NCBI RefSeq assembly: GCF_033705735.1
Contig: NZ_CP131130.1
Span: forward strand, 1,429,001-1,493,000
DNA length: 64,000 nt
Direction: 5' to 3'
Source of the DNA: Shinella zoogloeoides
GTDB lineage: Bacteria > Pseudomonadota > Alphaproteobacteria > Rhizobiales > Rhizobiaceae
The position numbers were made by a program, and so were the translations under genes. The notes beneath the pieces are model-generated. The model had not been told where the DNA came from. It ran no database searches and worked only from the letters and a program-made list of their open reading frames with translations. Shown here piece by piece: positions 1 to 64,000 of the stretch (the stretch's first letter is position 1; each line of letters opens with the position of its first letter).

Positions 1-16
1 AACGGGAAGTACGGGC

Positions 17-550
17 ATGGCTGGTAGCGTCAACAAGGTGATCTTGATCGGGAATGTCGGGGCTGACCCGGAAATCCGCCGGACGCAGGACGGTCGGCCG
101 ATCGCCAACCTGCGCATCGCCACCTCCGAGACCTGGCGCGACCGCAACAGCGGCGAACGCCGCGAGAAGACGGAATGGCACAATGTCGTCGTCTTCAACG
201 AGGGCCTGTGCAAGGTCGTCGAGCAATATGTGAAGAAGGGCGCCAAGCTCTATATCGAGGGCGCGCTGCAGACCCGCAAGTGGCAGGACCAGACCGGCAA
301 CGATCGTTATTCGACGGAAATCGTGCTGCAGGGCTTCAACTCCACGCTGACCATGCTCGACGGTCGCGGCGAGGGCGGCGGCGAGCGCCGCGGCGGCGGT
401 GATTTCGGTGGCAGCAGCAATTACGGCGGCGGCGCGCCGAGCTACGACGACTACGGTTCGCGCCCGGCCTCTGGCGGTGGCGGCAGCGGCAGCCGCTCGG
501 GTGGCGGCGGCTCCATGGCCCGCGACATGGATGACGACATTCCGTTCTGA
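17..550 (+). CDS. ssb: Single-stranded DNA-binding protein
   Basis: Binds single-stranded DNA in the cytoplasm during replication, recombination and repair, and recruits partner proteins through its tail. The 177-residue product opens with the typical SSB start (MAGSVNKVILIGNVGADPEI) and an OB-fold over about residues 5-110. A Gly/Ser-rich disordered linker follows, and the acidic tip DMDDDIPF matches the conserved SSB C-terminal peptide that docks partner proteins. Length fits the family. The start is close to the window edge, so its promoter lies mostly outside. A strong hairpin terminator follows directly. Identification is secure. Confidence 0.97.
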   Translation: MAGSVNKVILIGNVGADPEIRRTQDGRPIANLRIATSETWRDRNSGERREKTEWHNVVVFNEGLCKVVEQYVKKGAKLYIEGALQTRKWQDQTGNDRYSTEIVLQGFNSTLTMLDGRGEGGGERRGGGDFGGSSNYGGGAPSYDDYGSRPASGGGGSGSRSGGGGSMARDMDDDIPF

Positions 551-564
551 GAACGGGAACAACG

Positions 565-592
565 AAAGGCCGGCCTGAGCGCCGGCCTTTTG
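565..592 (+). terminator. Rho-independent terminator after ssb
   Basis: A GC-rich inverted repeat (AAGGCCGGC ... GCCGGCCTT) runs into a short T-run about 15 bp after the ssb stop codon. It probably ends the ssb transcript. The next gene (the MarC protein) points the other way, so the hairpin may also serve readthrough from that side. Confidence 0.8.
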
Positions 593-661
593 CTTTGAAG
601 AAGGCTTTGGGAACGGTGGCGGCCCGCTATCGCGAGCGGTACATTCGACCTTCGGGCCGCG

Positions 662-1291
662 TCAGCCGATGAATACCGATTTCACCCCATCCACCACGAA
701 CTGCACCGCCAGCGCGGCGAGGATCACGCCGAGCAGGCGCGTCAGGATCGCGCGGCCGGTATTGCCGAGGAAGCGGTCGATGCGCTCGGCGATGACCAGC
801 GAGAGGAAGAGGACGACGAGGCAGAGCGCGAGGACGCCGATGAGGGCGGTGCGCTCCAGGACGGAGGGGAATGAACCGGAGAGGAGGATCGTCGCGGAGA
901 TCGCGCCGGGACCGGCGATGAGCGGCAGGGCGAGCGGGAAGACCGCGATATTGTGGATGTGATCGCGGGTGATCGCCACTTCGCTGGTTCTTTCCTTCCG
1001 CTCGTTGCGGCGCTCGAAGATCATCTCGAAGGCGATCCAGAACAGCAGCAGGCCGCCGGCGATGCGGAAGGCGCCGATGGAGATGCCGAGCAGCGAGAGC
1101 ACGCCGGCGCCCGTCAAGGCGAAGACGGCGAGGATGCAGAAGGCGATCAGCGAGCCGCGCAGCGCCACCTGCTTGCGCTGCGGTCGCGTCATGCCGACAG
1201 TGAGCCCCAGGAAGATCGGCGCAAGGCCCGGCGGGTCGAGGGTTACGAGCAGCGTCGTGACGGCATTGACCAGAAGATCGATGTTCAGCAT
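662..1291 (-). CDS. MarC family (UPF0056) integral membrane protein
   Basis: The 209-residue hydrophobic protein has about six membrane helices and the family pattern (LDPPGLAPIFLGLT near the N-terminus, then GAGVLSLLGISIGAFRIAGG). MarC proteins sit in the inner membrane. Their transport role is unproven, and the original link to multiple antibiotic resistance has been withdrawn. I chose the ATG at 1291 because a GAGGGGAA ribosome-binding site precedes it and the protein then starts with MLNIDLLVNAVTTL. A longer in-frame reading to 1426 adds an untypical proline-rich stretch. It lies between ssb (convergent) and gyrA (divergent). Confidence 0.85.
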   Translation of the reverse strand: MLNIDLLVNAVTTLLVTLDPPGLAPIFLGLTVGMTRPQRKQVALRGSLIAFCILAVFALTGAGVLSLLGISIGAFRIAGGLLLFWIAFEMIFERRNERKERTSEVAITRDHIHNIAVFPLALPLIAGPGAISATILLSGSFPSVLERTALIGVLALCLVVLFLSLVIAERIDRFLGNTGRAILTRLLGVILAALAVQFVVDGVKSVFIG

Positions 1292-1440
1292 TGCGGCGTT
1301 CCCCTCGCCTTGAACGGGCCGTTTCGACGGCCTTGTGCCCGCATTGTTAGGCGAGGGCGGCGCATTAGGGAAGGGCGGCCACGAAAATGCGCAAATTGGC
1401 GGATTTTCTGGGAAAAGCCTGTTCAAAACCCTTGGCGAAA

Positions 1441-1470
1441 TTGGCGCTTCGGGTGCCGGTAGGCTATAAA
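1441..1470 (+). promoter_or_regulatory. Candidate sigma-70-type promoter for gyrA
   Basis: TTGGCG at 1441-1446 and TATAAA at 1465-1470 are 18 bp apart and lie about 37 bp upstream of the gyrA start codon. This is a visual match only. Alphaproteobacterial promoters are often loose and no other element confirms it. Confidence 0.4.
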
Positions 1471-1506
1471 ATCAGCACTGATTCTGAACAAAGATCGTGA
1501 CCGAAA

Positions 1507-4287
<2,781 letters not shown>

Positions 4288-4310
4288 TCCTCGCCCAAAT
4301 TCAGGACATG

Positions 4311-4350
4311 AAAAAGCCGGACGGGCAGGGAACGACCGTCCGGCTTTTCA
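4311..4350 (+). terminator. Rho-independent terminator after gyrA
   Basis: AAAAAGCCGGACGG pairs with CCGTCCGGCTTTT across a short loop, 23 bp after the gyrA stop. The A-run on one side and T-run on the other make it bidirectional, so it can also end the small leftward gene pair at 4410-4692. Confidence 0.85.
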
Positions 4351-4409
4351 TTTGGAGCGGGCAGCCTGGAGGGAAGACTGCCCGCTTTGACGGCGGCAAG
4401 GGGGCGCTA

Positions 4410-4556
4410 TCAGACGCCGAAGCCGCCTGCTTTCGTTCTCAGCCGGACGGCCTTCAGAACCGCGCGCTCACGCTTGATCTCAAGGATCGTGCGGGCAAAG
4501 TCCATCGTGAAGACCGTGCTGATGAAGACCATGGAAAGGATGCTGATCGCGGCCAT
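4410..4556 (-). CDS. Small one-helix membrane protein, 48 aa
   Basis: This 48-residue reading frame starts MAAISILSMVFISTVFTMDF, a single hydrophobic helix, followed by a basic tail (EIKRERAVLKAVRLRTKAGG) that should stay in the cytoplasm by the positive-inside rule. An AGG-type ribosome-binding site precedes the ATG at 4556 and overlaps the stop of the 41-residue gene upstream, so the two are probably translationally coupled. The same frame can be read further upstream to 4634, but that part looks non-coding. Function unknown. I see no family I can name. Confidence 0.6.
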   Translation of the reverse strand: MAAISILSMVFISTVFTMDFARTILEIKRERAVLKAVRLRTKAGGFGV

Positions 4557-4566
4557 GGGAAACGCC

Positions 4567-4692
4567 TCAGCGCAGCCACTTGCCGCGGCCGGCGACCTTG
4601 GGCGCTGCCGGGCGATCCTCTTCCCGCAGCGCATGGATCGTTGCTGCGGTCAGCGCGATGAACATGGTCATGCAAAGTAGAGCGAGTGCCAT
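4567..4692 (-). CDS. Small one-helix membrane protein, 41 aa
   Basis: A 41-residue frame starts MALALLCMTMFIALTAATI, a single membrane helix, and ends in a short basic tail (VAGRGKWLR). A good ribosome-binding site (GGAAGGAA) sits about 9 bp before the ATG at 4692. Its stop codon lies 10 bp before the start of the next small membrane protein, which suggests a two-gene operon ending at the terminator at 4311-4350. Such proteins are often subunits or regulators of larger membrane complexes, but nothing here shows the partner. Function unknown. Confidence 0.55.
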   Translation of the reverse strand: MALALLCMTMFIALTAATIHALREEDRPAAPKVAGRGKWLR

Positions 4693-4932
4693 TTTCGTGT
4701 TCCTTCCAGCCTAAGGAAACGCGTTACTTGTTCCGTTGGGTTCGGCCGGTAAAATGCGCCACCGCGCATATTGTTCCCGACCCCTATGCTGTCATTTAGA
4801 CATGCGGCGCCTGAAATGGTCTTGAACGGCCCGTTCATGCGCGGTTCATGTTCTTCAACAGGGGACAGCGCGTGCCGCGACCTTGCGGAAAGAGGCGGTC
4901 CGTGACAAAAGGCGGCAAACGGGACCCCGCCG

Positions 4933-5427
4933 ATGACAGTCGCCTTCTACCCTGGCTCCTTCGATCCGATCACCAACGGCCACATCGACGTGCTGGTCCA
5001 GGCGCTGAACGTGGCGCCCAAGGTCATCGTCGCCATCGGCATCCATCCCGGCAAGGTACCGCTCTTTTCGTTCGAGGAGCGCGCCGACCTCATCCGCCAG
5101 TCCATTGCCGAGGCCTTGCCGGAGCGGGCAGGGGACGTCAGCGTCGTCTCCTTCTCCAACCTGGTCGTCGATGCCGCGCGCAGCCACAAGGCGCATCTCC
5201 TCATCCGGGGCCTGCGCGACGGGACGGACCTCGATTACGAGATGCAGATGGCCGGCATGAACCGGCAATTGGCGCCCGATGTGCAGACGATCTTTCTGCC
5301 GGCGGGCGTTGCCTCGCGGCCCATTACCGCCACATTGGTCCGCCAGATCGCGGCCATGGGCGGCGATGTCGGCGCCTTCGTTCCGGCGCCCGTCCTTGCG
5401 GCCCTCAAAGCCCGTCGGAAGGGCTGA
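4933..5427 (+). CDS. coaD: Phosphopantetheine adenylyltransferase
   Basis: Transfers AMP from ATP to 4'-phosphopantetheine to give dephospho-CoA, the penultimate step of coenzyme A synthesis. The 164-residue protein has the nucleotidyltransferase signature [16 protein letters not shown] with the T/HxGH-type motif at the N-terminus, the [15 protein letters not shown] stretch and the C-terminal helix expected of bacterial CoaD. Length is normal. The cyclophilin genes follow in the same direction 34 bp downstream, so they may share its transcript. Confidence 0.97.
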
Positions 5428-5461
5428 GCCCAATCATCCTGAACCCCTCAAGGGAGCTATC

Positions 5462-6028
5462 ATGAACATCCTCCGTCACGCCTTTGCAGGAGCCCTGTTC
5501 CTTGCGACCGCAACCGGCGCCTTCGTTGCCCAGGCCGCCGATTTCATCACGATCCAGCTCAAGGACGGCCCGGTCGTCATCGAGCTGAACGACAAGGCAC
5601 CGAAGCATGCCGAGCGCATCAAGGCGCTCGCCGCCGGTGGCGAATACGACAATGTCGCCTTCCACCGCGTGATCGAGGGCTTCATGGCGCAGACCGGCGA
5701 CGTGCAGTATGGCGACATGGAGAACGGCTACCAGCCGCAGGCGGCCGGCACGGGCGGCTCCAGCCTGCCGGACCTTCCGGCCGAATTCTCCGACATTCCC
5801 TTCGAGCGCGGCACGGTCGGCATGGCCCGCGCTCAGGACCCGAACTCGGCGAATTCCCAGTTCTTCATCATGTTCGCGCCGGGCGACTTCCTCAACGGCC
5901 AGTACACGGTCGTCGGCAAGGTGGTTTCCGGCATGGAGAACGTCGACAAGATCAAGCGCGGCGACGACGCCAATAACGGCTCCGTGACCGATCCCGACCG
6001 GATGATCAAGGTCACCGTCGGCAAGTAA
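5462..6028 (+). CDS. Exported peptidyl-prolyl cis-trans isomerase (cyclophilin)
   Basis: A 188-residue cyclophilin with a Sec signal peptide (ALFLATATGAFVAQA, cleavage about residue 25), so it should act in the periplasm on proline-containing folding substrates. Core cyclophilin motifs are present: FHRVIEGFMAQTGD and the NSANSQFFIMF segment. I chose the ATG at 5462, preceded by a GGGAGC-type site, because it places the signal peptide at the true N-terminus. A longer in-frame reading is antisense-like junk. It is followed by a cytosolic paralogue, so the pair looks like an old tandem duplication with split location. Confidence 0.93.
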   Translation: MNILRHAFAGALFLATATGAFVAQAADFITIQLKDGPVVIELNDKAPKHAERIKALAAGGEYDNVAFHRVIEGFMAQTGDVQYGDMENGYQPQAAGTGGSSLPDLPAEFSDIPFERGTVGMARAQDPNSANSQFFIMFAPGDFLNGQYTVVGKVVSGMENVDKIKRGDDANNGSVTDPDRMIKVTVGK

Positions 6029-6109
6029 GCCACTTTATGACTGGCCGCATGTTGCAATCGCGATGCGGCGCCCCACTTCTGCGCAACAGGCTTTAGAAGG
6101 AGAAAGACC

Positions 6110-6625
6110 ATGGCCGAGATCAAGGATCCGGAAAACACCATCATCATGGAGACCACGAAGGGAAAGGTGGTCATCCAGCTTCTTCCGGATCTCGCACCGG
6201 GCCACGTCGCACGCGTCAAGGAACTGGCGCGCGAAGGCGCCTATGACGGCGTCGTCTTCCACCGCGTGATCGAGGACTTCATGGCCCAGACGGGCGATGT
6301 GAAGTTCGGCAAGCAGGGCGGCGCCGACTTCAACCCGGCCCGCGCCGGCATGGGCGGCTCGGAAAAGCCGGACCTCAAGGCCGAATTCTCCAACATGAGC
6401 CATGTGCGCGGCACCTGCTCCATGGCGCGCAGCCAGATGCCGAACTCCGCCAACTCGCAGTTCTTCATCTGCTTCACGGATGCTCCCTGGCTGAACAAGC
6501 AGTATTCCGTCTGGGGCCAGGTCATCGAAGGCATGGAAAACATCGACAAGATCAAGCGCGGCGAGCCGGTGCGCGATCCCGACTCGATCGTTTCCATGAA
6601 GGTTGCCGCCGACGTGGCAGCCTGA
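6110..6625 (+). CDS. Cytosolic peptidyl-prolyl cis-trans isomerase (cyclophilin)
   Basis: A 171-residue cyclophilin without signal peptide, so cytoplasmic. It shares the motifs FHRVIEDFMAQTGDV and NSANSQFFICF with the exported paralogue just upstream, and also a closing MENIDKIKRGE segment (MENVDKIKRGD upstream). Catalyses prolyl isomerisation during protein folding. A ribosome-binding site (GAAGGAG) precedes the ATG. A strong terminator follows at 6645. Confidence 0.95.
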   Translation: MAEIKDPENTIIMETTKGKVVIQLLPDLAPGHVARVKELAREGAYDGVVFHRVIEDFMAQTGDVKFGKQGGADFNPARAGMGGSEKPDLKAEFSNMSHVRGTCSMARSQMPNSANSQFFICFTDAPWLNKQYSVWGQVIEGMENIDKIKRGEPVRDPDSIVSMKVAADVAA

Positions 6626-6644
6626 TAGAAAGCCGTCGTTTTCG

Positions 6645-6676
6645 ACCGCGCTCGCCCCGGCGGGCGCGGTTTTTCT
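6645..6676 (+). terminator. Rho-independent terminator after the cyclophilin pair
   Basis: ACCGCGCTCGCC pairs with GGCGGGCGCGGT around a very short loop and is followed by TTTTTCTTT. It lies 20 bp after the second cyclophilin stop codon. Confidence 0.85.
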
Positions 6677-6704
6677 TTGTGCGCTTTTCAAGAGACAAGT
6701 CGAT

Positions 6705-7154
6705 ATGACCGCTTTCCTCTGGGCGCTGCTCGGCATTGCGGCCGGCGCGTGCATCGCAATCCAGGCCCCCGTCAACGCCCTGCTCGGACGCGGTCTCAGC
6801 ATGCCGGTCGCGGCAGCCTGCGTCTCGTTTCTCTCCGGGGCGATCATCCTCGGCATCGTGATGCTCGCCACGGCGTCGTTCGAGGGGCGGGCGCCAGACT
6901 GGCGCGGACCGGACCTCTGGCTCTATGTCGCCGGCGGCGCGCTCGGCACCATCTATGTCACCACCGCGATCTACCTGACGCCGCGCATTGGCGCGGCCGC
7001 CGTCATGGCCTTCGCCGTCTCCGGCCAGCTTCTCGCGGGCATCCTGCTCGACCGCATCGGCTTCCTCGGCATGGCCGTTCGCGAAATCTCCGTCGGCCGC
7101 ATCGCCGGCGCCCTCCTGCTTGTTGCCGGGGCGCTGATGATCCGCTTCCTCTGA
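6705..7154 (+). CDS. Small DMT-family membrane transporter (YdcZ/DUF606 type)
   Basis: A 149-residue, very hydrophobic protein with about five membrane helices. It starts [20 protein letters not shown] and contains the [13 protein letters not shown] segment typical of the half-size DMT proteins of the YdcZ (DUF606) group, which probably work as dimers in the inner membrane. Substrate unknown. I chose the ATG at 6705, since earlier in-frame residues cross the terminator. The gene ends 8 bp before queA and probably shares its transcript, although no functional link to queuosine is evident. Confidence 0.8.
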
Positions 7155-7162
7155 GGCTCGCC

Positions 7163-8230
7163 ATGCGCGTCGACCTTTTCGATTTCGACCTGCCGGAGGA
7201 GAACATCGCGCTTCGTCCGGTCACCCCGCGCGAAGCGGCAAGGCTGCTCGTCGTGCGGCCCGGCACGGATACGCCCTATGAGGACCGCACCGTCGGCGAC
7301 CTGCCGTCGCTGCTGCGCCCGGGCGACGCACTGGTCTTCAACGATACGCGCGTCATTCCCGCCCAGCTCGAAGGCATCCGCCACCGGGAAGGGGCGGGCG
7401 GCCAGAAGGTCTCCGCGACGCTGCACATGCGCATTGCCGGCGACCGCTGGAAGGCCTTCGCCAAGCCGGGCAAGCGCATCAAGCTTGGCGACCGCATCAC
7501 CTTCGGCGCGGCGGAGAACCTGTCGGCAATCGTCGAGGAGAAGGGCGAGGGCGGCGAGGTCACCCTGCATTTCGACGCCTCCGGCCCGGCGCTCGACCGC
7601 GCCATCGCCACGGTCGGCCATATCCCGCTGCCGCCCTATATCGCCTCCAAACGCGCCGACGACGAGGCCGACCGCAAGGATTACCAGACGATCTATGCCA
7701 GGGAGGAGGGCGCCGTCGCCGCGCCCACGGCTGGGCTGCACTTCACCGATGCGCTTTTCGAAAAGTTCGATGCGCTCGGCGTGGAGCGGCATTTCGTGAC
7801 GCTGCATGTCGGCGCCGGCACCTTCCTGCCGGTCAAGGCGGACGATACGACGGACCATGTCATGCACGAGGAGATCGGCTATGTCTCGGAAGAGACCGCC
7901 GCGGCCCTCAATGCCGTCCGCGCGAGGGGCGGGCGCATCGTCTCCGTCGGCACGACATCGCTGCGCCTCCTCGAAAGCGCCGCCGGCGAAGACGGCACGA
8001 TCAGGCCCTGGTCCGGCGCGACGGGCATCTTCATCACGCCCGGCTACCGCTTCCGCACGGCCGATATCCTGATGACCAATTTCCACCTGCCGAAATCGAC
8101 GCTCTTCATGCTCGTCTCGGCCTTTTCCGGCCTGGAGACGATGCGCGGCGCCTATGGCCATGCGATTTCGGCCGGCTACCGCTTCTATTCCTACGGCGAC
8201 TCCAGCCTGCTTTTCCGGGACGACCGATGA
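7163..8230 (+). CDS. queA: tRNA preQ1(34) S-adenosylmethionine ribosyltransferase-isomerase
   Basis: Adds the ribosyl part of S-adenosylmethionine to preQ1 in tRNA anticodon position 34, giving epoxyqueuosine. The 355-residue product starts [19 protein letters not shown], which is typical for QueA, and holds PAGLHFT-like ([12 protein letters not shown]), [12 protein letters not shown] and [17 protein letters not shown] motifs. The ATG at 7163 was chosen over an upstream in-frame reading that overlaps the transporter gene. The stop overlaps the tgt start by 4 bp (ATGA), so the two queuosine genes are translationally coupled. Confidence 0.97.
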
Positions 8231-9357
8231 CCGAGACCTTCCAGTTCAAACTCCTCGCCACCGATGGCAAGGCCCGCCGCGGCGAGGTCTCCATGCCGCG
8301 CGGCACCATTCGCACGCCGGCCTTCATGCCCGTCGGCACGGTGGGCACTGTCAAGGCGATGTATCTCGACCAGGTGCGCGAACTCGGCGCCGACATCATC
8401 CTCGGCAACACCTATCACCTGATGCTGCGGCCCGGCCCGGAGCGTGTCGCGCGGCTCGGCGGCCTGCACGAGCTGATCCGCTGGCCCTATCCGATCCTTA
8501 CCGACTCCGGCGGCTTCCAGGTCATGTCGCTCTCCGGCCTGCGCAAGCTCGACGAGCAGGGCGTCACCTTCAAGAGCCATGTCGACGGCGCATTGCATCA
8601 CATGTCGCCGGAGCGCTCCATCGAAATCCAGGGCCTGCTCGACAGCGATATCCAGATGCAGCTCGACGAATGCGTGGCGCTGCCGGCCTCGCCGAAGGAA
8701 ATCGAGCGCGCCATGGAAATGTCGCTGCGCTGGGCCGAGCGTTGCAAGGTGGCCTTCGGCGACCAGCCGGGCAAGGCGATGTTCGGCATCGTGCAGGGCG
8801 GCGATATTCCGCATCTACGCGTGCGGTCCGCGCAGGCGCTGGCCGAGCTGAACCTCAAGGGTTACGCCATCGGCGGCCTTGCCGTGGGCGAGCCGCAGGA
8901 GGTCATGCTCGACATGATCGACACGACCGTCCCGCACATGCCCTTCGAGAAGCCGCGCTACCTGATGGGCGTCGGCACGCCGGACGACATGCTGAAATCC
9001 GTCGCCCGAGGCATCGACATGTTCGACTGCGTGATGCCGACCCGCTCGGGCCGCCACGGCCTTGCCTTCACCCGCCGCGGCCGCATCAACCTGCGCAATG
9101 CCCGCCACGCCGAGGACATGCGCCCGCTCGACGAGGAATCGAGCTGCCCGGCCGCCCGCGATTATTCGCGCGCCTATCTGCACCACCTCATCCGCGCCAA
9201 CGAGTCGCTCGGCGGCATGCTGCTGACCTGGAACAATCTTTCCTATTATCAGGACCTGATGGCCGGCATCCGCAAGGCGATAGAGGAGGGGCGTTTCGCC
9301 GATTTCATGGCGGAAACGCAGGAGAACTGGGCGAGGGGCGATCTCGCCCCTCTCTGA
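8227..9357 (+). CDS. tgt: tRNA-guanine transglycosylase
   Basis: Exchanges guanine 34 for preQ1 in GUN-anticodon tRNAs (Asp, Asn, His, Tyr), the step before QueA. The 376-residue product has the TGT barrel motifs [13 protein letters not shown] (nucleophile/base-binding region), FGIVQGG and GVGTPDDML, plus the segment [14 protein letters not shown]. The usual zinc site is only partly met: the region after [19 protein letters not shown] keeps one Cys and a His, but does not show the full CxCxxC array. This matches some alphaproteobacterial TGTs as far as I recall. A perfect palindrome (GAGGGGCGA/TCGCCCCTC) lies in the last codons. Confidence 0.96.
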
Positions 9358-9366
9358 GACGCAGGA

Positions 9367-9789
9367 CTAGATTTCAGGCCCCGGCGCCGCATGCACCATG
9401 TGCACGCCGTTGATCTTGTAGCTGCCGTCCGGCTGCTTCACGAGCTGGTAGAAGGCCGTCCAGTCCTTGCCGCCCGGCCCCGAAATCAGCACTTCCTGCA
9501 CCACCGTATCGCCCTGTACCTTCGAGCGGCCGAAGGCGACATGGCCCGGCCGGAAGACTGGCGCATAGTTCTTCTTCACCATGTCGAAGAAGGCGTCCTC
9601 GGTCGGAAACCGGTCGCGGACGGAGGGCGAGGCGAAGGCATAGGCGCTCTTCGCATCGTGGTTCAGGAACGCCGCGATCTGGCTCTGGATGATGCTTTGC
9701 ACCGTGTCGATCGGCTCTTCCGCCCATGTGGGAGAAGCAGCGAGCATGGGCAATGATAGACCGAGGAACATGGCGGCAGAGAGCTTCAT
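9367..9789 (-). CDS. DUF4864 family exported protein
   Basis: A 140-residue protein with a Sec signal peptide (MKLSAAMFLGLSLPMLAAS, cleavage near AEE). The mature part carries the DUF4864 pattern (IDTVQSIIQSQIAAFLNHDA, then AYAFASPSVRDRFP and FYQLVKQPDGSYKINGV), a fold related to the NTF2-like/SnoaL group. Function unknown. It is periplasmic by prediction. It is convergent with tgt and overlaps the DUF1428 gene upstream by 4 bp, so the two are co-transcribed. Confidence 0.8.
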   Translation of the reverse strand: MKLSAAMFLGLSLPMLAASPTWAEEPIDTVQSIIQSQIAAFLNHDAKSAYAFASPSVRDRFPTEDAFFDMVKKNYAPVFRPGHVAFGRSKVQGDTVVQEVLISGPGGKDWTAFYQLVKQPDGSYKINGVHMVHAAPGPEI

Positions 9790-10199
9790 GGCGATAACGT
9801 CTCCCGAAGCGGCGCGAAGCTTCCGGCCACGAGACGGCGGCCTTCGAAGATCATACCTTCGCCGGGCTCCGGCTGGATGCGGGGATCTGCCAGCGCGTTC
9901 CGCAATCCGCTATCGCGGACGTCCTTGCTGGGCCATTCGGTCCAGGCGAGAATGACCGTTTCGCCGGGCCGCGCATCGGCTGCGAGGATGAAGTCCCGCA
10001 AGGGAGCGGCATCGGCAAGCGCATCCCGCGCGCCGTCCGCATGGAATTCCTCGCCGCCGGGCGTCTCTGGATCGAGCCGGAAATCGACGATGCGCGTCGC
10101 GCCGTATTCCCGATAAATGTCGGCGACCTTCCGCGAGAAAGCCTCGTAGGCAGCAAGCTTGTCGATGGCGACCGGTATCAGATAGGCGTCGATGTACAT
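9786..10199 (-). CDS. DUF1428 family protein
   Basis: A 137-residue cytoplasmic protein of the DUF1428 family, a dimeric alpha/beta barrel fold of unknown role (motifs MYIDAYLIPV, FSRKVADIYREYGATRIVDF, VILAWTEWPSKDVRD). I chose the ATG at 10199, which has a GGAG site upstream and starts as family members do. A reading from 10229 adds ten untypical residues. Coupled by a 4-bp overlap to the DUF4864 gene downstream. Confidence 0.82.
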   Translation of the reverse strand: MYIDAYLIPVAIDKLAAYEAFSRKVADIYREYGATRIVDFRLDPETPGGEEFHADGARDALADAAPLRDFILAADARPGETVILAWTEWPSKDVRDSGLRNALADPRIQPEPGEGMIFEGRRLVAGSFAPLRETLSP

Positions 10200-10513
10200 T
10201 GTCCCGTTCTCCGGCAAGGCAAGCGACATCGCGGATGGTACTCCAGAGCGTCGCCGCAGGCGAGGTGCATCGGAACAACAGGTTCGTCAAAGCGGAGGGC
10301 GGTAAAGCTCATAGCGCCGAAAATGCCGGCATGCAGGGCGCTTCGTCCTTGCCCACCTAGCTCCATATAAAAGTCGCATAAGATAGATTATGGAACTAAC
10401 AAATAGGCCTGAATATCCCGAAAGCGCTGGAAACCCGGTTTTCGCCTTGACCGGAATGCTTCCCCGGCCTTAAGCGAAACGGCAGACGGAACCAACAGCG
10501 AAAGCCTGCCACG
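10200..10513. other. Intergenic region between DUF1428 gene and purC
   Basis: 314 bp between two divergent genes. It should hold both promoters. Very short frames are present on both strands, but none has a convincing start site or recognisable product. An AT-rich patch around 10370-10405 (AAGATAGATTATGGAAC) is the likeliest place for the purC promoter, although no clean -35/-10 pair is seen. Confidence 0.4.
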
Positions 10514-11467
10514 ATGAGCGATTTGCGCATTCTCTCCGACGCCCATATCCCGGAACTGCCGAACCGCTACAAGGGCAAGGTTCGCGAGAACTACGACCTG
10601 CCGGACGGCAGCCGCATCATCATCGCGACGGACCGCCTCAGCGCCTTCGACGTCATCCTGACATCCATTCCCTTCAAGGGCCAGGTGCTGACGCAGACGG
10701 CGCGCTACTGGTTCGAGGAAACCGCCGATATCTGCCCGAACCATGTCCTGGCCTATCCGGACCCGAATGTCGTCATCGGCACGCGGCTCGACATCCTGCC
10801 GGTCGAGGTCGTCGTGCGCGGCTATCTCGCCGGCACCACCAGCACGTCGATCCTGACGAAATACCGCAAGGGCGAGCGCGACATGTACGGCATCACGCTG
10901 CCGGACGGGCTCAGGGACAACGAAAAGCTTCCCCAGCCGATCATCACGCCCACCAGCAAGGCCTTCGACGGCGGCCATGACGAGCCGCTTTCCGGCGTGG
11001 AAATCCTCGCCCAGGGCCTGCTGACGGCCGAACAATGGGAAACCGTCTCGCGCTATGCGCTTTCGCTCTTCGCGCGCGGACAGGCCCGCGCGGCCGAGCG
11101 CGGCCTGATCCTCGTCGACACGAAATACGAATTCGGCACGGACAAGGACGGCCGCATCGTGCTGGCCGACGAGATCCACACACCGGATTCGAGCCGCTAC
11201 TGGATCGCCGACAGCTACGAGGAAAGCTTCGCCAAGGGCGGCCGGCCGGCCAGCTTCGACAAGGATTTCGTGCGCTCCTGGGTCACCGAACGCTGCGACC
11301 CGTACAAGGATCCGATCCCGGAAATCCCGCGCGAACTCGTCGAGCAGACCTCGAAGGTTTACATACAAGCCTTTGAACAGATTACCGGAAAGACCTTCAT
11401 GCCCGACCTTTCCGGCGCCACGGTCCTCGACCGCATCCGCAAAAATCTGGCGCCCTATTTCGCCTGA
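10514..11467 (+). CDS. purC: Phosphoribosylaminoimidazole-succinocarboxamide synthase
   Basis: SAICAR synthase of de novo purine synthesis: ATP-dependent joining of aspartate to CAIR. The 317-residue length matches the longer SAICAR synthase form rather than the roughly 240-residue form. Motifs include [12 protein letters not shown] near the N-terminus, [37 protein letters not shown] and [12 protein letters not shown]. The 3' end overlaps the convergent MBL hydrolase gene by 13 bp. Many alphaproteobacteria carry a second, shorter purC beside purS/purQ; that is not in this window. Confidence 0.95.
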
Positions 11468-12282
11468 TCGTCGGAAAGCGAGACCTCGAAGCTGAGGCCA
11501 TCATACGCCGGCTCCACATGGGCCGGCGTTTCCTTCTGCACCGTGTCATAATCGAGCGGCACATGCATGTGCGTCAGGATCGCCCGGGCCGGCTTCAGCC
11601 GCTCGATCCATTCCAGCGCCTGGCCGATGGACAGATGGCTTGAATGGAAGCGATATTGCAGTGCGTCGATCACCAGCATGTCGAGGCCGGCAAGATGCGG
11701 CAGGGTCTCGTCCGGAAAGTCGCTGATATCGCTGCAATAGGCGACATCGCCGATGCGGAAGCCGAGCGAATGGATCGAGCCATGCACTTGGAGGAGGGGC
11801 TGGAAAGTGATCGCGCCCCCTGCCCCTTCGATGGTCACCGGCGCATCCATCGGGTCGATCAGGTTCTCCGTCACGATGGGCGGATACATGCTGCCGGGCG
11901 GCGTCCTGAGACAATAGCCGAAGCCTTCGCGGATGCGGTCCATCGTCTCGACATCGGCCCAGATCGGCACCTGCCGGTGGTTCTGCAGCACGAAGCCGCG
12001 GATATCGTCGATGCCGTGGATATGGTCGGCATGGGCGTGGGTATAGAGCACGGCGTCGATGCTCTCGACGCCGGCCGAAATCATCTGCGTGCGGAAATCC
12101 GGCCCCGTGTCGATGACGACGGTCGTCTTGCCCTCCGGGCCGACCTGCTCGACGAGGAAAGCGGCGCGGGTGCGGCGGTTCTTCGGATTGGCGGGATCGC
12201 AGGCGCCCCAGTCACCGGTGATGCGCGGCACGCCGGGAGACGAGCCGCAGCCGAGAATGGTGAAGCGACGCATATAGGCCAC
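11455..12282 (-). CDS. MBL-fold metallo-hydrolase (PhnP-like)
   Basis: A 275-residue metallo-beta-lactamase-fold hydrolase. The metal motif [12 protein letters not shown] (HxHxDH) and a downstream HSSHLS plus [10 protein letters not shown] give the expected metal ligands. The N-terminus [24 protein letters not shown] resembles the PhnP/cyclic phosphodiesterase group. Substrate unknown; a phosphodiester is likely. The first codon is GTG at 12282. An ATG at 12273 (MRRFTILG) is equally possible. It sits 2 bp after tatD in the long leftward operon and overlaps purC tail to tail. Confidence 0.85.
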
Positions 12283-12284
12283 GG

Positions 12285-13064
12285 CTACACCCGCGGCATC
12301 TTCGAGAAGATGCGGAAGGCGTTTTCCGTGGTGATGCGGGCGATCTCTTCCGTGCTGACCCCGACGGTATCGGCCAGAACGGCTGCCGTGTGGGCCGTAT
12401 AGGCCGGCTCGTTGCGCTTGCCGCGGAACGGCTTCGGCGCAAGATAGGGCGCGTCCGTTTCCACCAGCATGCGCTCCAGCGGCACGGTCCTGGCGATCTC
12501 GCGCAGCTCTTCCGATTTCGGGAAGGTCAGGATGCCGGAGAAGGAAACGTAGCCGCCAAGCTCGACGCCGACGCGCGCCAACTCGGCGCCGGAGGAGAAG
12601 CAGTGCAGCAGGAAGGGGAAGGCCCCCTTCCCCGTTTCCTCGGTCAGGATCGCCGCCATGTCCTCGTCGGCCGAGCGGCTGTGGATGACGAGCGGCAGGC
12701 CCGTCTGCCGGGCGGCCGCGATATGATTGCGCAGGCCGATGGCCTGTGCGTCGCGCGGCGCGTTGTCGTAGTAGTAATCGAGCCCCGCCTCACCGATCGC
12801 CACCACGCGCGGATGGTTCGACAGCTCGACCAGCTCCGAAACCGGAATGTCCAGCTCCTCGTCCGCATTGTGCGGATGCGTGCCCACCGAGCAGAAGACC
12901 GACGGATACTTTTCGGCGATCGCCAGGATCGTCGGGAATTTTCGCACCCGCGTCGAGATCGTGATCATCTGCTTCACGCCGGCCGCGTGCGCCCGCGCGA
13001 CGATATCGTCGCGCTCCGCCTCGAAGTCGGGAAAATCCAGGTGGCAGTGCGTGTCGATCAGCAT
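12285..13064 (-). CDS. tatD: TatD family metal-dependent hydrolase / DNase
   Basis: A 259-residue TIM-barrel hydrolase starting MLIDTHCHLDFPDFEAERD, with the HxH metal ligands at the N-terminus, GEAGLDYYYD, LPLVIHSRSADED, LLHCFSSG and VETDAPYLAPKPFRGKRNEP. TatD proteins are 3'-5' DNases or D-aminoacyl-tRNA-type hydrolases; the exact substrate here is not shown. It lies between metG (7 bp upstream) and the MBL hydrolase gene, an arrangement widely seen in alphaproteobacteria. Confidence 0.93.
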   Translation of the reverse strand: MLIDTHCHLDFPDFEAERDDIVARAHAAGVKQMITISTRVRKFPTILAIAEKYPSVFCSVGTHPHNADEELDIPVSELVELSNHPRVVAIGEAGLDYYYDNAPRDAQAIGLRNHIAAARQTGLPLVIHSRSADEDMAAILTEETGKGAFPFLLHCFSSGAELARVGVELGGYVSFSGILTFPKSEELREIARTVPLERMLVETDAPYLAPKPFRGKRNEPAYTAHTAAVLADTVGVSTEEIARITTENAFRIFSKMPRV

Positions 13065-13071
13065 CGCGGTC

Positions 13072-14622
13072 TCAAGCCTCGGGCGCGACGTAGCGCGGGA
13101 AGACCGGCGTCGGCGCTTCCAGCGGCGTGCCGCTGACGAGACAGCCGGCCTCGCCGAGCGCCGCGAAGTCGCGCTTGTCGACGGGCGCGGCGACGAGGTC
13201 GAGCAGCTTGCGGCCGGACTTCGGCATGAAGGGCTGCAGCAGGATCGCGATCTGGCGCACGACTTCCGCCGTCACATAGAGCACGGTACCCATGCGGACG
13301 GGATCGGTCTTCTTCAGCGCCCAGGGCGCCTCGCCGGCGAAATAGCGGTCGGCTTCCGAGACCACGGCGATGATCGCGGCCAGCGCCCTGTGGATCTGCT
13401 GCTTGCCCATCTCCTCGCGAGTGACGGCGTGCAGCGCGTCGACGGAGGCGAGCATCGCCCGGTCCGCCTCGGACAGTTCCCCGCATTCCGGCACCTTGCC
13501 GTCGCAGTTCTTGACGATCATCGACAGCGAGCGGCTTGCAAGGTTGCCGATGCCGTTGGCGAGGTCGGAGTTGATGCGCGTCGCGATCCCCTCCTCGCTA
13601 TAGCTGCCGTCCTGGCCGAAGGAGACCTCGCGCAGGAAGAAATAGCGGATCTGGTCGAGGCCGAAATGGTTCACCAGATTGACCGGATCGACCACGTTGC
13701 CGAGCGACTTCGACATCTTCTCGCCCTTGTTGAGCAGGAAGCCGTGGGCGAAGACGCGTCCGGGCAGCGGCAGGCCGGCGGACATCAGGAAGGCCGGCCA
13801 GTAGACGGCATGGAAGCGGATGATATCCTTGCCGATGATGTGGATGTTCGCCGGCCAGTATTTCGCACGATCCCCTTGCGGATCAGTGAGATAGCCGGTC
13901 GCGGTAATGTAGTTTGTCAGCGCGTCGACCCACACATACATGACATGCGCCGGGTCGTCCGGAACCGGAATGCCCCAGTCGAAGGTCGTGCGCGAGACGG
14001 AGAGGTCCTTGAGGCCGGACTTGACGAAGGAGATCACCTCGTTGCGGCGCTCGGCCGGGCCGATGAAATCCGGGTTGTCCTCGTAGTGCTTCAGGAGCTT
14101 CTCCTGATAGGCGGAAAGGCGGAAGAAGTAGCTCTCCTCCTCCACCCATTCGACGGGCGTGCCCTGCGGACCGTAGCGAACACCGTCGTCGCGCTTCTCG
14201 GTCTCGTTTTCCTGGTAATAGGCTTCGTCACGAACGGAATACCAGCCGGCATAACCGCCCTTGTAGATGTCGCCATTGGCGGCCATGCGGCGCCAGATTT
14301 CGGCGCAGGCCTCATAGTGGCGTTCTTCGGTCGTGCGGATGAAGTCATCGTTCGACGCATTAAGAAGAATAGCCATATCCTTGAATTCTTTTGAATTCCG
14401 ATCCGCCAGTTCGCGCGGCGAAATGCCTTCCTTGCGCGCCGTCTGCTGCATTTTCTGGCCGTGCTCGTCCGTGCCCGTCAGGAAGAAGACGTCGCGCCCG
14501 TCGAGCCGCTGGTAGCGCGCCATGGCATCCGTCGCGATCAGCTCATAGGCATGGCCGATATGCGGCTTGCCGTTCGGATAGGAAATGGCGGTGGTGATGT
14601 AGAAGCGGGACGTGTCGGTCAT
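13072..14622 (-). CDS. metG: Methionyl-tRNA synthetase
   Basis: Charges tRNA-Met with methionine. The 516-residue protein has the class I HIGH motif ([10 protein letters not shown]) and KMSKS motif ([11 protein letters not shown]), plus the [13 protein letters not shown] segment. No C-terminal EMAP/dimerisation domain is seen, so it is the short form. I chose the ATG at 14622 ([18 protein letters not shown]). The reading from 14652 adds ten residues without family support. Part of the series rlpA, carboxypeptidase homologue, tmk, holB, metG, tatD, MBL. Confidence 0.96.
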
Positions 14623-14710
14623 CTGGGGTGCGTTCTGTCTTCGGTTGTGCAATGCCGCAAGGTATTAGACCATGCGGACGCAGAGGGAAACAGCAAGTTT
14701 CCGCTTTGAA

Positions 14711-15742
14711 CTAGAGCGCGGCGCGGACGTCGTCGAGGACGGTGATGATCGTCTGCTTGCGATCGAGATTGTAGGCCTGCGCGATGGTGATGCGCTCGCC
14801 GAGCTGCGAGGAAAGGTGGGCAAGCCGGTCGGCGCGGGCGATGTCGCCGGAAAGCGCCGCGCTACGGGCCGCGTCGGTGACGAAGTCCGAGACGTGCTGG
14901 CAGAAGAAGGAGAAGACCGTGTCGCTGTCCTTGGCCGACAGCACGTCGGCGAGCCTGTGCACGTCGCGGCGTGGCGGCTCGCCCGGCGCTGTGACGATGG
15001 CACGGAAGGCTTCCACGATGTCGAAGCCGCCGTAGTTCACGAGCTTCAACGCTTCGGAGACGCTGCCATGGGCCGCGGACAGCACCTCCCCTGCCCGTGC
15101 GCCGGACGGCGCCGCGCCGAGGCTTTCCAGCGCGGCGGCAAGATCGTTCTCCGACAGCGGAGACAGGGACAGCGGCAGGCAGCGCGAGCGGATGGTCGGC
15201 AGCAGCTTGCCGGGCGCGTGGGTCAGAACGAGGAAGAGCGAACGCTTCGGCGGCTCTTCGAGGATCTTCAGGATGGCGTTGGCGGCGTTGCGGTTGAGGT
15301 CGTCCGCCGGGTCGATGATGACGATGCGCCAGTTGCCCGTGCCGGACGTCTGCGCCAGGAACTTTCCGGCCTTGCGCACCTCGTCGACGGTGATGGCGGA
15401 TTTCACCTTGCCGGTCTTCTCATCGACCGGGCGGGTGAGATGCAAGAGATTGTGCGAGGCGCCGGCGGCGAGCTGGCGGGTGATGGGCGACGCGGGCGAC
15501 GGGTCGGCCATCGTTTCGGGCGCGTCCGCCGGTTCCGGATGGTGCAGCACATGGTTGGCGAAGCGGAAGGCGAGCGTCGCCTTGCCGATGCCCTCCTGCC
15601 CCTCGATGAGGATCGCGTGATGGCCCTTGCCGGAGCGATAGGAGCGCGCCAGGAACGCGGCCGCCTCGGCATGGCCGAAGAGCTTCGTCTGCTCGGCGGG
15701 ATGCACCGCTCCGTCGAGGATGCCGGGGCGCTCCTCGCTCAC
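14711..15742 (-). CDS. holB: DNA polymerase III delta-prime subunit
   Basis: Clamp-loader subunit of the replicative polymerase. The 343-residue protein has an AAA+ fold with a P-loop-like [16 protein letters not shown], then [30 protein letters not shown] and an [31 protein letters not shown] segment containing the SRC-type arginine finger (TIRSRC). The typical zinc-finger Cys cluster of clamp-loader subunits is not evident, as in other alphaproteobacterial delta-prime proteins. Its start overlaps the tmk stop by 4 bp, a conserved tmk-holB coupling. Confidence 0.92.
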
Positions 15743-16416
15743 GAGACATGCTCCGGATGGCCATGCGCATTGATCGGCAGCAGCGGCTCGATAATGGCGA
15801 GCACCTCCGCGGCAATCGTCTCCTGCGCCTTGGTGGCATCGACCACGCGGCAGCGCAGCGGCTCGCGCTCGGCGATGTCGAGGAAGGCCTCGCGGCGCTT
15901 CTCGTGGGTCTCCAGCTCTTCCTTCTCGAAGCGGTCGGGTTGCTCCTCCGGCCCTGTGGCGCGCTTGCGGGCACGCTCCAGCCCGATGGAGGCGGGGAGA
16001 TCGAAGATGATCGTGCAGTCCGGCACGACGCCGTTGATCGCCACCCGCTCGAGCGTCTCGACGAAGGATTGCTCCAGATTGCCGGTTATGCCCTGGTAGA
16101 CGCGGGAGGAGTCCATGAAGCGGTCACAGAGGACGACCGTGCCGACTGCCAGCGCCGGGCGGATGACCTGCTCGACATGGTCGCTGCGCGCCGCGGCAAA
16201 GAGGATCGCCTCCATGCGGATGCCGTAGGGTTCGGCCGCGCCGGACAGCAGCACATGGCGCACCGCCTCCGCGCCCTTCGAGCCGCCAGGCTCGCGCGTC
16301 ATGAGCACGGTCAGGCCGCGCTCGCGCAAGGCATTCGCCAGAAGCCGGATCTGCGTCGACTTTCCGGCGCCTTCGCCGCCTTCGAACGTGACAAACAAAC
16401 CGGGTGCGGCAGACAA
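15739..16416 (-). CDS. tmk: Thymidylate kinase
   Basis: Phosphorylates dTMP to dTDP. The 225-residue protein has the P-loop [17 protein letters not shown], the DR(F/Y) segment [15 protein letters not shown] and the [12 protein letters not shown] tail region. Start: ATG at 16416. It is coupled to holB by a 4-bp overlap and follows the carboxypeptidase homologue by 127 bp in the same direction. Confidence 0.96.
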
Positions 16417-16543
16417 ATCCTAGTTCCGTTGCAGCGGCCGCCGCGGCGGCCATTTGACATTTTCCAGTGAGGCGGAGGCGAGTCGGACCACTACTAACCC
16501 ATGTTTCCGGCGGACGAAACGCTTTTCGCCCTGCCCCACCCCG

Positions 16544-17713
16544 TCAAATCCAGAAGAAGAACAGTTCGATCAGCGCATCCAGCGCGCGCGAGCGCAAGGT
16601 GCCGACGGCCACCGTTCCCGCGGTCTTCACCGGCACCTCGCGCAGGAGCTGCTTGTCGTTCCATATCTTCAGCGTGCCGACGTCCTGCCCGGGCTCCACC
16701 GGCGCGCGCACGGGCCAGTTATAGACGACGCGGGCGACGAGCCGCTGAGAATTGTCCTTGGGCAGGAACACGTCGACCTCGTCGCCCGCAACGAGCGGCA
16801 CGGTCGAGGCGCTGCCGCCATAGACGCTCGCATCGGCGATCGTCTCGCCTTCCTTGAACAGCGTGCGCCGCTCGAAGGTCGCCAGCGCCCATTCGATGAT
16901 GCGGCGGGATTCCTCCGTGCGGACCTTGTCGCTTTCCATGCCGCCCATCGCCAGCAGCAGATGCTTGCCGTCACGGTTGACGGCGGCGACGATGGAATAG
17001 CCGCCCTCCTCCGAAAATCCGGTGACGAAGCCGGTCACGCCGATATTGAGCGCCAGGAGAGGATTGCGGTTGCGCTGCTTGATCTTGTTCCACTCGAATT
17101 CCGGTTCGAGATAGTAATGCATATAGGCCGGATAGGCCGTTTCGAGATGCCGGGCGAGCAGCACCATCTCGCGCATCGTCACCTTGTTGCCGGGATCCGG
17201 CAGGCCGGTGGCATTGGCGAAGGCGGATTTCTCCAGCCCGAGCGCCCTCGCCTCCGCATTCATCCGCTCGACGAAGGCGGCTTCCGAACCGGCGATGCCC
17301 TCGCCCAGAATGATGCAGGCATCGTTGGCGAACTGGACGGTGACGCCGCGCACGAGATCCTCGACGCGCACGCTGGATTTCAGCGCCGCGAACATGGTGG
17401 AGGTGCGCGACGGCGCGCCGCCGGTCCGCCAGGCATGCTCCGTGACGGGATATTGCGTATCGAGCGTGATCTCGCCGGCCGACAGCGCCTTGAAGACGCT
17501 CGCCATGGTCATGAGCTTGGCAAGGGAGGCCGCAGGAACAACCTCGTCTTCCGCCCGGGCGAAAAGCACCGTGCCGGTCTCCGCCTCAACCATATAGACC
17601 TGTCTTGCCTTGACGTCGAAGCCGGCCTGCGCCTGCGGCGCCGGGGACTGGGCGTGCGCAACCGTCAGCAGGGACAGGAAAAGAACGAGGCAGACAGAAA
17701 GGCGGCGATGCAT
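16544..17713 (-). CDS. D-alanyl-D-alanine carboxypeptidase homologue with two altered active-site motifs
   Basis: A 389-residue exported protein of the S11 (PBP5/DacA-like) family, with signal peptide MHRRLSVCLVLFLSLLTVAH. Family members trim D-Ala from peptidoglycan stem peptides. The catalytic SxxK motif is present (S63-L-A-K66), but the SxN motif reads FAN (F128-A-N130, within VTVQFANDACI) and the KTG motif reads VTG (V230-T-G232, within GFVTGFSEEGG). The codons are TTC and GTC, so these are not single ambiguous bases. The C-terminal S11 beta-domain (PBP5_C) is present. The protein may be inactive or modified, for example a peptidoglycan-binding or regulatory form. Start chosen at ATG 17713 with GGAG upstream. 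Neighbour rlpA is also a cell-wall gene. Confidence 0.88.
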   Translation of the reverse strand: MHRRLSVCLVLFLSLLTVAHAQSPAPQAQAGFDVKARQVYMVEAETGTVLFARAEDEVVPAASLAKLMTMASVFKALSAGEITLDTQYPVTEHAWRTGGAPSRTSTMFAALKSSVRVEDLVRGVTVQFANDACIILGEGIAGSEAAFVERMNAEARALGLEKSAFANATGLPDPGNKVTMREMVLLARHLETAYPAYMHYYLEPEFEWNKIKQRNRNPLLALNIGVTGFVTGFSEEGGYSIVAAVNRDGKHLLLAMGGMESDKVRTEESRRIIEWALATFERRTLFKEGETIADASVYGGSASTVPLVAGDEVDVFLPKDNSQRLVARVVYNWPVRAPVEPGQDVGTLKIWNDKQLLREVPVKTAGTVAVGTLRSRALDALIELFFFWI

Positions 17714-17808
17714 GGCGACTCCGGGTGCCGTCACCCTCCCACAGCCGGACGCGTTGCGCAAACGGCTTTGCGGGAAGAAGGCGCCATGCCGCCCGTCACG
17801 CCCTTCCC

Positions 17809-18819
17809 TCAACCCGCCTTGTCGGCGAGCGCGGAAAGCGGCGTCAACTGGCCGTCGAGCGTGAGGATGGCGTCGAAGGCGCCGGAGGCATCCCGCACCC
17901 GCTCATCCGCATAGGCGGCCGCATAGCTGCCGCCGGAAAGCTGCGGAACGAAATCCGGCCGCTCCATCGGCACCGGGCCGATTTCGGGCAGGAGCACGAA
18001 TTCCTGCTCCATGACCTGGAAGGGAATGGCCTGCGGCGCGGTCTTGGTGAGCGCCGTCATCGCGCTCTGCTCCGGCATGGAGAACGTATCTTCGCCTGTC
18101 GAAGGCATCGCACGCGTATCGGCGGAAGCCACCATGACGCCGGTCGCGATCTGGCCGCCCGGATCGACCGCCGGAATGCGCGATCCCTTCTGTACGTAGG
18201 AGGCCATGAGATAGGGCATGTCGTTGCCCTCGAGCGGCGCCTTGCCGACATATTGCACGCGCACCTTGGCCGTGCCGGTGCGCTTCATGTCGAGGAGGTC
18301 GGCCGTCTTGGACGAGACGTCGATCAGGCGGTTTTCGTGGAACGGGCCGCGGTCGTTGACGCGCACGATGACCGACGTGCCGTTTTCGAGATTGGTGACG
18401 CGGGCGTAGCTCGGCAGCGGGAAGGTCGGATGGGCGGCGGAAAGATGGTAGCGGTCGTAGACCTCGCCGTTCGCCGTCTTGCGGCCGTGGAAGGCCGAAC
18501 CGTACCAGGAAGCAAGACCGGTCTTGCTGTAGCCCATCTCTTCCTTCGGCTGATACCACTTGCCGCGGACCTGATAGGCCTTGCCGAGCTGGTAGCGCCC
18601 GCCGCCCTTCGGCACGGGCTGGCCATCCTCGACGATACGGGGGCTCGCCTTCACGCCATATTCGGATTCGGAGAAGAATTCCTTGCTGCGGACCTTCTTC
18701 TTGGGAGCTTGAGCCGTCGTCGCACAGGCGGCAAGGCCTGCGCAGACCAGCGGAATTGCGATGAACCGAAGGCCTTGGCCAAGACGGTTCGCACTCTTCT
18801 TCAAGTTATTATGTCCCAC
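17809..18819 (-). CDS. rlpA: RlpA family septal lipoprotein
   Basis: A 336-residue lipoprotein: signal with lipobox LAAC near residue 32, then a double-psi beta-barrel (GLASWYGSAFHGRKTANGE, AAHPTFPLPSYARVTNLENG, VRVNDRGPF) over about residues 100-190. In Pseudomonas RlpA the His of AAH and Asp of NDRGPF are needed for lytic transglycosylase activity on denuded glycan; both are present. No C-terminal SPOR domain is recognisable, and the tail of about 130 residues is low-complexity-like. It lies 95 bp upstream of the carboxypeptidase homologue, suggesting a cell-wall pair. Confidence 0.92.
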   Translation of the reverse strand: MGHNNLKKSANRLGQGLRFIAIPLVCAGLAACATTAQAPKKKVRSKEFFSESEYGVKASPRIVEDGQPVPKGGGRYQLGKAYQVRGKWYQPKEEMGYSKTGLASWYGSAFHGRKTANGEVYDRYHLSAAHPTFPLPSYARVTNLENGTSVIVRVNDRGPFHENRLIDVSSKTADLLDMKRTGTAKVRVQYVGKAPLEGNDMPYLMASYVQKGSRIPAVDPGGQIATGVMVASADTRAMPSTGEDTFSMPEQSAMTALTKTAPQAIPFQVMEQEFVLLPEIGPVPMERPDFVPQLSGGSYAAAYADERVRDASGAFDAILTLDGQLTPLSALADKAG

Positions 18820-19030
18820 GCCGCTATTGTCCCCGACAGTGTGCCAGCCAACTGCCTTGCCCCTGCAAGTCGGCCGTCAATGCCATTCAGTAAATAACAG
18901 TGTGTTAATCATGCCAGTAAGATGGCGAAATTGCGAATGAACGCCGCAATGGGCGCGAAGATTGATAAGTTATGGTTTATGTATGATTAAGGCGCCCGCC
19001 GGACCTGGCGAGCGCCGGCTCTGCATTTCG

Positions 19031-19246
19031 TCAGGTCGCCTCGACCTGGAGGACATCGAAAAGCCGATCGGGATCGCGCACGCCATGACGATAGAGCGTG
19101 ATGATCGAGCGTGCCAGGGAACGCGCCCCGGCCTCGTCGAGGCGAAGGCTGCCCGAGGCGGTCAGGCGGGTGAATACGCCTTTCAGGATATCGAGGTCCT
19201 GCGGTTCAAACATGCCGATATGCGTGGGGTCTCGAAGCACGTCCAT
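19031..19246 (-). CDS. Small conserved-looking hypothetical protein, 71 aa
   Basis: A 71-residue, probably cytoplasmic, helical protein (MDVLRDPTHIGMFEPQDLDI, then LRLDEAGARSLARSIITLYRHGVRDPDRL). A strong ribosome-binding site (GGGGAGG) lies 8 bp before the ATG at 19246, which decides this start over a longer reading from 19315. No signal peptide or membrane helix. Function unknown. Confidence 0.65.
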   Translation of the reverse strand: MDVLRDPTHIGMFEPQDLDILKGVFTRLTASGSLRLDEAGARSLARSIITLYRHGVRDPDRLFDVLQVEAT

Positions 19247-19519
19247 TGCGGCCTCCCCTTGCTTGGCACCGAGCCGGCAGTATCGCTTTCCGGTGCCGTT
19301 AAACTCTAGGGCCACAATGCGTCCGCAACAAGTCGGGAAAAGTTATATGGCGTTTTACGTCCTGTGCCATCGCGGCACGGCGGGCGTGATGCCGGCCTCC
19401 GGCGGGTGAGCCCTGCCCTGGGTCGAAGCGCTTGTCCACCGGCGAACCCGCCCGCCCGCTTGTCTCCCCCAGGCCCCCTGCCTATCTTGCGGCCGACGGA
19501 ATCAGCAGGAAAATCAAAG

Positions 19520-19810
19520 ATGTCGAATACCAGAAACCTGATCGCCTCCGCCCTTGCAGCCATCGTCGTCGGTGGCGGCGTCATGGCCTATGACACCTGG
19601 AAGGGTGCCGAATGGGTCGTCTCGCCCGAGCAGATCGCCGCCGCCAAGGCGGAAGGCAAAGCCGGCTACGAATCCTCGCCCGGCACCGTCACCGTCCTGC
19701 CGATCCGCAGCGAGACGGCTGACATACTGCCGTTCAAATGGGGCCTCTACGGACTTGCCGCCGGAGCCCTGACCTTCCTTTCCCTGCGAAAGAAGAAGGC
19801 GGCCGCCTGA
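19520..19810 (+). CDS. Small membrane protein with two helices, 96 aa
   Basis: A 96-residue protein with a hydrophobic segment at the N-terminus (LIASALAAIVVGGGVMAYD) and another near the end (WGLYGLAAGALTFLSLRKKK), joined by an exported-looking loop. The basic end should lie in the cytoplasm. A GCAGGAAAATC site precedes the ATG at 19520. A longer frame from 19364 is unlikely. No family recognised. Confidence 0.62.
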   Translation: MSNTRNLIASALAAIVVGGGVMAYDTWKGAEWVVSPEQIAAAKAEGKAGYESSPGTVTVLPIRSETADILPFKWGLYGLAAGALTFLSLRKKKAAA

Positions 19811-19907
19811 CATTGCCGAGATGCCGGATTTCGTATTGCCTCGCGAAATCCGGTACCACCCGCGCCTGCGGCCCATTTTTCATCGCATTGCGCGTTACAG
19901 TCGGGTC

Positions 19908-20057
19908 ATGGACAAGTCAGGCCTGCTCTTCCTCTTCCTCCTCGGCGCCCTCGCGGCCCTCGTCGTCAGCGTGCTCCTCATCGAAACGGAACAGCCGACA
20001 GCACGGCAGGACGACGGATCCCTGATCCCGCCCGAAATGACGGACCACGCCCGCTGA
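19908..20057 (+). CDS. Small single-helix membrane protein, 49 aa
   Basis: A 49-residue frame, MDKSGLLFLFLLGALAALVV at the start, then a short polar tail (ETEQPTARQDDGSLIPPEM). It looks like a one-helix inner-membrane protein. The start at 19908 is chosen because the helix then lies at the N-terminus. No clear Shine-Dalgarno sequence. It follows the 96-residue membrane protein gene by 97 bp. Function unknown. Confidence 0.45.
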   Translation: MDKSGLLFLFLLGALAALVVSVLLIETEQPTARQDDGSLIPPEMTDHAR

Positions 20058-20311
20058 ACCGATGAAAACGGAAGGATGGCGGAAGAATCGACCATCCTAT
20101 AGGCAGCTTGCTCCGGCTTTGCTTTTTTTGACCTGAGTATCCGGTAATCCAGCCATATGCCCACAGATTTCCTAGGACATGCCCACGTATCTGCCCGCAA
20201 ATGAGCGGGATAGGGCGGGAACATATGGGAAACGATAGGAACAGAAAGCACAAACAGCCCGCCAATTTTAAGGGGCTATGGGTAGGCGCGGGAAAAGAAG
20301 GGAACGGTCAA

Positions 20312-20401
20312 TGGCGGAAGAGGTGGGATTCGAACCCACGGTAGACTCTCGCCTACGCCGGTTTTCAAGACCGGTGCCTTAAACCGCTCGGCCACTCTTC
20401 C
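20312..20401 (-). tRNA. tRNA-Ser (anticodon UGA)
   Basis: The reverse strand folds as a 90-nt class II tRNA with a long variable arm. The acceptor stem GGAAGAG pairs with CTCTTCC, the anticodon loop is CTTGAAA (anticodon TGA), the T-arm contains GGTTCGAATCC and the CCA end is encoded. It reads UCN serine codons. A good promoter lies upstream. No integrase or attachment duplication was found next to it. Confidence 0.96.
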
Positions 20402-20439
20402 GTTGATGAAAGGCATTGCCGCCCCTCGAGCGATGCGGC

Positions 20440-20467
20440 TTTTTAGCAGCTTTGCTTGGCGCGTCAA
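20440..20467 (-). promoter_or_regulatory. Promoter of tRNA-Ser
   Basis: On the reverse strand TTGACG and TAAAAA are separated by 16 bp, and the -10 box ends about 38 bp before the tRNA 5' end. Position and match are good for a sigma-70-type stable-RNA promoter. Confidence 0.5.
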
Positions 20468-20642
20468 CTTGCTCCGCCGCGTCCGGCCCGGCGATCTGGT
20501 GAAAGTGACGAAGGCTGCCTGAAGCCTGCATCGTGAGGTTGTCTTGGCAAGGTCCCGGGATTCAACGAATCTTAAGGCAGACGCCCCTATCGTCTGCGCC
20601 ATGCGACAGGGAGGCCGGCCGCGCGCCGTGCTTAGAGGGGCC

Positions 20643-21569
20643 ATGATTTCCGAAGACGTTCTCAACTCGGCATTGCGCGACCTGTTCGACGTTTCCCCTG
20701 TTCCGTTCTCGATCTCGACGACCGACTTCAACTCCCGCTACATCAAGGTCAATCCGGCATATCTGCGGCTGGTCGGCCGTTCCTGGGAGGAACTGGCGGA
20801 AAAGCCGCTCGCCATCGATCTTCCCTACCCGATAGATCTTCCCGCCAGGCTCGAGCGGATGCATCTCCTCGAAACGCAGGGCTTCTACGACCTCACGGAA
20901 GTGGAGATGCTGAGAAGCGACGGGCAGATATTCCCGACGCTGATCACCGCGCAGCGTCGAAGGATCGCCGGCGAAAGCCTGGACATCGAGATCGTGATCG
21001 ACAATTCGGAGCGCAAGGCGCTGGAGAACGCAATCCTCCATGCCGCCCGAACCGACGCGATGACGGGCCTTCACAACCGGGCCTCCTTCGAGGCCCATCT
21101 TGTCGAAGCCCTTTCCGTGACCTCCGACGAGCGCCGCCTGTCGCTGGCATATATAGACCTGAACCGCTTCAAGCAGGTGAACGACAGGTTCGGCCATTCC
21201 ATCGGCGACCGTGTGTTGAAGGAGGTCGCCCGGCGGATACGCGAATGGAGCGCCGATGGCGATTTCGTCGCCCGGCTGGGCGGCGACGAGTTTGCCGTCG
21301 TTTCCTCGTTCAGCTCCGCTCGACCGATTACGCTCGCGCGCTATCTCGGCCTCGCGGCACGGATAGCGGATCTCATGCAGATCGATGGCCAGCCCATTCA
21401 GGTCGGCGCGGCCATCGGCATAGCGCAAGCCACGCACGATATGGGCTTCAGCGCCTTCCTCGATAATGCCGACAGGGCGATGTATGAGGCGAAGGCGACC
21501 GGCAGCCTGATCGAGGTCCGCTTCGATAAACCTGTCCATGCGCGCGAAATGAAGCTTAGCTGCGGCTAG
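20643..21569 (+). CDS. PAS-GGDEF diguanylate cyclase
   Basis: A 308-residue cytoplasmic protein: a PAS sensor (about residues 10-125, with PFSISTTDFNSRYIKVNPAY) followed by a GGDEF domain (about 140-300). The catalytic loop reads LGGDEFAVV, intact, with ARTDAMTGLHNRASFE and the DLNRFKQVND metal-binding segment, so it should make cyclic di-GMP from two GTP. The inhibitory I-site RxxD five residues before GGDEF is not obvious. No membrane helix. Start: ATG at 20643 after AGAGGGG; ATG 20601 is an alternative. It stands alone beside small hypothetical genes, so its input signal is unknown. Confidence 0.92.
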   Translation: MISEDVLNSALRDLFDVSPVPFSISTTDFNSRYIKVNPAYLRLVGRSWEELAEKPLAIDLPYPIDLPARLERMHLLETQGFYDLTEVEMLRSDGQIFPTLITAQRRRIAGESLDIEIVIDNSERKALENAILHAARTDAMTGLHNRASFEAHLVEALSVTSDERRLSLAYIDLNRFKQVNDRFGHSIGDRVLKEVARRIREWSADGDFVARLGGDEFAVVSSFSSARPITLARYLGLAARIADLMQIDGQPIQVGAAIGIAQATHDMGFSAFLDNADRAMYEAKATGSLIEVRFDKPVHAREMKLSCG

Positions 21570-21850
21570 CACGTGGACCCCGGCAGCGGAATTTCCGCTT
21601 TTGCCGAACCGCCCTTGTTTTCGACACATTGGCCTCCTATATCACGGTCAACGGCATTGCTGATGAGCGCTGGAACGTTTCTGCCGCTCGCAATCGCCGC
21701 CATCGCCTGATGCTTTTGACCACGGATGTACTGGCACGGGTGAACAGGTGATGATGAGGAAGGTCGGTGCGTTTTCGCCCCGGCCTTTTTTGTTGCCCGG
21801 AACAATCGGGCGGCCTGCCGGTTTCGCCTACGCACCAGAGGAGGCCGGCC

Positions 21851-22063
21851 ATGGAACGGACATCCACCGCAAAGCTTGCCGCTGAATATCTTCGCCTGGG
21901 CGGCGGGCGGCTCGCCAAGATCGACGACAATCTTCTCAGCACCCGCAAGTGGGAGCATGAAAGCCGGCTGGCCGAGGCGTTCTGGAACGATCACATCGCT
22001 CCCCTCGACGAGCAGAGCCGCAACGAGGTAATCTCGCACCTGCCGACGATAAACCAGGTGTAA
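21851..22063 (+). CDS. Small hypothetical protein, 70 aa
   Basis: A 70-residue, charged, probably cytoplasmic protein (MERTSTAKLAAEYLRLGGGR, then KWEHESRLAEAFWNDHIAPL). A GAGGAGG site lies a few bases before the ATG at 21851, which supports real translation. No recognised domain, signal or membrane segment. The 280 bp upstream, after the GGDEF gene, holds only very short frames and a GGCCGGGGC-like patch. Confidence 0.6.
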   Translation: MERTSTAKLAAEYLRLGGGRLAKIDDNLLSTRKWEHESRLAEAFWNDHIAPLDEQSRNEVISHLPTINQV

Positions 22064-22207
22064 CAGAAAAGTCGCTGGCGCTTAAGTTGCTGTTGGCGGC
22101 CCTTCGCGTGCCCACACTCCGCCACGATCTTGGCCATGAGATGACGGGCAACCGGGAACCAATGCACCGGATTCGCCATTATCGTGCCAGTTAGAAGGAG
22201 TGCACAG

Positions 22208-22732
22208 ATGAACAAGAAGCTTGCAACTGCCCTGGCGTTGACCCTTGCGCAGGTTTTCGCGACGACGGCCGGCGCGGCGGACATGGTCATTCGCGAGGAA
22301 GCCCCCGCCTATGTCGATCCCGGCGCACGCGACGGGGTGAAAATCGGCATGCTGACCTGCGATGTCGGCGGCGGCGTCGGTTATGTGCTGGGCTCCGCCA
22401 AGAGCGTCGATTGCGTGTTCAAGGCGACGAACGGCGAGCACGACACCTATAGCGGCGTCATCCGCAAGATGGGCGTGGACCTCGGCTTCACGACGCAAGG
22501 CCGCATCATCTGGGCCGTGTTCGCCCCGACCGCCGGCTATCACCAGGGCTCGCTCGGTGGCCTCTACCAGGGCGCCACGGCGGAAGCGACCGTCGGTGTC
22601 GGGATCGGCACCAATGTGCTCATCGGCGGCACTTCCGGCTCGATCCATCTGCAGACGATCAGCGTCAGCGGACAGATCGGCCTCAACCTCGCCGCGACCG
22701 GTACTTCCGTAACGCTGACGCCGCAAGGCTGA
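22208..22732 (+). CDS. DUF992 family exported protein
   Basis: A 174-residue protein with a Sec signal peptide (MNKKLATALALTLAQVFATT, cleavage near GAA). The mature part fits DUF992 (KIGMLTCDVGGGVGYVLGSA, then CVFKATNGEHDTYSGVIRK), a family of small periplasmic proteins common in alphaproteobacteria and of unknown role. Start at 22208 after AGAAGGAG. Terminator follows at once. Confidence 0.85.
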   Translation: MNKKLATALALTLAQVFATTAGAADMVIREEAPAYVDPGARDGVKIGMLTCDVGGGVGYVLGSAKSVDCVFKATNGEHDTYSGVIRKMGVDLGFTTQGRIIWAVFAPTAGYHQGSLGGLYQGATAEATVGVGIGTNVLIGGTSGSIHLQTISVSGQIGLNLAATGTSVTLTPQG

Positions 22733-22739
22733 CGCGAAC

Positions 22740-22763
22740 GACGGGCGGCTTCGGCCGCCCGTT
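22740..22763 (+). terminator. Terminator after the DUF992 gene
   Basis: GACGGGCGGC and GCCGCCCGTTTC form a hairpin with a TTCG-type tetraloop directly after the stop codon. The T-run is short. Confidence 0.65.
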
Positions 22764-22808
22764 TCGCATGGCGCGCAATCTGCTAGAATGCGCGTGGAGG
22801 ATTCTTCC

Positions 22809-23075
22809 ATGTTCCGTATCGCCCTGCCCCTTATGACCGCCCTTGCCCTCACCGCCTGCACCATGGCGGATGGCCCCGGCATCGAGCCCATTCCCGGAAG
22901 CATCACTTATGGCGGCCACCAGCCGCGCACGAAGCTGACGAAATCGCCCATCGGCAGCACGTTCGATCACCGGTTCTATGACGATCGTGGCCGGCAGGTG
23001 ATCGAAACCTACCGCATTCAGCCAGACCGGTCGCTTCTCCTGATTCGCCGCCGCATACGCTTCGACTATCTTTGA
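22809..23075 (+). CDS. Small putative lipoprotein, 88 aa
   Basis: An 88-residue protein starting MFRIALPLMTALALTACTMA, with a clear lipobox LTAC at residues 14-17, so it should be lipid-anchored. The mature 70-residue part has no family I recognise (PGSITYGGHQPRTKLTKSPI, then RFYDDRGRQVIETYRI). A GGAGG site lies before the ATG at 22809. It is followed 14 bp downstream by a small gene in the same direction. Confidence 0.72.
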   Translation: MFRIALPLMTALALTACTMADGPGIEPIPGSITYGGHQPRTKLTKSPIGSTFDHRFYDDRGRQVIETYRIQPDRSLLLIRRRIRFDYL

Positions 23076-23089
23076 CGCAGGAGACGATC

Positions 23090-23437
23090 ATGCTGGAAAG
23101 CACCGACATCGAACTTGAGGACGAGCGCCTGAAACAGCTCGACATCCTTGCGGAAGAGCGCGCAATGACGCCGCCCGAGCTGATGGCGCACTACGCCTCC
23201 GGCTCCTTCGGCTTCCACGAGGCGGTGCACACGGCTTCCATCGTGCTCGACCTCGTCGACGACCAGCTGCTTCAGCATCCGGCGATTGCCGGCAACAGCG
23301 AATGGTTCCGTCTCGCGGCACGCGCCAGCGAAGCGCTCTTCAATCTCTACCAGGCAATGGGAGCCGCACAGGTTGCCGGCCACACCGCCGACGAAGGCAA
23401 GCGGCCGGAAGACCTCAACGCCAGCAACGACGACTAA
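23090..23437 (+). CDS. Hypothetical protein, 115 aa
   Basis: A 115-residue, mostly helical, soluble protein (MLESTDIELEDERLKQLDIL, then HEAVHTASIVLDLVDDQLLQ). An AGGAGA site precedes the ATG at 23090. An in-frame TTG at 23072 overlaps the stop of the lipoprotein gene and is less likely. No domain recognised. A weak hairpin follows the stop. Confidence 0.65.
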   Translation: MLESTDIELEDERLKQLDILAEERAMTPPELMAHYASGSFGFHEAVHTASIVLDLVDDQLLQHPAIAGNSEWFRLAARASEALFNLYQAMGAAQVAGHTADEGKRPEDLNASNDD

Positions 23438-23442
23438 GCCGG

Positions 23443-23468
23443 TTCCGCCCTGCGCCTGCGGGGCGGAA
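23443..23468 (+). terminator. Hairpin after the 115-aa gene
   Basis: TTCCGCCC pairs with GGGCGGAA around a 10-base loop, 5 bp after the stop. There is no T-run, so termination is only possible. It may also serve the convergent GntR gene. Confidence 0.4.
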
Positions 23469-23546
23469 ATCCACCTGTCCTCTTACATTATCAAACGAAA
23501 GGCGCGTTGCTCCACGCAATGCTGCCGATCAGGACTCCGATCGCTG

Positions 23547-24302
23547 CTATCCGTCTACCTGCTGCCCCTCGCGCAGGGCCTGAACGACACGTTCGCGGCC
23601 GACGCGGATGACATTCTCCATCGCCCGGCGCGCGCCCTCCTCGTCCCGCCGGTCGATCTCCTCGACGATGCGGATATGCGTTGCCGCCACATCCCCCCTC
23701 TTGCCGCGGTCGGCGGCGGGGGAGCTGAGCTTGAAGGCACCGACGAGCGCCGCCTCGATCAGGCTGCCCACGGTGCGCAGGAACGGGTTGCGCGAGGCTT
23801 CCAGAACCGAGAGGTGGAATTTCAGGTCCGCCATGGCGAGCGTCTCGGCAGTATGCTCCGAATCGCCCATGGCGACGGCCAGCCGCATCATCTGGCTGAT
23901 GTCGGCTTCCGTGGCATGGCGGGCGGCAAGCGCGGCGGCATGCGGCTCGAAGGCGAGGCGCACTTCCGAAAGGTGCAGCAGGAAGTCCTCGTTGATGCCG
24001 ACGGCAAAGTACCAGGTGAGGATATCGCTGTCGAAAAGGTTCCATTGCGTGTTCGGCGTCACGCGCGTGCCGATGCGCGCACGCGGTACGATGAGGCCCT
24101 TGGCGGCCAGCGTCTTCATCGCCTCGCGCAGCACCGTGCGCGAAACCTTGAAGCGGGCGGCAAGCTCGGCATCGCCCGGCAACGTCGCCCCGACGGGGTA
24201 TTCGCCCGCGATGATGGCCCGGCCCAGCTCGTTGACCACCTGCGCATGACTGGTGCGCGTGTTCATCCCGCTGATGACCGTTTCAAGCAAACCCTTGCGC
24301 AA
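23547..24302 (-). CDS. GntR family regulator, FadR/DgoR-like (FCD domain)
   Basis: A DNA-binding regulator of 251 residues with an N-terminal winged helix (VVNELGRAIIAGEYPVGATL, then ARFKVSRTVLREAMKTLAAK) and a helical FCD effector domain (HLSEVRLAFEPHAAALAARH, and DLKFHLSVLEASRNPFL with the metal-binding Asp/His). The N-terminal half looks most like sugar-acid regulators of the DgoR type; ligand and targets are not shown. The start is uncertain: TTG at 24302 sits close behind GGAGGAGGGGAAGG, while ATG at 24266 (MNTRTSHAQ) is the conservative choice. It lies downstream of the BMP transporter operon on the same strand, separated by a terminator and a repeat. Confidence 0.85.
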   Translation of the reverse strand: MRKGLLETVISGMNTRTSHAQVVNELGRAIIAGEYPVGATLPGDAELAARFKVSRTVLREAMKTLAAKGLIVPRARIGTRVTPNTQWNLFDSDILTWYFAVGINEDFLLHLSEVRLAFEPHAAALAARHATEADISQMMRLAVAMGDSEHTAETLAMADLKFHLSVLEASRNPFLRTVGSLIEAALVGAFKLSSPAADRGKRGDVAATHIRIVEEIDRRDEEGARRAMENVIRVGRERVVQALREGQQVDG

Positions 24303-24362
24303 GAACCTTCCCCTCCTCCGTTCCGAAGAACCCCTTCTTCCGCGGAACCATCCGGCAGGTAT

Positions 24363-24428
24363 AGAGCAATTCCAGCAAAAGTGCGAAGCGGTTTTGCACG
24401 CGGAATTGCGCACAAACAAGGAGATAGG
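24363..24428. repeat. Short palindromic intergenic repeat, copy 1 (partial)
   Basis: The core GCAAAAGTGCGAAGCGGTTT (20 bp) is identical to the copy at 30226-30330, and the flanks are similar. GCAATTCC ... GGAATTGC are complementary arms, so the unit folds back on itself. The second half of the element seen in the other copy is missing here. It lies between the BMP operon terminator and the GntR gene. Confidence 0.75.
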
Positions 24429-24448
24429 ACTTTCGCGGGCGCAAACGG

Positions 24449-24475
24449 AAAAGGCGCCCGCAAGGGGCGCCTTTC
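24449..24475 (-). terminator. Terminator after the BMP transporter operon
   Basis: On the reverse strand AAAGGCGCCCC and GGGCGCCTTTT pair around TTGC, ending in a T-run about 20 bp after the stop of the binding-protein gene. Confidence 0.85.
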
Positions 24476-24496
24476 CTTTGGTCGGTGCGTTGCCGC

Positions 24497-25567
24497 TTAC
24501 TGCGGCAGCTTGTCGTCGACGCCGGCGACGTAGAAGTTCATACCGAGCAGCGTGCCGTCGTCCGAAACCTGGCCGGCGGCCAGCCAGTCGGAGCCGTCCT
24601 GCTTCTTGACCGGACCGGTGAAGGGGTGCAGCTCGCCGGAGCGGATCTTCGCTTCGACGTCTTCCGCGGCCTTCTTCACGTCGTCCGGCATGTTGGTATA
24701 GGGCGCCATGGTGAGGATGCCGTCCTTCAGGCCGTCCCAGATCTGCTCGGACTTCCAGGTGCCGTCGAGAACGGCCTTGGTGCGCTTGACGTAATAGGCG
24801 CCCCAGGTGTCGACGATGGCGGTGAGCTGGGTTTTCGGGCCGGCCGCGATCATGTCGGAGGCCTGGCCGAAGGCGTGGATGCCGCGCTCGGCGGCGACCT
24901 GCATCGGCGCGGTGGAGTCGGTGTGCTGCGTCAGGATGTCGACGCCCTGGTCGGCGAGCGCCTTGGCGGCATCGGCTTCCTTGCCCGGGTCGGCCCAGGT
25001 ATTGGCCCAGACGACCTTGACCTTGAAGTCCGGGTTGACGGACTGCGCGCCGAGCATGAAGGCGTTGATGCCCATCACGACTTCCGGAATCGGGAAGGAG
25101 GCGATGTAGCCAGCGACGCCCTTCTTGGACATCTTGGCGGCGATCACGCCCTGGATGTAGCGGCCTTCATAGAAGCGGGCATTGTAGGTGCCGACGTTTT
25201 CCGCGCTCTTGAAGCCGGTCGCGTGCTCGAACTTCACGTCCGGGAACTTCTGCGCAACCTTGATCGTCGCATCCATGAAGCCGAAGGACGTGGTGAAGAC
25301 GAGCGCGCAGCCCGAGCGCGCCATGCGCTCGACGGCGCGTTCGGCATCCGGGCCTTCCGGCACGTTTTCGAGGAAGGCGGTCTCGATCTTGTCGCCCATC
25401 TCCTTCTCGAGTTCCTGGCGGCCGCGGTCGTGGCCTTCCGAATAGCCGCCGTCCGTCTTGGAGCCGACATAGATGAAGCAGATCTTCGTCTTGTCCTGGG
25501 CGCTGGCGGCGACGGCGAAGCCGAGAACGGCGGCCGACGTTGCGAGAGCGAGAATGATTTTCTTCAT
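24497..25567 (-). CDS. BMP family ABC transporter substrate-binding protein
   Basis: A 356-residue periplasmic binding protein with signal peptide (MKKIILALATSAAVLGFAVA). It has the BMP/Med fold motifs (KICFIYVGSKTDGGYSEGHD, GVAGYIASFPIPEVVMGINA, GVDILTQHTDSTAPMQVAAE). No lipobox, so it is free in the periplasm. BMP proteins bind nucleosides or purine-related compounds, so a nucleoside is the likeliest ligand. It is the last gene of the operon and is often the most expressed. A terminator follows. Confidence 0.93.
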   Translation of the reverse strand: MKKIILALATSAAVLGFAVAASAQDKTKICFIYVGSKTDGGYSEGHDRGRQELEKEMGDKIETAFLENVPEGPDAERAVERMARSGCALVFTTSFGFMDATIKVAQKFPDVKFEHATGFKSAENVGTYNARFYEGRYIQGVIAAKMSKKGVAGYIASFPIPEVVMGINAFMLGAQSVNPDFKVKVVWANTWADPGKEADAAKALADQGVDILTQHTDSTAPMQVAAERGIHAFGQASDMIAAGPKTQLTAIVDTWGAYYVKRTKAVLDGTWKSEQIWDGLKDGILTMAPYTNMPDDVKKAAEDVEAKIRSGELHPFTGPVKKQDGSDWLAAGQVSDDGTLLGMNFYVAGVDDKLPQ

Positions 25568-25615
25568 TTTATCCTCTGAGGGTTGGAGTGGTTGTTTCCC
25601 GTCTTCTTGTTCTCG

Positions 25616-26536
25616 TCACCGATCCGGCACGAACGGCTTGCCGAGCGAGGCAGGCGTGTTGATCAGCGTCATGCGCCGGTTGTGCGATATCAGGATTAGT
25701 ACGATAACAGTGGCGGCATAGGGAAGAGCCGACAGGAACTGCGACGGAATGCCGATGCCGAAGGCCTGCGCATGCAACTGGCTGATCGACACCGCGCCGA
25801 AGAGATAGCCGCCGAGCAGCACCCGCCAGGGCCTCCACGAGGCGAAGACGACGAGCGCCAGCGCGATCCAGCCGCGCCCGGCCGACATGTTCTCCACCCA
25901 TTGCGGCGTATAGACCAGCGAGAGCTGCGCGCCGGCAAGGCCCGCGCAGGCGCCGCCGAACATCACGGCGAGATAGCGCGTGCGGATGACATGGATGCCG
26001 AGCGCATGGGCGGAGGCATGGTTGTCGCCGATCGCCCGGACCTTCAGGCCCGCGCGGCTCTTGAACAGGAACCAGTTGACGCCGATGACGATGGCGATCG
26101 ACAGGTAGAAGATGATGTCCTGCTTGAAGAGCAGCGGGCCGATGAAGGGAATGTCGGCGAGCAGCGGGATCGCGATCGGCTCGAGCTTGGCGCCCGACAT
26201 GCCGACATAGGGCTCGCCGATCTGGCCGGAAACGCCGAGGCCCAGGATGGTGAGCGCAAGACCGGTCGCCACCTGGTTGGCGACGAGCGTCAGCGTCAGG
26301 AAGCCGAAGAGCAGCGAGAACAGCGCGCCGCCGGCAATGCCGGCGAGAATGCCGATATAGGGCGATCCGGTGACCTGCGTGGCGGCGAAGGCGATGGCCG
26401 CCCCCATCACCATCATGCCCTCGACGCCGAGATTGAGCACGCCGGTGCGCTCCGTGACGAGCTCGCCGATGGAGGCGAGCACGAGCGGCGTCGCCGCGGT
26501 GATCACGGTCAGGAGAATGGCCTCGATCATGCCCAT
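25616..26536 (-). CDS. ABC transporter permease (BMP system, second)
   Basis: A 306-residue inner-membrane permease with about eight to nine helices and the family segment LVLASIGELVTERTGVLNLG near the N-terminus and RAIGDNHASAHALGIHVIRT in the cytoplasmic coupling region. It pairs with the permease encoded just upstream to form the membrane channel of a BMP-type importer. Its ATG overlaps the previous gene's stop by 1 bp (TGATG), so translation is coupled. Confidence 0.93.
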   Translation of the reverse strand: MGMIEAILLTVITAATPLVLASIGELVTERTGVLNLGVEGMMVMGAAIAFAATQVTGSPYIGILAGIAGGALFSLLFGFLTLTLVANQVATGLALTILGLGVSGQIGEPYVGMSGAKLEPIAIPLLADIPFIGPLLFKQDIIFYLSIAIVIGVNWFLFKSRAGLKVRAIGDNHASAHALGIHVIRTRYLAVMFGGACAGLAGAQLSLVYTPQWVENMSAGRGWIALALVVFASWRPWRVLLGGYLFGAVSISQLHAQAFGIGIPSQFLSALPYAATVIVLILISHNRRMTLINTPASLGKPFVPDR

Positions 26537-27627
26537 CAGAGCGCTCCCTCGTTTCCACGGGTAAGGCGGGAGAAGACCAGCCGGATCTTGTACTGGATGA
26601 GCGTATCGCAGGAGAGCACGAAGAAGAGCAGCAGCCCCTGGAAGACGCGCGTGACCTTGTCGGAGACGGTAAGCGTCAGTTGCACCGCCTCGCCGCCGAC
26701 ATAGGTGAGCGCCAGGAACAGGCCCGCCGCGATGATGCCGAGCGGATTGAGGCGTCCGAGGAAGGCGACGATGATCGCCGTGAAGCCATAGCCGGGCGAG
26801 ATGATCGGCTGCAGTTTGCCGATGGTGCCGCTGACCTCGGAAATGCCGGCAAGGCCGGCAAGCGCGCCGGACAGCAGCATGGAGAACCAGATCATGCGCT
26901 TTGACGAGAAGCCGGCAAAGCGCCCTGCCCGCTCCGACTGGCCGAGCACGGTGATCTCGAAGCCCTTCAGCGTGTAGCGCATCATGACCCAGAGCGCGAC
27001 AGCCGCGATGACGGCAAAGGCGAAACCGAGATTGGCCCTACCGGAGGAAACGAGCTCGGGAAGGATCGCCTCCGGCGCGAAATCGCGCGTCACCGGGAAG
27101 TTGTAGGCATCGGGACTGCGCCAGGGGCCACGCACGAGCCAGTCGAGGAAGAGCTGGGCGATATAGACCAGCATCAGGCTCGTCAGGATCTCGTTGGTGT
27201 TCATATGTGCCTTGAGGAAGGCGGGCACGCCGGCATAGAGCGCGCCGCCGACCATGCCGAAGATCAGCATCAGCGGCAGGACGAGCGAGGAATGCCAGTC
27301 GTGGAAGACGACCGGCACGATGGAGCCCGCAATCGCCCCGGCGATGAACTGCCCCTCGGCGCCGATGTTCCAGTTGTTCGAGCGGTAGCAGACGGAAAGG
27401 CCGACGCCGATCAGGATCAGCGGCGCAGCCTTGATCGCGATCTCGTGCAGCGACCAGACGTCTAGCAGCGGCTCAATGAAGAAGCTGTAGAGCGCCGATC
27501 CCGGGCTCTTGCCGAGCAGCGCGAACATGATGCCGCCGGCAATGACCGTCAGGCCAAGCGCCAGGAAGGGCGAGAGGATGGAATAGAATGTCGAGGGATT
27601 GGCGCGCTTTTCGAGTTCAATGCGCAT
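26536..27627 (-). CDS. ABC transporter permease (BMP system, first)
   Basis: A 363-residue permease with an N-terminal helix (PFLALGLTVIAGGIMFAL) and the nucleoside-importer signature NIGAEGQFIAGAIAGS, plus AHMNTNEILTSLMLVYIAQL and GYGFTAIIVAFLGRLNPLGI. Its start overlaps the end of the ATPase gene by 11 bp and its end the next permease by 1 bp. Together with them it forms a complete importer. Confidence 0.93.
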   Translation of the reverse strand: MRIELEKRANPSTFYSILSPFLALGLTVIAGGIMFALLGKSPGSALYSFFIEPLLDVWSLHEIAIKAAPLILIGVGLSVCYRSNNWNIGAEGQFIAGAIAGSIVPVVFHDWHSSLVLPLMLIFGMVGGALYAGVPAFLKAHMNTNEILTSLMLVYIAQLFLDWLVRGPWRSPDAYNFPVTRDFAPEAILPELVSSGRANLGFAFAVIAAVALWVMMRYTLKGFEITVLGQSERAGRFAGFSSKRMIWFSMLLSGALAGLAGISEVSGTIGKLQPIISPGYGFTAIIVAFLGRLNPLGIIAAGLFLALTYVGGEAVQLTLTVSDKVTRVFQGLLLFFVLSCDTLIQYKIRLVFSRLTRGNEGAL

Positions 27628-29185
27628 GAGCCGCCTCCTCGGTCTTGCCGTACATGCCGCCCATCAGGAGGCCGATCTTCTCGCGCGTCAACTCGCGGGT
27701 CGGATAGGCATCGGAAAGCCGCCCCTCGCTGATGACGGCGATCTCCGTCGCCACCTCGAAGATCTCATCGAGGTCCTGGCTGATCACCAGCACCGCCGAG
27801 CCCGATTTCGCAAGGTCCACGAGCGCCTGCCGGATACGGCTCGCCGCCCCCGCATCGACGCCCCAGGTCGGCTGGTTGACGATCAGCACGGCCGGCTGGC
27901 GGTCGAGCTCGCGGCCGACGATATATTTCTGCAGGTTGCCGCCGGAAAGCGAGCCGGCGGCCGGGTCCTCGCCGCTCTTGCGCACGTCCATCGTCTCGGA
28001 AATGCGCCGCGAGGCGATGTGCACGACGGCGCGGCGGATGATGCCGAGGATGCCGCCGGAAAGGAACGTTCGGCGATCCGACTGGTTGCGCGCCAGAACG
28101 AGGTTGTCGGAAAGCGGCAGGCCCGGCACGGCGGCATGGCCATGGCGCTCCTCAGGCACGAAGCCCGCGCCCATCAAGCGGCGGGCGGTGATGCCGAGAT
28201 TGCCGGCGGCCCTGCCGCGGACCGAGACGGCCGACGCATCGGCGACCGGATATTCGCCGGAGAGCGCATCGAAAAGCTCGCCCTGCCCGTTGCCGGCGAC
28301 GCCGGCGATGGCCAGCACCTCGCCGCCACGCACCTTGAGACAGACGTTCTTCAGCGCGACGGCGAAGGGCGTGCGCGCCGGAACGCTGAGATGCCTTGCC
28401 TCGAGCAGCACGTCGCCCTTGGTGTTCGTGCCTGCCGCACTGACGGAGGCGACATCGCTGCCGACCATCATGCGGGCGAGCGACGCGGGCGTCTCCTTGC
28501 GCGGGTCGCAGGCGCCGGTGACCTTGCCGTGGCGAAGAACGGTGGCGCGGTCGCAGATGCGCTGCACTTCCTCCAGCCGGTGGCTGATATAGAGAACCGA
28601 ACGGCCCTCGGCCTTCAGCTTGGCGAGCGTTTCGAACAGGCGGTCGGCCTCCTGCGGCGTCAGCACCGAGGTCGGCTCGTCGAGGATGATGAGTTCGGGG
28701 TTCTGCAGCAGCGCGCGCACGATCTCGATGCGCTGGCGCTCGCCGACGGAAAGGTCGGCGACATGAGCCTTCGGATCGAGCGGCAGGCCGTAGAGATGGG
28801 AAAGGCGCGAGGCTTCCTCGGCCACCTTCGAGAGCGAGATGCCGGGGCTCAGCGACAGCGCAATGTTCTCGGCGACCGTCAGCGCCTCGAACAGCGAGAA
28901 ATGCTGGAAGACCATGCCGATGCCGAGGCGGCGAGCCGCGCCGGGGCTTGGAATGCGAACGGATTCGCCCTTCCACAGAATCTCGCCGCTGGTCGGCGCC
29001 AGGACGCCGAACAGCATCTTGACCAGGGTGGACTTGCCGGCGCCGTTCTCGCCCAGAAGGGCATGGATCTCGCCGGGCTGGATATCGAGGTCGATGCCGT
29101 TACAGGCGGCAAACGAACCGAATAGCTTTGTCAGGCTGCGGACAGCCAGCAACGGACGGCCCCCAGACGCTCCAACGGCTGACAC
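27617..29185 (-). CDS. ABC transporter ATP-binding protein with two ATPase domains (BMP system)
   Basis: A 522-residue tandem ATPase that powers the importer. The first half is canonical: Walker A GENGAGKSTLVKML, signature LSVGERQRIEIVRAL, Walker B LIILDEPTS. The second half has a degenerate Walker A (AGVAGNGQGELFDAL lacks the lysine) but keeps the signature-like LSGGNLQKYIVG, as in other sugar and nucleoside importers of this class. First gene of the transporter operon. The quinone oxidoreductase gene lies 50 bp upstream on the same strand and could be co-transcribed. Confidence 0.93.
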   Translation of the reverse strand: MSAVGASGGRPLLAVRSLTKLFGSFAACNGIDLDIQPGEIHALLGENGAGKSTLVKMLFGVLAPTSGEILWKGESVRIPSPGAARRLGIGMVFQHFSLFEALTVAENIALSLSPGISLSKVAEEASRLSHLYGLPLDPKAHVADLSVGERQRIEIVRALLQNPELIILDEPTSVLTPQEADRLFETLAKLKAEGRSVLYISHRLEEVQRICDRATVLRHGKVTGACDPRKETPASLARMMVGSDVASVSAAGTNTKGDVLLEARHLSVPARTPFAVALKNVCLKVRGGEVLAIAGVAGNGQGELFDALSGEYPVADASAVSVRGRAAGNLGITARRLMGAGFVPEERHGHAAVPGLPLSDNLVLARNQSDRRTFLSGGILGIIRRAVVHIASRRISETMDVRKSGEDPAAGSLSGGNLQKYIVGRELDRQPAVLIVNQPTWGVDAGAASRIRQALVDLAKSGSAVLVISQDLDEIFEVATEIAVISEGRLSDAYPTRELTREKIGLLMGGMYGKTEEAAHAH

Positions 29186-29235
29186 TATGCCCCTCTTTCC
29201 TGCAATCCCGTTCCCAGCGCCCCTTCGGGTCGTTT

Positions 29236-30207
29236 TCAGGGAATGAGCAATGTCGTTCCACTCGTTTTTCTTGATTCCAGATCCGTGTGGGCGCGTCCCG
29301 CGTCCGCCAGCGAATAAGTCTGATGAATATTGATACGCACTTTGTTGCTGCGCACAACATCAAAGAGCGAATTTGCACATGCATCGAGCGCCGCGCGTGT
29401 CGCGATGTAATGGAAGAGCGTCGGGCGGGTGGCGAAGAGCGAGCCCTTCTGGGCGAGAAGCCCCATATTGAACGCATCGACCGGGCCGGAGGAATTGCCG
29501 AAGCTGACGAAGAGGCCGCGCGGCTTGAGACAGTCCAGCGATTTGGGGAACGTGTCCTTGCCGACGGAATCGTAGACGACATCGACGCCGGCCCCATCGG
29601 TCAGCTCCCGCACGCGGGCGGCAAAATCCTCCCTGCCGTAGTCGATGACATGGTCGTAGCCGTGCGCGAGCGCAAGATCGATCTTCGCCTGCGAACCGGC
29701 CGTGCCGATCACCGTCGCGCCAAGCGCCTTTGCCCACTGGCCGGCGATGAGGCCGACGCCGCCCGCCGCCGCGTGAAACAGGATCACGCTGCCGGGCTTC
29801 ACAGGGTAAGTCTGGAGCAACAGATACTGCGCCGTCATGCCCTTCAGCATCATGGCGGCGGCAGTTTCCAGGGAAATGCCCTCCGGCACCTTCACCAGAT
29901 GCTTCGTCGCGACATTGCGCTCGGCCGCGTAGGCGCCGTCCGCCGAGGCATAGGCGACGCGGTCGCCGACGGCAAAATCCGACACACCTTCGCCGACTGC
30001 CGTCACCGTTCCCGCCCCTTCCTTGCCGGGGATGAACGGCAGGTCGGCCTTGTAGAGGCCGGTGCGGAAATAGACGTCGATGAAGTTGAGGCCGATGGCC
30101 GCCTGCCGGATCTGCACCTCGCCCGGCCCCGGCGGGCCGAGCGGCACGTCTTCGAGTTTCAGGACGTCCGGCCCGCCGAGACTGCGAACGACGATCGCCT
30201 TGGTCAT
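29236..30207 (-). CDS. Quinone oxidoreductase (zeta-crystallin-like, NADPH)
   Basis: A 323-residue member of the medium-chain dehydrogenase family without zinc ligands: an N-terminal GroES-like domain (LNFIDVYFRTGLYKADLPFI, PGKEGAGTVTAVGEGV) and a Rossmann domain with AAAGGVGLIAGQWAKALGA. It should reduce quinones with NADPH in the cytoplasm. Length and order of motifs match E. coli Qor. It may be the first gene of the BMP transporter transcript or an independent gene; a repeat element lies upstream. Confidence 0.92.
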   Translation of the reverse strand: MTKAIVVRSLGGPDVLKLEDVPLGPPGPGEVQIRQAAIGLNFIDVYFRTGLYKADLPFIPGKEGAGTVTAVGEGVSDFAVGDRVAYASADGAYAAERNVATKHLVKVPEGISLETAAAMMLKGMTAQYLLLQTYPVKPGSVILFHAAAGGVGLIAGQWAKALGATVIGTAGSQAKIDLALAHGYDHVIDYGREDFAARVRELTDGAGVDVVYDSVGKDTFPKSLDCLKPRGLFVSFGNSSGPVDAFNMGLLAQKGSLFATRPTLFHYIATRAALDACANSLFDVVRSNKVRINIHQTYSLADAGRAHTDLESRKTSGTTLLIP

Positions 30208-30225
30208 GTCATGCTCCTCCGGGTT

Positions 30226-30330
30226 CTAGAGCATTTCCAGCAAAAGTGCGAAGCGGTTTTGCGTCCGGAAATGCGACAAAACAATGAGTTAGAGCGTTTT
30301 CGTGATTCGGAGAAAAGCGAAATGCTCTAG
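30226..30330. repeat. 105-bp palindromic repeat element with 12-bp terminal inverted repeats
   Basis: The element begins CTAGAGCATTTC and ends GAAATGCTCTAG, perfect inverted ends. Inside are two hairpins: GCATTTCC/GGAAATGC enclosing GCAAAA/TTTTGC, and AGAGCGTTTTCG opposite CGAAATGCTCT. It shares its left half with the copy at 24363-24428. It fits the short mosaic palindromic repeats (RIME-like) spread through rhizobial genomes. Its right end includes the pcs stop codon. It could form a transcript hairpin after pcs. Confidence 0.82.
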
Positions 30331-31052
30331 CGCCGGCCCAGGCTGGGAAAGACCTGCAGCACGCCGCCGATGACATAGAGATAGAGACCGGTGCCGACCA
30401 CGCCCCAGACCACCCAGGCCGGCGATGCGAAATGCAGGAGCAGCGCATAGATGCCGAGGAACGACCAGAGGAAGAAGATCGCCAGATTGAGCGGCCGCAG
30501 CCGCTGGACGCGCACCGGATGCAGGAAATTGATCGGCATGAAGGTGAGGAAGACGGAAACGAAGACGACGACTGACGCCGTCACCTCGCTCGCCTGTATG
30601 ACGAAGAGCGTGAAGACCACCATGTTCCACACGACCGGGAAGCCCGAGAAGAAATACTCGTCCGTCTTCATGCCCATGTCGGCATAGTAGATGGCGCTCG
30701 ACACCACGATGGCGCCGGCCGCCACGAAGGACCAGGGCTCGCCGATCATGCCGCTCTGGTAGAGCGCGAAGGCCGGCAGCAATACGTAGGTCACGTAGTC
30801 GATGACATTGTCCAGCGTATCGCCGGACCAGTTCGGCAGCACTTCCTTGACGCGCACCTTGCGCGCGATGGGCCCATCAATGCCGTCGACGAGGAGCGCA
30901 AGGCCGAGCCACCAGAACATGTCGACGAAACGGTGCTCGGCCGCGGCCACGACGCCGAGAAAGGCGAGAAACGAGCCGGACGCCGTCAGGATATGGACGG
31001 AAAAGGCGCGGATTTCCGCATAGGGCACGCGCTTGTAGTTGAAGAATTTCAT
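30327..31052 (-). CDS. pcs: Phosphatidylcholine synthase
   Basis: Condenses choline with CDP-diacylglycerol to make phosphatidylcholine in one step in the inner membrane, a pathway found in rhizobia and some other bacteria. The 241-residue protein has about eight helices and the CDP-alcohol phosphotransferase motif in the Pcs variant: D-G-x2-A-R (DGPIAR), twelve residues, then G-x3-D-x3-D (GDTLDNVID). Length equals that known for rhizobial Pcs. I chose the ATG at 31052 (MKFFNYKRVPYAEIRAFSVH). A longer frame to 31205 is unlikely. The stop codon lies inside the end of a repeat element. Confidence 0.95.
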   Translation of the reverse strand: MKFFNYKRVPYAEIRAFSVHILTASGSFLAFLGVVAAAEHRFVDMFWWLGLALLVDGIDGPIARKVRVKEVLPNWSGDTLDNVIDYVTYVLLPAFALYQSGMIGEPWSFVAAGAIVVSSAIYYADMGMKTDEYFFSGFPVVWNMVVFTLFVIQASEVTASVVVFVSVFLTFMPINFLHPVRVQRLRPLNLAIFFLWSFLGIYALLLHFASPAWVVWGVVGTGLYLYVIGGVLQVFPSLGRR

Positions 31053-31264
31053 TGCGGTTCGCCGTCCATCCCTTGGGGCTTTTTCCCGGCCGCGATCCGC
31101 CGAACGCGCCCTCTTCGTGTCTTGCCGTAATATGCATTGATTGCCGGCCATCGCCAGTGAAAATCCGCGGCCCGCCGGTGCGTATCCAGCCCTGCGCGGA
31201 TTCATCCCATGGAAATTGCCTCTTTGCGGCCCTACTCTTGCTCGCTACAAGCATCGCAAATCTG

Positions 31265-31280
31265 TGGGAAACGTTTCCCA
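31265..31280. promoter_or_regulatory. Perfect 16-bp palindrome, candidate LacI-type operator
   Basis: TGGGAAACGTTTCCCA is a perfect palindrome with the central AACGTT core and CG centre typical of LacI/GalR-family operators. It ends 15 bp before the ATG of the UbiH-type monooxygenase, where a bound repressor would block transcription or translation. No LacI-family gene is in the window. Confidence 0.5.
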
Positions 31281-31295
31281 TTCCGGAGGTCGGTC

Positions 31296-32504
31296 ATGAG
31301 ACAATTCGATATCGCGATCGTCGGCGCGGGCCTTGCCGGCAGCCTCGCGGCCCTCGCGCTTTCCGATTCGGGCCGCACCGTCGCGCTGATCGCCCCGCCG
31401 ACCCGCGCCGCCGACGGCCGCACGACGGCGCTCATGGACCAGTCCATCGCCTTCCTAAAGACGCTCGCGCTTTGGGATGCGATCGCCCCGCACGCCGCCG
31501 CGCTCGAGACCATGCAGATCCTCGACGGCACGACGCGCCTTCTGCGCGCGCCGCCGGTCGCCTTCCGCTCCGGCGAAGTGGGGCTCGATGCGTTCGGCTA
31601 CAACATCCCCAATGCGCCCTTCCTCAAGGTGCTGGACGAGCGCATCGCGGCGCAGGGCAATATCGCGCGGCTGGAAAACGGCGTGACGGCCGCCAACAGC
31701 TTCGAGAACGGCGTGGAGCTGGTGCTGGACGATGGCGAGCGTGTCCTCGTCTCATTGGTCGTCGGCGCGGATGGCAAGAAGTCGCGCATCCGCGACAGCG
31801 CCGGCATCGGCGTTCGTGCCTGGTCCTATCCGCAATCCGCGCTGGTGCTGAACTTTGCGCATGAGCGGCCGCACGGCAATATCTCGACGGAGTTCCACAC
31901 GGAAAGCGGGCCGTTCACGCAGGTCCCCCTGCCCGGCCGGCGCTCCAGCCTCGTCTGGGTCCTGCCGCCGAAGGAAGCGGCGCGGCTGCGGGACCTGCCC
32001 GTTTCCGACCTCGGCCAGTCAGTGGAAGAGCGCATGCAGTCCATGCTCGGCAAGGTCACCGTCGAAGCCGGCGCCCAGAGCTTCCCGCTTTCCGGAATGA
32101 CGGCCGACCATTTCGGCAAGGAACGCTTCGTGCTGCTCGGCGAGGCCGCCCACGCCTTCCCGCCAATCGGCGCGCAGGGGCTCAACCTCAGCCTGCGCGA
32201 CATCATGGCGCTCAGGGATTTGATCGGCGATAGCGAGCCGGCGAACTATTCCACGCTCGGCGAGCGTTTCGACCGCAGGCGACAGGCCGACATCCGCTCG
32301 CGCACGCTCAGCGTCGATCTCCTCAACCGTTCGCTGCTTTCCGATTTCCTGCCCGTACAGTTCCTGCGATCCGCCGGCCTGCATCTGCTGTCTGCCCTCG
32401 GACCGCTGCGCAGCATCGTCATGCGCGAGGGCATCGAACCGCTCGGCTCGCTGAAGGCCTTTCGCGAGGGCCTAAGGGAACGGGTCGCCCGGAAGCAGGC
32501 CTGA
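31296..32504 (+). CDS. UbiH/VisC family FAD-dependent monooxygenase
   Basis: A 402-residue flavin hydroxylase with the N-terminal dinucleotide fold (IAIVGAGLAGSLAALALSDS), the internal VVGADGKKSRIRDSAGI (DG motif) and the second FAD motif FVLLGEAAHAFPPIGAQGLN. The family includes ubiquinone ring hydroxylases (UbiH, UbiF, COQ6), so a role in ubiquinone synthesis is likely but not proven. Start at ATG 31296 with CCGGAGG upstream. The 3' end overlaps the convergent AEC transporter gene by 33 bp. A perfect palindrome lies at the promoter. Confidence 0.9.
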   Translation: MRQFDIAIVGAGLAGSLAALALSDSGRTVALIAPPTRAADGRTTALMDQSIAFLKTLALWDAIAPHAAALETMQILDGTTRLLRAPPVAFRSGEVGLDAFGYNIPNAPFLKVLDERIAAQGNIARLENGVTAANSFENGVELVLDDGERVLVSLVVGADGKKSRIRDSAGIGVRAWSYPQSALVLNFAHERPHGNISTEFHTESGPFTQVPLPGRRSSLVWVLPPKEAARLRDLPVSDLGQSVEERMQSMLGKVTVEAGAQSFPLSGMTADHFGKERFVLLGEAAHAFPPIGAQGLNLSLRDIMALRDLIGDSEPANYSTLGERFDRRRQADIRSRTLSVDLLNRSLLSDFLPVQFLRSAGLHLLSALGPLRSIVMREGIEPLGSLKAFREGLRERVARKQA

Positions 32505-33434
32505 CTTGATGAGGTAGAGCACGATCGTCACCGTCGCGACGGAAAGGACCGTCGTGATGAGGATCGTCGCCGACGCCCTCTCCTGCCACACGCCATATTG
32601 CTGGCCGATGACGAAGACATTCGTCGCCGTCGGCAGCGCCGCGAGCAGCACGGCCGTATAGACCCAGACCGGATCGAAATTGCCCGCAAGGCCGAGCACC
32701 AGATACATGACGACCGGCAGCAGCAGGAGCTTTGCCGGCACGATATAGCCGATCTCCACCGGCACGCGCTTCAGGGGCCTGAGCGCCAGCGTGACGCCCA
32801 TGGCGAAGAGCGCGCAGGGCGCGGCCGCCTGCGCCAGGTAATCGATCAGCCGCTGCAGGGATTGCGGCGGCTCGAAACCGGCAAAGGCGGCGGCGAAACC
32901 GGCTGCCGTCGCGATGATGAACGGATGCGTGACGATCTTGTGGAGGATACCGCCGACGACCTGATGGGCCGGCCGCTTCTCGCCGCCGGCAAGTGCCATC
33001 AGCGCGGGTGCCACCATGAAATGCAGCATGTTCTCGAAGCAGAAGACCAGTGCCACAGGCACGGCCGCCGGCTCGCCGAAGGCGAGCAGCGCAAGGCCCG
33101 GCCCCATATAGCCGATATTGCCATAGGCCGCGGCAAGCCCCTGCATGGTCGCCTCGCCGACGCTCGCGCGGCGCAGCCACAGCCCGAGGGCGAAGATCAG
33201 GCAGAAGACGAGATAGGTCGCCCCGACATCGGCGACGATGAAATCGACGCGGGTCAGTTGCTCGATCGGCGTCTTCGCCACCAGCTTGAAGAACAGGGCC
33301 GGCAGCGCGATGTAGATGATGAAAGTATTGAGCCAGCCGAGCGCCTCGACCGGCTGCTTCGTGATCTTCGCGACCACGTAGCCGAGGAGAATCATGCCGA
33401 AGAACGGCAGGACCAGTCCGATGATATCCGCCAT
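32472..33434 (-). CDS. AEC family transporter (auxin efflux carrier-like)
   Basis: A 320-residue membrane protein with about ten helices arranged in two similar halves, starting MADIIGLVLPFFGMILLGYV, with GYMGPGLALLAFGEPAAVPV and the C-terminal TNVFVIGQQYGVWQERAS segment that identifies AEC (malonate/malate permease-type) carriers. Substrate unknown; dicarboxylates are common in the family. It overlaps the convergent monooxygenase gene at its 3' end. Confidence 0.9.
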   Translation of the reverse strand: MADIIGLVLPFFGMILLGYVVAKITKQPVEALGWLNTFIIYIALPALFFKLVAKTPIEQLTRVDFIVADVGATYLVFCLIFALGLWLRRASVGEATMQGLAAAYGNIGYMGPGLALLAFGEPAAVPVALVFCFENMLHFMVAPALMALAGGEKRPAHQVVGGILHKIVTHPFIIATAAGFAAAFAGFEPPQSLQRLIDYLAQAAAPCALFAMGVTLALRPLKRVPVEIGYIVPAKLLLLPVVMYLVLGLAGNFDPVWVYTAVLLAALPTATNVFVIGQQYGVWQERASATILITTVLSVATVTIVLYLIKSGLLPGDPFP

Positions 33435-33476
33435 GGGCTAAGGTCTGCTTCCGCTTGCCGAGGATGATGTTTCCGA

Positions 33477-34226
33477 CTAGCCGATTTGCGAGAGAATGGG
33501 AAACGTTTGCTGGAACCAGATCGCAACGGCGCTGACATAGCCGAAGATGAAGGCTAGGCCGGTGAGGATCAGCAACCCTCCCATGACCTTCTCCACCGTG
33601 CCGAGATGGCGGCGGAAGCGCACGAGGAAGCGCATGAAGGCGCCGGAAAAGCCGGCCGCGATCCAGAACGGAATGGCAAGGCCGAGCGAATAGACGGCCA
33701 GCAGCACCGCGCCGTCGCCGACGGTCTCGCGCGCCGCGGCGATGCCGAGGATCGCCCCCAGCACCGGACCGATGCAGGGCGTCCAGCCGAAGGCGAAGGC
33801 AAGGCCCATTATATAGGCGCCGGAGGCGGTCGCCGGCTTGCCGCCGCCCTGGAAGCGCGCCTCGCGGGCAAAGAGCCCGATGCGCAGCACGCCGAGGAAA
33901 TGCAGGCCCATAAGAATGATGATGACGCCGCCGATCTGGGCGAGCACGTCGAGATGCTTGCGCAGCACCATGCCGATCGTCGAGGCCCCGGCGCCGAGCG
34001 CGACGAACACCGTCGCAAAGCCGAGCGTGAAGAAGAAGGCCGCCAGCAGCACAGCGCCCCGCGTATCGCGCCGCACCGCCACCGCCTCGCTGCCGCGGAA
34101 CTGGTCCACCGAAATGCCCGCCATATAGCACAGATAGGGCGGCACAAGCGGCAGCACACAGGGCGACAGGAAGGACAGCGCCCCGGCAAGAAGCGCGCTC
34201 AGAAGGGAAATATCGGCAATCGACAA
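33477..34226 (-). CDS. ccdA: Cytochrome c biogenesis protein CcdA
   Basis: A 249-residue inner-membrane protein of six helices that passes electrons from cytoplasmic thioredoxin to periplasmic thiol proteins, for example during haem attachment to c-type cytochromes. The two redox cysteines are in FLSPCVLPLVPPYL and FGWTPCIGPVLGAIL, each preceding a PxxP-type helix end. A tRNA-Lys lies upstream. The nearby multihaem protein (38799-42041) would need this maturation route. Confidence 0.94.
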   Translation of the reverse strand: MSIADISLLSALLAGALSFLSPCVLPLVPPYLCYMAGISVDQFRGSEAVAVRRDTRGAVLLAAFFFTLGFATVFVALGAGASTIGMVLRKHLDVLAQIGGVIIILMGLHFLGVLRIGLFAREARFQGGGKPATASGAYIMGLAFAFGWTPCIGPVLGAILGIAAARETVGDGAVLLAVYSLGLAIPFWIAAGFSGAFMRFLVRFRRHLGTVEKVMGGLLILTGLAFIFGYVSAVAIWFQQTFPILSQIG

Positions 34227-34429
34227 GGGGCTACTCCACGACGGCCGGAGAAAGCGGCTCCAGCCCGCAACCGGCCCGCCCGCATCTCCGTTTGCGCCTC
34301 TGATAGCCGCCGCACCCCGCTCCTGCCAATCACCTTTTGGAGAACGCGGCGATATGTCGTGTGCGAGCGGCGACGTCGGGAAGGAGCAAAGCAGATATGA
34401 GAATCAGACCACCGCAACAAGGACGCTTG

Positions 34430-34505
34430 TGGTGAGCGCGCAGGGATTCGAACCCTGGACCTACTGATTAAAAGTCAGTTGCTCTACCGGCTGAGCTACG
34501 CGCTC
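34430..34505 (-). tRNA. tRNA-Lys (anticodon UUU)
   Basis: The reverse strand folds into a 76-nt cloverleaf: acceptor GAGCGCG with CGCGCTC, D-arm AGCTCAGCCGGTAGAGC, anticodon loop CTTTTAA (anticodon TTT), T-arm GGTTCGAATCC, encoded CCA. Confidence 0.96.
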
Positions 34506-34541
34506 CCGAGCGTGGAGCATACGCCCCGCGGAAGTGCGCGG

Positions 34542-34570
34542 AACATATGCAGGAGGTTCTGCCGGGTCAA
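34542..34570 (-). promoter_or_regulatory. Promoter of tRNA-Lys
   Basis: On the reverse strand TTGACC and TATGTT are 17 bp apart, ending 37 bp before the tRNA 5' end. It lies between the tRNA and the caspase-like gene that precedes it on this strand. Confidence 0.55.
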
Positions 34571-34651
34571 CCCGGAAAATGCACCGAAAACAGCTTTTGC
34601 AACTGCCGTTTGGCAAAGCGGCAGGCCGCCGGAATACGGTAGCGGCAGCGC

Positions 34652-36196
34652 TCAGTGAACCGCATATTTCAGCAGTCCCAGCGACCAGTTCACGCTGCGG
34701 TTCTCCGTGTCGCGCGTCCAGGTCTGCTTCAGCGTGCCCGCTATATCGGCGATGGTGGTGCGGGCGTCGAGTTCCTTCGTCAGGCCATAGTCGTTCGGGG
34801 CGACCCTGGTGAGGTCGACGTCGTCGGCGATGACGATGGCGACGAGAACGTTTTCGCCCGGCCCGTCGGCCTCGAAATCGAAGCCGTAATAGTCGTCTGG
34901 AATGGTGAGCGGCATGTTGGCGGTCAGCGGCGTGATCTTGCGGGCCGCCTCGTTGGGGAAGATCTGCGTCGCCTTGCCGTCCTTGTCGACGTCGTAGAGG
35001 ATGAGGTGCCCGCTCGTGGCGCTCGTCACCGTGATGCGGAAGGCATCGCCGGTCTTCAGATAGTCCGAGGAGAGCGCCACCTTGACGTCGCCGGTCTCGG
35101 CCTTGCCGAGGATATCGCCGACGGCCTCGACCGGGTCGGCGGCGACATAGGCCGTCTGCTGGGTGTTCTCGACCTTCACCTCCTCGATCTTGCCGTAATC
35201 GGGCGTCGGCTGCTGCGCGGTCTCGCCGCCTGCCTGCTGCGCCTGCCCGCCGGTATCTGCCGGCGCGACGGCGCTGGCGCCGAGCAGCGCGTAGTTCACT
35301 TCCAACTGCGGATCGAGGCCCTGGCATTCCGACTGCGCGGCGCAATAGGACTGCGACTGCTTCTTCACATATTCCAGCAATTCGGCATTGGAGACGATGC
35401 CGTTGCCATTGCTGTCGGCGGCGGCGGTCTCGTGGCCATTGACATAGGAGAGCGTGAAGACGCCGTGCCGCTCCTCCGGCGGCAGGCGCGTATCGTCCCA
35501 GGCGACCTGATAGGACGAGGCAGCGCTCCACGCTTCCACGCCGTTCTGCCTGGCGATCTCCGGCTTGTCGACCACGGCGACATCGATGCGCAGGCCGCGC
35601 GTCTTCACCACCTCGCCTGGCTTTGCATGGGGGCGCGGCAGGAAGCGCGCGCTTTCCATCGCCTCGGCGACCTCCGTCGAGAGCGAGCGGGAGATGGTGC
35701 CGGAGTGGCAGGCGTCGATGACGATGGTGACGGCGCGATCCTTGAGCTTCGCCAGCATCGCATCGATCTCGTCGTCGAGAATCACATTGGTCCAGTCGCC
35801 GTCGCCGGCGGCAATGTCATAGGTGGAAAGCGCCTCGTCGAGCCCGTCCTCCTCGTCGCCGCTCACGTCCTTCACCTGCAGGCCATGGCCCGAAAAGTAG
35901 AAATAGACCCGGTCCCCCGGCTGCGTGCCGTTGACCAGCCAGTCGTCGATGCTGGCGAGGATCGCGGCTCGGCTGGCATCCTGATCGCGCAGGACGCGGA
36001 TCGAATCGGCCGGATAGCCGAGCTTTTCCTTCAACAGCGTCTCGATCAGCGGCGCGTCGTTCTTCGGCCCTTCGAGGAACATCTTTTCCGGCAGGTTGGC
36101 ATAGGTGCCGATGCCGACGATCAGCGCCCGGTCGGCGGCGGAGGCCATGGAGCCAAGACCGAGCGAAAGCAGAAGGGCTGCGGCATACCGGATCAT
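34652..36196 (-). CDS. Exported caspase-like (C14) protease with EF-hand loop and DUF4384 domain
   Basis: A 514-residue protein. Signal peptide MIRYAAALLLSLGLGSMASA, so periplasmic or exported. A caspase/metacaspase-type peptidase domain covers about residues 22-250, with catalytic His104 in YFSGHG, Cys163 in IDACHSG, and the SGDEEDGLDEAL segment seen in metacaspases. An EF-hand loop (D261 to E272, DSNGNGIVSNAE) has all the calcium ligand positions. A Q/P-rich linker leads to a DUF4384-like domain (about 385-470, GDAFRITVTSATSGHLILYD). The last gene of a five-gene operon; its ATG overlaps the stop of the first caspase-like gene by 1 bp. Substrates unknown. Caspase-like enzymes usually cleave after Arg/Lys or Asp; specificity here cannot be read directly. 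Confidence 0.88.
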   Translation of the reverse strand: MIRYAAALLLSLGLGSMASAADRALIVGIGTYANLPEKMFLEGPKNDAPLIETLLKEKLGYPADSIRVLRDQDASRAAILASIDDWLVNGTQPGDRVYFYFSGHGLQVKDVSGDEEDGLDEALSTYDIAAGDGDWTNVILDDEIDAMLAKLKDRAVTIVIDACHSGTISRSLSTEVAEAMESARFLPRPHAKPGEVVKTRGLRIDVAVVDKPEIARQNGVEAWSAASSYQVAWDDTRLPPEERHGVFTLSYVNGHETAAADSNGNGIVSNAELLEYVKKQSQSYCAAQSECQGLDPQLEVNYALLGASAVAPADTGGQAQQAGGETAQQPTPDYGKIEEVKVENTQQTAYVAADPVEAVGDILGKAETGDVKVALSSDYLKTGDAFRITVTSATSGHLILYDVDKDGKATQIFPNEAARKITPLTANMPLTIPDDYYGFDFEADGPGENVLVAIVIADDVDLTRVAPNDYGLTKELDARTTIADIAGTLKQTWTRDTENRSVNWSLGLLKYAVH

Positions 36197-37749
36197 CAGA
36201 GCGCTTCCCGCGTGTAAAGGGGTTGGATAGCGACGCTCGCTTCCTTGCCGTCGAGGCGCGTCATCAGGGCCTGGAGCAAGGCGGCGGCGGTCACGTTGCG
36301 GTCGGCGAGCACCGCGCCGATGGCGTCCACCGGCTCGGCGGTCCAGATCGTGATCAGGTGATCGGCGCCGAAGGGCTTGACCACCTCGACATCGGTCAGC
36401 TTGAACTCGGAACTCGCCGTTCCCGCCGCCTGCATGTCGAGGAACTGCACCTCGCCCGTATTGGCAAGGTTGAAGACCAGCATGTTGGGATAGCGCCCGG
36501 GCGGGGCGTCGAAGCGCAGGCGATCACCGGCGGCATAAATATCCCGTGTCGGCCTCAGGGAGACGGATCCGGGATTCTGGCTAGCCATGGCCTTCAGGAA
36601 ATCGAGCAGCACGAATTTGTCGACCACCGCCTGGATGCGGTCCGGACCGATATTTTCCGCGGCGACATCGCCGTTCGGCGTATAGAAGACGCCATTGGCG
36701 ACATCCCAGCGGAAGGGCGTGCCCGTGCCGTCCGTATTCTCCGGCTTTTCGGCATCGCCGTCGATCTCAAGGGCGATCTTGCCGGTCCAGCCGAGCTCCC
36801 GCGCCGGTTTGAAGGCGTGCGGCATCGCATTGTCGCCGGCGACCTCGCCATTGCCGGGAAGGCCGCGCGTGAGGCGCACGACGACCTCGCTCTCCGAGCG
36901 CGCCACCTGCGGCGTGAAATTCGGCACCTGCAGCGCTTCCGAGCGGTTCTTCACATTCGAGAAGACGTAGTCCTCCAGTTCGATGCGGGTGATGATGCCG
37001 TCGCCGTTGCGGTCTGCGCTGCCCTCCACCGCGCGGGCGAAGCTCCAGCTCAGCGCACCGCGCGGTTCGCCGTCGATGATGACTTCAGGCGTCGGCTGGC
37101 TCTCCAGCGATGCGGCGAGCACCGTCACCTGCTTGAAGTCGATTTCCTTGAGGTTCGCGCCGTCGATCGCCTCCTGCGAGGGCGCGGCGAGCTTGACCTT
37201 GACCGCAGGCGCAAGGCGCGACTTGCCCTTGATGGACCGGCTCATGCCGCCGGAAAAGCAGCTGTCGGAGACGAAGAGCACATGCACCCCCTTGCCTTCC
37301 GCCTCCGCGAACCAGGCATTCATCTCGTTGTCGACGATGATCTCCCTGGTGGTCTCCTCGTAGCGGTTGCGGTCGAAGCCCGGAAGCTGGAGGAATTCGT
37401 CGAGCCCGTCCGCTTCGTCGCCCGCGATGAGCTCCGGCATCTGCGCGCCGTGGCCGGCATAAGTGAAGATGATGGTGTCGCCCGCCGCCGCCTCGGCCAC
37501 CATGTCCGTCCAGGCCTTGCGGATATCGTCCTTGCGCGCCTCGGAATTGGTGAATTTCACCACCTTGAAGCCGGCGGCGCTCATCGAGCGGTAGACGTCC
37601 TCCGCGTCACGCACCGCGCCGTCGAGGCTGACATCGTTCGGATACTGGTCGACGCCGACGACGAGCCCGTAGGTCTGCGCCGCAAGGGCGGCGCCCGGAA
37701 AGGCGGCGGTGAGGAAAAGCGCCAGGAGGCGCGGCAGCAGTGCCCTCAT
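36196..37749 (-). CDS. Exported caspase-like (C14) protease with EF-hand loop, paralogue
   Basis: A 517-residue protein. Signal peptide MRALLPRLLALFLTAAFPGA, cleavage near AALA. A caspase-type domain has catalytic His100 (TYAGHGAQ) and Cys164 (VSDSCFSGG) and the AGDEADGLDEFLQLPGF segment. An EF-hand loop (D246 to E257, DRNGDGIITRIE) is complete. The C-terminal half, after about residue 330, is only loosely like DUF4384 (DIYAAGDRLRFDAPPG). It is clearly a paralogue of the next gene but quite diverged, so the pair is old. It overlaps the OmpA-family gene by 4 bp (ATGA) and the other protease by 1 bp, so all three are translated together. Confidence 0.87.
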   Translation of the reverse strand: MRALLPRLLALFLTAAFPGAALAAQTYGLVVGVDQYPNDVSLDGAVRDAEDVYRSMSAAGFKVVKFTNSEARKDDIRKAWTDMVAEAAAGDTIIFTYAGHGAQMPELIAGDEADGLDEFLQLPGFDRNRYEETTREIIVDNEMNAWFAEAEGKGVHVLFVSDSCFSGGMSRSIKGKSRLAPAVKVKLAAPSQEAIDGANLKEIDFKQVTVLAASLESQPTPEVIIDGEPRGALSWSFARAVEGSADRNGDGIITRIELEDYVFSNVKNRSEALQVPNFTPQVARSESEVVVRLTRGLPGNGEVAGDNAMPHAFKPARELGWTGKIALEIDGDAEKPENTDGTGTPFRWDVANGVFYTPNGDVAAENIGPDRIQAVVDKFVLLDFLKAMASQNPGSVSLRPTRDIYAAGDRLRFDAPPGRYPNMLVFNLANTGEVQFLDMQAAGTASSEFKLTDVEVVKPFGADHLITIWTAEPVDAIGAVLADRNVTAAALLQALMTRLDGKEASVAIQPLYTREAL

Positions 37750-38729
37750 TTGAGATCTACCTCGACCCGGCGGTGCAGCTGGTTCAGCGTCTCCGTGTCA
37801 TAGGCGCTGGCATCGTCCGGCTTGAAGGGCTCGTCCTCGCCCTTGCCGACGGTCGTGATCGTGCCGGCATAGCCGGCATCGTAAAGGTAGGTCTTCAGCG
37901 TTTCGGCGCGCGCCAGCGAGAGCTTGTAATTGGCCTCGGCGGTGCCGACCGGGTCGGTGTGGCCGATGAGCTTGATGGCGGCCGGCTTCACGGCCTTCAG
38001 GCATTCGGCGAGGTCCTTCGCCGCCTCGACGCCCTCCGGCGTGAAATCCGCCGTGCCGAACACGTAGCGCACCGGCGTCGACTTCTTCTTGATCGTGACC
38101 CCGCGGAACGCGATCTTGCAGCCGCCGCGCATGGAGAGCTTGACCGGGCACGGGGCGGCAAGGCGCATTTCGCCGGCAAGCCGGTCGAGGCGCAGGATGT
38201 ACGCCTCGTCGGGCGCCATCCAGTCCGGCGTCAGCGTCTTGTTGGAGCCATCCTCCAGCGCGATCTGGTAGAGCCGCGCGGCCTCCTCGTAATCCTTGCG
38301 CTCGCGGGCAAGGTCGCCGAGCGCGTCATAGACCTGCCAGGGACCGCCATATTTCTCCTTCAGTTCCTCCAGCACCTGTCGGTGATCGGCAAGCTTGCCG
38401 CCATTGCCGACATCGACGGCGACGCGGTTGAAGGCGGTCAGCGCAGCGACGCGGCCGACGAGCGTGCGCTCGTTGGCGCTGCAATTGGCCGTGCCCGCCG
38501 TCTCTGCGGCGGCAAACGCCTTCTGCTCGTCACCGGCGTTGAAGGCATCGACGACACCGTTGAACGCCTCGCAGGAGGCCGATGCCGGCGCCGTGTCCGC
38601 GAGGACGAAAGCGGCCGTCGCAAGCGCGATCCCGATGAAGGCCCGCAACGGTGCCCTCGCGAGGTCGGGGGCAGGACCGCCTTGGCGCGCCGAAGAAATG
38701 CGAAAATGCTCCCGGTATCGCATCAGCAT
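37746..38729 (-). CDS. OmpA-family peptidoglycan-binding protein with TPR-like repeats
   Basis: A 327-residue exported protein. A hydrophobic segment (FIGIALATAAFVLADTAPAS) after about 30 residues acts as signal or anchor. The middle (about 55-170) is helical with a TPR-like unit (QVYDALGDLARERKDYEEAA). The end carries an OmpA-C domain (GHTDPVGTAEANYKLSLARA, with the Asp and Arg that grip diaminopimelate), so it should bind peptidoglycan. The region just before (RYVFGTADFTPEGVEAAKDL) is the domain start. The N-terminal start is uncertain. It probably anchors or scaffolds the neighbouring proteases on the cell wall. Operon with them by a 4-bp overlap. Confidence 0.84.
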   Translation of the reverse strand: MLMRYREHFRISSARQGGPAPDLARAPLRAFIGIALATAAFVLADTAPASASCEAFNGVVDAFNAGDEQKAFAAAETAGTANCSANERTLVGRVAALTAFNRVAVDVGNGGKLADHRQVLEELKEKYGGPWQVYDALGDLARERKDYEEAARLYQIALEDGSNKTLTPDWMAPDEAYILRLDRLAGEMRLAAPCPVKLSMRGGCKIAFRGVTIKKKSTPVRYVFGTADFTPEGVEAAKDLAECLKAVKPAAIKLIGHTDPVGTAEANYKLSLARAETLKTYLYDAGYAGTITTVGKGEDEPFKPDDASAYDTETLNQLHRRVEVDLK

Positions 38730-38798
38730 GGTCCGTCCAGTCCCCTCATGTCTTCATCGAATCGGCAGGCAGGAGCCGGAAGGCCCCTGCCCTTGCTA

Positions 38799-41700
38799 TC
38801 ATTGGATTTCGAACGTCACCATCTGCAAGCCGCTCGCACCGTTATCCTGTTCGGCCTGCCTGGCGAGGTTGATGGCAAGGCCGCGCGTGGTCGGCTGCCT
38901 GGAGCCCGCAACGATCTGCTTGGCCTTCTCCGCCGTGAGCTTCTGGTCGCCGAGGCCGCCGATCTTGCAGACGGCGATCATCGTCTCGCCGGGCGACGGC
39001 GAATCGAAGGTCAGGTTGCCGCTGCCGGGTTGCGGAATGACGCGCCGCTCGCCGGGATGCAGCGTCGTGTCGCCGATCATCACGTCCGGGATGATCTCGA
39101 CATTTCCGGTATCCTCCACATAGACCACCTGGAGTTCGCAGTCGTGGTTCGTGCTGAGCTCGAAGCTCAGATAGTCCCCGACCTTCGCGCTCGTCGACGG
39201 CACATGCAGGGCGAGCTTCACCTTGTCGGCCTGCGCCTTGTCGTCCTGCTTGTAGGCCGGAACGGCGTGGGCGGTGTTCGTCGCCGCCTGATACTGATCG
39301 TCGCCGGTTGCCTGCTCCGGCTGCTGGGGGGTCGCGGTATCGACGGCGACCGCGTCGTGGTTGACGCCGCGCTTCAACGGTTCGAGCTGCAGAAGCGGCT
39401 GAAGCATGAAGGCATATTGCTCCTCCAGCTCGACGCGCGGAACGGTGGCGCCCGCCTCCAGCGTCGCGACCCAGTCGAGGCCGATGCGCAGCGCGTCGGC
39501 ATCCGTCAGGCGGCGGATATCGGAGGCGAACTGCTCGGGCGTCATGTCGAACTCGGCGGCAAGCTGCTCGAAGTTCAGCTCGTCCTCGTACTTGTCGGCG
39601 AAGTAGGTGAAGATCTCCGCCCCGCCGGGCGCCTTGAGACTGGTCTTGCCGCCGCCGGCCGTCGCCTCTGTGATGCCGAGGCGGTCGAGCGCCGAGACGA
39701 AGCGGTCGGTATCGCGCTTGTAGACCTCGTTCAGCTCCTCCTGCGGCACATAGAGGGCAAGCAGCTCGTCCTGCTGGTCCTTGGAGAACAGCGTGGAGGT
39801 CTCGATATGCTCGCGCAACTGGTCGCGCTTCGACAGGATGCCGTCGAAATGGCAATCGAAGCACGAGCGGGCATTGATGATCTCGACGCCCTTGCCGATC
39901 GGCCGCTTGCGGAAGGACACGATCTTCGCCGGGCCGACATCGAGCTGGTCGCCCTTGTTGGTCGACAGGTAATATCCCTGCATGCCGTTCGGCAGCGAGA
40001 AGATCATTTCACCGCCATCGTGCTCGAAGGGCAGCAGGCCGGCTTTCAGGCGGATACCGTCCGGACCGGCCGGGAAGCGCTTGAGCACCTGCCGCCCGAC
40101 GTCGCCGGCAAAATCGTAGGATTTCCAGTAATAGCCGCCGAAAGGCATGTCGTGCCGCTCCAGCATGCGGTTATGGTCGGAAACCCCCGACGAGCCGTCG
40201 GCGAAGCCGGCGCGGACGACGCGGCGGCGCTCGATGTTCTGCGCGACGTTGACGCCGAAGCGCTGCTCCAGCTCGATGATGTTGGTCGGCAACTTCATGA
40301 GACGGTTATAGACCTTCGGCCGCGCGCCGTTGCTCATGAACCAGTCTATCCGCATGATGGGAAGCTGCGTTTCCGTCGCCTTGGCCAGCGCCTGCAGCGA
40401 GGCGTTGCTGGCCGGATCGACGCCGTAGAAATATTCGTTGACCAGGAAATCGTAGTCTTCCTGGCTCCATTCGAGATCGCGCAGGTCGATGCGCACCAGA
40501 AGGCCGTCTGAGCCTTCCACCTCCTCGGGAACGACGAGCTCCGGCCCGTAGGACAGCGAATTGAGGAGCTTCTTGAAGCCGCCGGCGAGCACCTTCATGC
40601 GCTTGAGGAAGGTCTCGTGCGTTTCGCAGCTCATCATGCCGTTATACTGGTCGCGATAACTGAAATAACGCATGAACGGCTGGTCGTGCGCATCGACCTT
40701 GGAAATATCACGCAGCGCCAGATCGACGAAATCGAGATATTTCAGCATCGGCCGGGAGCGCTCGGTCTTCGTCGCCGAAACCGCGGTGGGGATCGCCGAC
40801 TTGCTCAGCGAATTGATCCAGTCGGCAAGGCCCTGCACCTCGGCATCCGAGGGACGCTTGCCGAGCGGCATGCGGCCGCTGGTGACACTCGTGTAAAGCA
40901 GGGACTTGGAGGCGTCGCCGGGTGTGACGAAGGCCGGGTTCGCGGCAATCGAGCCCAGTTCGCCCGAGGGGAACGAGCCCTGCGAGCTTTCGCCCGGCCC
41001 GTGGCAGTTGCGGCAATATTTGCCGATGAAGGCATCGGCCGCCGATGCGAATTCCGTGCTGCCGCCACCGGCGCCGAGCGCGCTTTCCGCCGTCGCCTCG
41101 CTGCACACCGGCGTCGGGCTCGTCTCGACCGGCGTCACCTTGACCTCGCGGTCGGCGAGGAAGGCGTACATCGCCTGCCTGTCCTCATCGGAAAGGGTGG
41201 AAAGGCCCTCGGCGATGCGGCGCATGACCGGATCGGAAAGCGGCGAGCCCGAGAGCTTCTTGCCCTCCTCGATCAGCCTCTTGGTGAAGACCTCGTGCGA
41301 GGCCAGGCCGGCCATGCGCGCCTTGGTGATATCCGGCGCGACGGCGCCGGTCAGGCCTTTCTCGCCCTCGTAGGCGCGGGCAAGGTCGAGGCCATAGGTG
41401 GTCGTGCGCGGCGTATGGCAATCGCCGCAGCCGCCGACATTCTCGACGAGGTAGCGGCCGCGTTCCATCTGCGTCTCTTCGCGCTTCTGGTAGGCCTGCA
41501 CGACGAAGTGGCTGCGCTTCCAGAGCGTGATCGTCGTCTGGCGGCTGAAGGGGAAGGCGATCTCGTGTTCCTTCGAGGCGGCATCCGATTGCGGCAGCGT
41601 CTCGATATAGGCCTTGATGTCCAGGACGTCCTCCGGCTTCATGCCGCCATAGGACGTGTAGGGCATGACCGGATAGAGGTTGTCGCCGTCCTTCTTGAGG

Positions 41701-42041
41701 CCGACCATCACGGCGTTGAGGAAGTCCGCATTCGACCAGCCGCCGATGCCGTTCGGATGGGCCGAGATGTTCGGCGCGAAGAACTTGCCGATCGCCGTCT
41801 GCATCTCCATGCCGCCGGAAAGCAATCCGGTATTGTCGCCGGAGCCGTGGCAGGCGCCGCAACCGGCGGCGCTGAACATGATCTTGCCGTTCTCGACATT
41901 CGCCTGATAGCTGCCGTAGGCGTCCGGCGCGAACTGGTCGATGGCAAAGGCCCCGGCCGGACAGAGAACCGCCACGGCAAGGCCGAGCGCCGCGGCGAGC
42001 CGCGCGCCGGGCCGGATGAATGACTTGCTGAACACGCGCAT
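38799..42041 (-). CDS. Large exported multihaem cytochrome c with DUF4384-like C-terminus
   Basis: A 1080-residue protein with signal peptide (RLAAALGLAVAVLCPAGAFA). Four CXXCH haem motifs: CGACH at 61-65, CGDCH at 205-209, CRNCH at 343-347 and CFDCH at 727-731. The first 415 residues look like two cytochrome c domains of the dehydrogenase-subunit type plus a third. Residues about 430-830 resemble a haem domain I know from planctomycete-type proteins (LLVRIDLRDLEWSQEDYDFL, YYWKSYDFAGDVGRQ). A DUF4384-like domain follows at about 950-1045. I chose the ATG at 42041 after GGAGCGAAGGGA; a TTG at 42092 overlapping the upstream stop is the alternative. Likely a periplasmic electron carrier or redox sensor partnering the flavocytochrome encoded upstream. 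Confidence 0.82.
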   Translation of the reverse strand: MRVFSKSFIRPGARLAAALGLAVAVLCPAGAFAIDQFAPDAYGSYQANVENGKIMFSAAGCGACHGSGDNTGLLSGGMEMQTAIGKFFAPNISAHPNGIGGWSNADFLNAVMVGLKKDGDNLYPVMPYTSYGGMKPEDVLDIKAYIETLPQSDAASKEHEIAFPFSRQTTITLWKRSHFVVQAYQKREETQMERGRYLVENVGGCGDCHTPRTTTYGLDLARAYEGEKGLTGAVAPDITKARMAGLASHEVFTKRLIEEGKKLSGSPLSDPVMRRIAEGLSTLSDEDRQAMYAFLADREVKVTPVETSPTPVCSEATAESALGAGGGSTEFASAADAFIGKYCRNCHGPGESSQGSFPSGELGSIAANPAFVTPGDASKSLLYTSVTSGRMPLGKRPSDAEVQGLADWINSLSKSAIPTAVSATKTERSRPMLKYLDFVDLALRDISKVDAHDQPFMRYFSYRDQYNGMMSCETHETFLKRMKVLAGGFKKLLNSLSYGPELVVPEEVEGSDGLLVRIDLRDLEWSQEDYDFLVNEYFYGVDPASNASLQALAKATETQLPIMRIDWFMSNGARPKVYNRLMKLPTNIIELEQRFGVNVAQNIERRRVVRAGFADGSSGVSDHNRMLERHDMPFGGYYWKSYDFAGDVGRQVLKRFPAGPDGIRLKAGLLPFEHDGGEMIFSLPNGMQGYYLSTNKGDQLDVGPAKIVSFRKRPIGKGVEIINARSCFDCHFDGILSKRDQLREHIETSTLFSKDQQDELLALYVPQEELNEVYKRDTDRFVSALDRLGITEATAGGGKTSLKAPGGAEIFTYFADKYEDELNFEQLAAEFDMTPEQFASDIRRLTDADALRIGLDWVATLEAGATVPRVELEEQYAFMLQPLLQLEPLKRGVNHDAVAVDTATPQQPEQATGDDQYQAATNTAHAVPAYKQDDKAQADKVKLALHVPSTSAKVGDYLSFELSTNHDCELQVVYVEDTGNVEIIPDVMIGDTTLHPGERRVIPQPGSGNLTFDSPSPGETMIAVCKIGGLGDQKLTAEKAKQIVAGSRQPTTRGLAINLARQAEQDNGASGLQMVTFEIQ

Positions 42042-42088
42042 GGCTTGTTCCCTTCGCTCCAGAACGCCGGCTCGCCGGCTGGAAATCC

Positions 42089-43348
42089 TCAACGGAATTC
42101 GAAACGTTCGAACTCGACGCGGCGTGGCGGCTTGCCGAGTTCCCTCAATCCCTTCTCGATGGCCATGCGCAGGGGCGGCGGACCGCAGAACCAGAGGTCC
42201 GCTTCCGCCGGGTCCATGCTGGTGCCGGCAACGAGCTTGGAAGCGTCGAAGCGGCCGTCGGTCGTCGAGTTGTGCAGCACGAAGCTGAAATTGCCGAGCT
42301 TTTCCGCCTGCGCCCTGAAGGTGTCGACGCCGATGGCTTCGGCGCCGTCGCGCACGCAGTAGACCATGTGGATATCCTGCCCCTCGTCGCCCTTCAGCCG
42401 GCTCGCCATGGCGAGGAACGGCGTGACGCCGATGCCGCCGGCAAGCCAGATCTGCTTCTTGCCGCCGCGCCTGTGGTTGAAATGGCCGTATCCGCCCTCC
42501 AGCGTCAGCGGATCCCCCACCGCCACAGCTTCCCGCAGCGCCTTGGTATAATCGCCGAGCGGCTTGATGGCGAAGCGGACGGTACCGTCGTCCTCGATGC
42601 CGGCGATGGTGAAGGGATGCGGCTCGCGAAGGCCGGACTTGTTGACCCGGAAGAAGCCGAACTGGCCGGGCAAGGCCCGAAGCTTGCCGCCGGTCGGCCG
42701 TGCCGTGATGATCGTCGCGCCGTCGTGACGGTCGACGTCGACCACCTCGTATCTGCGCGTGCGGAGCCAGGGCAGCAGTTGCGTATAGGCATAGCTGACG
42801 ACGCCAAGGAGGGCGAAGAGGTTGAGATAGGCCGCCAGCAGCGCCGTGCCGTCATAGGGGCGCTTGATGAACATCTGGTGGAAGGCGACCAGCAGGAAGA
42901 GCAGGCCGATGAACCGATGCGTGAAGCGCCAGTACTGGTAGGGAATCTGGAAGCGCGTCTTCGGAACGACCTTCACGATGGAGAGGACGAGCAGGAAGAC
43001 GAAACCGTAGAAGGCCCACTCGCCCGCCGTCTTGGCGAGCTTGTTGAGATCGCCCGTCAGCGAGAGTCCCTGGAAATCCGGCGCCACGAAATAGTGCACG
43101 AGGATCAGACAGAGCACCGCGATGCCGATCTTGCGGTGGAACTGGTAGATGCGGTCGAGGCCGCCAAAGAGCCGCTCGATGAAGGGCGGACGCGTCGCCA
43201 TGAACTGCGCGATGCCCATGGCGACGAAGGCCATGGAGGAAGCCATCAGGGAGAAGGTGGTGCCCGCATTCGTATGGCTGACGGCCGGCACGGCGAGAAG
43301 GCCGGCGAGAACGATCAGGATCGTCGCGATGATGGAACCCGCAGTCAA
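42089..43348 (-). CDS. NOX/ferric-reductase-like membrane flavocytochrome
   Basis: About 419 residues: six membrane helices, then FAD and NAD(P) domains. Haem-ligand histidines occur as H-x13-H (QFHRKIGIAVLCLILVHYF) in helix 3 and H-x12-H (THRFIGLLFLLVAFHQ) in helix 5, the spacing of NADPH oxidases. The FAD motif is HPFTIAG, the nucleotide motifs are GGIGVTPFLAMA and CGPPPLRMA, and the protein ends in FERFEFR. It moves electrons from cytoplasmic NAD(P)H across the membrane to oxygen, iron or a periplasmic acceptor. There is no ATG near the start. I chose TTG at 43348, after GTGGGGG, just before the first helix. First gene of the operon with the cytochrome and proteases. Confidence 0.83.
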   Translation of the reverse strand: MTAGSIIATILIVLAGLLAVPAVSHTNAGTTFSLMASSMAFVAMGIAQFMATRPPFIERLFGGLDRIYQFHRKIGIAVLCLILVHYFVAPDFQGLSLTGDLNKLAKTAGEWAFYGFVFLLVLSIVKVVPKTRFQIPYQYWRFTHRFIGLLFLLVAFHQMFIKRPYDGTALLAAYLNLFALLGVVSYAYTQLLPWLRTRRYEVVDVDRHDGATIITARPTGGKLRALPGQFGFFRVNKSGLREPHPFTIAGIEDDGTVRFAIKPLGDYTKALREAVAVGDPLTLEGGYGHFNHRRGGKKQIWLAGGIGVTPFLAMASRLKGDEGQDIHMVYCVRDGAEAIGVDTFRAQAEKLGNFSFVLHNSTTDGRFDASKLVAGTSMDPAEADLWFCGPPPLRMAIEKGLRELGKPPRRVEFERFEFR

Positions 43349-43661
43349 CCTATGCCCCCACAATGCAACTGGACGGTCCGAGTGGCGGGCATGCTGGCAA
43401 GGCCCATGACATTCGTCAACCGCAATCCTCCTATCGACGGGCGGGCCGGCGGCTTTATTCGGGGGCTTTTGGGCTGGTCCGCGAAACGGCTGGGGAAAAC
43501 CTAATATGACAACGGAACAAGGCACATAGAAATGGACTTGGCCGGTTTTCCTTTAAGCCAGCGGGCAAGCCTTCGCGCCCGGAGAGGTCTGGACGGCAGG
43601 CGAATCCCCACCTCTACCCGGATCCTTTCGGACCTCGCGCCAACCCATCACCGCAACGCTC

Positions 43662-43672
43662 GTGATATATCA
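43662..43672. promoter_or_regulatory. Palindrome GTGATATATCA, copy 1, candidate GntR operator
   Basis: Contains the perfect 10-bp palindrome TGATATATCA, repeated exactly 46 bp downstream. It lies 61 bp upstream of the gntR ATG, in the divergent promoter region. Confidence 0.6.
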
Positions 43673-43707
43673 GTCGCCTTGCCATTCATTTTGCGACATG
43701 CCACCAT

Positions 43708-43718
43708 GTGATATATCA
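43708..43718. promoter_or_regulatory. Palindrome GTGATATATCA, copy 2, candidate GntR operator
   Basis: Second identical copy, 15 bp before the gntR start codon, where binding would block gntR transcription or translation. Two spaced copies beside a GntR gene suggest autoregulation. Confidence 0.6.
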
Positions 43719-43732
43719 ACCGGGACAACGGA

Positions 43733-44353
43733 ATGACGGAAACCGCGGCATCGCAAGCCCACCTCGCCTATCTCGCCCTCGAAGGCCTCATCGTCACGCT
43801 CAAGCTGAAGCCCGGCTCGCTCGTCACGGAAAGAGAGCTCATCGAGCTTGCCGGCCACGGCCGCACGCCGGTGCGCGAGGCGATCCAGAAGCTGGAATGG
43901 CAGGGACTGATCGCCGTGCGCCCCCGCGCCGGCCTGCAGATCACCGCGATCCGCCCCGAGGACCATGCGGAAGTGATGACCACGCGCCGGCAGCTGGAAC
44001 CCCTTGCCGCCGACCTCGTCGCGCGCCATGCCGGCGAGGAGCACCGCGAACAGCTCGTCGCCTGCGCGCAGGAGATGACCGCCTGCTCCATCCGCTCCGA
44101 CATGGAAGGCTTCCTGGCGGCCGACAAGGTGTTCGACGAGATCATGGAGGCGGCCTGCCCCAACCGCTTCCTGACGTCCGCCCTCGCCCCACTCCAGACC
44201 CATTCGCGCCGCCTGTGGTTCGCCCGCGCCGATCACCGGCACATGGACCGGTCGGTAGACCTGCACGTGAAGGTCATCCGCGCCATCCGCAACGGCGACG
44301 GCCTGGCTGCGGCGGCCGCGATGACGGATCTGCTTGATCACCTCTCCGACTGA
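43733..44353 (+). CDS. GntR family regulator (FCD type)
   Basis: A 206-residue regulator with a winged helix (LEGLIVTLKLKPGSLVTERE, then GRTPVREAIQKLEWQGLI) and an FCD effector domain (RRQLEPLAADLVARH, DKVFDEIMEAACPN). Short chain but complete. Two palindromes lie just upstream, so it probably controls itself; it is also divergent to the flavocytochrome-protease operon and could control that. Ligand unknown. A shared terminator separates it from the convergent fpr. Confidence 0.9.
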   Translation: MTETAASQAHLAYLALEGLIVTLKLKPGSLVTERELIELAGHGRTPVREAIQKLEWQGLIAVRPRAGLQITAIRPEDHAEVMTTRRQLEPLAADLVARHAGEEHREQLVACAQEMTACSIRSDMEGFLAADKVFDEIMEAACPNRFLTSALAPLQTHSRRLWFARADHRHMDRSVDLHVKVIRAIRNGDGLAAAAAMTDLLDHLSD

Positions 44354-44367
44354 CGGAAAAGCGTCCA

Positions 44368-44397
44368 CAAAAAAGGCGCCCGAAGGCGCCTTTTCCA
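44368..44397. terminator. Bidirectional terminator between gntR and fpr
   Basis: AAAAAAGGCGCC and GGCGCCTTTT pair around CGAA, with A-run and T-run on either side, between two convergent genes. Confidence 0.88.
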
Positions 44398-44414
44398 AGG
44401 AACCAGCCCTTCGC

Positions 44415-45227
44415 TTAGTCGACGAAGGCGCGCTCGATCACGAATTCGGCGGGCTTGCTGTTGGCGCCCTCGGTAAGGCCGGCCTGCTCCAGCAGCGCCT
44501 TGGTTTCCTTCAGCATCGCGGCAGAGCCGCAGATCATGCCGCGGTCGATCGCCGGATCGAAACGCGGCACGCCGAGATCGGCGAACATCTTGCCGTTGGA
44601 GATGAGGTCCGTGATGCGGCCCTGGAACGGATAATCCTCGCGCGTCACCGTCGCATAGTGGCGCAGCTTGTCGCCGACGACTTCGGCGAGGAATTCGTGG
44701 TTGCGGATTTCCTCGACGAGGTCGAAGCCGTATTTCAGCTCGGCGACCTCGCGGCAGGTATGCGTCAGGATGACCTCGTCGAACTTCTCGTAGGTCTCCG
44801 GGTCGCGGATGAGGCTCGCGAAGGGCGCGATGCCGGTGCCGGTGGAGAACATGTAGAGCCGCTTGCCGGGCGTCAGCGCGTCGAGGACGAGCGTGCCGGT
44901 CGGCTTCTTGCGCATCAGCACGGTATCGCCGGGCTTGATCTGCTGGAGATGCGAGGTCAGCGGGCCGTCCGGCACCTTGATCGAGAAGAATTCCAGCTCC
45001 TCGTCCCAGGCGGGGCTCGCGATGGAATAGGCGCGATAGACCGGCTTGTCGCCGACCATCAGGCCGATCATCGCGAATTCGCCGGAACGGAAGCGGAAGC
45101 TTTCCGGGCGCGTCATGCGGAAGCGGAACAGGCGATCCGTGTAGTGCTGCACGCTCGTCACCGTCTCGGCGAATACGCCGGCGGGAATGGCGGGCACGAA
45201 CTCTTCGGTCTTGGCAGGTGCGTTCAT
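44415..45227 (-). CDS. fpr: Ferredoxin-NADP reductase
   Basis: A 270-residue FAD enzyme that passes electrons between NADPH and ferredoxin or flavodoxin. FAD motif YRAYSIASP, NADP-domain motif STGTGIAPFASLIRD, THTCREVAELKYG, CGSAAMLKETK and C-terminal FVIERAFVD. Start at ATG 45227 (MNAPAKTEEFVPA); the longer reading to 45335 is not supported. It lies 205 bp downstream of the sulfite-reduction operon on the same strand and could supply that operon's reductase with electrons. Confidence 0.95.
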   Translation of the reverse strand: MNAPAKTEEFVPAIPAGVFAETVTSVQHYTDRLFRFRMTRPESFRFRSGEFAMIGLMVGDKPVYRAYSIASPAWDEELEFFSIKVPDGPLTSHLQQIKPGDTVLMRKKPTGTLVLDALTPGKRLYMFSTGTGIAPFASLIRDPETYEKFDEVILTHTCREVAELKYGFDLVEEIRNHEFLAEVVGDKLRHYATVTREDYPFQGRITDLISNGKMFADLGVPRFDPAIDRGMICGSAAMLKETKALLEQAGLTEGANSKPAEFVIERAFVD

Positions 45228-45432
45228 TTCGGGATCGATCCTGGCTTGCGTCGGAAAAAATTGACGATAGGCAGATATTACATCTTGAGCGGCAAAGGAA
45301 GGTATTCCGTTCCAATGCGCCGATTGGCCGCGCAATAGTTTGCCGCCTGCCTCTTTTCGCGCGGCGCGCGGCCGTTGTCCTTGATCTTGCTCAAGACTAT
45401 ACCACGATTACGGCCATTCGCCGGCCCCGATG

Positions 45433-45933
45433 TCAGGCCCGGCGGCGCCAGCTGTAGGAACCGACGTCCTGCGAGGGGCGCGCGGCCGGCTGGTAGTGGT
45501 TGTCGATGCCCGGCAGGCGGTTTTCCGCAAGCCGCTTCAGCGCCGTCGCATTGCTGACGGCAAAGCTGTCGATGCCGCAGCGAAGCATCAGCGGGATCTG
45601 GTCGATCAGCACGTCGCCGACCGCCCTCACCTCGCCCGTGAAGCCGAGCCGCGAGCGCAGCAGCGAGGCATGGCTGAAGGCGCGTCCGTCGCTGAAGGCC
45701 GGGAACGCGACCGCGACCAGCGCCAGCCGGCCCTGATGCCCTTCCAGCCTGCGCACGTCGTCGGCCGGGGCGATCAGCACGCCGAGGTCCTTCTCGTCGC
45801 TCTCCGCGACCTTCGCGAGGAAGGCGTCGAGGCCGAGGATCGCCTTCTCGTTCGAGCCGGCCTTGGTCTCCTCCGTTTCGACGATCCAGGGATCGTCCGC
45901 CAGGAAACCGGCTTCGTTCCAGATTTTCGTCAT
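45433..45933 (-). CDS. DUF934 family protein of sulfite reduction
   Basis: A 166-residue protein of DUF934 (COG3749), found across alphaproteobacteria directly after cysI and thought to assist sulfite reduction or supply electrons. The pattern LGVLIAPADDVRRLEGHQ, then LALVAVAFPAFSDGRAFSHA and LLRSRLGFTGEVRAVGDVLI is typical. It follows cysI by 11 bp. Its molecular role is unproven. Confidence 0.88.
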   Translation of the reverse strand: MTKIWNEAGFLADDPWIVETEETKAGSNEKAILGLDAFLAKVAESDEKDLGVLIAPADDVRRLEGHQGRLALVAVAFPAFSDGRAFSHASLLRSRLGFTGEVRAVGDVLIDQIPLMLRCGIDSFAVSNATALKRLAENRLPGIDNHYQPAARPSQDVGSYSWRRRA

Positions 45934-45944
45934 GACCGTCCTCC

Positions 45945-47618
<1,674 letters not shown>

Positions 47619-47627
47619 GCAATATCC

Positions 47628-47936
47628 TCAGGCGGCCGTGGCGGCGAGGCCGACATAGCCGGCGGCATAGGCGATGGTCGGGCCCTGCGCGCGGATGCGC
47701 TCGCGCATGCGCAGCGGACGCAGCACGCCGTCGACTTCCTCGACGTCGACCACGTTCACGTCGACCACCTTGTTGTCGGCGAAAGCCTGCTTGCCGGTGG
47801 CTTCCAGCGCCTCGACGGCCTCCTTGTGGCGCGCGACGAAGGCGGCCTGGAGGTGTTCGTTCCACGTGCCGGCGGCGTCGAGCCAGACGGAGATGCCGTC
47901 GGAAAGGCGATTGGCTGTCAGAACCTTGTCGGCCAT
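47628..47936 (-). CDS. DUF2849 family protein
   Basis: A 102-residue cytoplasmic protein (MADKVLTANRLSDGISVWLD) that almost always lies between cysG and cysI in alphaproteobacteria. It is thought to help sulfite or assimilatory reduction, but no mechanism is known. It starts 1 bp after the cysG stop and ends 9 bp before cysI. Confidence 0.85.
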   Translation of the reverse strand: MADKVLTANRLSDGISVWLDAAGTWNEHLQAAFVARHKEAVEALEATGKQAFADNKVVDVNVVDVEEVDGVLRPLRMRERIRAQGPTIAYAAGYVGLAATAA

Positions 47937-47937
47937 G

Positions 47938-49377
<1,440 letters not shown>

Positions 49378-49574
49378 GGTCGGGTCCGGTTGAAGTATGC
49401 GCAATATCGCGAAAATCGGCCAGCAACAAAAGAAACAGAAATTCCAATGGCCTTGGAGGGGCGTATTGTTTTGCTCATAGGCCCCGCATTTTGAGCATAA
49501 GTCACCGGCCGCCCTTGCCTGCCCGCGCTCGCGGCCGCTAAGGATGCCGGGAAAAGCCAATCGGGATTCCCATC

Positions 49575-50162
<588 letters not shown>

Positions 50163-50170
50163 GGGCCGCC

Positions 50171-51007
50171 ATGCAGCCGAGCCGCGACATCGACCGCCTG
50201 ATCGAAATCATGGCCGCCCTGCGCCAGCCCGAGACCGGCTGCCCCTGGGACGTCGTCCAGACCTTCGAGACGATCAAGCCCTACACGATCGAGGAAGCCT
50301 ACGAGGTCGCCGACGCCATCGAGCGGAACGACATGGACGACCTCTGCGAGGAGCTGGGCGACCTCCTGCTCCAGGTCGTCTTCCATGCGCGCATGGCCGA
50401 GGAACGCGGCGAATTCGATTTCGGCAGCGTGGTCGAGGCCGTGACCCGCAAGATGATTCGCCGCCATCCGCATGTCTTCGCCCGCTCGGATGCCGGCACG
50501 CCCGAAGCGGTGAAGCTGCAATGGGACGAGATCAAGCAGGCGGAGAAGCGCGAGCGCAAGGAGCGCCGCGCCAAGCGTGGCCTGCCGGAGGATCCGCTGC
50601 GCGGCCATCTCGGCTCGGTGCAGCGCTCGTTCCCGGCGCTCGTAGAGGCGCTGAAGCTTCAGGAGCGGGCGGCGAAGGTCGGCTTCGACTGGTCGGAGCC
50701 CGCGCCGATCCTCGACAAGATCGAGGAGGAGATCGGCGAATTGCGCGAGGCCCTTCGCGACGACGACAAGAAGGCCGTTGCCGACGAGCTCGGCGACCTG
50801 ATCTTCGCGCTGGTCAATATCGGCCGCCATGTCGGCGCCGACCCGGAAATGGCGCTGCGTGGCACCAACACCAAGTTCCGCAACCGGTTCTCGCATATCG
50901 AGGACAGCCTTGCGGCCAATGGCGAAAGCCTCGAAGAAGCCACGCTGGAGCGGATGGAAGAGCTGTGGCAGGCGGCGAAGGGGATCGAGCGGCAGTTGGC
51001 GAAGTAG
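50171..51007 (+). CDS. mazG: Nucleoside triphosphate pyrophosphohydrolase MazG
   Basis: Removes pyrophosphate from NTPs and noncanonical nucleotides. The 278-residue protein has two MazG domains with the E-x2-E ... E-x2-D metal motifs (EEAYEVADAIE, EELGDLLLQVVFHA and EEEIGELREAL, DELGDLIFALVNIG). The early CPWDVVQTFETIKPYTIEEA segment is diagnostic. Follows the deaminase gene closely. Confidence 0.95.
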   Translation: MQPSRDIDRLIEIMAALRQPETGCPWDVVQTFETIKPYTIEEAYEVADAIERNDMDDLCEELGDLLLQVVFHARMAEERGEFDFGSVVEAVTRKMIRRHPHVFARSDAGTPEAVKLQWDEIKQAEKRERKERRAKRGLPEDPLRGHLGSVQRSFPALVEALKLQERAAKVGFDWSEPAPILDKIEEEIGELREALRDDDKKAVADELGDLIFALVNIGRHVGADPEMALRGTNTKFRNRFSHIEDSLAANGESLEEATLERMEELWQAAKGIERQLAK

Positions 51008-51016
51008 GCCGGGGCC

Positions 51017-51176
51017 GCCCCTCATCCGCCTGCCGGCACCTTCTCCCCGCAAGCGGGGAGAAGGCCTATGCCGGTCCGGTTTCCCGAACTATCGGCGCCC
51101 GCAAGAGAACGGGACCTCTCCACATCTCCCTTCTCCCCGCTTGCGGGGAGAAGGTCGCGGCAGCGGGATGAGGGGC
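51017..51176. repeat. 160-bp inverted repeat element with small internal palindromes
   Basis: The two ends are near-perfect inverted copies of about 48 bp: GCCCCTCATCC... at the left and ...GGGATGAGGGGC at the right. Each arm has its own palindrome CCTTCTCCCCGC/GCGGGGAGAAGG. The arms enclose a 64-bp spacer. This is the pattern of the rhizobial intergenic palindromic repeats (RIME/BIME-like). It separates mazG from hflX, which are convergent, and could also act as a terminator. Confidence 0.85.
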
Positions 51177-51189
51177 CGAGACGTTGTTC

Positions 51190-52515
51190 TCAGCGCTCCC
51201 AATCTTCCCGCACCGGCTTGCCGCCGATACCGAGCCGGCGGTCGAGCTCCGCGGCCTCCGTTTCCGTCAGCCGCAGTTCCAGCCGCACATTGCCGTCCTC
51301 GAGGTCCTCGCGGGCATCGACGATCGAATGGTCGTAGATCCACGGCAGAAGCTGCAACTGCATCACCGGCACGACGACGTCCCGATCGACCAGCACGCCG
51401 GAAAGGCGCTGGTTGATCTCGGCCAGCAGCCTGTCGACGCCCTCGCCGGAAATCGCCGATACGGCGATGACGTTGGGCTGGCTTTCCGCCTTCTGCACCA
51501 GCGCCTCGCGCGCCTCCGGCTCCAGCCGGTCGATCTTGTTCCAGACTTCGAGGATGCGTTCCGCGCCGTCCTTCTCGTCGATGCCGAGATCGGCGAGGAT
51601 GCGCAGTACGTCGGACGACTGCGCGCCGTTGTCCGGGTCGGACATGTCGCGCACATGCAGGATCAGGTCCGCCTCCAGCACCTCTTCCAGCGTCGCGCGG
51701 AAGGCGGCGACGAGGTGGGTCGGCAGGTCGGAGATGAAGCCCACCGTATCGGAGAGGATGACGGTGCGGCCCTGCGGCAGCTTCATGCGGCGCAAGGTCG
51801 GGTCGAGCGTGGCGAAGAGCATGTCCTCGGCCAGCACCCCTGCCCCGGTAATGCGGTTGAACAGCGTCGACTTGCCGGCATTGGTATAGCCGACGAGCGC
51901 GACGATGGGATGCGGCACCTTCTTGCGCTTGGAGCGGTGAAGCTGGCGGGTGCGGCGCACCTGCTCCAGCTCGCGCTCCAGCTTGACGATCTTGTCCTGC
52001 AAGAGGCGGCGGTCGGCCTCGATCTGCGTTTCGCCGGGGCCGCCCATGAAGCCCGCGCCGCCGCGCTGGCGCTCAAGGTGGGTCCAGCTGCGCACCAGAC
52101 GACCGCGCTGGTAGTTGAGATGGGCAAGCTCGACCTGAAGCGTGCCTTCCTTGGTGGAGGCCCGGCGGCCGAAGATTTCGAGAATGAGGCCGGTTCGGTC
52201 GATGACCTTGGCGTTCCATTCCTTCTCGAGATTGCGCTGCTGCACGGGCGTCAGGGGATGGTCGACGATGACGAGGCCGGCATCGTGCTCGTCGAGGGCC
52301 GCCTTGATCTCCTCGATCTTGCCGCTGCCGAGCAGCGTGCCGGGCTTCGGCTGGCTGACGGGCACGATGGCCGAGAAGGCGACGGTGAGGTCGATGGCGC
52401 GGGCAAGGCCGATCGCCTCTTCCAGACGCGCCTCGTCGGACCGCGGCGCGGGGGCTGCCGGATCGGGCTTGGCCCGCGCGGCCTTCAGCACCGGCACGAT
52501 GACGACGGCGCGCAT
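51190..52515 (-). CDS. hflX: GTPase HflX
   Basis: Ribosome-associated GTPase that splits stalled or damaged ribosomes. The 441-residue protein has the HflX N-terminal domain (GSGKIEEIKAALDEHDAGLV), a coiled linker (ETQIEADRRLLQDKIVKLER) and the G motifs GYTNAGKST, DTVGF and NKIDRLE. The start is uncertain: ATG at 52515 is used, though the frame stays open upstream to the hfq stop without a better start codon. It follows hfq, the usual alphaproteobacterial order. Confidence 0.95.
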   Translation of the reverse strand: MRAVVIVPVLKAARAKPDPAAPAPRSDEARLEEAIGLARAIDLTVAFSAIVPVSQPKPGTLLGSGKIEEIKAALDEHDAGLVIVDHPLTPVQQRNLEKEWNAKVIDRTGLILEIFGRRASTKEGTLQVELAHLNYQRGRLVRSWTHLERQRGGAGFMGGPGETQIEADRRLLQDKIVKLERELEQVRRTRQLHRSKRKKVPHPIVALVGYTNAGKSTLFNRITGAGVLAEDMLFATLDPTLRRMKLPQGRTVILSDTVGFISDLPTHLVAAFRATLEEVLEADLILHVRDMSDPDNGAQSSDVLRILADLGIDEKDGAERILEVWNKIDRLEPEAREALVQKAESQPNVIAVSAISGEGVDRLLAEINQRLSGVLVDRDVVVPVMQLQLLPWIYDHSIVDAREDLEDGNVRLELRLTETEAAELDRRLGIGGKPVREDWER

Positions 52516-52592
52516 GTCGTCCCGGTGCTTTTCGGCTTCCGGGACGATGGAGTCCTTGCTTGTATCGGATTTGCTAATGTTCTTGGGTCCTG

Positions 52593-52835
52593 TCAGGAGC
52601 CGCTTTCCTCGGTCTCGAACATCTGCAGCGGCTGGCCGGGCATGATGGTGGAGATCGCGTGCTTGTAGACGAGCTGCGAGTGGCCGTCGCGACGAAGCAG
52701 CACACAGAAGTTGTCGAAGGAGGTGACAACCCCGGTCAGCTTGACCCCGTTGATGAGGAAGATCGTCAGGGAAATCTTTTGCTTGCGAACGGTATTAAGG
52801 AAGAGATCCTGAAGGTTCTGAGAACGTTCCGCCAT
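52593..52835 (-). CDS. hfq: RNA chaperone Hfq
   Basis: The 80-residue Sm-like protein starts [19 protein letters not shown] and has the Sm2 motif [10 protein letters not shown]. It pairs small RNAs with target mRNAs; in rhizobia it affects nitrogen fixation genes and metabolism. Start at ATG 52835 is clear. It lies between dat and hflX. Confidence 0.98.
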
Positions 52836-52933
52836 GGCGCCGCTTCTTTCTGATTGCCGGCCCTCAAGACCGGATTGACTGAAAATAAATATCCCCAGGC
52901 CCGGAAGAAACTCCCGGACCGTCGGGTTTGGTA

Positions 52934-53797
52934 TCAAATCACGGTCTTCTCCGCAACGGCGAAAAAAGCGTCCCGAAGTTTCTGCGCGGTCAGGCCGGGA
53001 TGGCCGTTGGCGATGGCGTGCCCGTCGATGGCGACGACCGGCAGGCAGATCGTCGTCGCGCCGGTGACGAAGACTTCCCGCGCTTCCAGCATTTCCGCGA
53101 CGGAAAAGCGCCGCTCCTCCACCGCAATGCCGAGTTTTGCGGCGACGTCCATCAACGTCGTGCGGGTGATGCCGCGCAGGATCGCGCGGTCGGCCGGGCG
53201 CGTCACGAGCCGGCCCGCCTTGTCGACGATCCACAGGTTCGTCGCGCCGCCCTCCGTCACATTGCCCTCGGCATCGACGAAGATCGCTTCCTGCGCGCCC
53301 GCCTCCTTCGCCTGCTGGCGGGCAAGCACGTTCGGCAGCAGGCCGACCGTCTTGATGTCCACCCGTTCCCAGCGATTGTCCGGAACGGTCACCGCCTTGA
53401 TGCCGGAGGCATATTTCTCGGCGGCCACCGATGCACTCAGGGATTTCGCGGTGACGACCAGCGAGGCCCGCACCTCCGGCGACGGGAAGACATGGTCCCG
53501 GCGGGCCGTGCCGCGCGTCACCTGGAGATAGACCATGCCGTCGCTCACGCGGTTGCGGCGAAGCACTTCCTTCATGATTCCAACCAGCGCCGCGCGAGGC
53601 ATCGGCGGGCGGATGCGGATTTCGCCCAGCGAGCGGTCGAGCCGGTCGAGGTGGCGCGTCAGGTCCACGATGAAGCCGTGCCGGATCTGGCAGACCTCGT
53701 AGACCGCATCGGCGAAGAGGAAGCCGCGGTCGTCGATATGCACGGCGGCATCGGCATGGCGAACGTAGCGGCCGTTGACATAGGCGAAACGGGGCAT
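52934..53797 (-). CDS. dat: D-amino-acid transaminase (branched-chain aminotransferase fold IV)
   Basis: PLP-dependent class IV aminotransferase of 287 residues. The lysine for PLP lies in [20 protein letters not shown], and the early segments [20 protein letters not shown] and [11 protein letters not shown] fit the D-alanine aminotransferase group. It probably makes D-glutamate and other D-amino acids for the wall. The ending [20 protein letters not shown] is typical. The ntr cluster commonly has this gene beside trkA. Confidence 0.9.
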
Positions 53798-53805
53798 GGG
53801 AAATC

Positions 53806-55182
53806 CTAGAAATACTGGATGCTGACGCGGAAGAGCTGTTCGACATGGCGCACGGCCGCCGCCGCGGCGAAGAGCACGACCCGATCCTTCGCCTTGATCT
53901 TCGTGTTGCCGTCCGGCCGGATCACCGTCTGGTCGCGATAGACCGCGCCGATGCGGATGCCCGGCGGCAGCTCGATCTCGCGCAGCGGGCGGCCGACCAG
54001 CGGCGAGGTCTCCAGCGCCTCGGCCTCGATCACCTCGGCCGAGCCCTTCTGCACGGCATAGACCGCGCGGATGCGGCCCTTGCGGACATGTTGCAGGATG
54101 CCGGAGATCGTGACGGCGCGCGGATTGATATGCGCGTCGATGCCGAGGGTCTTGGTGAAATCCTCATAGGCCGGATCGTTGATCAGGACGAGGTTCTGCT
54201 TGCAGCCGAGGCGCTTGGCCATGACGCTGCCGAGAATGTTGATCTGGTCGTTGTTGGTGAGCGCGACGATCAGGTCCGCATCCTGGATATCGGCTTGCAG
54301 CAGCATCCGCTGGTCGAGCGCGGAGCCATGCAGCACGACGGCATTGCGCAGCTTGTCGGCAACCGCCACGGCACGCTCGCGGTCGCTCTCGATGATCTTG
54401 AGCCGCGTCTTCGGCTGGTAATCCTCGATGGCCTTGGCGACGAAATAGCCGATATTGCCGCCGCCGGCGATGACGATGCGGGCCGCCTCCTGCTCCTCGT
54501 GGCCGAAGAGCGCGAGCGTGCGCCGCACATGGCCCTTGTCGCAGACGACATAGGCGAGATCGCCGGAATGGAGCTGGTCGGAGGAATTGGGAACGAAGAG
54601 CCTGCCGTTGGAATAGATGCCGGTGACGGTGGCGTTGAGGTCCGGGAAAAGCTCGCTGAGCTGTTTCAGCGGCGTCTCGACGACCGGGCAATCCTCCATG
54701 CACTCGATCGCCACCATGACGATGCGGTCGTCGGCAAAGCGAACGACATCCGTCGCGCCGGGGAAGGAGATGCGCCGCAGCACCATCTTGCCCACCTCCA
54801 CCTCCGGCGAGATGGTGACGTCGATGGGCATGTTCTCGCGCGAGAAGAGGTCGGAATATTCCGGCGCCAGATAGTTCTGCGAGCGGATGCGGGCGATCTT
54901 GGTCGGCACGTTGAAGAGCGAATGCGCCACCTGGCAGGCGACCATGTTGATCTCGTCGAACAGCGTGACGGCGATGATCATGTCCGCCTGGTCCGCGCCG
55001 GCCTTCGCCAGCACCTCGGGATGCGCGCCGTGGCCGACGACGCCGCTGACGTCGAGCGTCTCGGTGATGGCCGCTATCAGCGAGGGCTGATTGTCGATCA
55101 CCGAGACGTCGTTACCCTCTTCGGACAACCGTTCTGCGATACCGTAGCCGACGCGTCCGGCGCCGCAGATGATGACCTTCAT
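53806..55182 (-). CDS. trkA: Trk system potassium uptake protein TrkA
   Basis: Peripheral NAD-binding regulator of the Trk potassium importer. The 458-residue protein has two RCK-N Rossmann domains ([20 protein letters not shown] and [20 protein letters not shown]) each followed by an RCK-C domain. It begins 30 bp after the ntrX stop. This linkage is conserved in rhizobia. Confidence 0.97.
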
Positions 55183-55212
55183 GACGTCGAATCCCTCAAA
55201 TCCCCGAGGGCC

Positions 55213-56577
55213 TTATACGCCAAGCGACTTCAGTTTGCGATGGAGCGCGGAGCGTTCCATGCCGACGAATTCGGCCGTGCGGGAGATGTTGCCGCCGAAA
55301 CGGTTGATCTGGGCGATGAGATAGTCCCGCTCGAACATTTCGCGCGCCTCGCGCAGCGGCAGTGTCATGATGTGCTGGTCGCCCTGGGTCGAGATCTTCG
55401 GCAGCATGTCGCCCACTTCCGTCGGCAGCATGTCGGCGTTGATCGGCGTATCGGGACCGTCGCTGCGGGCAAGGATCATCAGCCGCTCGATATTGTTGCG
55501 GAGCTGGCGGATATTGCCCGGCCAGTCGTGCGCCTGGAGCACGGCGAGCGCATCGTCGCCGATCTTGCGTGCCCGGATGCCGGCCTGCTCGCTGACCTGG
55601 CGCATGAACATGTCAACGAGGAAGGGAATGTCCTCGCGCCGCTCGGCAAGCGGCGGCACGCGCACCGGCACCACCGCGAGGCGATGGTAGAGATCTTCCC
55701 GGAAGCCGCCCTCGGCGATCAGGCTTTCGAGATTGTAGGCCGTGGACGAGATGATGCGCACATCCACCTTGACCCGCTTGGAGCCGCCGACGCGCTCGAA
55801 CTGCTGGTCGACGAGCACGCGCAGGATCTTGTTCTGCGTCTCGCGCGGCATCTCGCCGATCTCGTCGAGATAGAGGATGCCGCCATGGGCCTCCTCCAGC
55901 GCGCCGGTGCGGCGCGGCTGGCCGGGTGTGCCTTCGGTGCCGAACAGCGCGATCTCCATGCGCTCCGGCGTGATGGCCGCCGCGTTCAATACGACGAACG
56001 GGCCGTTCGCACGGCTCGACTTGCGGTGGATCATGCGCGCCACCAGCTCCTTGCCGGAGCCTGAGGGGCCAAGGATCATGATGCGGCTGTTGGTCGGGGA
56101 AACCTTCTCGATGTTCTGGCGAAGCTGCGAGACGGCGACGGAGGTGCCGATCAGCTCGGCCGGATCGCCGGAGCGCTTCTTCAGCTCGGTGACCTCGCGG
56201 CGCAGCTTGGAATTCTCCAGCGCCCGCTCGGCGATCAGGATCAGCCGGTCTGCCTTGAAGGGCTTCTCGATGAAATCGTAGGCGCCGCGGCGGATCGCCG
56301 AGACGGCGGTCTCGATATTGCCGTGGCCGGAGATCATCACCACCGGCAGGTCCGGGTGGCGGCTCTTGATCTCGTCGAGCAGCGCGAGGCCGTCGAGCTT
56401 GCTGCCCTGCATCCAGATATCGAGGAAGACGAGGCGCGGCACGCGGTCGCTGATGGCGGCAAGCGCGCTGTCGCTGTCGAAGGCGGTACGCGTCTCGTGC
56501 CCCTCGTCCGAAAGAATGCCGGAGACGATCTCGCGGATGTCCTCTTCGTCGTCCACTACGAGAATATCAGACGCCAT
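55213..56577 (-). CDS. ntrX: Response regulator NtrX
   Basis: A 454-residue NtrC-type regulator phosphorylated by NtrY. Receiver domain at the N-terminus (ILVVDDEEDIREIVSGIL, Asp in LVFLDIWMQG), AAA+ domain (Walker A LGPSGSGKE, ILYLDEIGEMP) and a C-terminal helix-turn-helix (ISRTAEFVGMERSALHRKLK). The sigma-54-contacting GAFTGA loop is missing: that place reads GTEGTPGQPRRTGALEEA. So it probably acts without sigma-54, as described for other alphaproteobacterial NtrX proteins. Its start overlaps the ntrY end by 11 bp. Confidence 0.95.
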   Translation of the reverse strand: MASDILVVDDEEDIREIVSGILSDEGHETRTAFDSDSALAAISDRVPRLVFLDIWMQGSKLDGLALLDEIKSRHPDLPVVMISGHGNIETAVSAIRRGAYDFIEKPFKADRLILIAERALENSKLRREVTELKKRSGDPAELIGTSVAVSQLRQNIEKVSPTNSRIMILGPSGSGKELVARMIHRKSSRANGPFVVLNAAAITPERMEIALFGTEGTPGQPRRTGALEEAHGGILYLDEIGEMPRETQNKILRVLVDQQFERVGGSKRVKVDVRIISSTAYNLESLIAEGGFREDLYHRLAVVPVRVPPLAERREDIPFLVDMFMRQVSEQAGIRARKIGDDALAVLQAHDWPGNIRQLRNNIERLMILARSDGPDTPINADMLPTEVGDMLPKISTQGDQHIMTLPLREAREMFERDYLIAQINRFGGNISRTAEFVGMERSALHRKLKSLGV

Positions 56578-58846
56578 GGCTCATTTCCTTGCTCTTATTA
56601 TCCGCATCGGCGGCCACCGTTTCCTCGTAGGGCAGGATCACGCGGATCATCGCCCCGTGGCCGTGGTCGAAGTCCGCAGGCGCATCGTGCAGCTCGAGCT
56701 GCCCGCCATGGTCTTCGATGATCTTCTTGACGATTGCGAGGCCGAGCCCCGTGCCCTTCTCGCGCATCGTCATGTAGGGTTCGAGAATACGATGCCGGTT
56801 CTCGGTCGGAAGGCCCTTGCCGTTGTCGACGACATCGACGACGAAGCGGCGGCCCGCATCGTCCGGCCGGGCACGCACGAGGATCTTGCGTTCGTCGCGC
56901 GAGGCATCCGGCGGCAGCGCTTCGATGGCCTCGACCGCGTTCTTGATGAGATTGCCGAAGGCCTGGCCGAGCATGCGCGCATCGAACAGCCCCGTCAGCG
57001 GCACCTCTCCGAGGTCCTTGTGGAAGGCGACGTGGTTGTTGCCCATCTCGCGCAGGAACACCGCATCCTTGAGGATGCCGCGCAGGTCGGAACGTTCCTT
57101 GGTCGGCTTCGGCATGCGCGCGAAGGCGGAGAATTCGTCCACCATGCGGCCGATGTCCTCGACCTGACGTACGATGGTGTCCGTACACTGGTCGAAGACC
57201 GCGCGATCCTCCTGGTCGATCTGCTTGCCGTAGCGGCGGCGGATGCGTTCGGCGGAAAGCTGGATGGGCGTCAGCGGGTTCTTGATCTCGTGGGCGATGC
57301 GACGCGCGACGTCCGCCCAGGCAGTCGAGCGCTGGGCGATGACGAGGTCCGTAATGTCATCGATGGTGACGACGTAGGATTCCTGCGCGTCCTTGGCCTC
57401 TTCGCGCGTCACCTGCACGTTCAGCGTCCGCTCCTTGCCGCCGTGCATGATGTTGACCTGCCGGCGGTAATCGTTGCGGTGGCGGTGCGACCCTTCCGCC
57501 AGCACGGCGGCGATCTCCGGCGCCACCTCGGCAAGCGGCTGGCCGATCAGGTCGTTCACCTGCCGGCCGAGCAGGATTTCCGCGGAAAGATTGGCGATGG
57601 TCACGCGGCCATCGCCCTCCACGCCGATGACGGCGGCCGTCACGCCCGACAGCACCGCCTCGATGAAGCGGCGGCGATGGTCGACCTCGTCCTTCGCGTC
57701 GAGGATCTGGTCCTGCTGCGCACGAATCTCGGCGATCATCTTGTTGAAGGTGCGCGAGAGATTGCCGACGTCGCCATCGGCGACGCGCACCGGCACGCTG
57801 ACGTCGAGATTGCCGGAGGCGACGCTGTCGGCCGCGCCGATCAATTGTCGGATCGGCCGCACGATACGGTCCGCCACAGCGATGGCGGTCCAGATGGCGG
57901 CGAGAAGCACGATCAGCGCGAAGCCGATATAGAGCACGCCGAAGGCGATCTGCAGCGTGGTGCGCCCGGCCTCGAGTGCGCGGTATTCGGCGGTGTTCTC
58001 CTCCATCAGCCGCATCGAGCGCATCACCTCGGGATCGACCGTGCGGATCGTGTAGAGGAAGGCGTCCGGTATGTTTTCCAGCTTGATGATCGCGCCGACG
58101 AGGTTCGTCGCACCCGGCGGGATGAGCGTCGGCTGGCCGGCGGCCGATGCCTTCAGGGCATCCTCGGGGATTGGCGGCAGGGGATTCTCGGTCGGGATAT
58201 TGGCTTGCAGGATGGTCGATCCGTCGGCGCGCATCAGGAAGGCGCCGAGCATCCCGCGCCCGCGCGCCTGCCGCGTCATCAGTTCGATGAAGCCGGTGCG
58301 GTCGAGGCTGTAGAGCTGGCGGTTGCGGTCGAGGTCGTTGGCCATGGAGACCGTCTGGCCTTGCAGATAGCTGGCATTTTCCAGCACATAGGCCTGCGCC
58401 ACGTTCAACGACGAGCTGACGATCGACTGGGTGCGGATGGAAAACCACCGGTCGAGCCCGACATCGAGCGTGATGGACGCGAAGATGGCGACGAGCACCG
58501 CGGGCGTGATCGCCACGATCGAGAACAGCGCGACGATGCGCACGTGAAGCCGTGCGGCGGCACGGCCGCGGCTGCGGGCGCGCAGCAGCCGCAGGATCTC
58601 GCGGCCGATCAGGAACATCAGGCCGACGACGAAGAGCGCGTTGATCGACGCCGAGGCGATGACGACGTTGGCTTCCGGCTTGATCGGCGTCAGGCCGAGC
58701 AGAATGAACAGCGAGATGGTCGCAGCGACGAGCGCGCCGCCGGCCAGGAGAAGGCCCGGCAAGGCGAAGGAGGCGCGCCGGTCGGCGACCGCCCCGTTTT
58801 CCTGTCCTTCCGAAAGCAGGCTCACGCCTTCCGTCATCTGCCGCAT
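56567..58846 (-). CDS. ntrY: Membrane sensor histidine kinase NtrY
   Basis: Sensor partner of NtrX, for nitrogen or redox signals. About 759 residues: several N-terminal helices with a periplasmic part, HAMP domain (RIVRPIRQLIGAADSVASG), PAS domain, and a kinase core with phospho-His in [20 protein letters not shown] and the ATP-binding G boxes (DNGKGLPTENRHR, GTGLGLAIVKKI). Start uncertain: ATG at 58846, 58837 or GTG 58864. It lies 193 bp downstream of ntrC on the same strand. Confidence 0.95.
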   Translation of the reverse strand: MRQMTEGVSLLSEGQENGAVADRRASFALPGLLLAGGALVAATISLFILLGLTPIKPEANVVIASASINALFVVGLMFLIGREILRLLRARSRGRAAARLHVRIVALFSIVAITPAVLVAIFASITLDVGLDRWFSIRTQSIVSSSLNVAQAYVLENASYLQGQTVSMANDLDRNRQLYSLDRTGFIELMTRQARGRGMLGAFLMRADGSTILQANIPTENPLPPIPEDALKASAAGQPTLIPPGATNLVGAIIKLENIPDAFLYTIRTVDPEVMRSMRLMEENTAEYRALEAGRTTLQIAFGVLYIGFALIVLLAAIWTAIAVADRIVRPIRQLIGAADSVASGNLDVSVPVRVADGDVGNLSRTFNKMIAEIRAQQDQILDAKDEVDHRRRFIEAVLSGVTAAVIGVEGDGRVTIANLSAEILLGRQVNDLIGQPLAEVAPEIAAVLAEGSHRHRNDYRRQVNIMHGGKERTLNVQVTREEAKDAQESYVVTIDDITDLVIAQRSTAWADVARRIAHEIKNPLTPIQLSAERIRRRYGKQIDQEDRAVFDQCTDTIVRQVEDIGRMVDEFSAFARMPKPTKERSDLRGILKDAVFLREMGNNHVAFHKDLGEVPLTGLFDARMLGQAFGNLIKNAVEAIEALPPDASRDERKILVRARPDDAGRRFVVDVVDNGKGLPTENRHRILEPYMTMREKGTGLGLAIVKKIIEDHGGQLELHDAPADFDHGHGAMIRVILPYEETVAADADNKSKEMSHGV

Positions 58847-59038
58847 CGCTCCCCGGCCGTGCACTTTTGGGGCACCGGCGTTCTATCTTGTTTTCCGGGA
58901 TGGCGCCGGCCGCGTGGAACCGGGTGCCACGCGCCCATGGTTCCTACGGCCGGGCATGCGGGCCTATTCGGCCGCAAACCCCTCTGTTACCCTCAAGCAA
59001 CAGATTGTGGCCAAAATGCAACGCCCCCTGCCGGCAAG

Positions 59039-60492
<1,454 letters not shown>

Positions 60493-60496
<4 letters not shown>

Positions 60497-61641
60497 TCAT
60501 GTCCTTTGGTCTTGGGATAGTCGTCGTCTTCACTGACGCCGCGGGAGGCCGGCATCAGCACGCGGAAAGTGGTTCGGGTGCCCTGGCTGTCGCATTCGAC
60601 GATGCCGCCGTGGCCGCCGATGATCTTGGCGACCAGCGCAAGGCCGAGGCCGGAGCCGTTGGTCTTGGTGGTGATGAAGGGATCGAAGAGATGTGGCAGC
60701 AGGTCCGCCGGAACGCCGGGCCCGTTGTCGTGCACGCAGAACTCCAGCGGCAGCGAGATCTTCTCCCGCGTGCCGGCGACGGAGAGCCGGATGCCCGGCC
60801 GGTAGGCGGTGGTAAGCAGTATCTCCCCTTCCGGCCGGTCGCCGATGGCCTCCGAGGCGTTCTTGATGAGGTTCAGGAAGACCTGAACGAGCTGGTCGCG
60901 ATTGGCATAGACCGGCGGCAGCGAGGGGTCGTAAAGCTCGCTGATCTTGATATTGCGCGCAAAGCCGGCCTTCGCGACGGCCTTTACATGGTCGAGCACG
61001 GAATGGATGTTGACGGGTACGCGATCGACCGGGCGCTCGTCGGAAAACACCTCCATGCGGTCGACCAGCGAGACGATGCGGTCGGTCTCGTCGCAGATGA
61101 GGCGCGTCAGCGCCCGGTCCTCGTCGATGACGGAGGTTTCCAGAAGCTGCGCCGCGCCGCGGATGCCCGAGAGCGGATTCTTGATCTCATGCGCCAGCAT
61201 CGAGGCAAGGCCCGTCACCGAGCGGGCGGCGGCGCGGTGGGTAAGCTGGCGGTCGATCTTGTCCGCCATCGAGCGCTCCTGGATCACCACGACCACGGAG
61301 CCCGGATCGGTGGTGACCGGCGCCACATAGATATCGACGAGCTTTTCCGCGCCAAGACGCGGGGAGCTGAGGTCCACACGATATTCGCTGACCGGCGCCT
61401 TGCGCTCGCGCACCTGGTCGATCAGCGTCAGGAGCGGACTGCCGAAGGGGATGAAGGCCGAGATGTCGTGGCGCGCGAGATGGCTCGCGCTCGCCCCGAA
61501 GAAGGATTCGGCCTCCCAATTGGCGAAGGCGATCAGCCCGCCTGCATCGACGAGGATCACCGGGTTCTGGATGGCGTTGAGCACGGCGAGCGCAAGCTCG
61601 GGCGCGCGTGCCGCATTGGGATCTGCCGGCTTGCCGGTCAT
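60493..61641 (-). CDS. ntrB: Nitrogen regulation sensor kinase NtrB
   Basis: A 382-residue cytoplasmic histidine kinase/phosphatase that sets NtrC phosphorylation under PII control. PAS domain at the N-terminus ([20 protein letters not shown]), phospho-His in [21 protein letters not shown] box [12 protein letters not shown] and G box [18 protein letters not shown]. It overlaps dusB upstream and ntrC downstream by 4 bp each, forming the classical dusB(nifR3)-ntrB-ntrC operon. Confidence 0.97.
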
Positions 61642-62663
61642 GCGGCCTCTCCGAGCTTCGCTGTCCCGGCCGAAAGCAGGGCCTCGGCCAGCCGTCCGGC
61701 GACGAAATCACTGTCGCGCGCCGTCATGATCTCGGCCTTCGCCGCGCCGGGCAGGCCGGGCGCGAAGCGCTCCAGATACCAGCCGACATGTTTTCGCGCA
61801 TGGCGCAGGCCCGCCTCGACGCCGTAAAAGTCGAGCATCATGCGGTAGTGCTCGACCGCGAGCGCAGAAACCTCTTCCGCGGAGGGGTGCCCGCATGCTC
61901 CCGCCAGCACGGCCGGATGCCAGGGCCGGCCTTGCGCGGAACGGCCGACCATCACGGCATCCGCCCCGGAGCGGCGGAGGATTTCTAGTGCGTCCTCGGC
62001 CGTATCGACATCGCCATTGGCAATGAGCGGAATGGAGAGGACATCGCGCACGGCGCGGATCGCATCCCAATCGGCCCTACCCTCATAGAACTGCATGCGT
62101 GTGCGCCCGTGCACGGTGATCATCGCCGCGCCCGCCGCTTCGGCGCGGGCCGCGATATGCGGGGCGTTCAGCGAATCATGGTCCCAGCCGAGCCGCATCT
62201 TCACCGTCACCGGCACCTTCACGGCGTCGACGGTCGCCTCGATCAGGCCGAGCGCATGGTCGGGATCGCGCATCAGCGCGGAGCCGGAATAGCCGCCGAT
62301 CACCTTCTTGGCCGGGCAGCCCATATTGATGTCGATAATGTCGGCACCCTCGCCTTCCGCGATGCGCGCCGCCTCCGCCATCCAGTGCGCCTCACGACCG
62401 GCAAGCTGCACCATATGCGGACGGATGCCGCAATTGCGGATGCGCGACCAGCTTTCCCGCGCGTTCAGCGCCAGCTCGCGGCTCGCCACCATCTCCGTAA
62501 CCACCAGCCCCGCGCCAAAACGCCAGGCGAGATCGCGGAACGGCAGGTCCGTGACGCCGGACATCGGCGCCAGCACCACACGGTTGCGCAGGGTCTGCGG
62601 ACCGATCGCCAGCGGTGCGGAAAGTTGGGGGGGCGTCAATTGCTTATCTTTCAAGCAGGTCAT
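61638..62663 (-). CDS. dusB: tRNA-dihydrouridine synthase (NifR3 type)
   Basis: FMN enzyme that reduces uridines in the tRNA D-loop. The 341-residue protein has the catalytic Cys in [42 protein letters not shown] and the [13 protein letters not shown] phosphate site. As in other alphaproteobacteria it is the first gene of the ntr operon. The start is uncertain: ATG 62663 has no clear ribosome-binding site, and a TTG about 8 codons later is possible. A run of seven G residues lies in codons 11-13. Confidence 0.95.
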
Positions 62664-62807
62664 GTCTTTGCATTATTTTTAGCCACTGTTCTCGTTCTTG
62701 CCAAGCCGCAATCACGCCCCGGCGCAATTTTCCGCGCGGCGCTGGCATTGCCGCATCCTTCCGGCTAAACCACCCCGAACGCTTTGAAACGGAGGTGTGG
62801 AACCGAG

Positions 62808-64000
62808 ATGCTGGCGGAAAATGCGCTATCCTGCGGTGTTGTGATCGTTGCCGCCGGGCGCGGCGAGCGGGCGGGCAGCCATGCCGAAGGCCCCAAGCAA
62901 TACCGCCGCATCGGCGGAAGGCCGGTCATCTCCCATACGCTCGATCTCTTTGTCAATTGGCCGCATGCCAAGCGTATCGTCGTCGTGATTCATCCCGATG
63001 ACGAGGCACTGTTCGAAACCGCCCGCGCCGCCGCCCTGCCCGCCGGCGAGCGCCTGACGGTCGTGCAGGGCGGCTCGACGCGCCAGCAGTCCGTGCTTGC
63101 CGGTCTCGAAGCGCTGGCGGCGGACGAGATCAGCCATGTGCTGATCCAGGATGCCGTGCGCCCCTTCGTCGAGCCGGCCATTCTGGAGCGCACGCTCACC
63201 GCCTTCCATCATGGCGCGCGCGCAGTCCTGCCCGCCGTCGCGGTGGCGGACACGCTGAAGCGCGCGGATGCCAACGGCAATGTCGCCGAAACGGTCTCCC
63301 GCTCCGGCCTTTTCGCGGCGCAGACGCCGCAGTCCTTCCACTTCCAGACCATTCTGGAAGCCCATCGCCGCGCGAGCGCCTCCGGCCGCACGGATTTCAC
63401 CGACGACGCCTCGATCGCCGAATGGGCCGGGGTGCGCGTGCATCTCGTCGAAGGCAGTGCCGGCAACGTCAAGCTCACGCTACAGAAGGATATCGCCATG
63501 GCCGACCAGCGCCTTTCCCATGGATTGCCCGACGTGCGCACCGGCAACGGCTATGACGTGCACCAGCTCGTAGACGGCAACGGCGTGACGCTCTGCGGCC
63601 TCTTCATCCCGCACGACCAGAAGCTTTCCGGCCATTCCGACGCGGATGTCGCCCTGCACGCCCTGACCGACGCCCTGCTCGCCACCTGCGGCGCGGGCGA
63701 TATCGGCGACCATTTCCCGCCGTCCGATCCGCAATGGAAGGGTGCCGCCTCGCGCATCTTCCTCGAACATGCGGCGGCCATCGTGCGCGCCAACGGCGGC
63801 ACGATCATGAATGCCGACGTCTCGCTGATCGCCGAGGCGCCGAAGGTCGGCCCGCACCGCGAGGCGATGCGGCGGAACCTTGCGGAATTCCTCGGCATTT
63901 CGCAGGATCGCTGCTCGGTGAAGGCGACGACGAACGAGAAGATCGGCTTCGTCGGGCGGCGCGAGGGCATCGCTGCCATCGCCACGGCCACCGTGGTCTA
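62808..64000 (+). CDS. ispDF: Bifunctional IspD/IspF enzyme (3' end cut by window)
   Basis: Two steps of the MEP isoprenoid pathway in one chain, a fusion typical of alphaproteobacteria. The N-terminal IspD part has [12 protein letters not shown] (CTP site), [12 protein letters not shown] and [14 protein letters not shown]. The C-terminal IspF part starts at about residue 230 with [10 protein letters not shown] and [18 protein letters not shown]. The reading frame is open to the window end, so the last few residues are missing. A GGAGG site lies before the ATG at 62808. It is divergent to dusB. Confidence 0.97.

Follow-up and report, generated by a model that had tools for sequence, protein, structure and literature searches.

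A five-gene locus of Shinella zoogloeoides that joins a NOX-type flavocytochrome, a four-haem cytochrome, an OmpA-type protein and two caspase-fold proteins is probably one redox-linked envelope system

In the window, the whole analyzed stretch of 64,000 nucleotides from Shinella zoogloeoides, five ORFs are packed tightly between positions 34652 and 43348 on the minus strand. The original prediction of five leftward genes was confirmed for every ORF in position and in strand. The genes and their features are as follows.

nox, 42089..43348, minus strand: SpNOX-type transmembrane flavocytochrome b, 419 aa from TTG 43348 (Pfam and 8qt6)
cyt, 38799..42041, minus strand: exported-type four-haem cytochrome c, 1080 aa (Pfam, CXXCH)
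cyt N-terminal three-haem region, 40800..41966, minus strand: homology to fructose/aldehyde/alcohol dehydrogenase cytochrome subunits
cyt middle domain with the fourth haem motif, 39342..40766, minus strand: no Pfam or NCBIfam model above cut-off
cyt C-terminal DUF4384-like beta-sandwich, 38802..39239, minus strand: Pfam 2.2e-5, below cut-off; hhalign to casB
ompA, 37746..38729, minus strand: exported-type TPR/OmpA peptidoglycan-binding-type protein, 327 aa (Pfam OmpA 1.1e-11)
casA, 36196..37749, minus strand: exported-type caspase-fold protein, 517 aa, dyad His100/Cys164 (Pfam Peptidase_C14 5.9e-14)
casA EF-hand-type loop, residues 246-257, 36979..37014, minus strand: D246 and E257
casB, 34652..36196, minus strand: exported-type caspase-fold protein, 514 aa, dyad His104/Cys163, C-terminal DUF4384
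casB EF-hand-type loop, residues 261-272, 35381..35416, minus strand: first D, last E

The distance between the nox stop codon and the ATG of cyt at 42041 is 47 bp; the alternative start TTG 42092 would result in a 4-bp overlap. The spacing between cyt and ompA is 69 bp, followed by a 4-bp overlap of ompA and casA (ATGA) and a 1-bp overlap of casA and casB (TGATG), so that the coupling by overlaps or short gaps described in the original prediction was found at all four junctions. The nox ORF could begin further out, at 43525. Scans for promoters and terminators in the window gave numbers of sites not above those of shuffled sequence. Export segments had also been proposed for four of the genes, and export-like N-termini were recognized by eye on casA, casB, cyt and ompA. 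A simple hydropathy cut was passed by casA, cyt and ompA, but failed by casB. Judged from these N-termini, the four proteins are probably located in the envelope.

In nox, the Pfam models Ferric_reduct, FAD_binding_8 (24 bits, cut-off 22) and NAD_binding_1 (24.2 bits, cut-off 22) were each found above cut-off, with the FAD- and NAD(P)H-binding domains C-terminal to the transmembrane domain. NOX proteins carry two b haems, each held by two histidines, in which the members of the His pairs are 12-13 residues apart in two helices. The corresponding haem-ligand-type histidines H71/H85 and H144/H157 were identified in 44 of 44 sequences and in every one of the 8 rows of A7; these rows, the window counted, also all carry the C-terminal FEFR. 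The best solved relative is 8qt6 (E 2e-39, aligned over residues 25-419), which is SpNOX. The two share sequence family, haem His pattern, FAD/NAD(P)H domains and C-terminal phenylalanines, as far as the parts of the SpNOX paper covered here describe them (PMC11031084). In contrast to SpNOX, the close nox subfamily has a four-haem cytochrome as its neighbour at all loci read, usually together with caspases. At the level of sequence, the haem histidines and the FAD and NAD(P)H domains thus agree with the predicted transmembrane path from NAD(P)H to the periplasm.

Four CXXCH motifs are present in cyt, at residues 61, 205, 343 and 727, and were identified in all of the 45 analyzed relatives. Cytochrom_C and Cytochrome_CBB3 scored above the Pfam cut-off and DUF4384 below it (24.9 bits, cut-off 27). 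The structure model of the whole protein had a pLDDT of 81.8 and a pTM of 0.61. A fold search with this model resulted in four matches at E<=0.001, all of them dehydrogenase cytochrome subunits aligned to the N-terminal arm. The subunits 7w2j, 8gy2 and 8gy3 share the first ~340-384 residues and three haems with cyt, which differs from AdhB-type subunits by continuing into the middle haem domain and the DUF4384-like end. An AdhB-type dehydrogenase complex was considered and rejected, since no dehydrogenase catalytic subunit was found by Pfam among the other four operon proteins and the homologous arm lacks this partner.

The middle haem domain has a confident predicted fold. Beyond the haem motif, its invariant residues are N69, W100, W142, R200, R204, W214, D218 and LPNG, and a copy of the domain without the haem motif was found in L140. 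Searched alone, the domain had no match among solved structures; since VIA-align re-ranks Foldseek candidates only, the missing match is no proof of absence. The middle domain is a candidate for a haem-c fold not seen before, outside the Pfam families.

The caspase-fold proteins are differently conserved. The dyad of casA was found in 43 of 43 alignable relatives and in 11 of 11 rows of A3 including the window; of the 48 rows in the wider set, 46 keep it and 2 miss one or both residues. For casB, the dyad His was identified in 41 and the Cys in 42 of 43 close relatives, and in the wider set the dyad was complete in 21 of 30 rows, with one or both residues missing in 9. The closest solved relatives of casB are metacaspases (4f6o, 1.7e-18), and Pfam detected Peptidase_C14 (3.5e-20), DUF4384 (1.8e-14) and, below the cut-off of 25.4 bits, EF-hand_1 (19 bits). 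The casA scan gave no EF-hand match at E<=0.1, though a 12-residue loop is present. Its loop ends D246/E257 were found in 44 of 44 sequences of the close set and 43 of 48 of the wider set (absent in 5). The first D and last E of the casB loop were present in all 43 close relatives that could be aligned and in 26 of 30 rows of the wider set (absent in 4), and all six casB rows of the wider set that miss both dyad residues still keep these ends. The predicted EF-hand loops therefore appear as conserved EF-hand-type loops in both proteins, as read from their sequences. In ompA, the TPR match was below the Pfam cut-off, and ten positions checked in GHTDPVGTAEANYKLSLARAET were unchanged in 44 of 44 sequences.

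In the comparison of C-termini using hhalign, casB and cyt matched with a probability of 95, casA and casB with 59, and casA and cyt with 30, whereas three unrelated pairs scored 0.3-1.0. By this profile comparison, a DUF4384-type C-terminus is common to cyt and casB, and the casA match is weak. The caspase domain and the His-Cys dyad of casA and casB are shared with metacaspases and orthocaspases (4f6o, 7qp0, 4afr); the export-type N-termini, the EF-hand-type loops, the DUF4384-type ends and their occurrence as a pair whose casB member is in some cases probably inactive set them apart. Metacaspases cleave after positively charged residues, according to the parts consulted of PMC6426788.

All five genes were found together in 44 of 45 named loci that hold the cytochrome, a count that includes a nox cut by a contig end (L032), a casA fragment (L047) and a casB fragment (L043). 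Because the flanking fpr-cysI region is also conserved in many named loci, this togetherness is partly one ancestral event. Among 151 genomes of the family, the same 12 carry both a close NOX relative and the cytochrome (p 5e-18), and 8 of the 10 casA carriers are shared with the cytochrome (p 4e-9), values that are indicative only, since the genomes are related and the close-NOX cut of 1e-170 was chosen after seeing the gap to 3e-149. Ten further family genomes hold more distant NOX relatives, none with the cytochrome, and neither cytochrome nor C14 gene occurred at the four such loci read (L160, L163-L165). L150, L151, L152, L154 and L157 are probably the same genomes as L016, L043, L033, L008 and L041, respectively, and are not independent evidence. 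The outcome named in advance as speaking against a unit, homologues mostly apart, did not appear in these 44 of 45 loci and 12 of 151 genomes.

Across the order, a C14 gene was found in the stretch for 18 of 31 cytochrome loci, defined by the middle domain, compared to an expectation of about 1.3 in 39. The stretches comprise ~20 kb, as a rule 8-10 kb to either flank and shorter where a contig ends, while the expected number refers to 10 kb. The count covers 31 of 39 genomes (left out: G075, G141, G192, G200, G214, G234, G257, G289); in G200 a C14 gene lies ~6.5 kb away by coordinates and is excluded from the 18. The generic C14 profile was seeded with Pfam-confirmed genes, and C14 distances were taken from the loci read. 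One C14 gene, in L103, is weak (Pfam 4.8e-10). The gene order is shuffled between families. In L149, a genome of another order, nox, cyt, ompA and casA precede three C14 genes, all on one strand. The C14 gene that accompanies NOX and cytochrome is another one at L048, L080, L082, L083, L153, L155 and L158 (in L158 identified by profile only; in L083 and L155 on the opposite strand), and a two-haem cytN adjoins casA in L112, L119, L122, L132 and L143.

The C14 gene was absent from the stretch in the other 13 of 31 loci (three of f33, five of f2, G036, G037, G115, G144 and G150, of which G144 and G150 are on broken contigs), and G177 has no C14 gene anywhere in the genome. In L148 the middle domain occurs with every other part absent. 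casA was found at E<=1e-60 in 38 genomes, 16 with and 22 without the middle domain; of the latter, 20 and G233 were read and G106 was left out. Of the 20 casA loci read without the middle domain, 7 hold OmpA-casA-casB without any cytochrome. A screen of ten proteins encoded close to type II and related loci for a substitute electron donor recognized no redox donor: two had no match, and the others were transporter parts, sigma-54, HpaB, a CHASE2-cyclase and one C14 protein. The set is modular and no indivisible five. The proposed unity of the five genes is supported by linkage above chance, but OmpA-casA-casB without cytochrome and cytochrome without a nearby caspase speak against it; as a fixed set it does not hold, with NOX in only 6 of the 31 order loci read and the casB dyad lost in some lineages.

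Operons of metacaspases with OmpA domains have been described before. In the parts consulted of Asplund-Samuelsson et al. (2012; PMC3501461), 14 predicted operons combine a caspase-fold gene with an OmpA-domain gene, and multi-metacaspase operons occur in Alphaproteobacteria; likewise, OmpA and C14 genes are adjacent on one strand here. The main text of that study does not contain the word cytochrome, and the parts of it covered mention neither NOX nor a haem relay. In the open-access literature, no gene set of NOX, cytochrome and caspase appeared in the titles and abstract openings among the matches listed. The full set had been thought undescribed; as OmpA in metacaspase operons is already in print, only its redox part looks new. 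The vWA-MoxR conflict systems, as far as described in the portions seen of PMC7159879, are similar in their caspase domains, sometimes joined by peptidoglycan-associating domains. These systems are NTP-dependent, and such an assignment was rejected since neither a MoxR nor a vWA domain was found by Pfam in the five proteins.

Since relatives keep the parts together in several arrangements, the five genes are probably one redox-linked system of the cell envelope. The form tentatively preferred here, which we regard as quite possible, is a wall-anchored periplasmic metacaspase pair coupled to a cytoplasm-fed haem relay and gated by its redox state. As expected from its family and from the motifs observed, nox would move electrons across the inner membrane, from cytosolic NAD(P)H by way of FAD and two b haems. 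Adjacency and co-occurrence suggest that they would pass to the exported cytochrome, entering by its AdhB-like arm of three haems and ending at the middle-domain haem. In support of this reading, SpNOX activity was monitored via cytochrome c reduction in the parts consulted of PMC11031084. The cytochrome and casB, perhaps also casA, may dock by their DUF4384-type C-termini, and OmpA would tie the complex to the wall. Judged from conservation, casA would be the main protease and casB a partner, maybe catalytic, while the EF-hand loops would stabilize or switch the pair with Ca2+. Finally, we hypothesize that the redox state of the relay, set by NAD(P)H supply or outside oxidant load, determines the activity of the pair and hence the cleavage of envelope proteins; that redox state and Ca2+ gate the pair is what we infer. 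One physical module comprising the first four steps has a far higher probability than the precise mode of gating in the last.

In a different explanation, the redox part acts in metabolism or detoxification as a haem enzyme: the middle domain would be a periplasmic reductase or peroxidase driven by NAD(P)H, and the role of the caspases would be confined to maturing, anchoring or turning over its parts. The invariant residues of the middle domain resemble an active site more than a plain relay, the cytochrome arm is homologous to dehydrogenase subunits, and the cytochrome is found without a nearby caspase. Against this, none of the five proteins is a dehydrogenase catalytic subunit, OmpA-casA-casB exists alone elsewhere, and the recurrence of different C14 genes beside NOX and cytochrome is not predicted by a mere maturation role, which leaves the haem enzyme rather unlikely. 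We consider it more improbable that NOX makes periplasmic superoxide or peroxide and the caspases carry out or limit damage to the envelope in autolysis, neighbour killing or defence. NOX enzymes, to which nox is related through SpNOX, are portrayed as producers of ROS in the parts consulted of PMC11031084. The dedicated four-haem protein encoded next to NOX speaks against oxygen as the acceptor, and the neighbours in the window are housekeeping-like (cysI and fpr, recognized by eye) together with tRNA-Lys. Both caspases matched the PADLOC caspase profile PDLC02987 (3.5e-24 and 4e-13), but only over positions 5-167 and 2-130 of 453, ompA matched ZorB weakly (0.001), and the scan of the five proteins gave nothing for cyt or nox. 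An anti-phage caspase system was rejected for the five scanned proteins, as the matches are at domain level, with no full-length match accompanied by partner genes.

Inherited synteny of functionally uncoupled genes in the Rhizobiaceae would fit the conserved fpr-cysI flanks and the several loci of the family sample that probably come from genomes already among the named loci. The shuffled order in other families and in the genome of another order, and the fact that the same 139 of 151 family genomes lack both the cytochrome and any close NOX relative, make it very improbable for the five genes; for the NOX-cytochrome pair, mere synteny is unlikely. Within the preferred reading of a redox-linked envelope system, a bacterial counterpart of the coupling of cytochrome c to caspases can be imagined, in which a multihaem cytochrome, reduced by NOX and bearing a haem domain of unseen fold, directly binds and switches periplasmic metacaspases, and proteolysis of the envelope is set off once reducing power is lost. 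The alphaproteobacterial periplasm corresponds to the mitochondrial intermembrane space. This counterpart seems doubtful to us, and an evolutionary link to mitochondria is speculation; if the coupling were true, caspases would be under independent redox control in a lineage related to mitochondria. The role of bacterial caspase homologues becomes directly testable through a concrete conserved partner set in culturable soil bacteria, which offers a likely compartment, an electron source, a wall binder, Ca2+-type loops and a caspase pair of which one member retains its dyad more strictly than the other.

A downstream DsbD_TM gene was considered as a sixth part. It is near the operon only in L005-L008, L011, L012, L016 and L046 and is therefore probably no part of it. 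Control by a GntR regulator is not claimed, since the GntR/FCD gene does not always adjoin nox among the named loci. In the window, this gene is located divergently at 43733-44353.

The five tightly packed leftward genes of the original prediction were found on the minus strand, and Pfam agrees with each name; all junctions between them are overlaps or short gaps according to the ORF coordinates.

Operon and neighbouring features in the window
34652-43348, minus strand: ORFs nox (SpNOX-type flavocytochrome), cyt (four-haem cytochrome c), ompA (TPR/OmpA protein), casA and casB (caspase-fold, C14), listed 5' to 3'
34430-34505: tRNA-Lys, beyond the 3' side of the operon
33477-34226, minus strand: DsbD_TM (cytochrome c biogenesis transmembrane) gene, just past the tRNA-Lys downstream of the operon
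43733-44353, plus strand: GntR/FCD regulator gene, divergent from nox, 384 bp apart

Four CXXCH motifs are present in cyt, and the protein is 99% identical to the cytochrome of Shinella zoogloeoides strain PQ7. This places the window in a genome closely related to that species, and the family and order of the genome samples are accordingly named Rhizobiaceae and Rhizobiales here. The predicted export N-termini of cyt, ompA, casA and casB look export-like by eye in all four cases, but casB falls below the hydropathy cut. The GntR/FCD protein is a possible regulator of the operon; its position relative to nox varies among related loci. The DsbD_TM gene lies near the operon only in some Shinella loci and in locus L016.

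Homologous operons were scored for retention of all five genes, as the original prediction had proposed. Matches to all five in unchanged order were found in 44 of the 45 loci detected by a cytochrome scan of named genomes; nox is truncated by a contig end in L032, and the matches to casA in L047 and to casB in L043 are fragments. The fpr-cysI flank is also conserved in many of these 45 loci, so the 44 of 45 taken alone could reflect inheritance.

In an evenly drawn sample of 151 Rhizobiaceae genomes, the full cytochrome was found in 12 (E<=1e-150), and NOX matches at E<=1e-170 occurred in exactly these 12. This NOX cut-off was chosen after the gap to the next match (3e-149) had been seen; 10 further genomes hold weaker matches down to 1e-40. 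CasA (E<=1e-60) was present in 10 genomes, 8 of them cytochrome carriers. The Fisher p values of 5e-18 (NOX-cytochrome) and 4e-9 (casA-cytochrome) are indicative only, since the sampled genomes are related. All 11 carriers besides the window's own genome were read at the locus level, and in 10 of them nox adjoins cyt with a C14 gene in the stretch. Six of these 10 carry ompA, casA and casB (casB short in L151, both caspase frames split in L156), ompA and casA are joined by another C14 gene in L159, and a different C14 gene accompanies nox-cyt in L153, L155 and L158. The contig of the eleventh carrier, L162, is 6.1 kb long; it has nox, cyt and an ompA-like gene and lacks C14 genes. L150, L151, L152, L154 and L157 probably come from genomes already represented among the named loci, which makes this sample and the named-genome scan overlap. 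No cytochrome or C14 match was found near more distant NOX relatives in the four loci read (L160, L163-L165). In L156 (12264-15614) casA and casB each consist of two broken frames, next to intact nox and cyt genes, which suggests decay of the caspase part or a sequencing error.

Across the order Rhizobiales, the middle domain of the cytochrome, which carries the fourth haem motif, was found in 39 of 297 genomes. A C14 gene lies within the stretch (usually 8-10 kb on each side) at 18 of the 31 middle-domain loci read; the chance expectation for 10 kb, calculated from how many C14 genes these genomes contain, is about 1.3 of 39. Six of the 31 loci carry NOX. No C14 gene was found in the stretch at the other 13 loci (G033, G036, G037, G053, G110, G115, G144, G150, G152, G169, G177, G220, G274). 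Among these genomes, OmpA-casA-casB sits on a different contig from the middle domain in G036 and G037, casA-casB of G150 is on another contig, close to its end, and the two pieces of G144 are short contigs (3.6 and 4.4 kb). At phylum level, three of 349 evenly sampled genomes carry the middle domain, all of one class; they are the window's own genome, that of L149 with caspases and that of L148 without any other part.

Gene arrangements among relatives (cytN and cytMid, the two parts of split cytochromes)
nox-cyt(4 haem)-ompA-casA-casB: Rhizobiaceae and L081
as the preceding set, without recognisable casB: L086, L159
nox-cyt-ompA-casA, then three C14 genes: L149, another order of the same class
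cytN(2 haem)-casA-casB-cytMid(2 haem)-ompA, split cytochromes, no NOX: L092, L094, L096, L098, L099
cytMid-ompA-casA-casB, no NOX: L090, L091
cytN next to casA: also L112, L119 (ompA in between), L122, L132, L143
NOX-cyt with different C14 proteins with TPR, Sel1, PG_binding, PAN or LprI matches: L048, L080, L082 (PG_binding below cut-off), L083 (C14 gene on opposite strand)
Cytochrome without near caspase: L084, L085, L087, L088, L089, L097, L105, L137-L139, L141, L148

Among 20 casA loci read without the middle domain, an OmpA gene was found in 15 and OmpA-casA-casB in nine, seven of the latter without any cytochrome in the stretch. From this spread of architectures, the caspase and redox parts are modules, found combined, separated and rearranged among relatives. 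The predicted five-gene set stays mostly together in the cytochrome loci of named genomes, but its parts also occur separately or rearranged elsewhere.

Several single loci were also recorded. In one genus (f33 g37; L084, L085, L087) the four-haem cytochrome is kept, and the stretches read contain neither nox nor a C14 gene; an ompA-like gene is in divergent orientation in L084 and L085. A second middle-domain protein of G113 (L140, 9240-11387) lacks CXXCH and lies beside a two-haem cytN gene. L115 holds six caspase-type genes, including casA and casB, in 15.6 kb around an ompA gene. The cytochrome relative P0120 ends in a C-terminal FGE-sulfatase domain (PF03781), and a C14-FGE fusion adjoins nox-cyt in L086.

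The catalytic His and Cys of casA are retained in all 43 close copies that could be aligned, in all 11 rows of the casA alignment A3 and in 46 of the 48 rows of a wider set, the exceptions being L122 and L142. For casB, the dyad was found in 21 of 30 wider-set rows; both residues are gone in L092, L094, L096, L098, L099 and L143, and one in L120, L121 and L156. Three Ensifer loci among the close relatives also lack one. The EF-hand loops predicted on both caspases were borne out at sequence level, with the D and E ends conserved in close relatives (casB 43/43, casA 44/44) and in most wider-set rows (casA 43/48; casB 26/30, including all six without both dyad residues). The stricter dyad of casA and the loop ends kept in dyad-less casB suggest that the catalytic member of the pair is casA, and that casB often has a structural or regulatory role, its loop outlasting its activity. 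Pseudo-variants of orthocaspases are already known (PMC6426788). Two further C14 proteins with Sel1 repeats are encoded in the window's genome at G000:C1:652892-653551 (L106) and G000:C1:1351455-1352129 (L107); L106 additionally has a peptidoglycan-binding domain, which is below the cut-off in L107. A similar C14-Sel1 protein lies beside NOX-cytochrome in L048, and a casA-like sequence was found inside an open frame of 2901 residues (G079:C46:19221-20627).

Profile comparison of the C-termini gave P 95 for casB-cyt and weak values for casA-casB (P 59) and casA-cyt (P 30); three unrelated control pairs gave P 0.3-1.0. The domain common to cytochrome and protease is the best hint in the sequences, though no proof, of direct contact. 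Genes, motifs, conservation and linkage form the directly established layer of the following model. Electrons would pass from NAD(P)H via FAD and two b haems of the NOX to the three-haem arm of the cytochrome and on to the middle haem. This relay would sit with casA and casB in one wall-anchored complex, whose members are predicted to dock; the loops may bind Ca2+, and the protease might be switched by the redox state. The main rival explanation is that the middle domain, possibly a new haem domain, acts as a reductase or peroxidase which the caspases serve. Lysis, stress response and defence are hypothetical roles of the system.

In 2012, 14 OmpA-containing metacaspase operons were counted (PMC3501461); the word "cytochrome" is absent from the main text of that paper, and no description of a NOX-cytochrome-caspase gene set was found among the literature matches listed. 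The OmpA-metacaspase part is already known, and the addition of NOX and cytochrome seems new.
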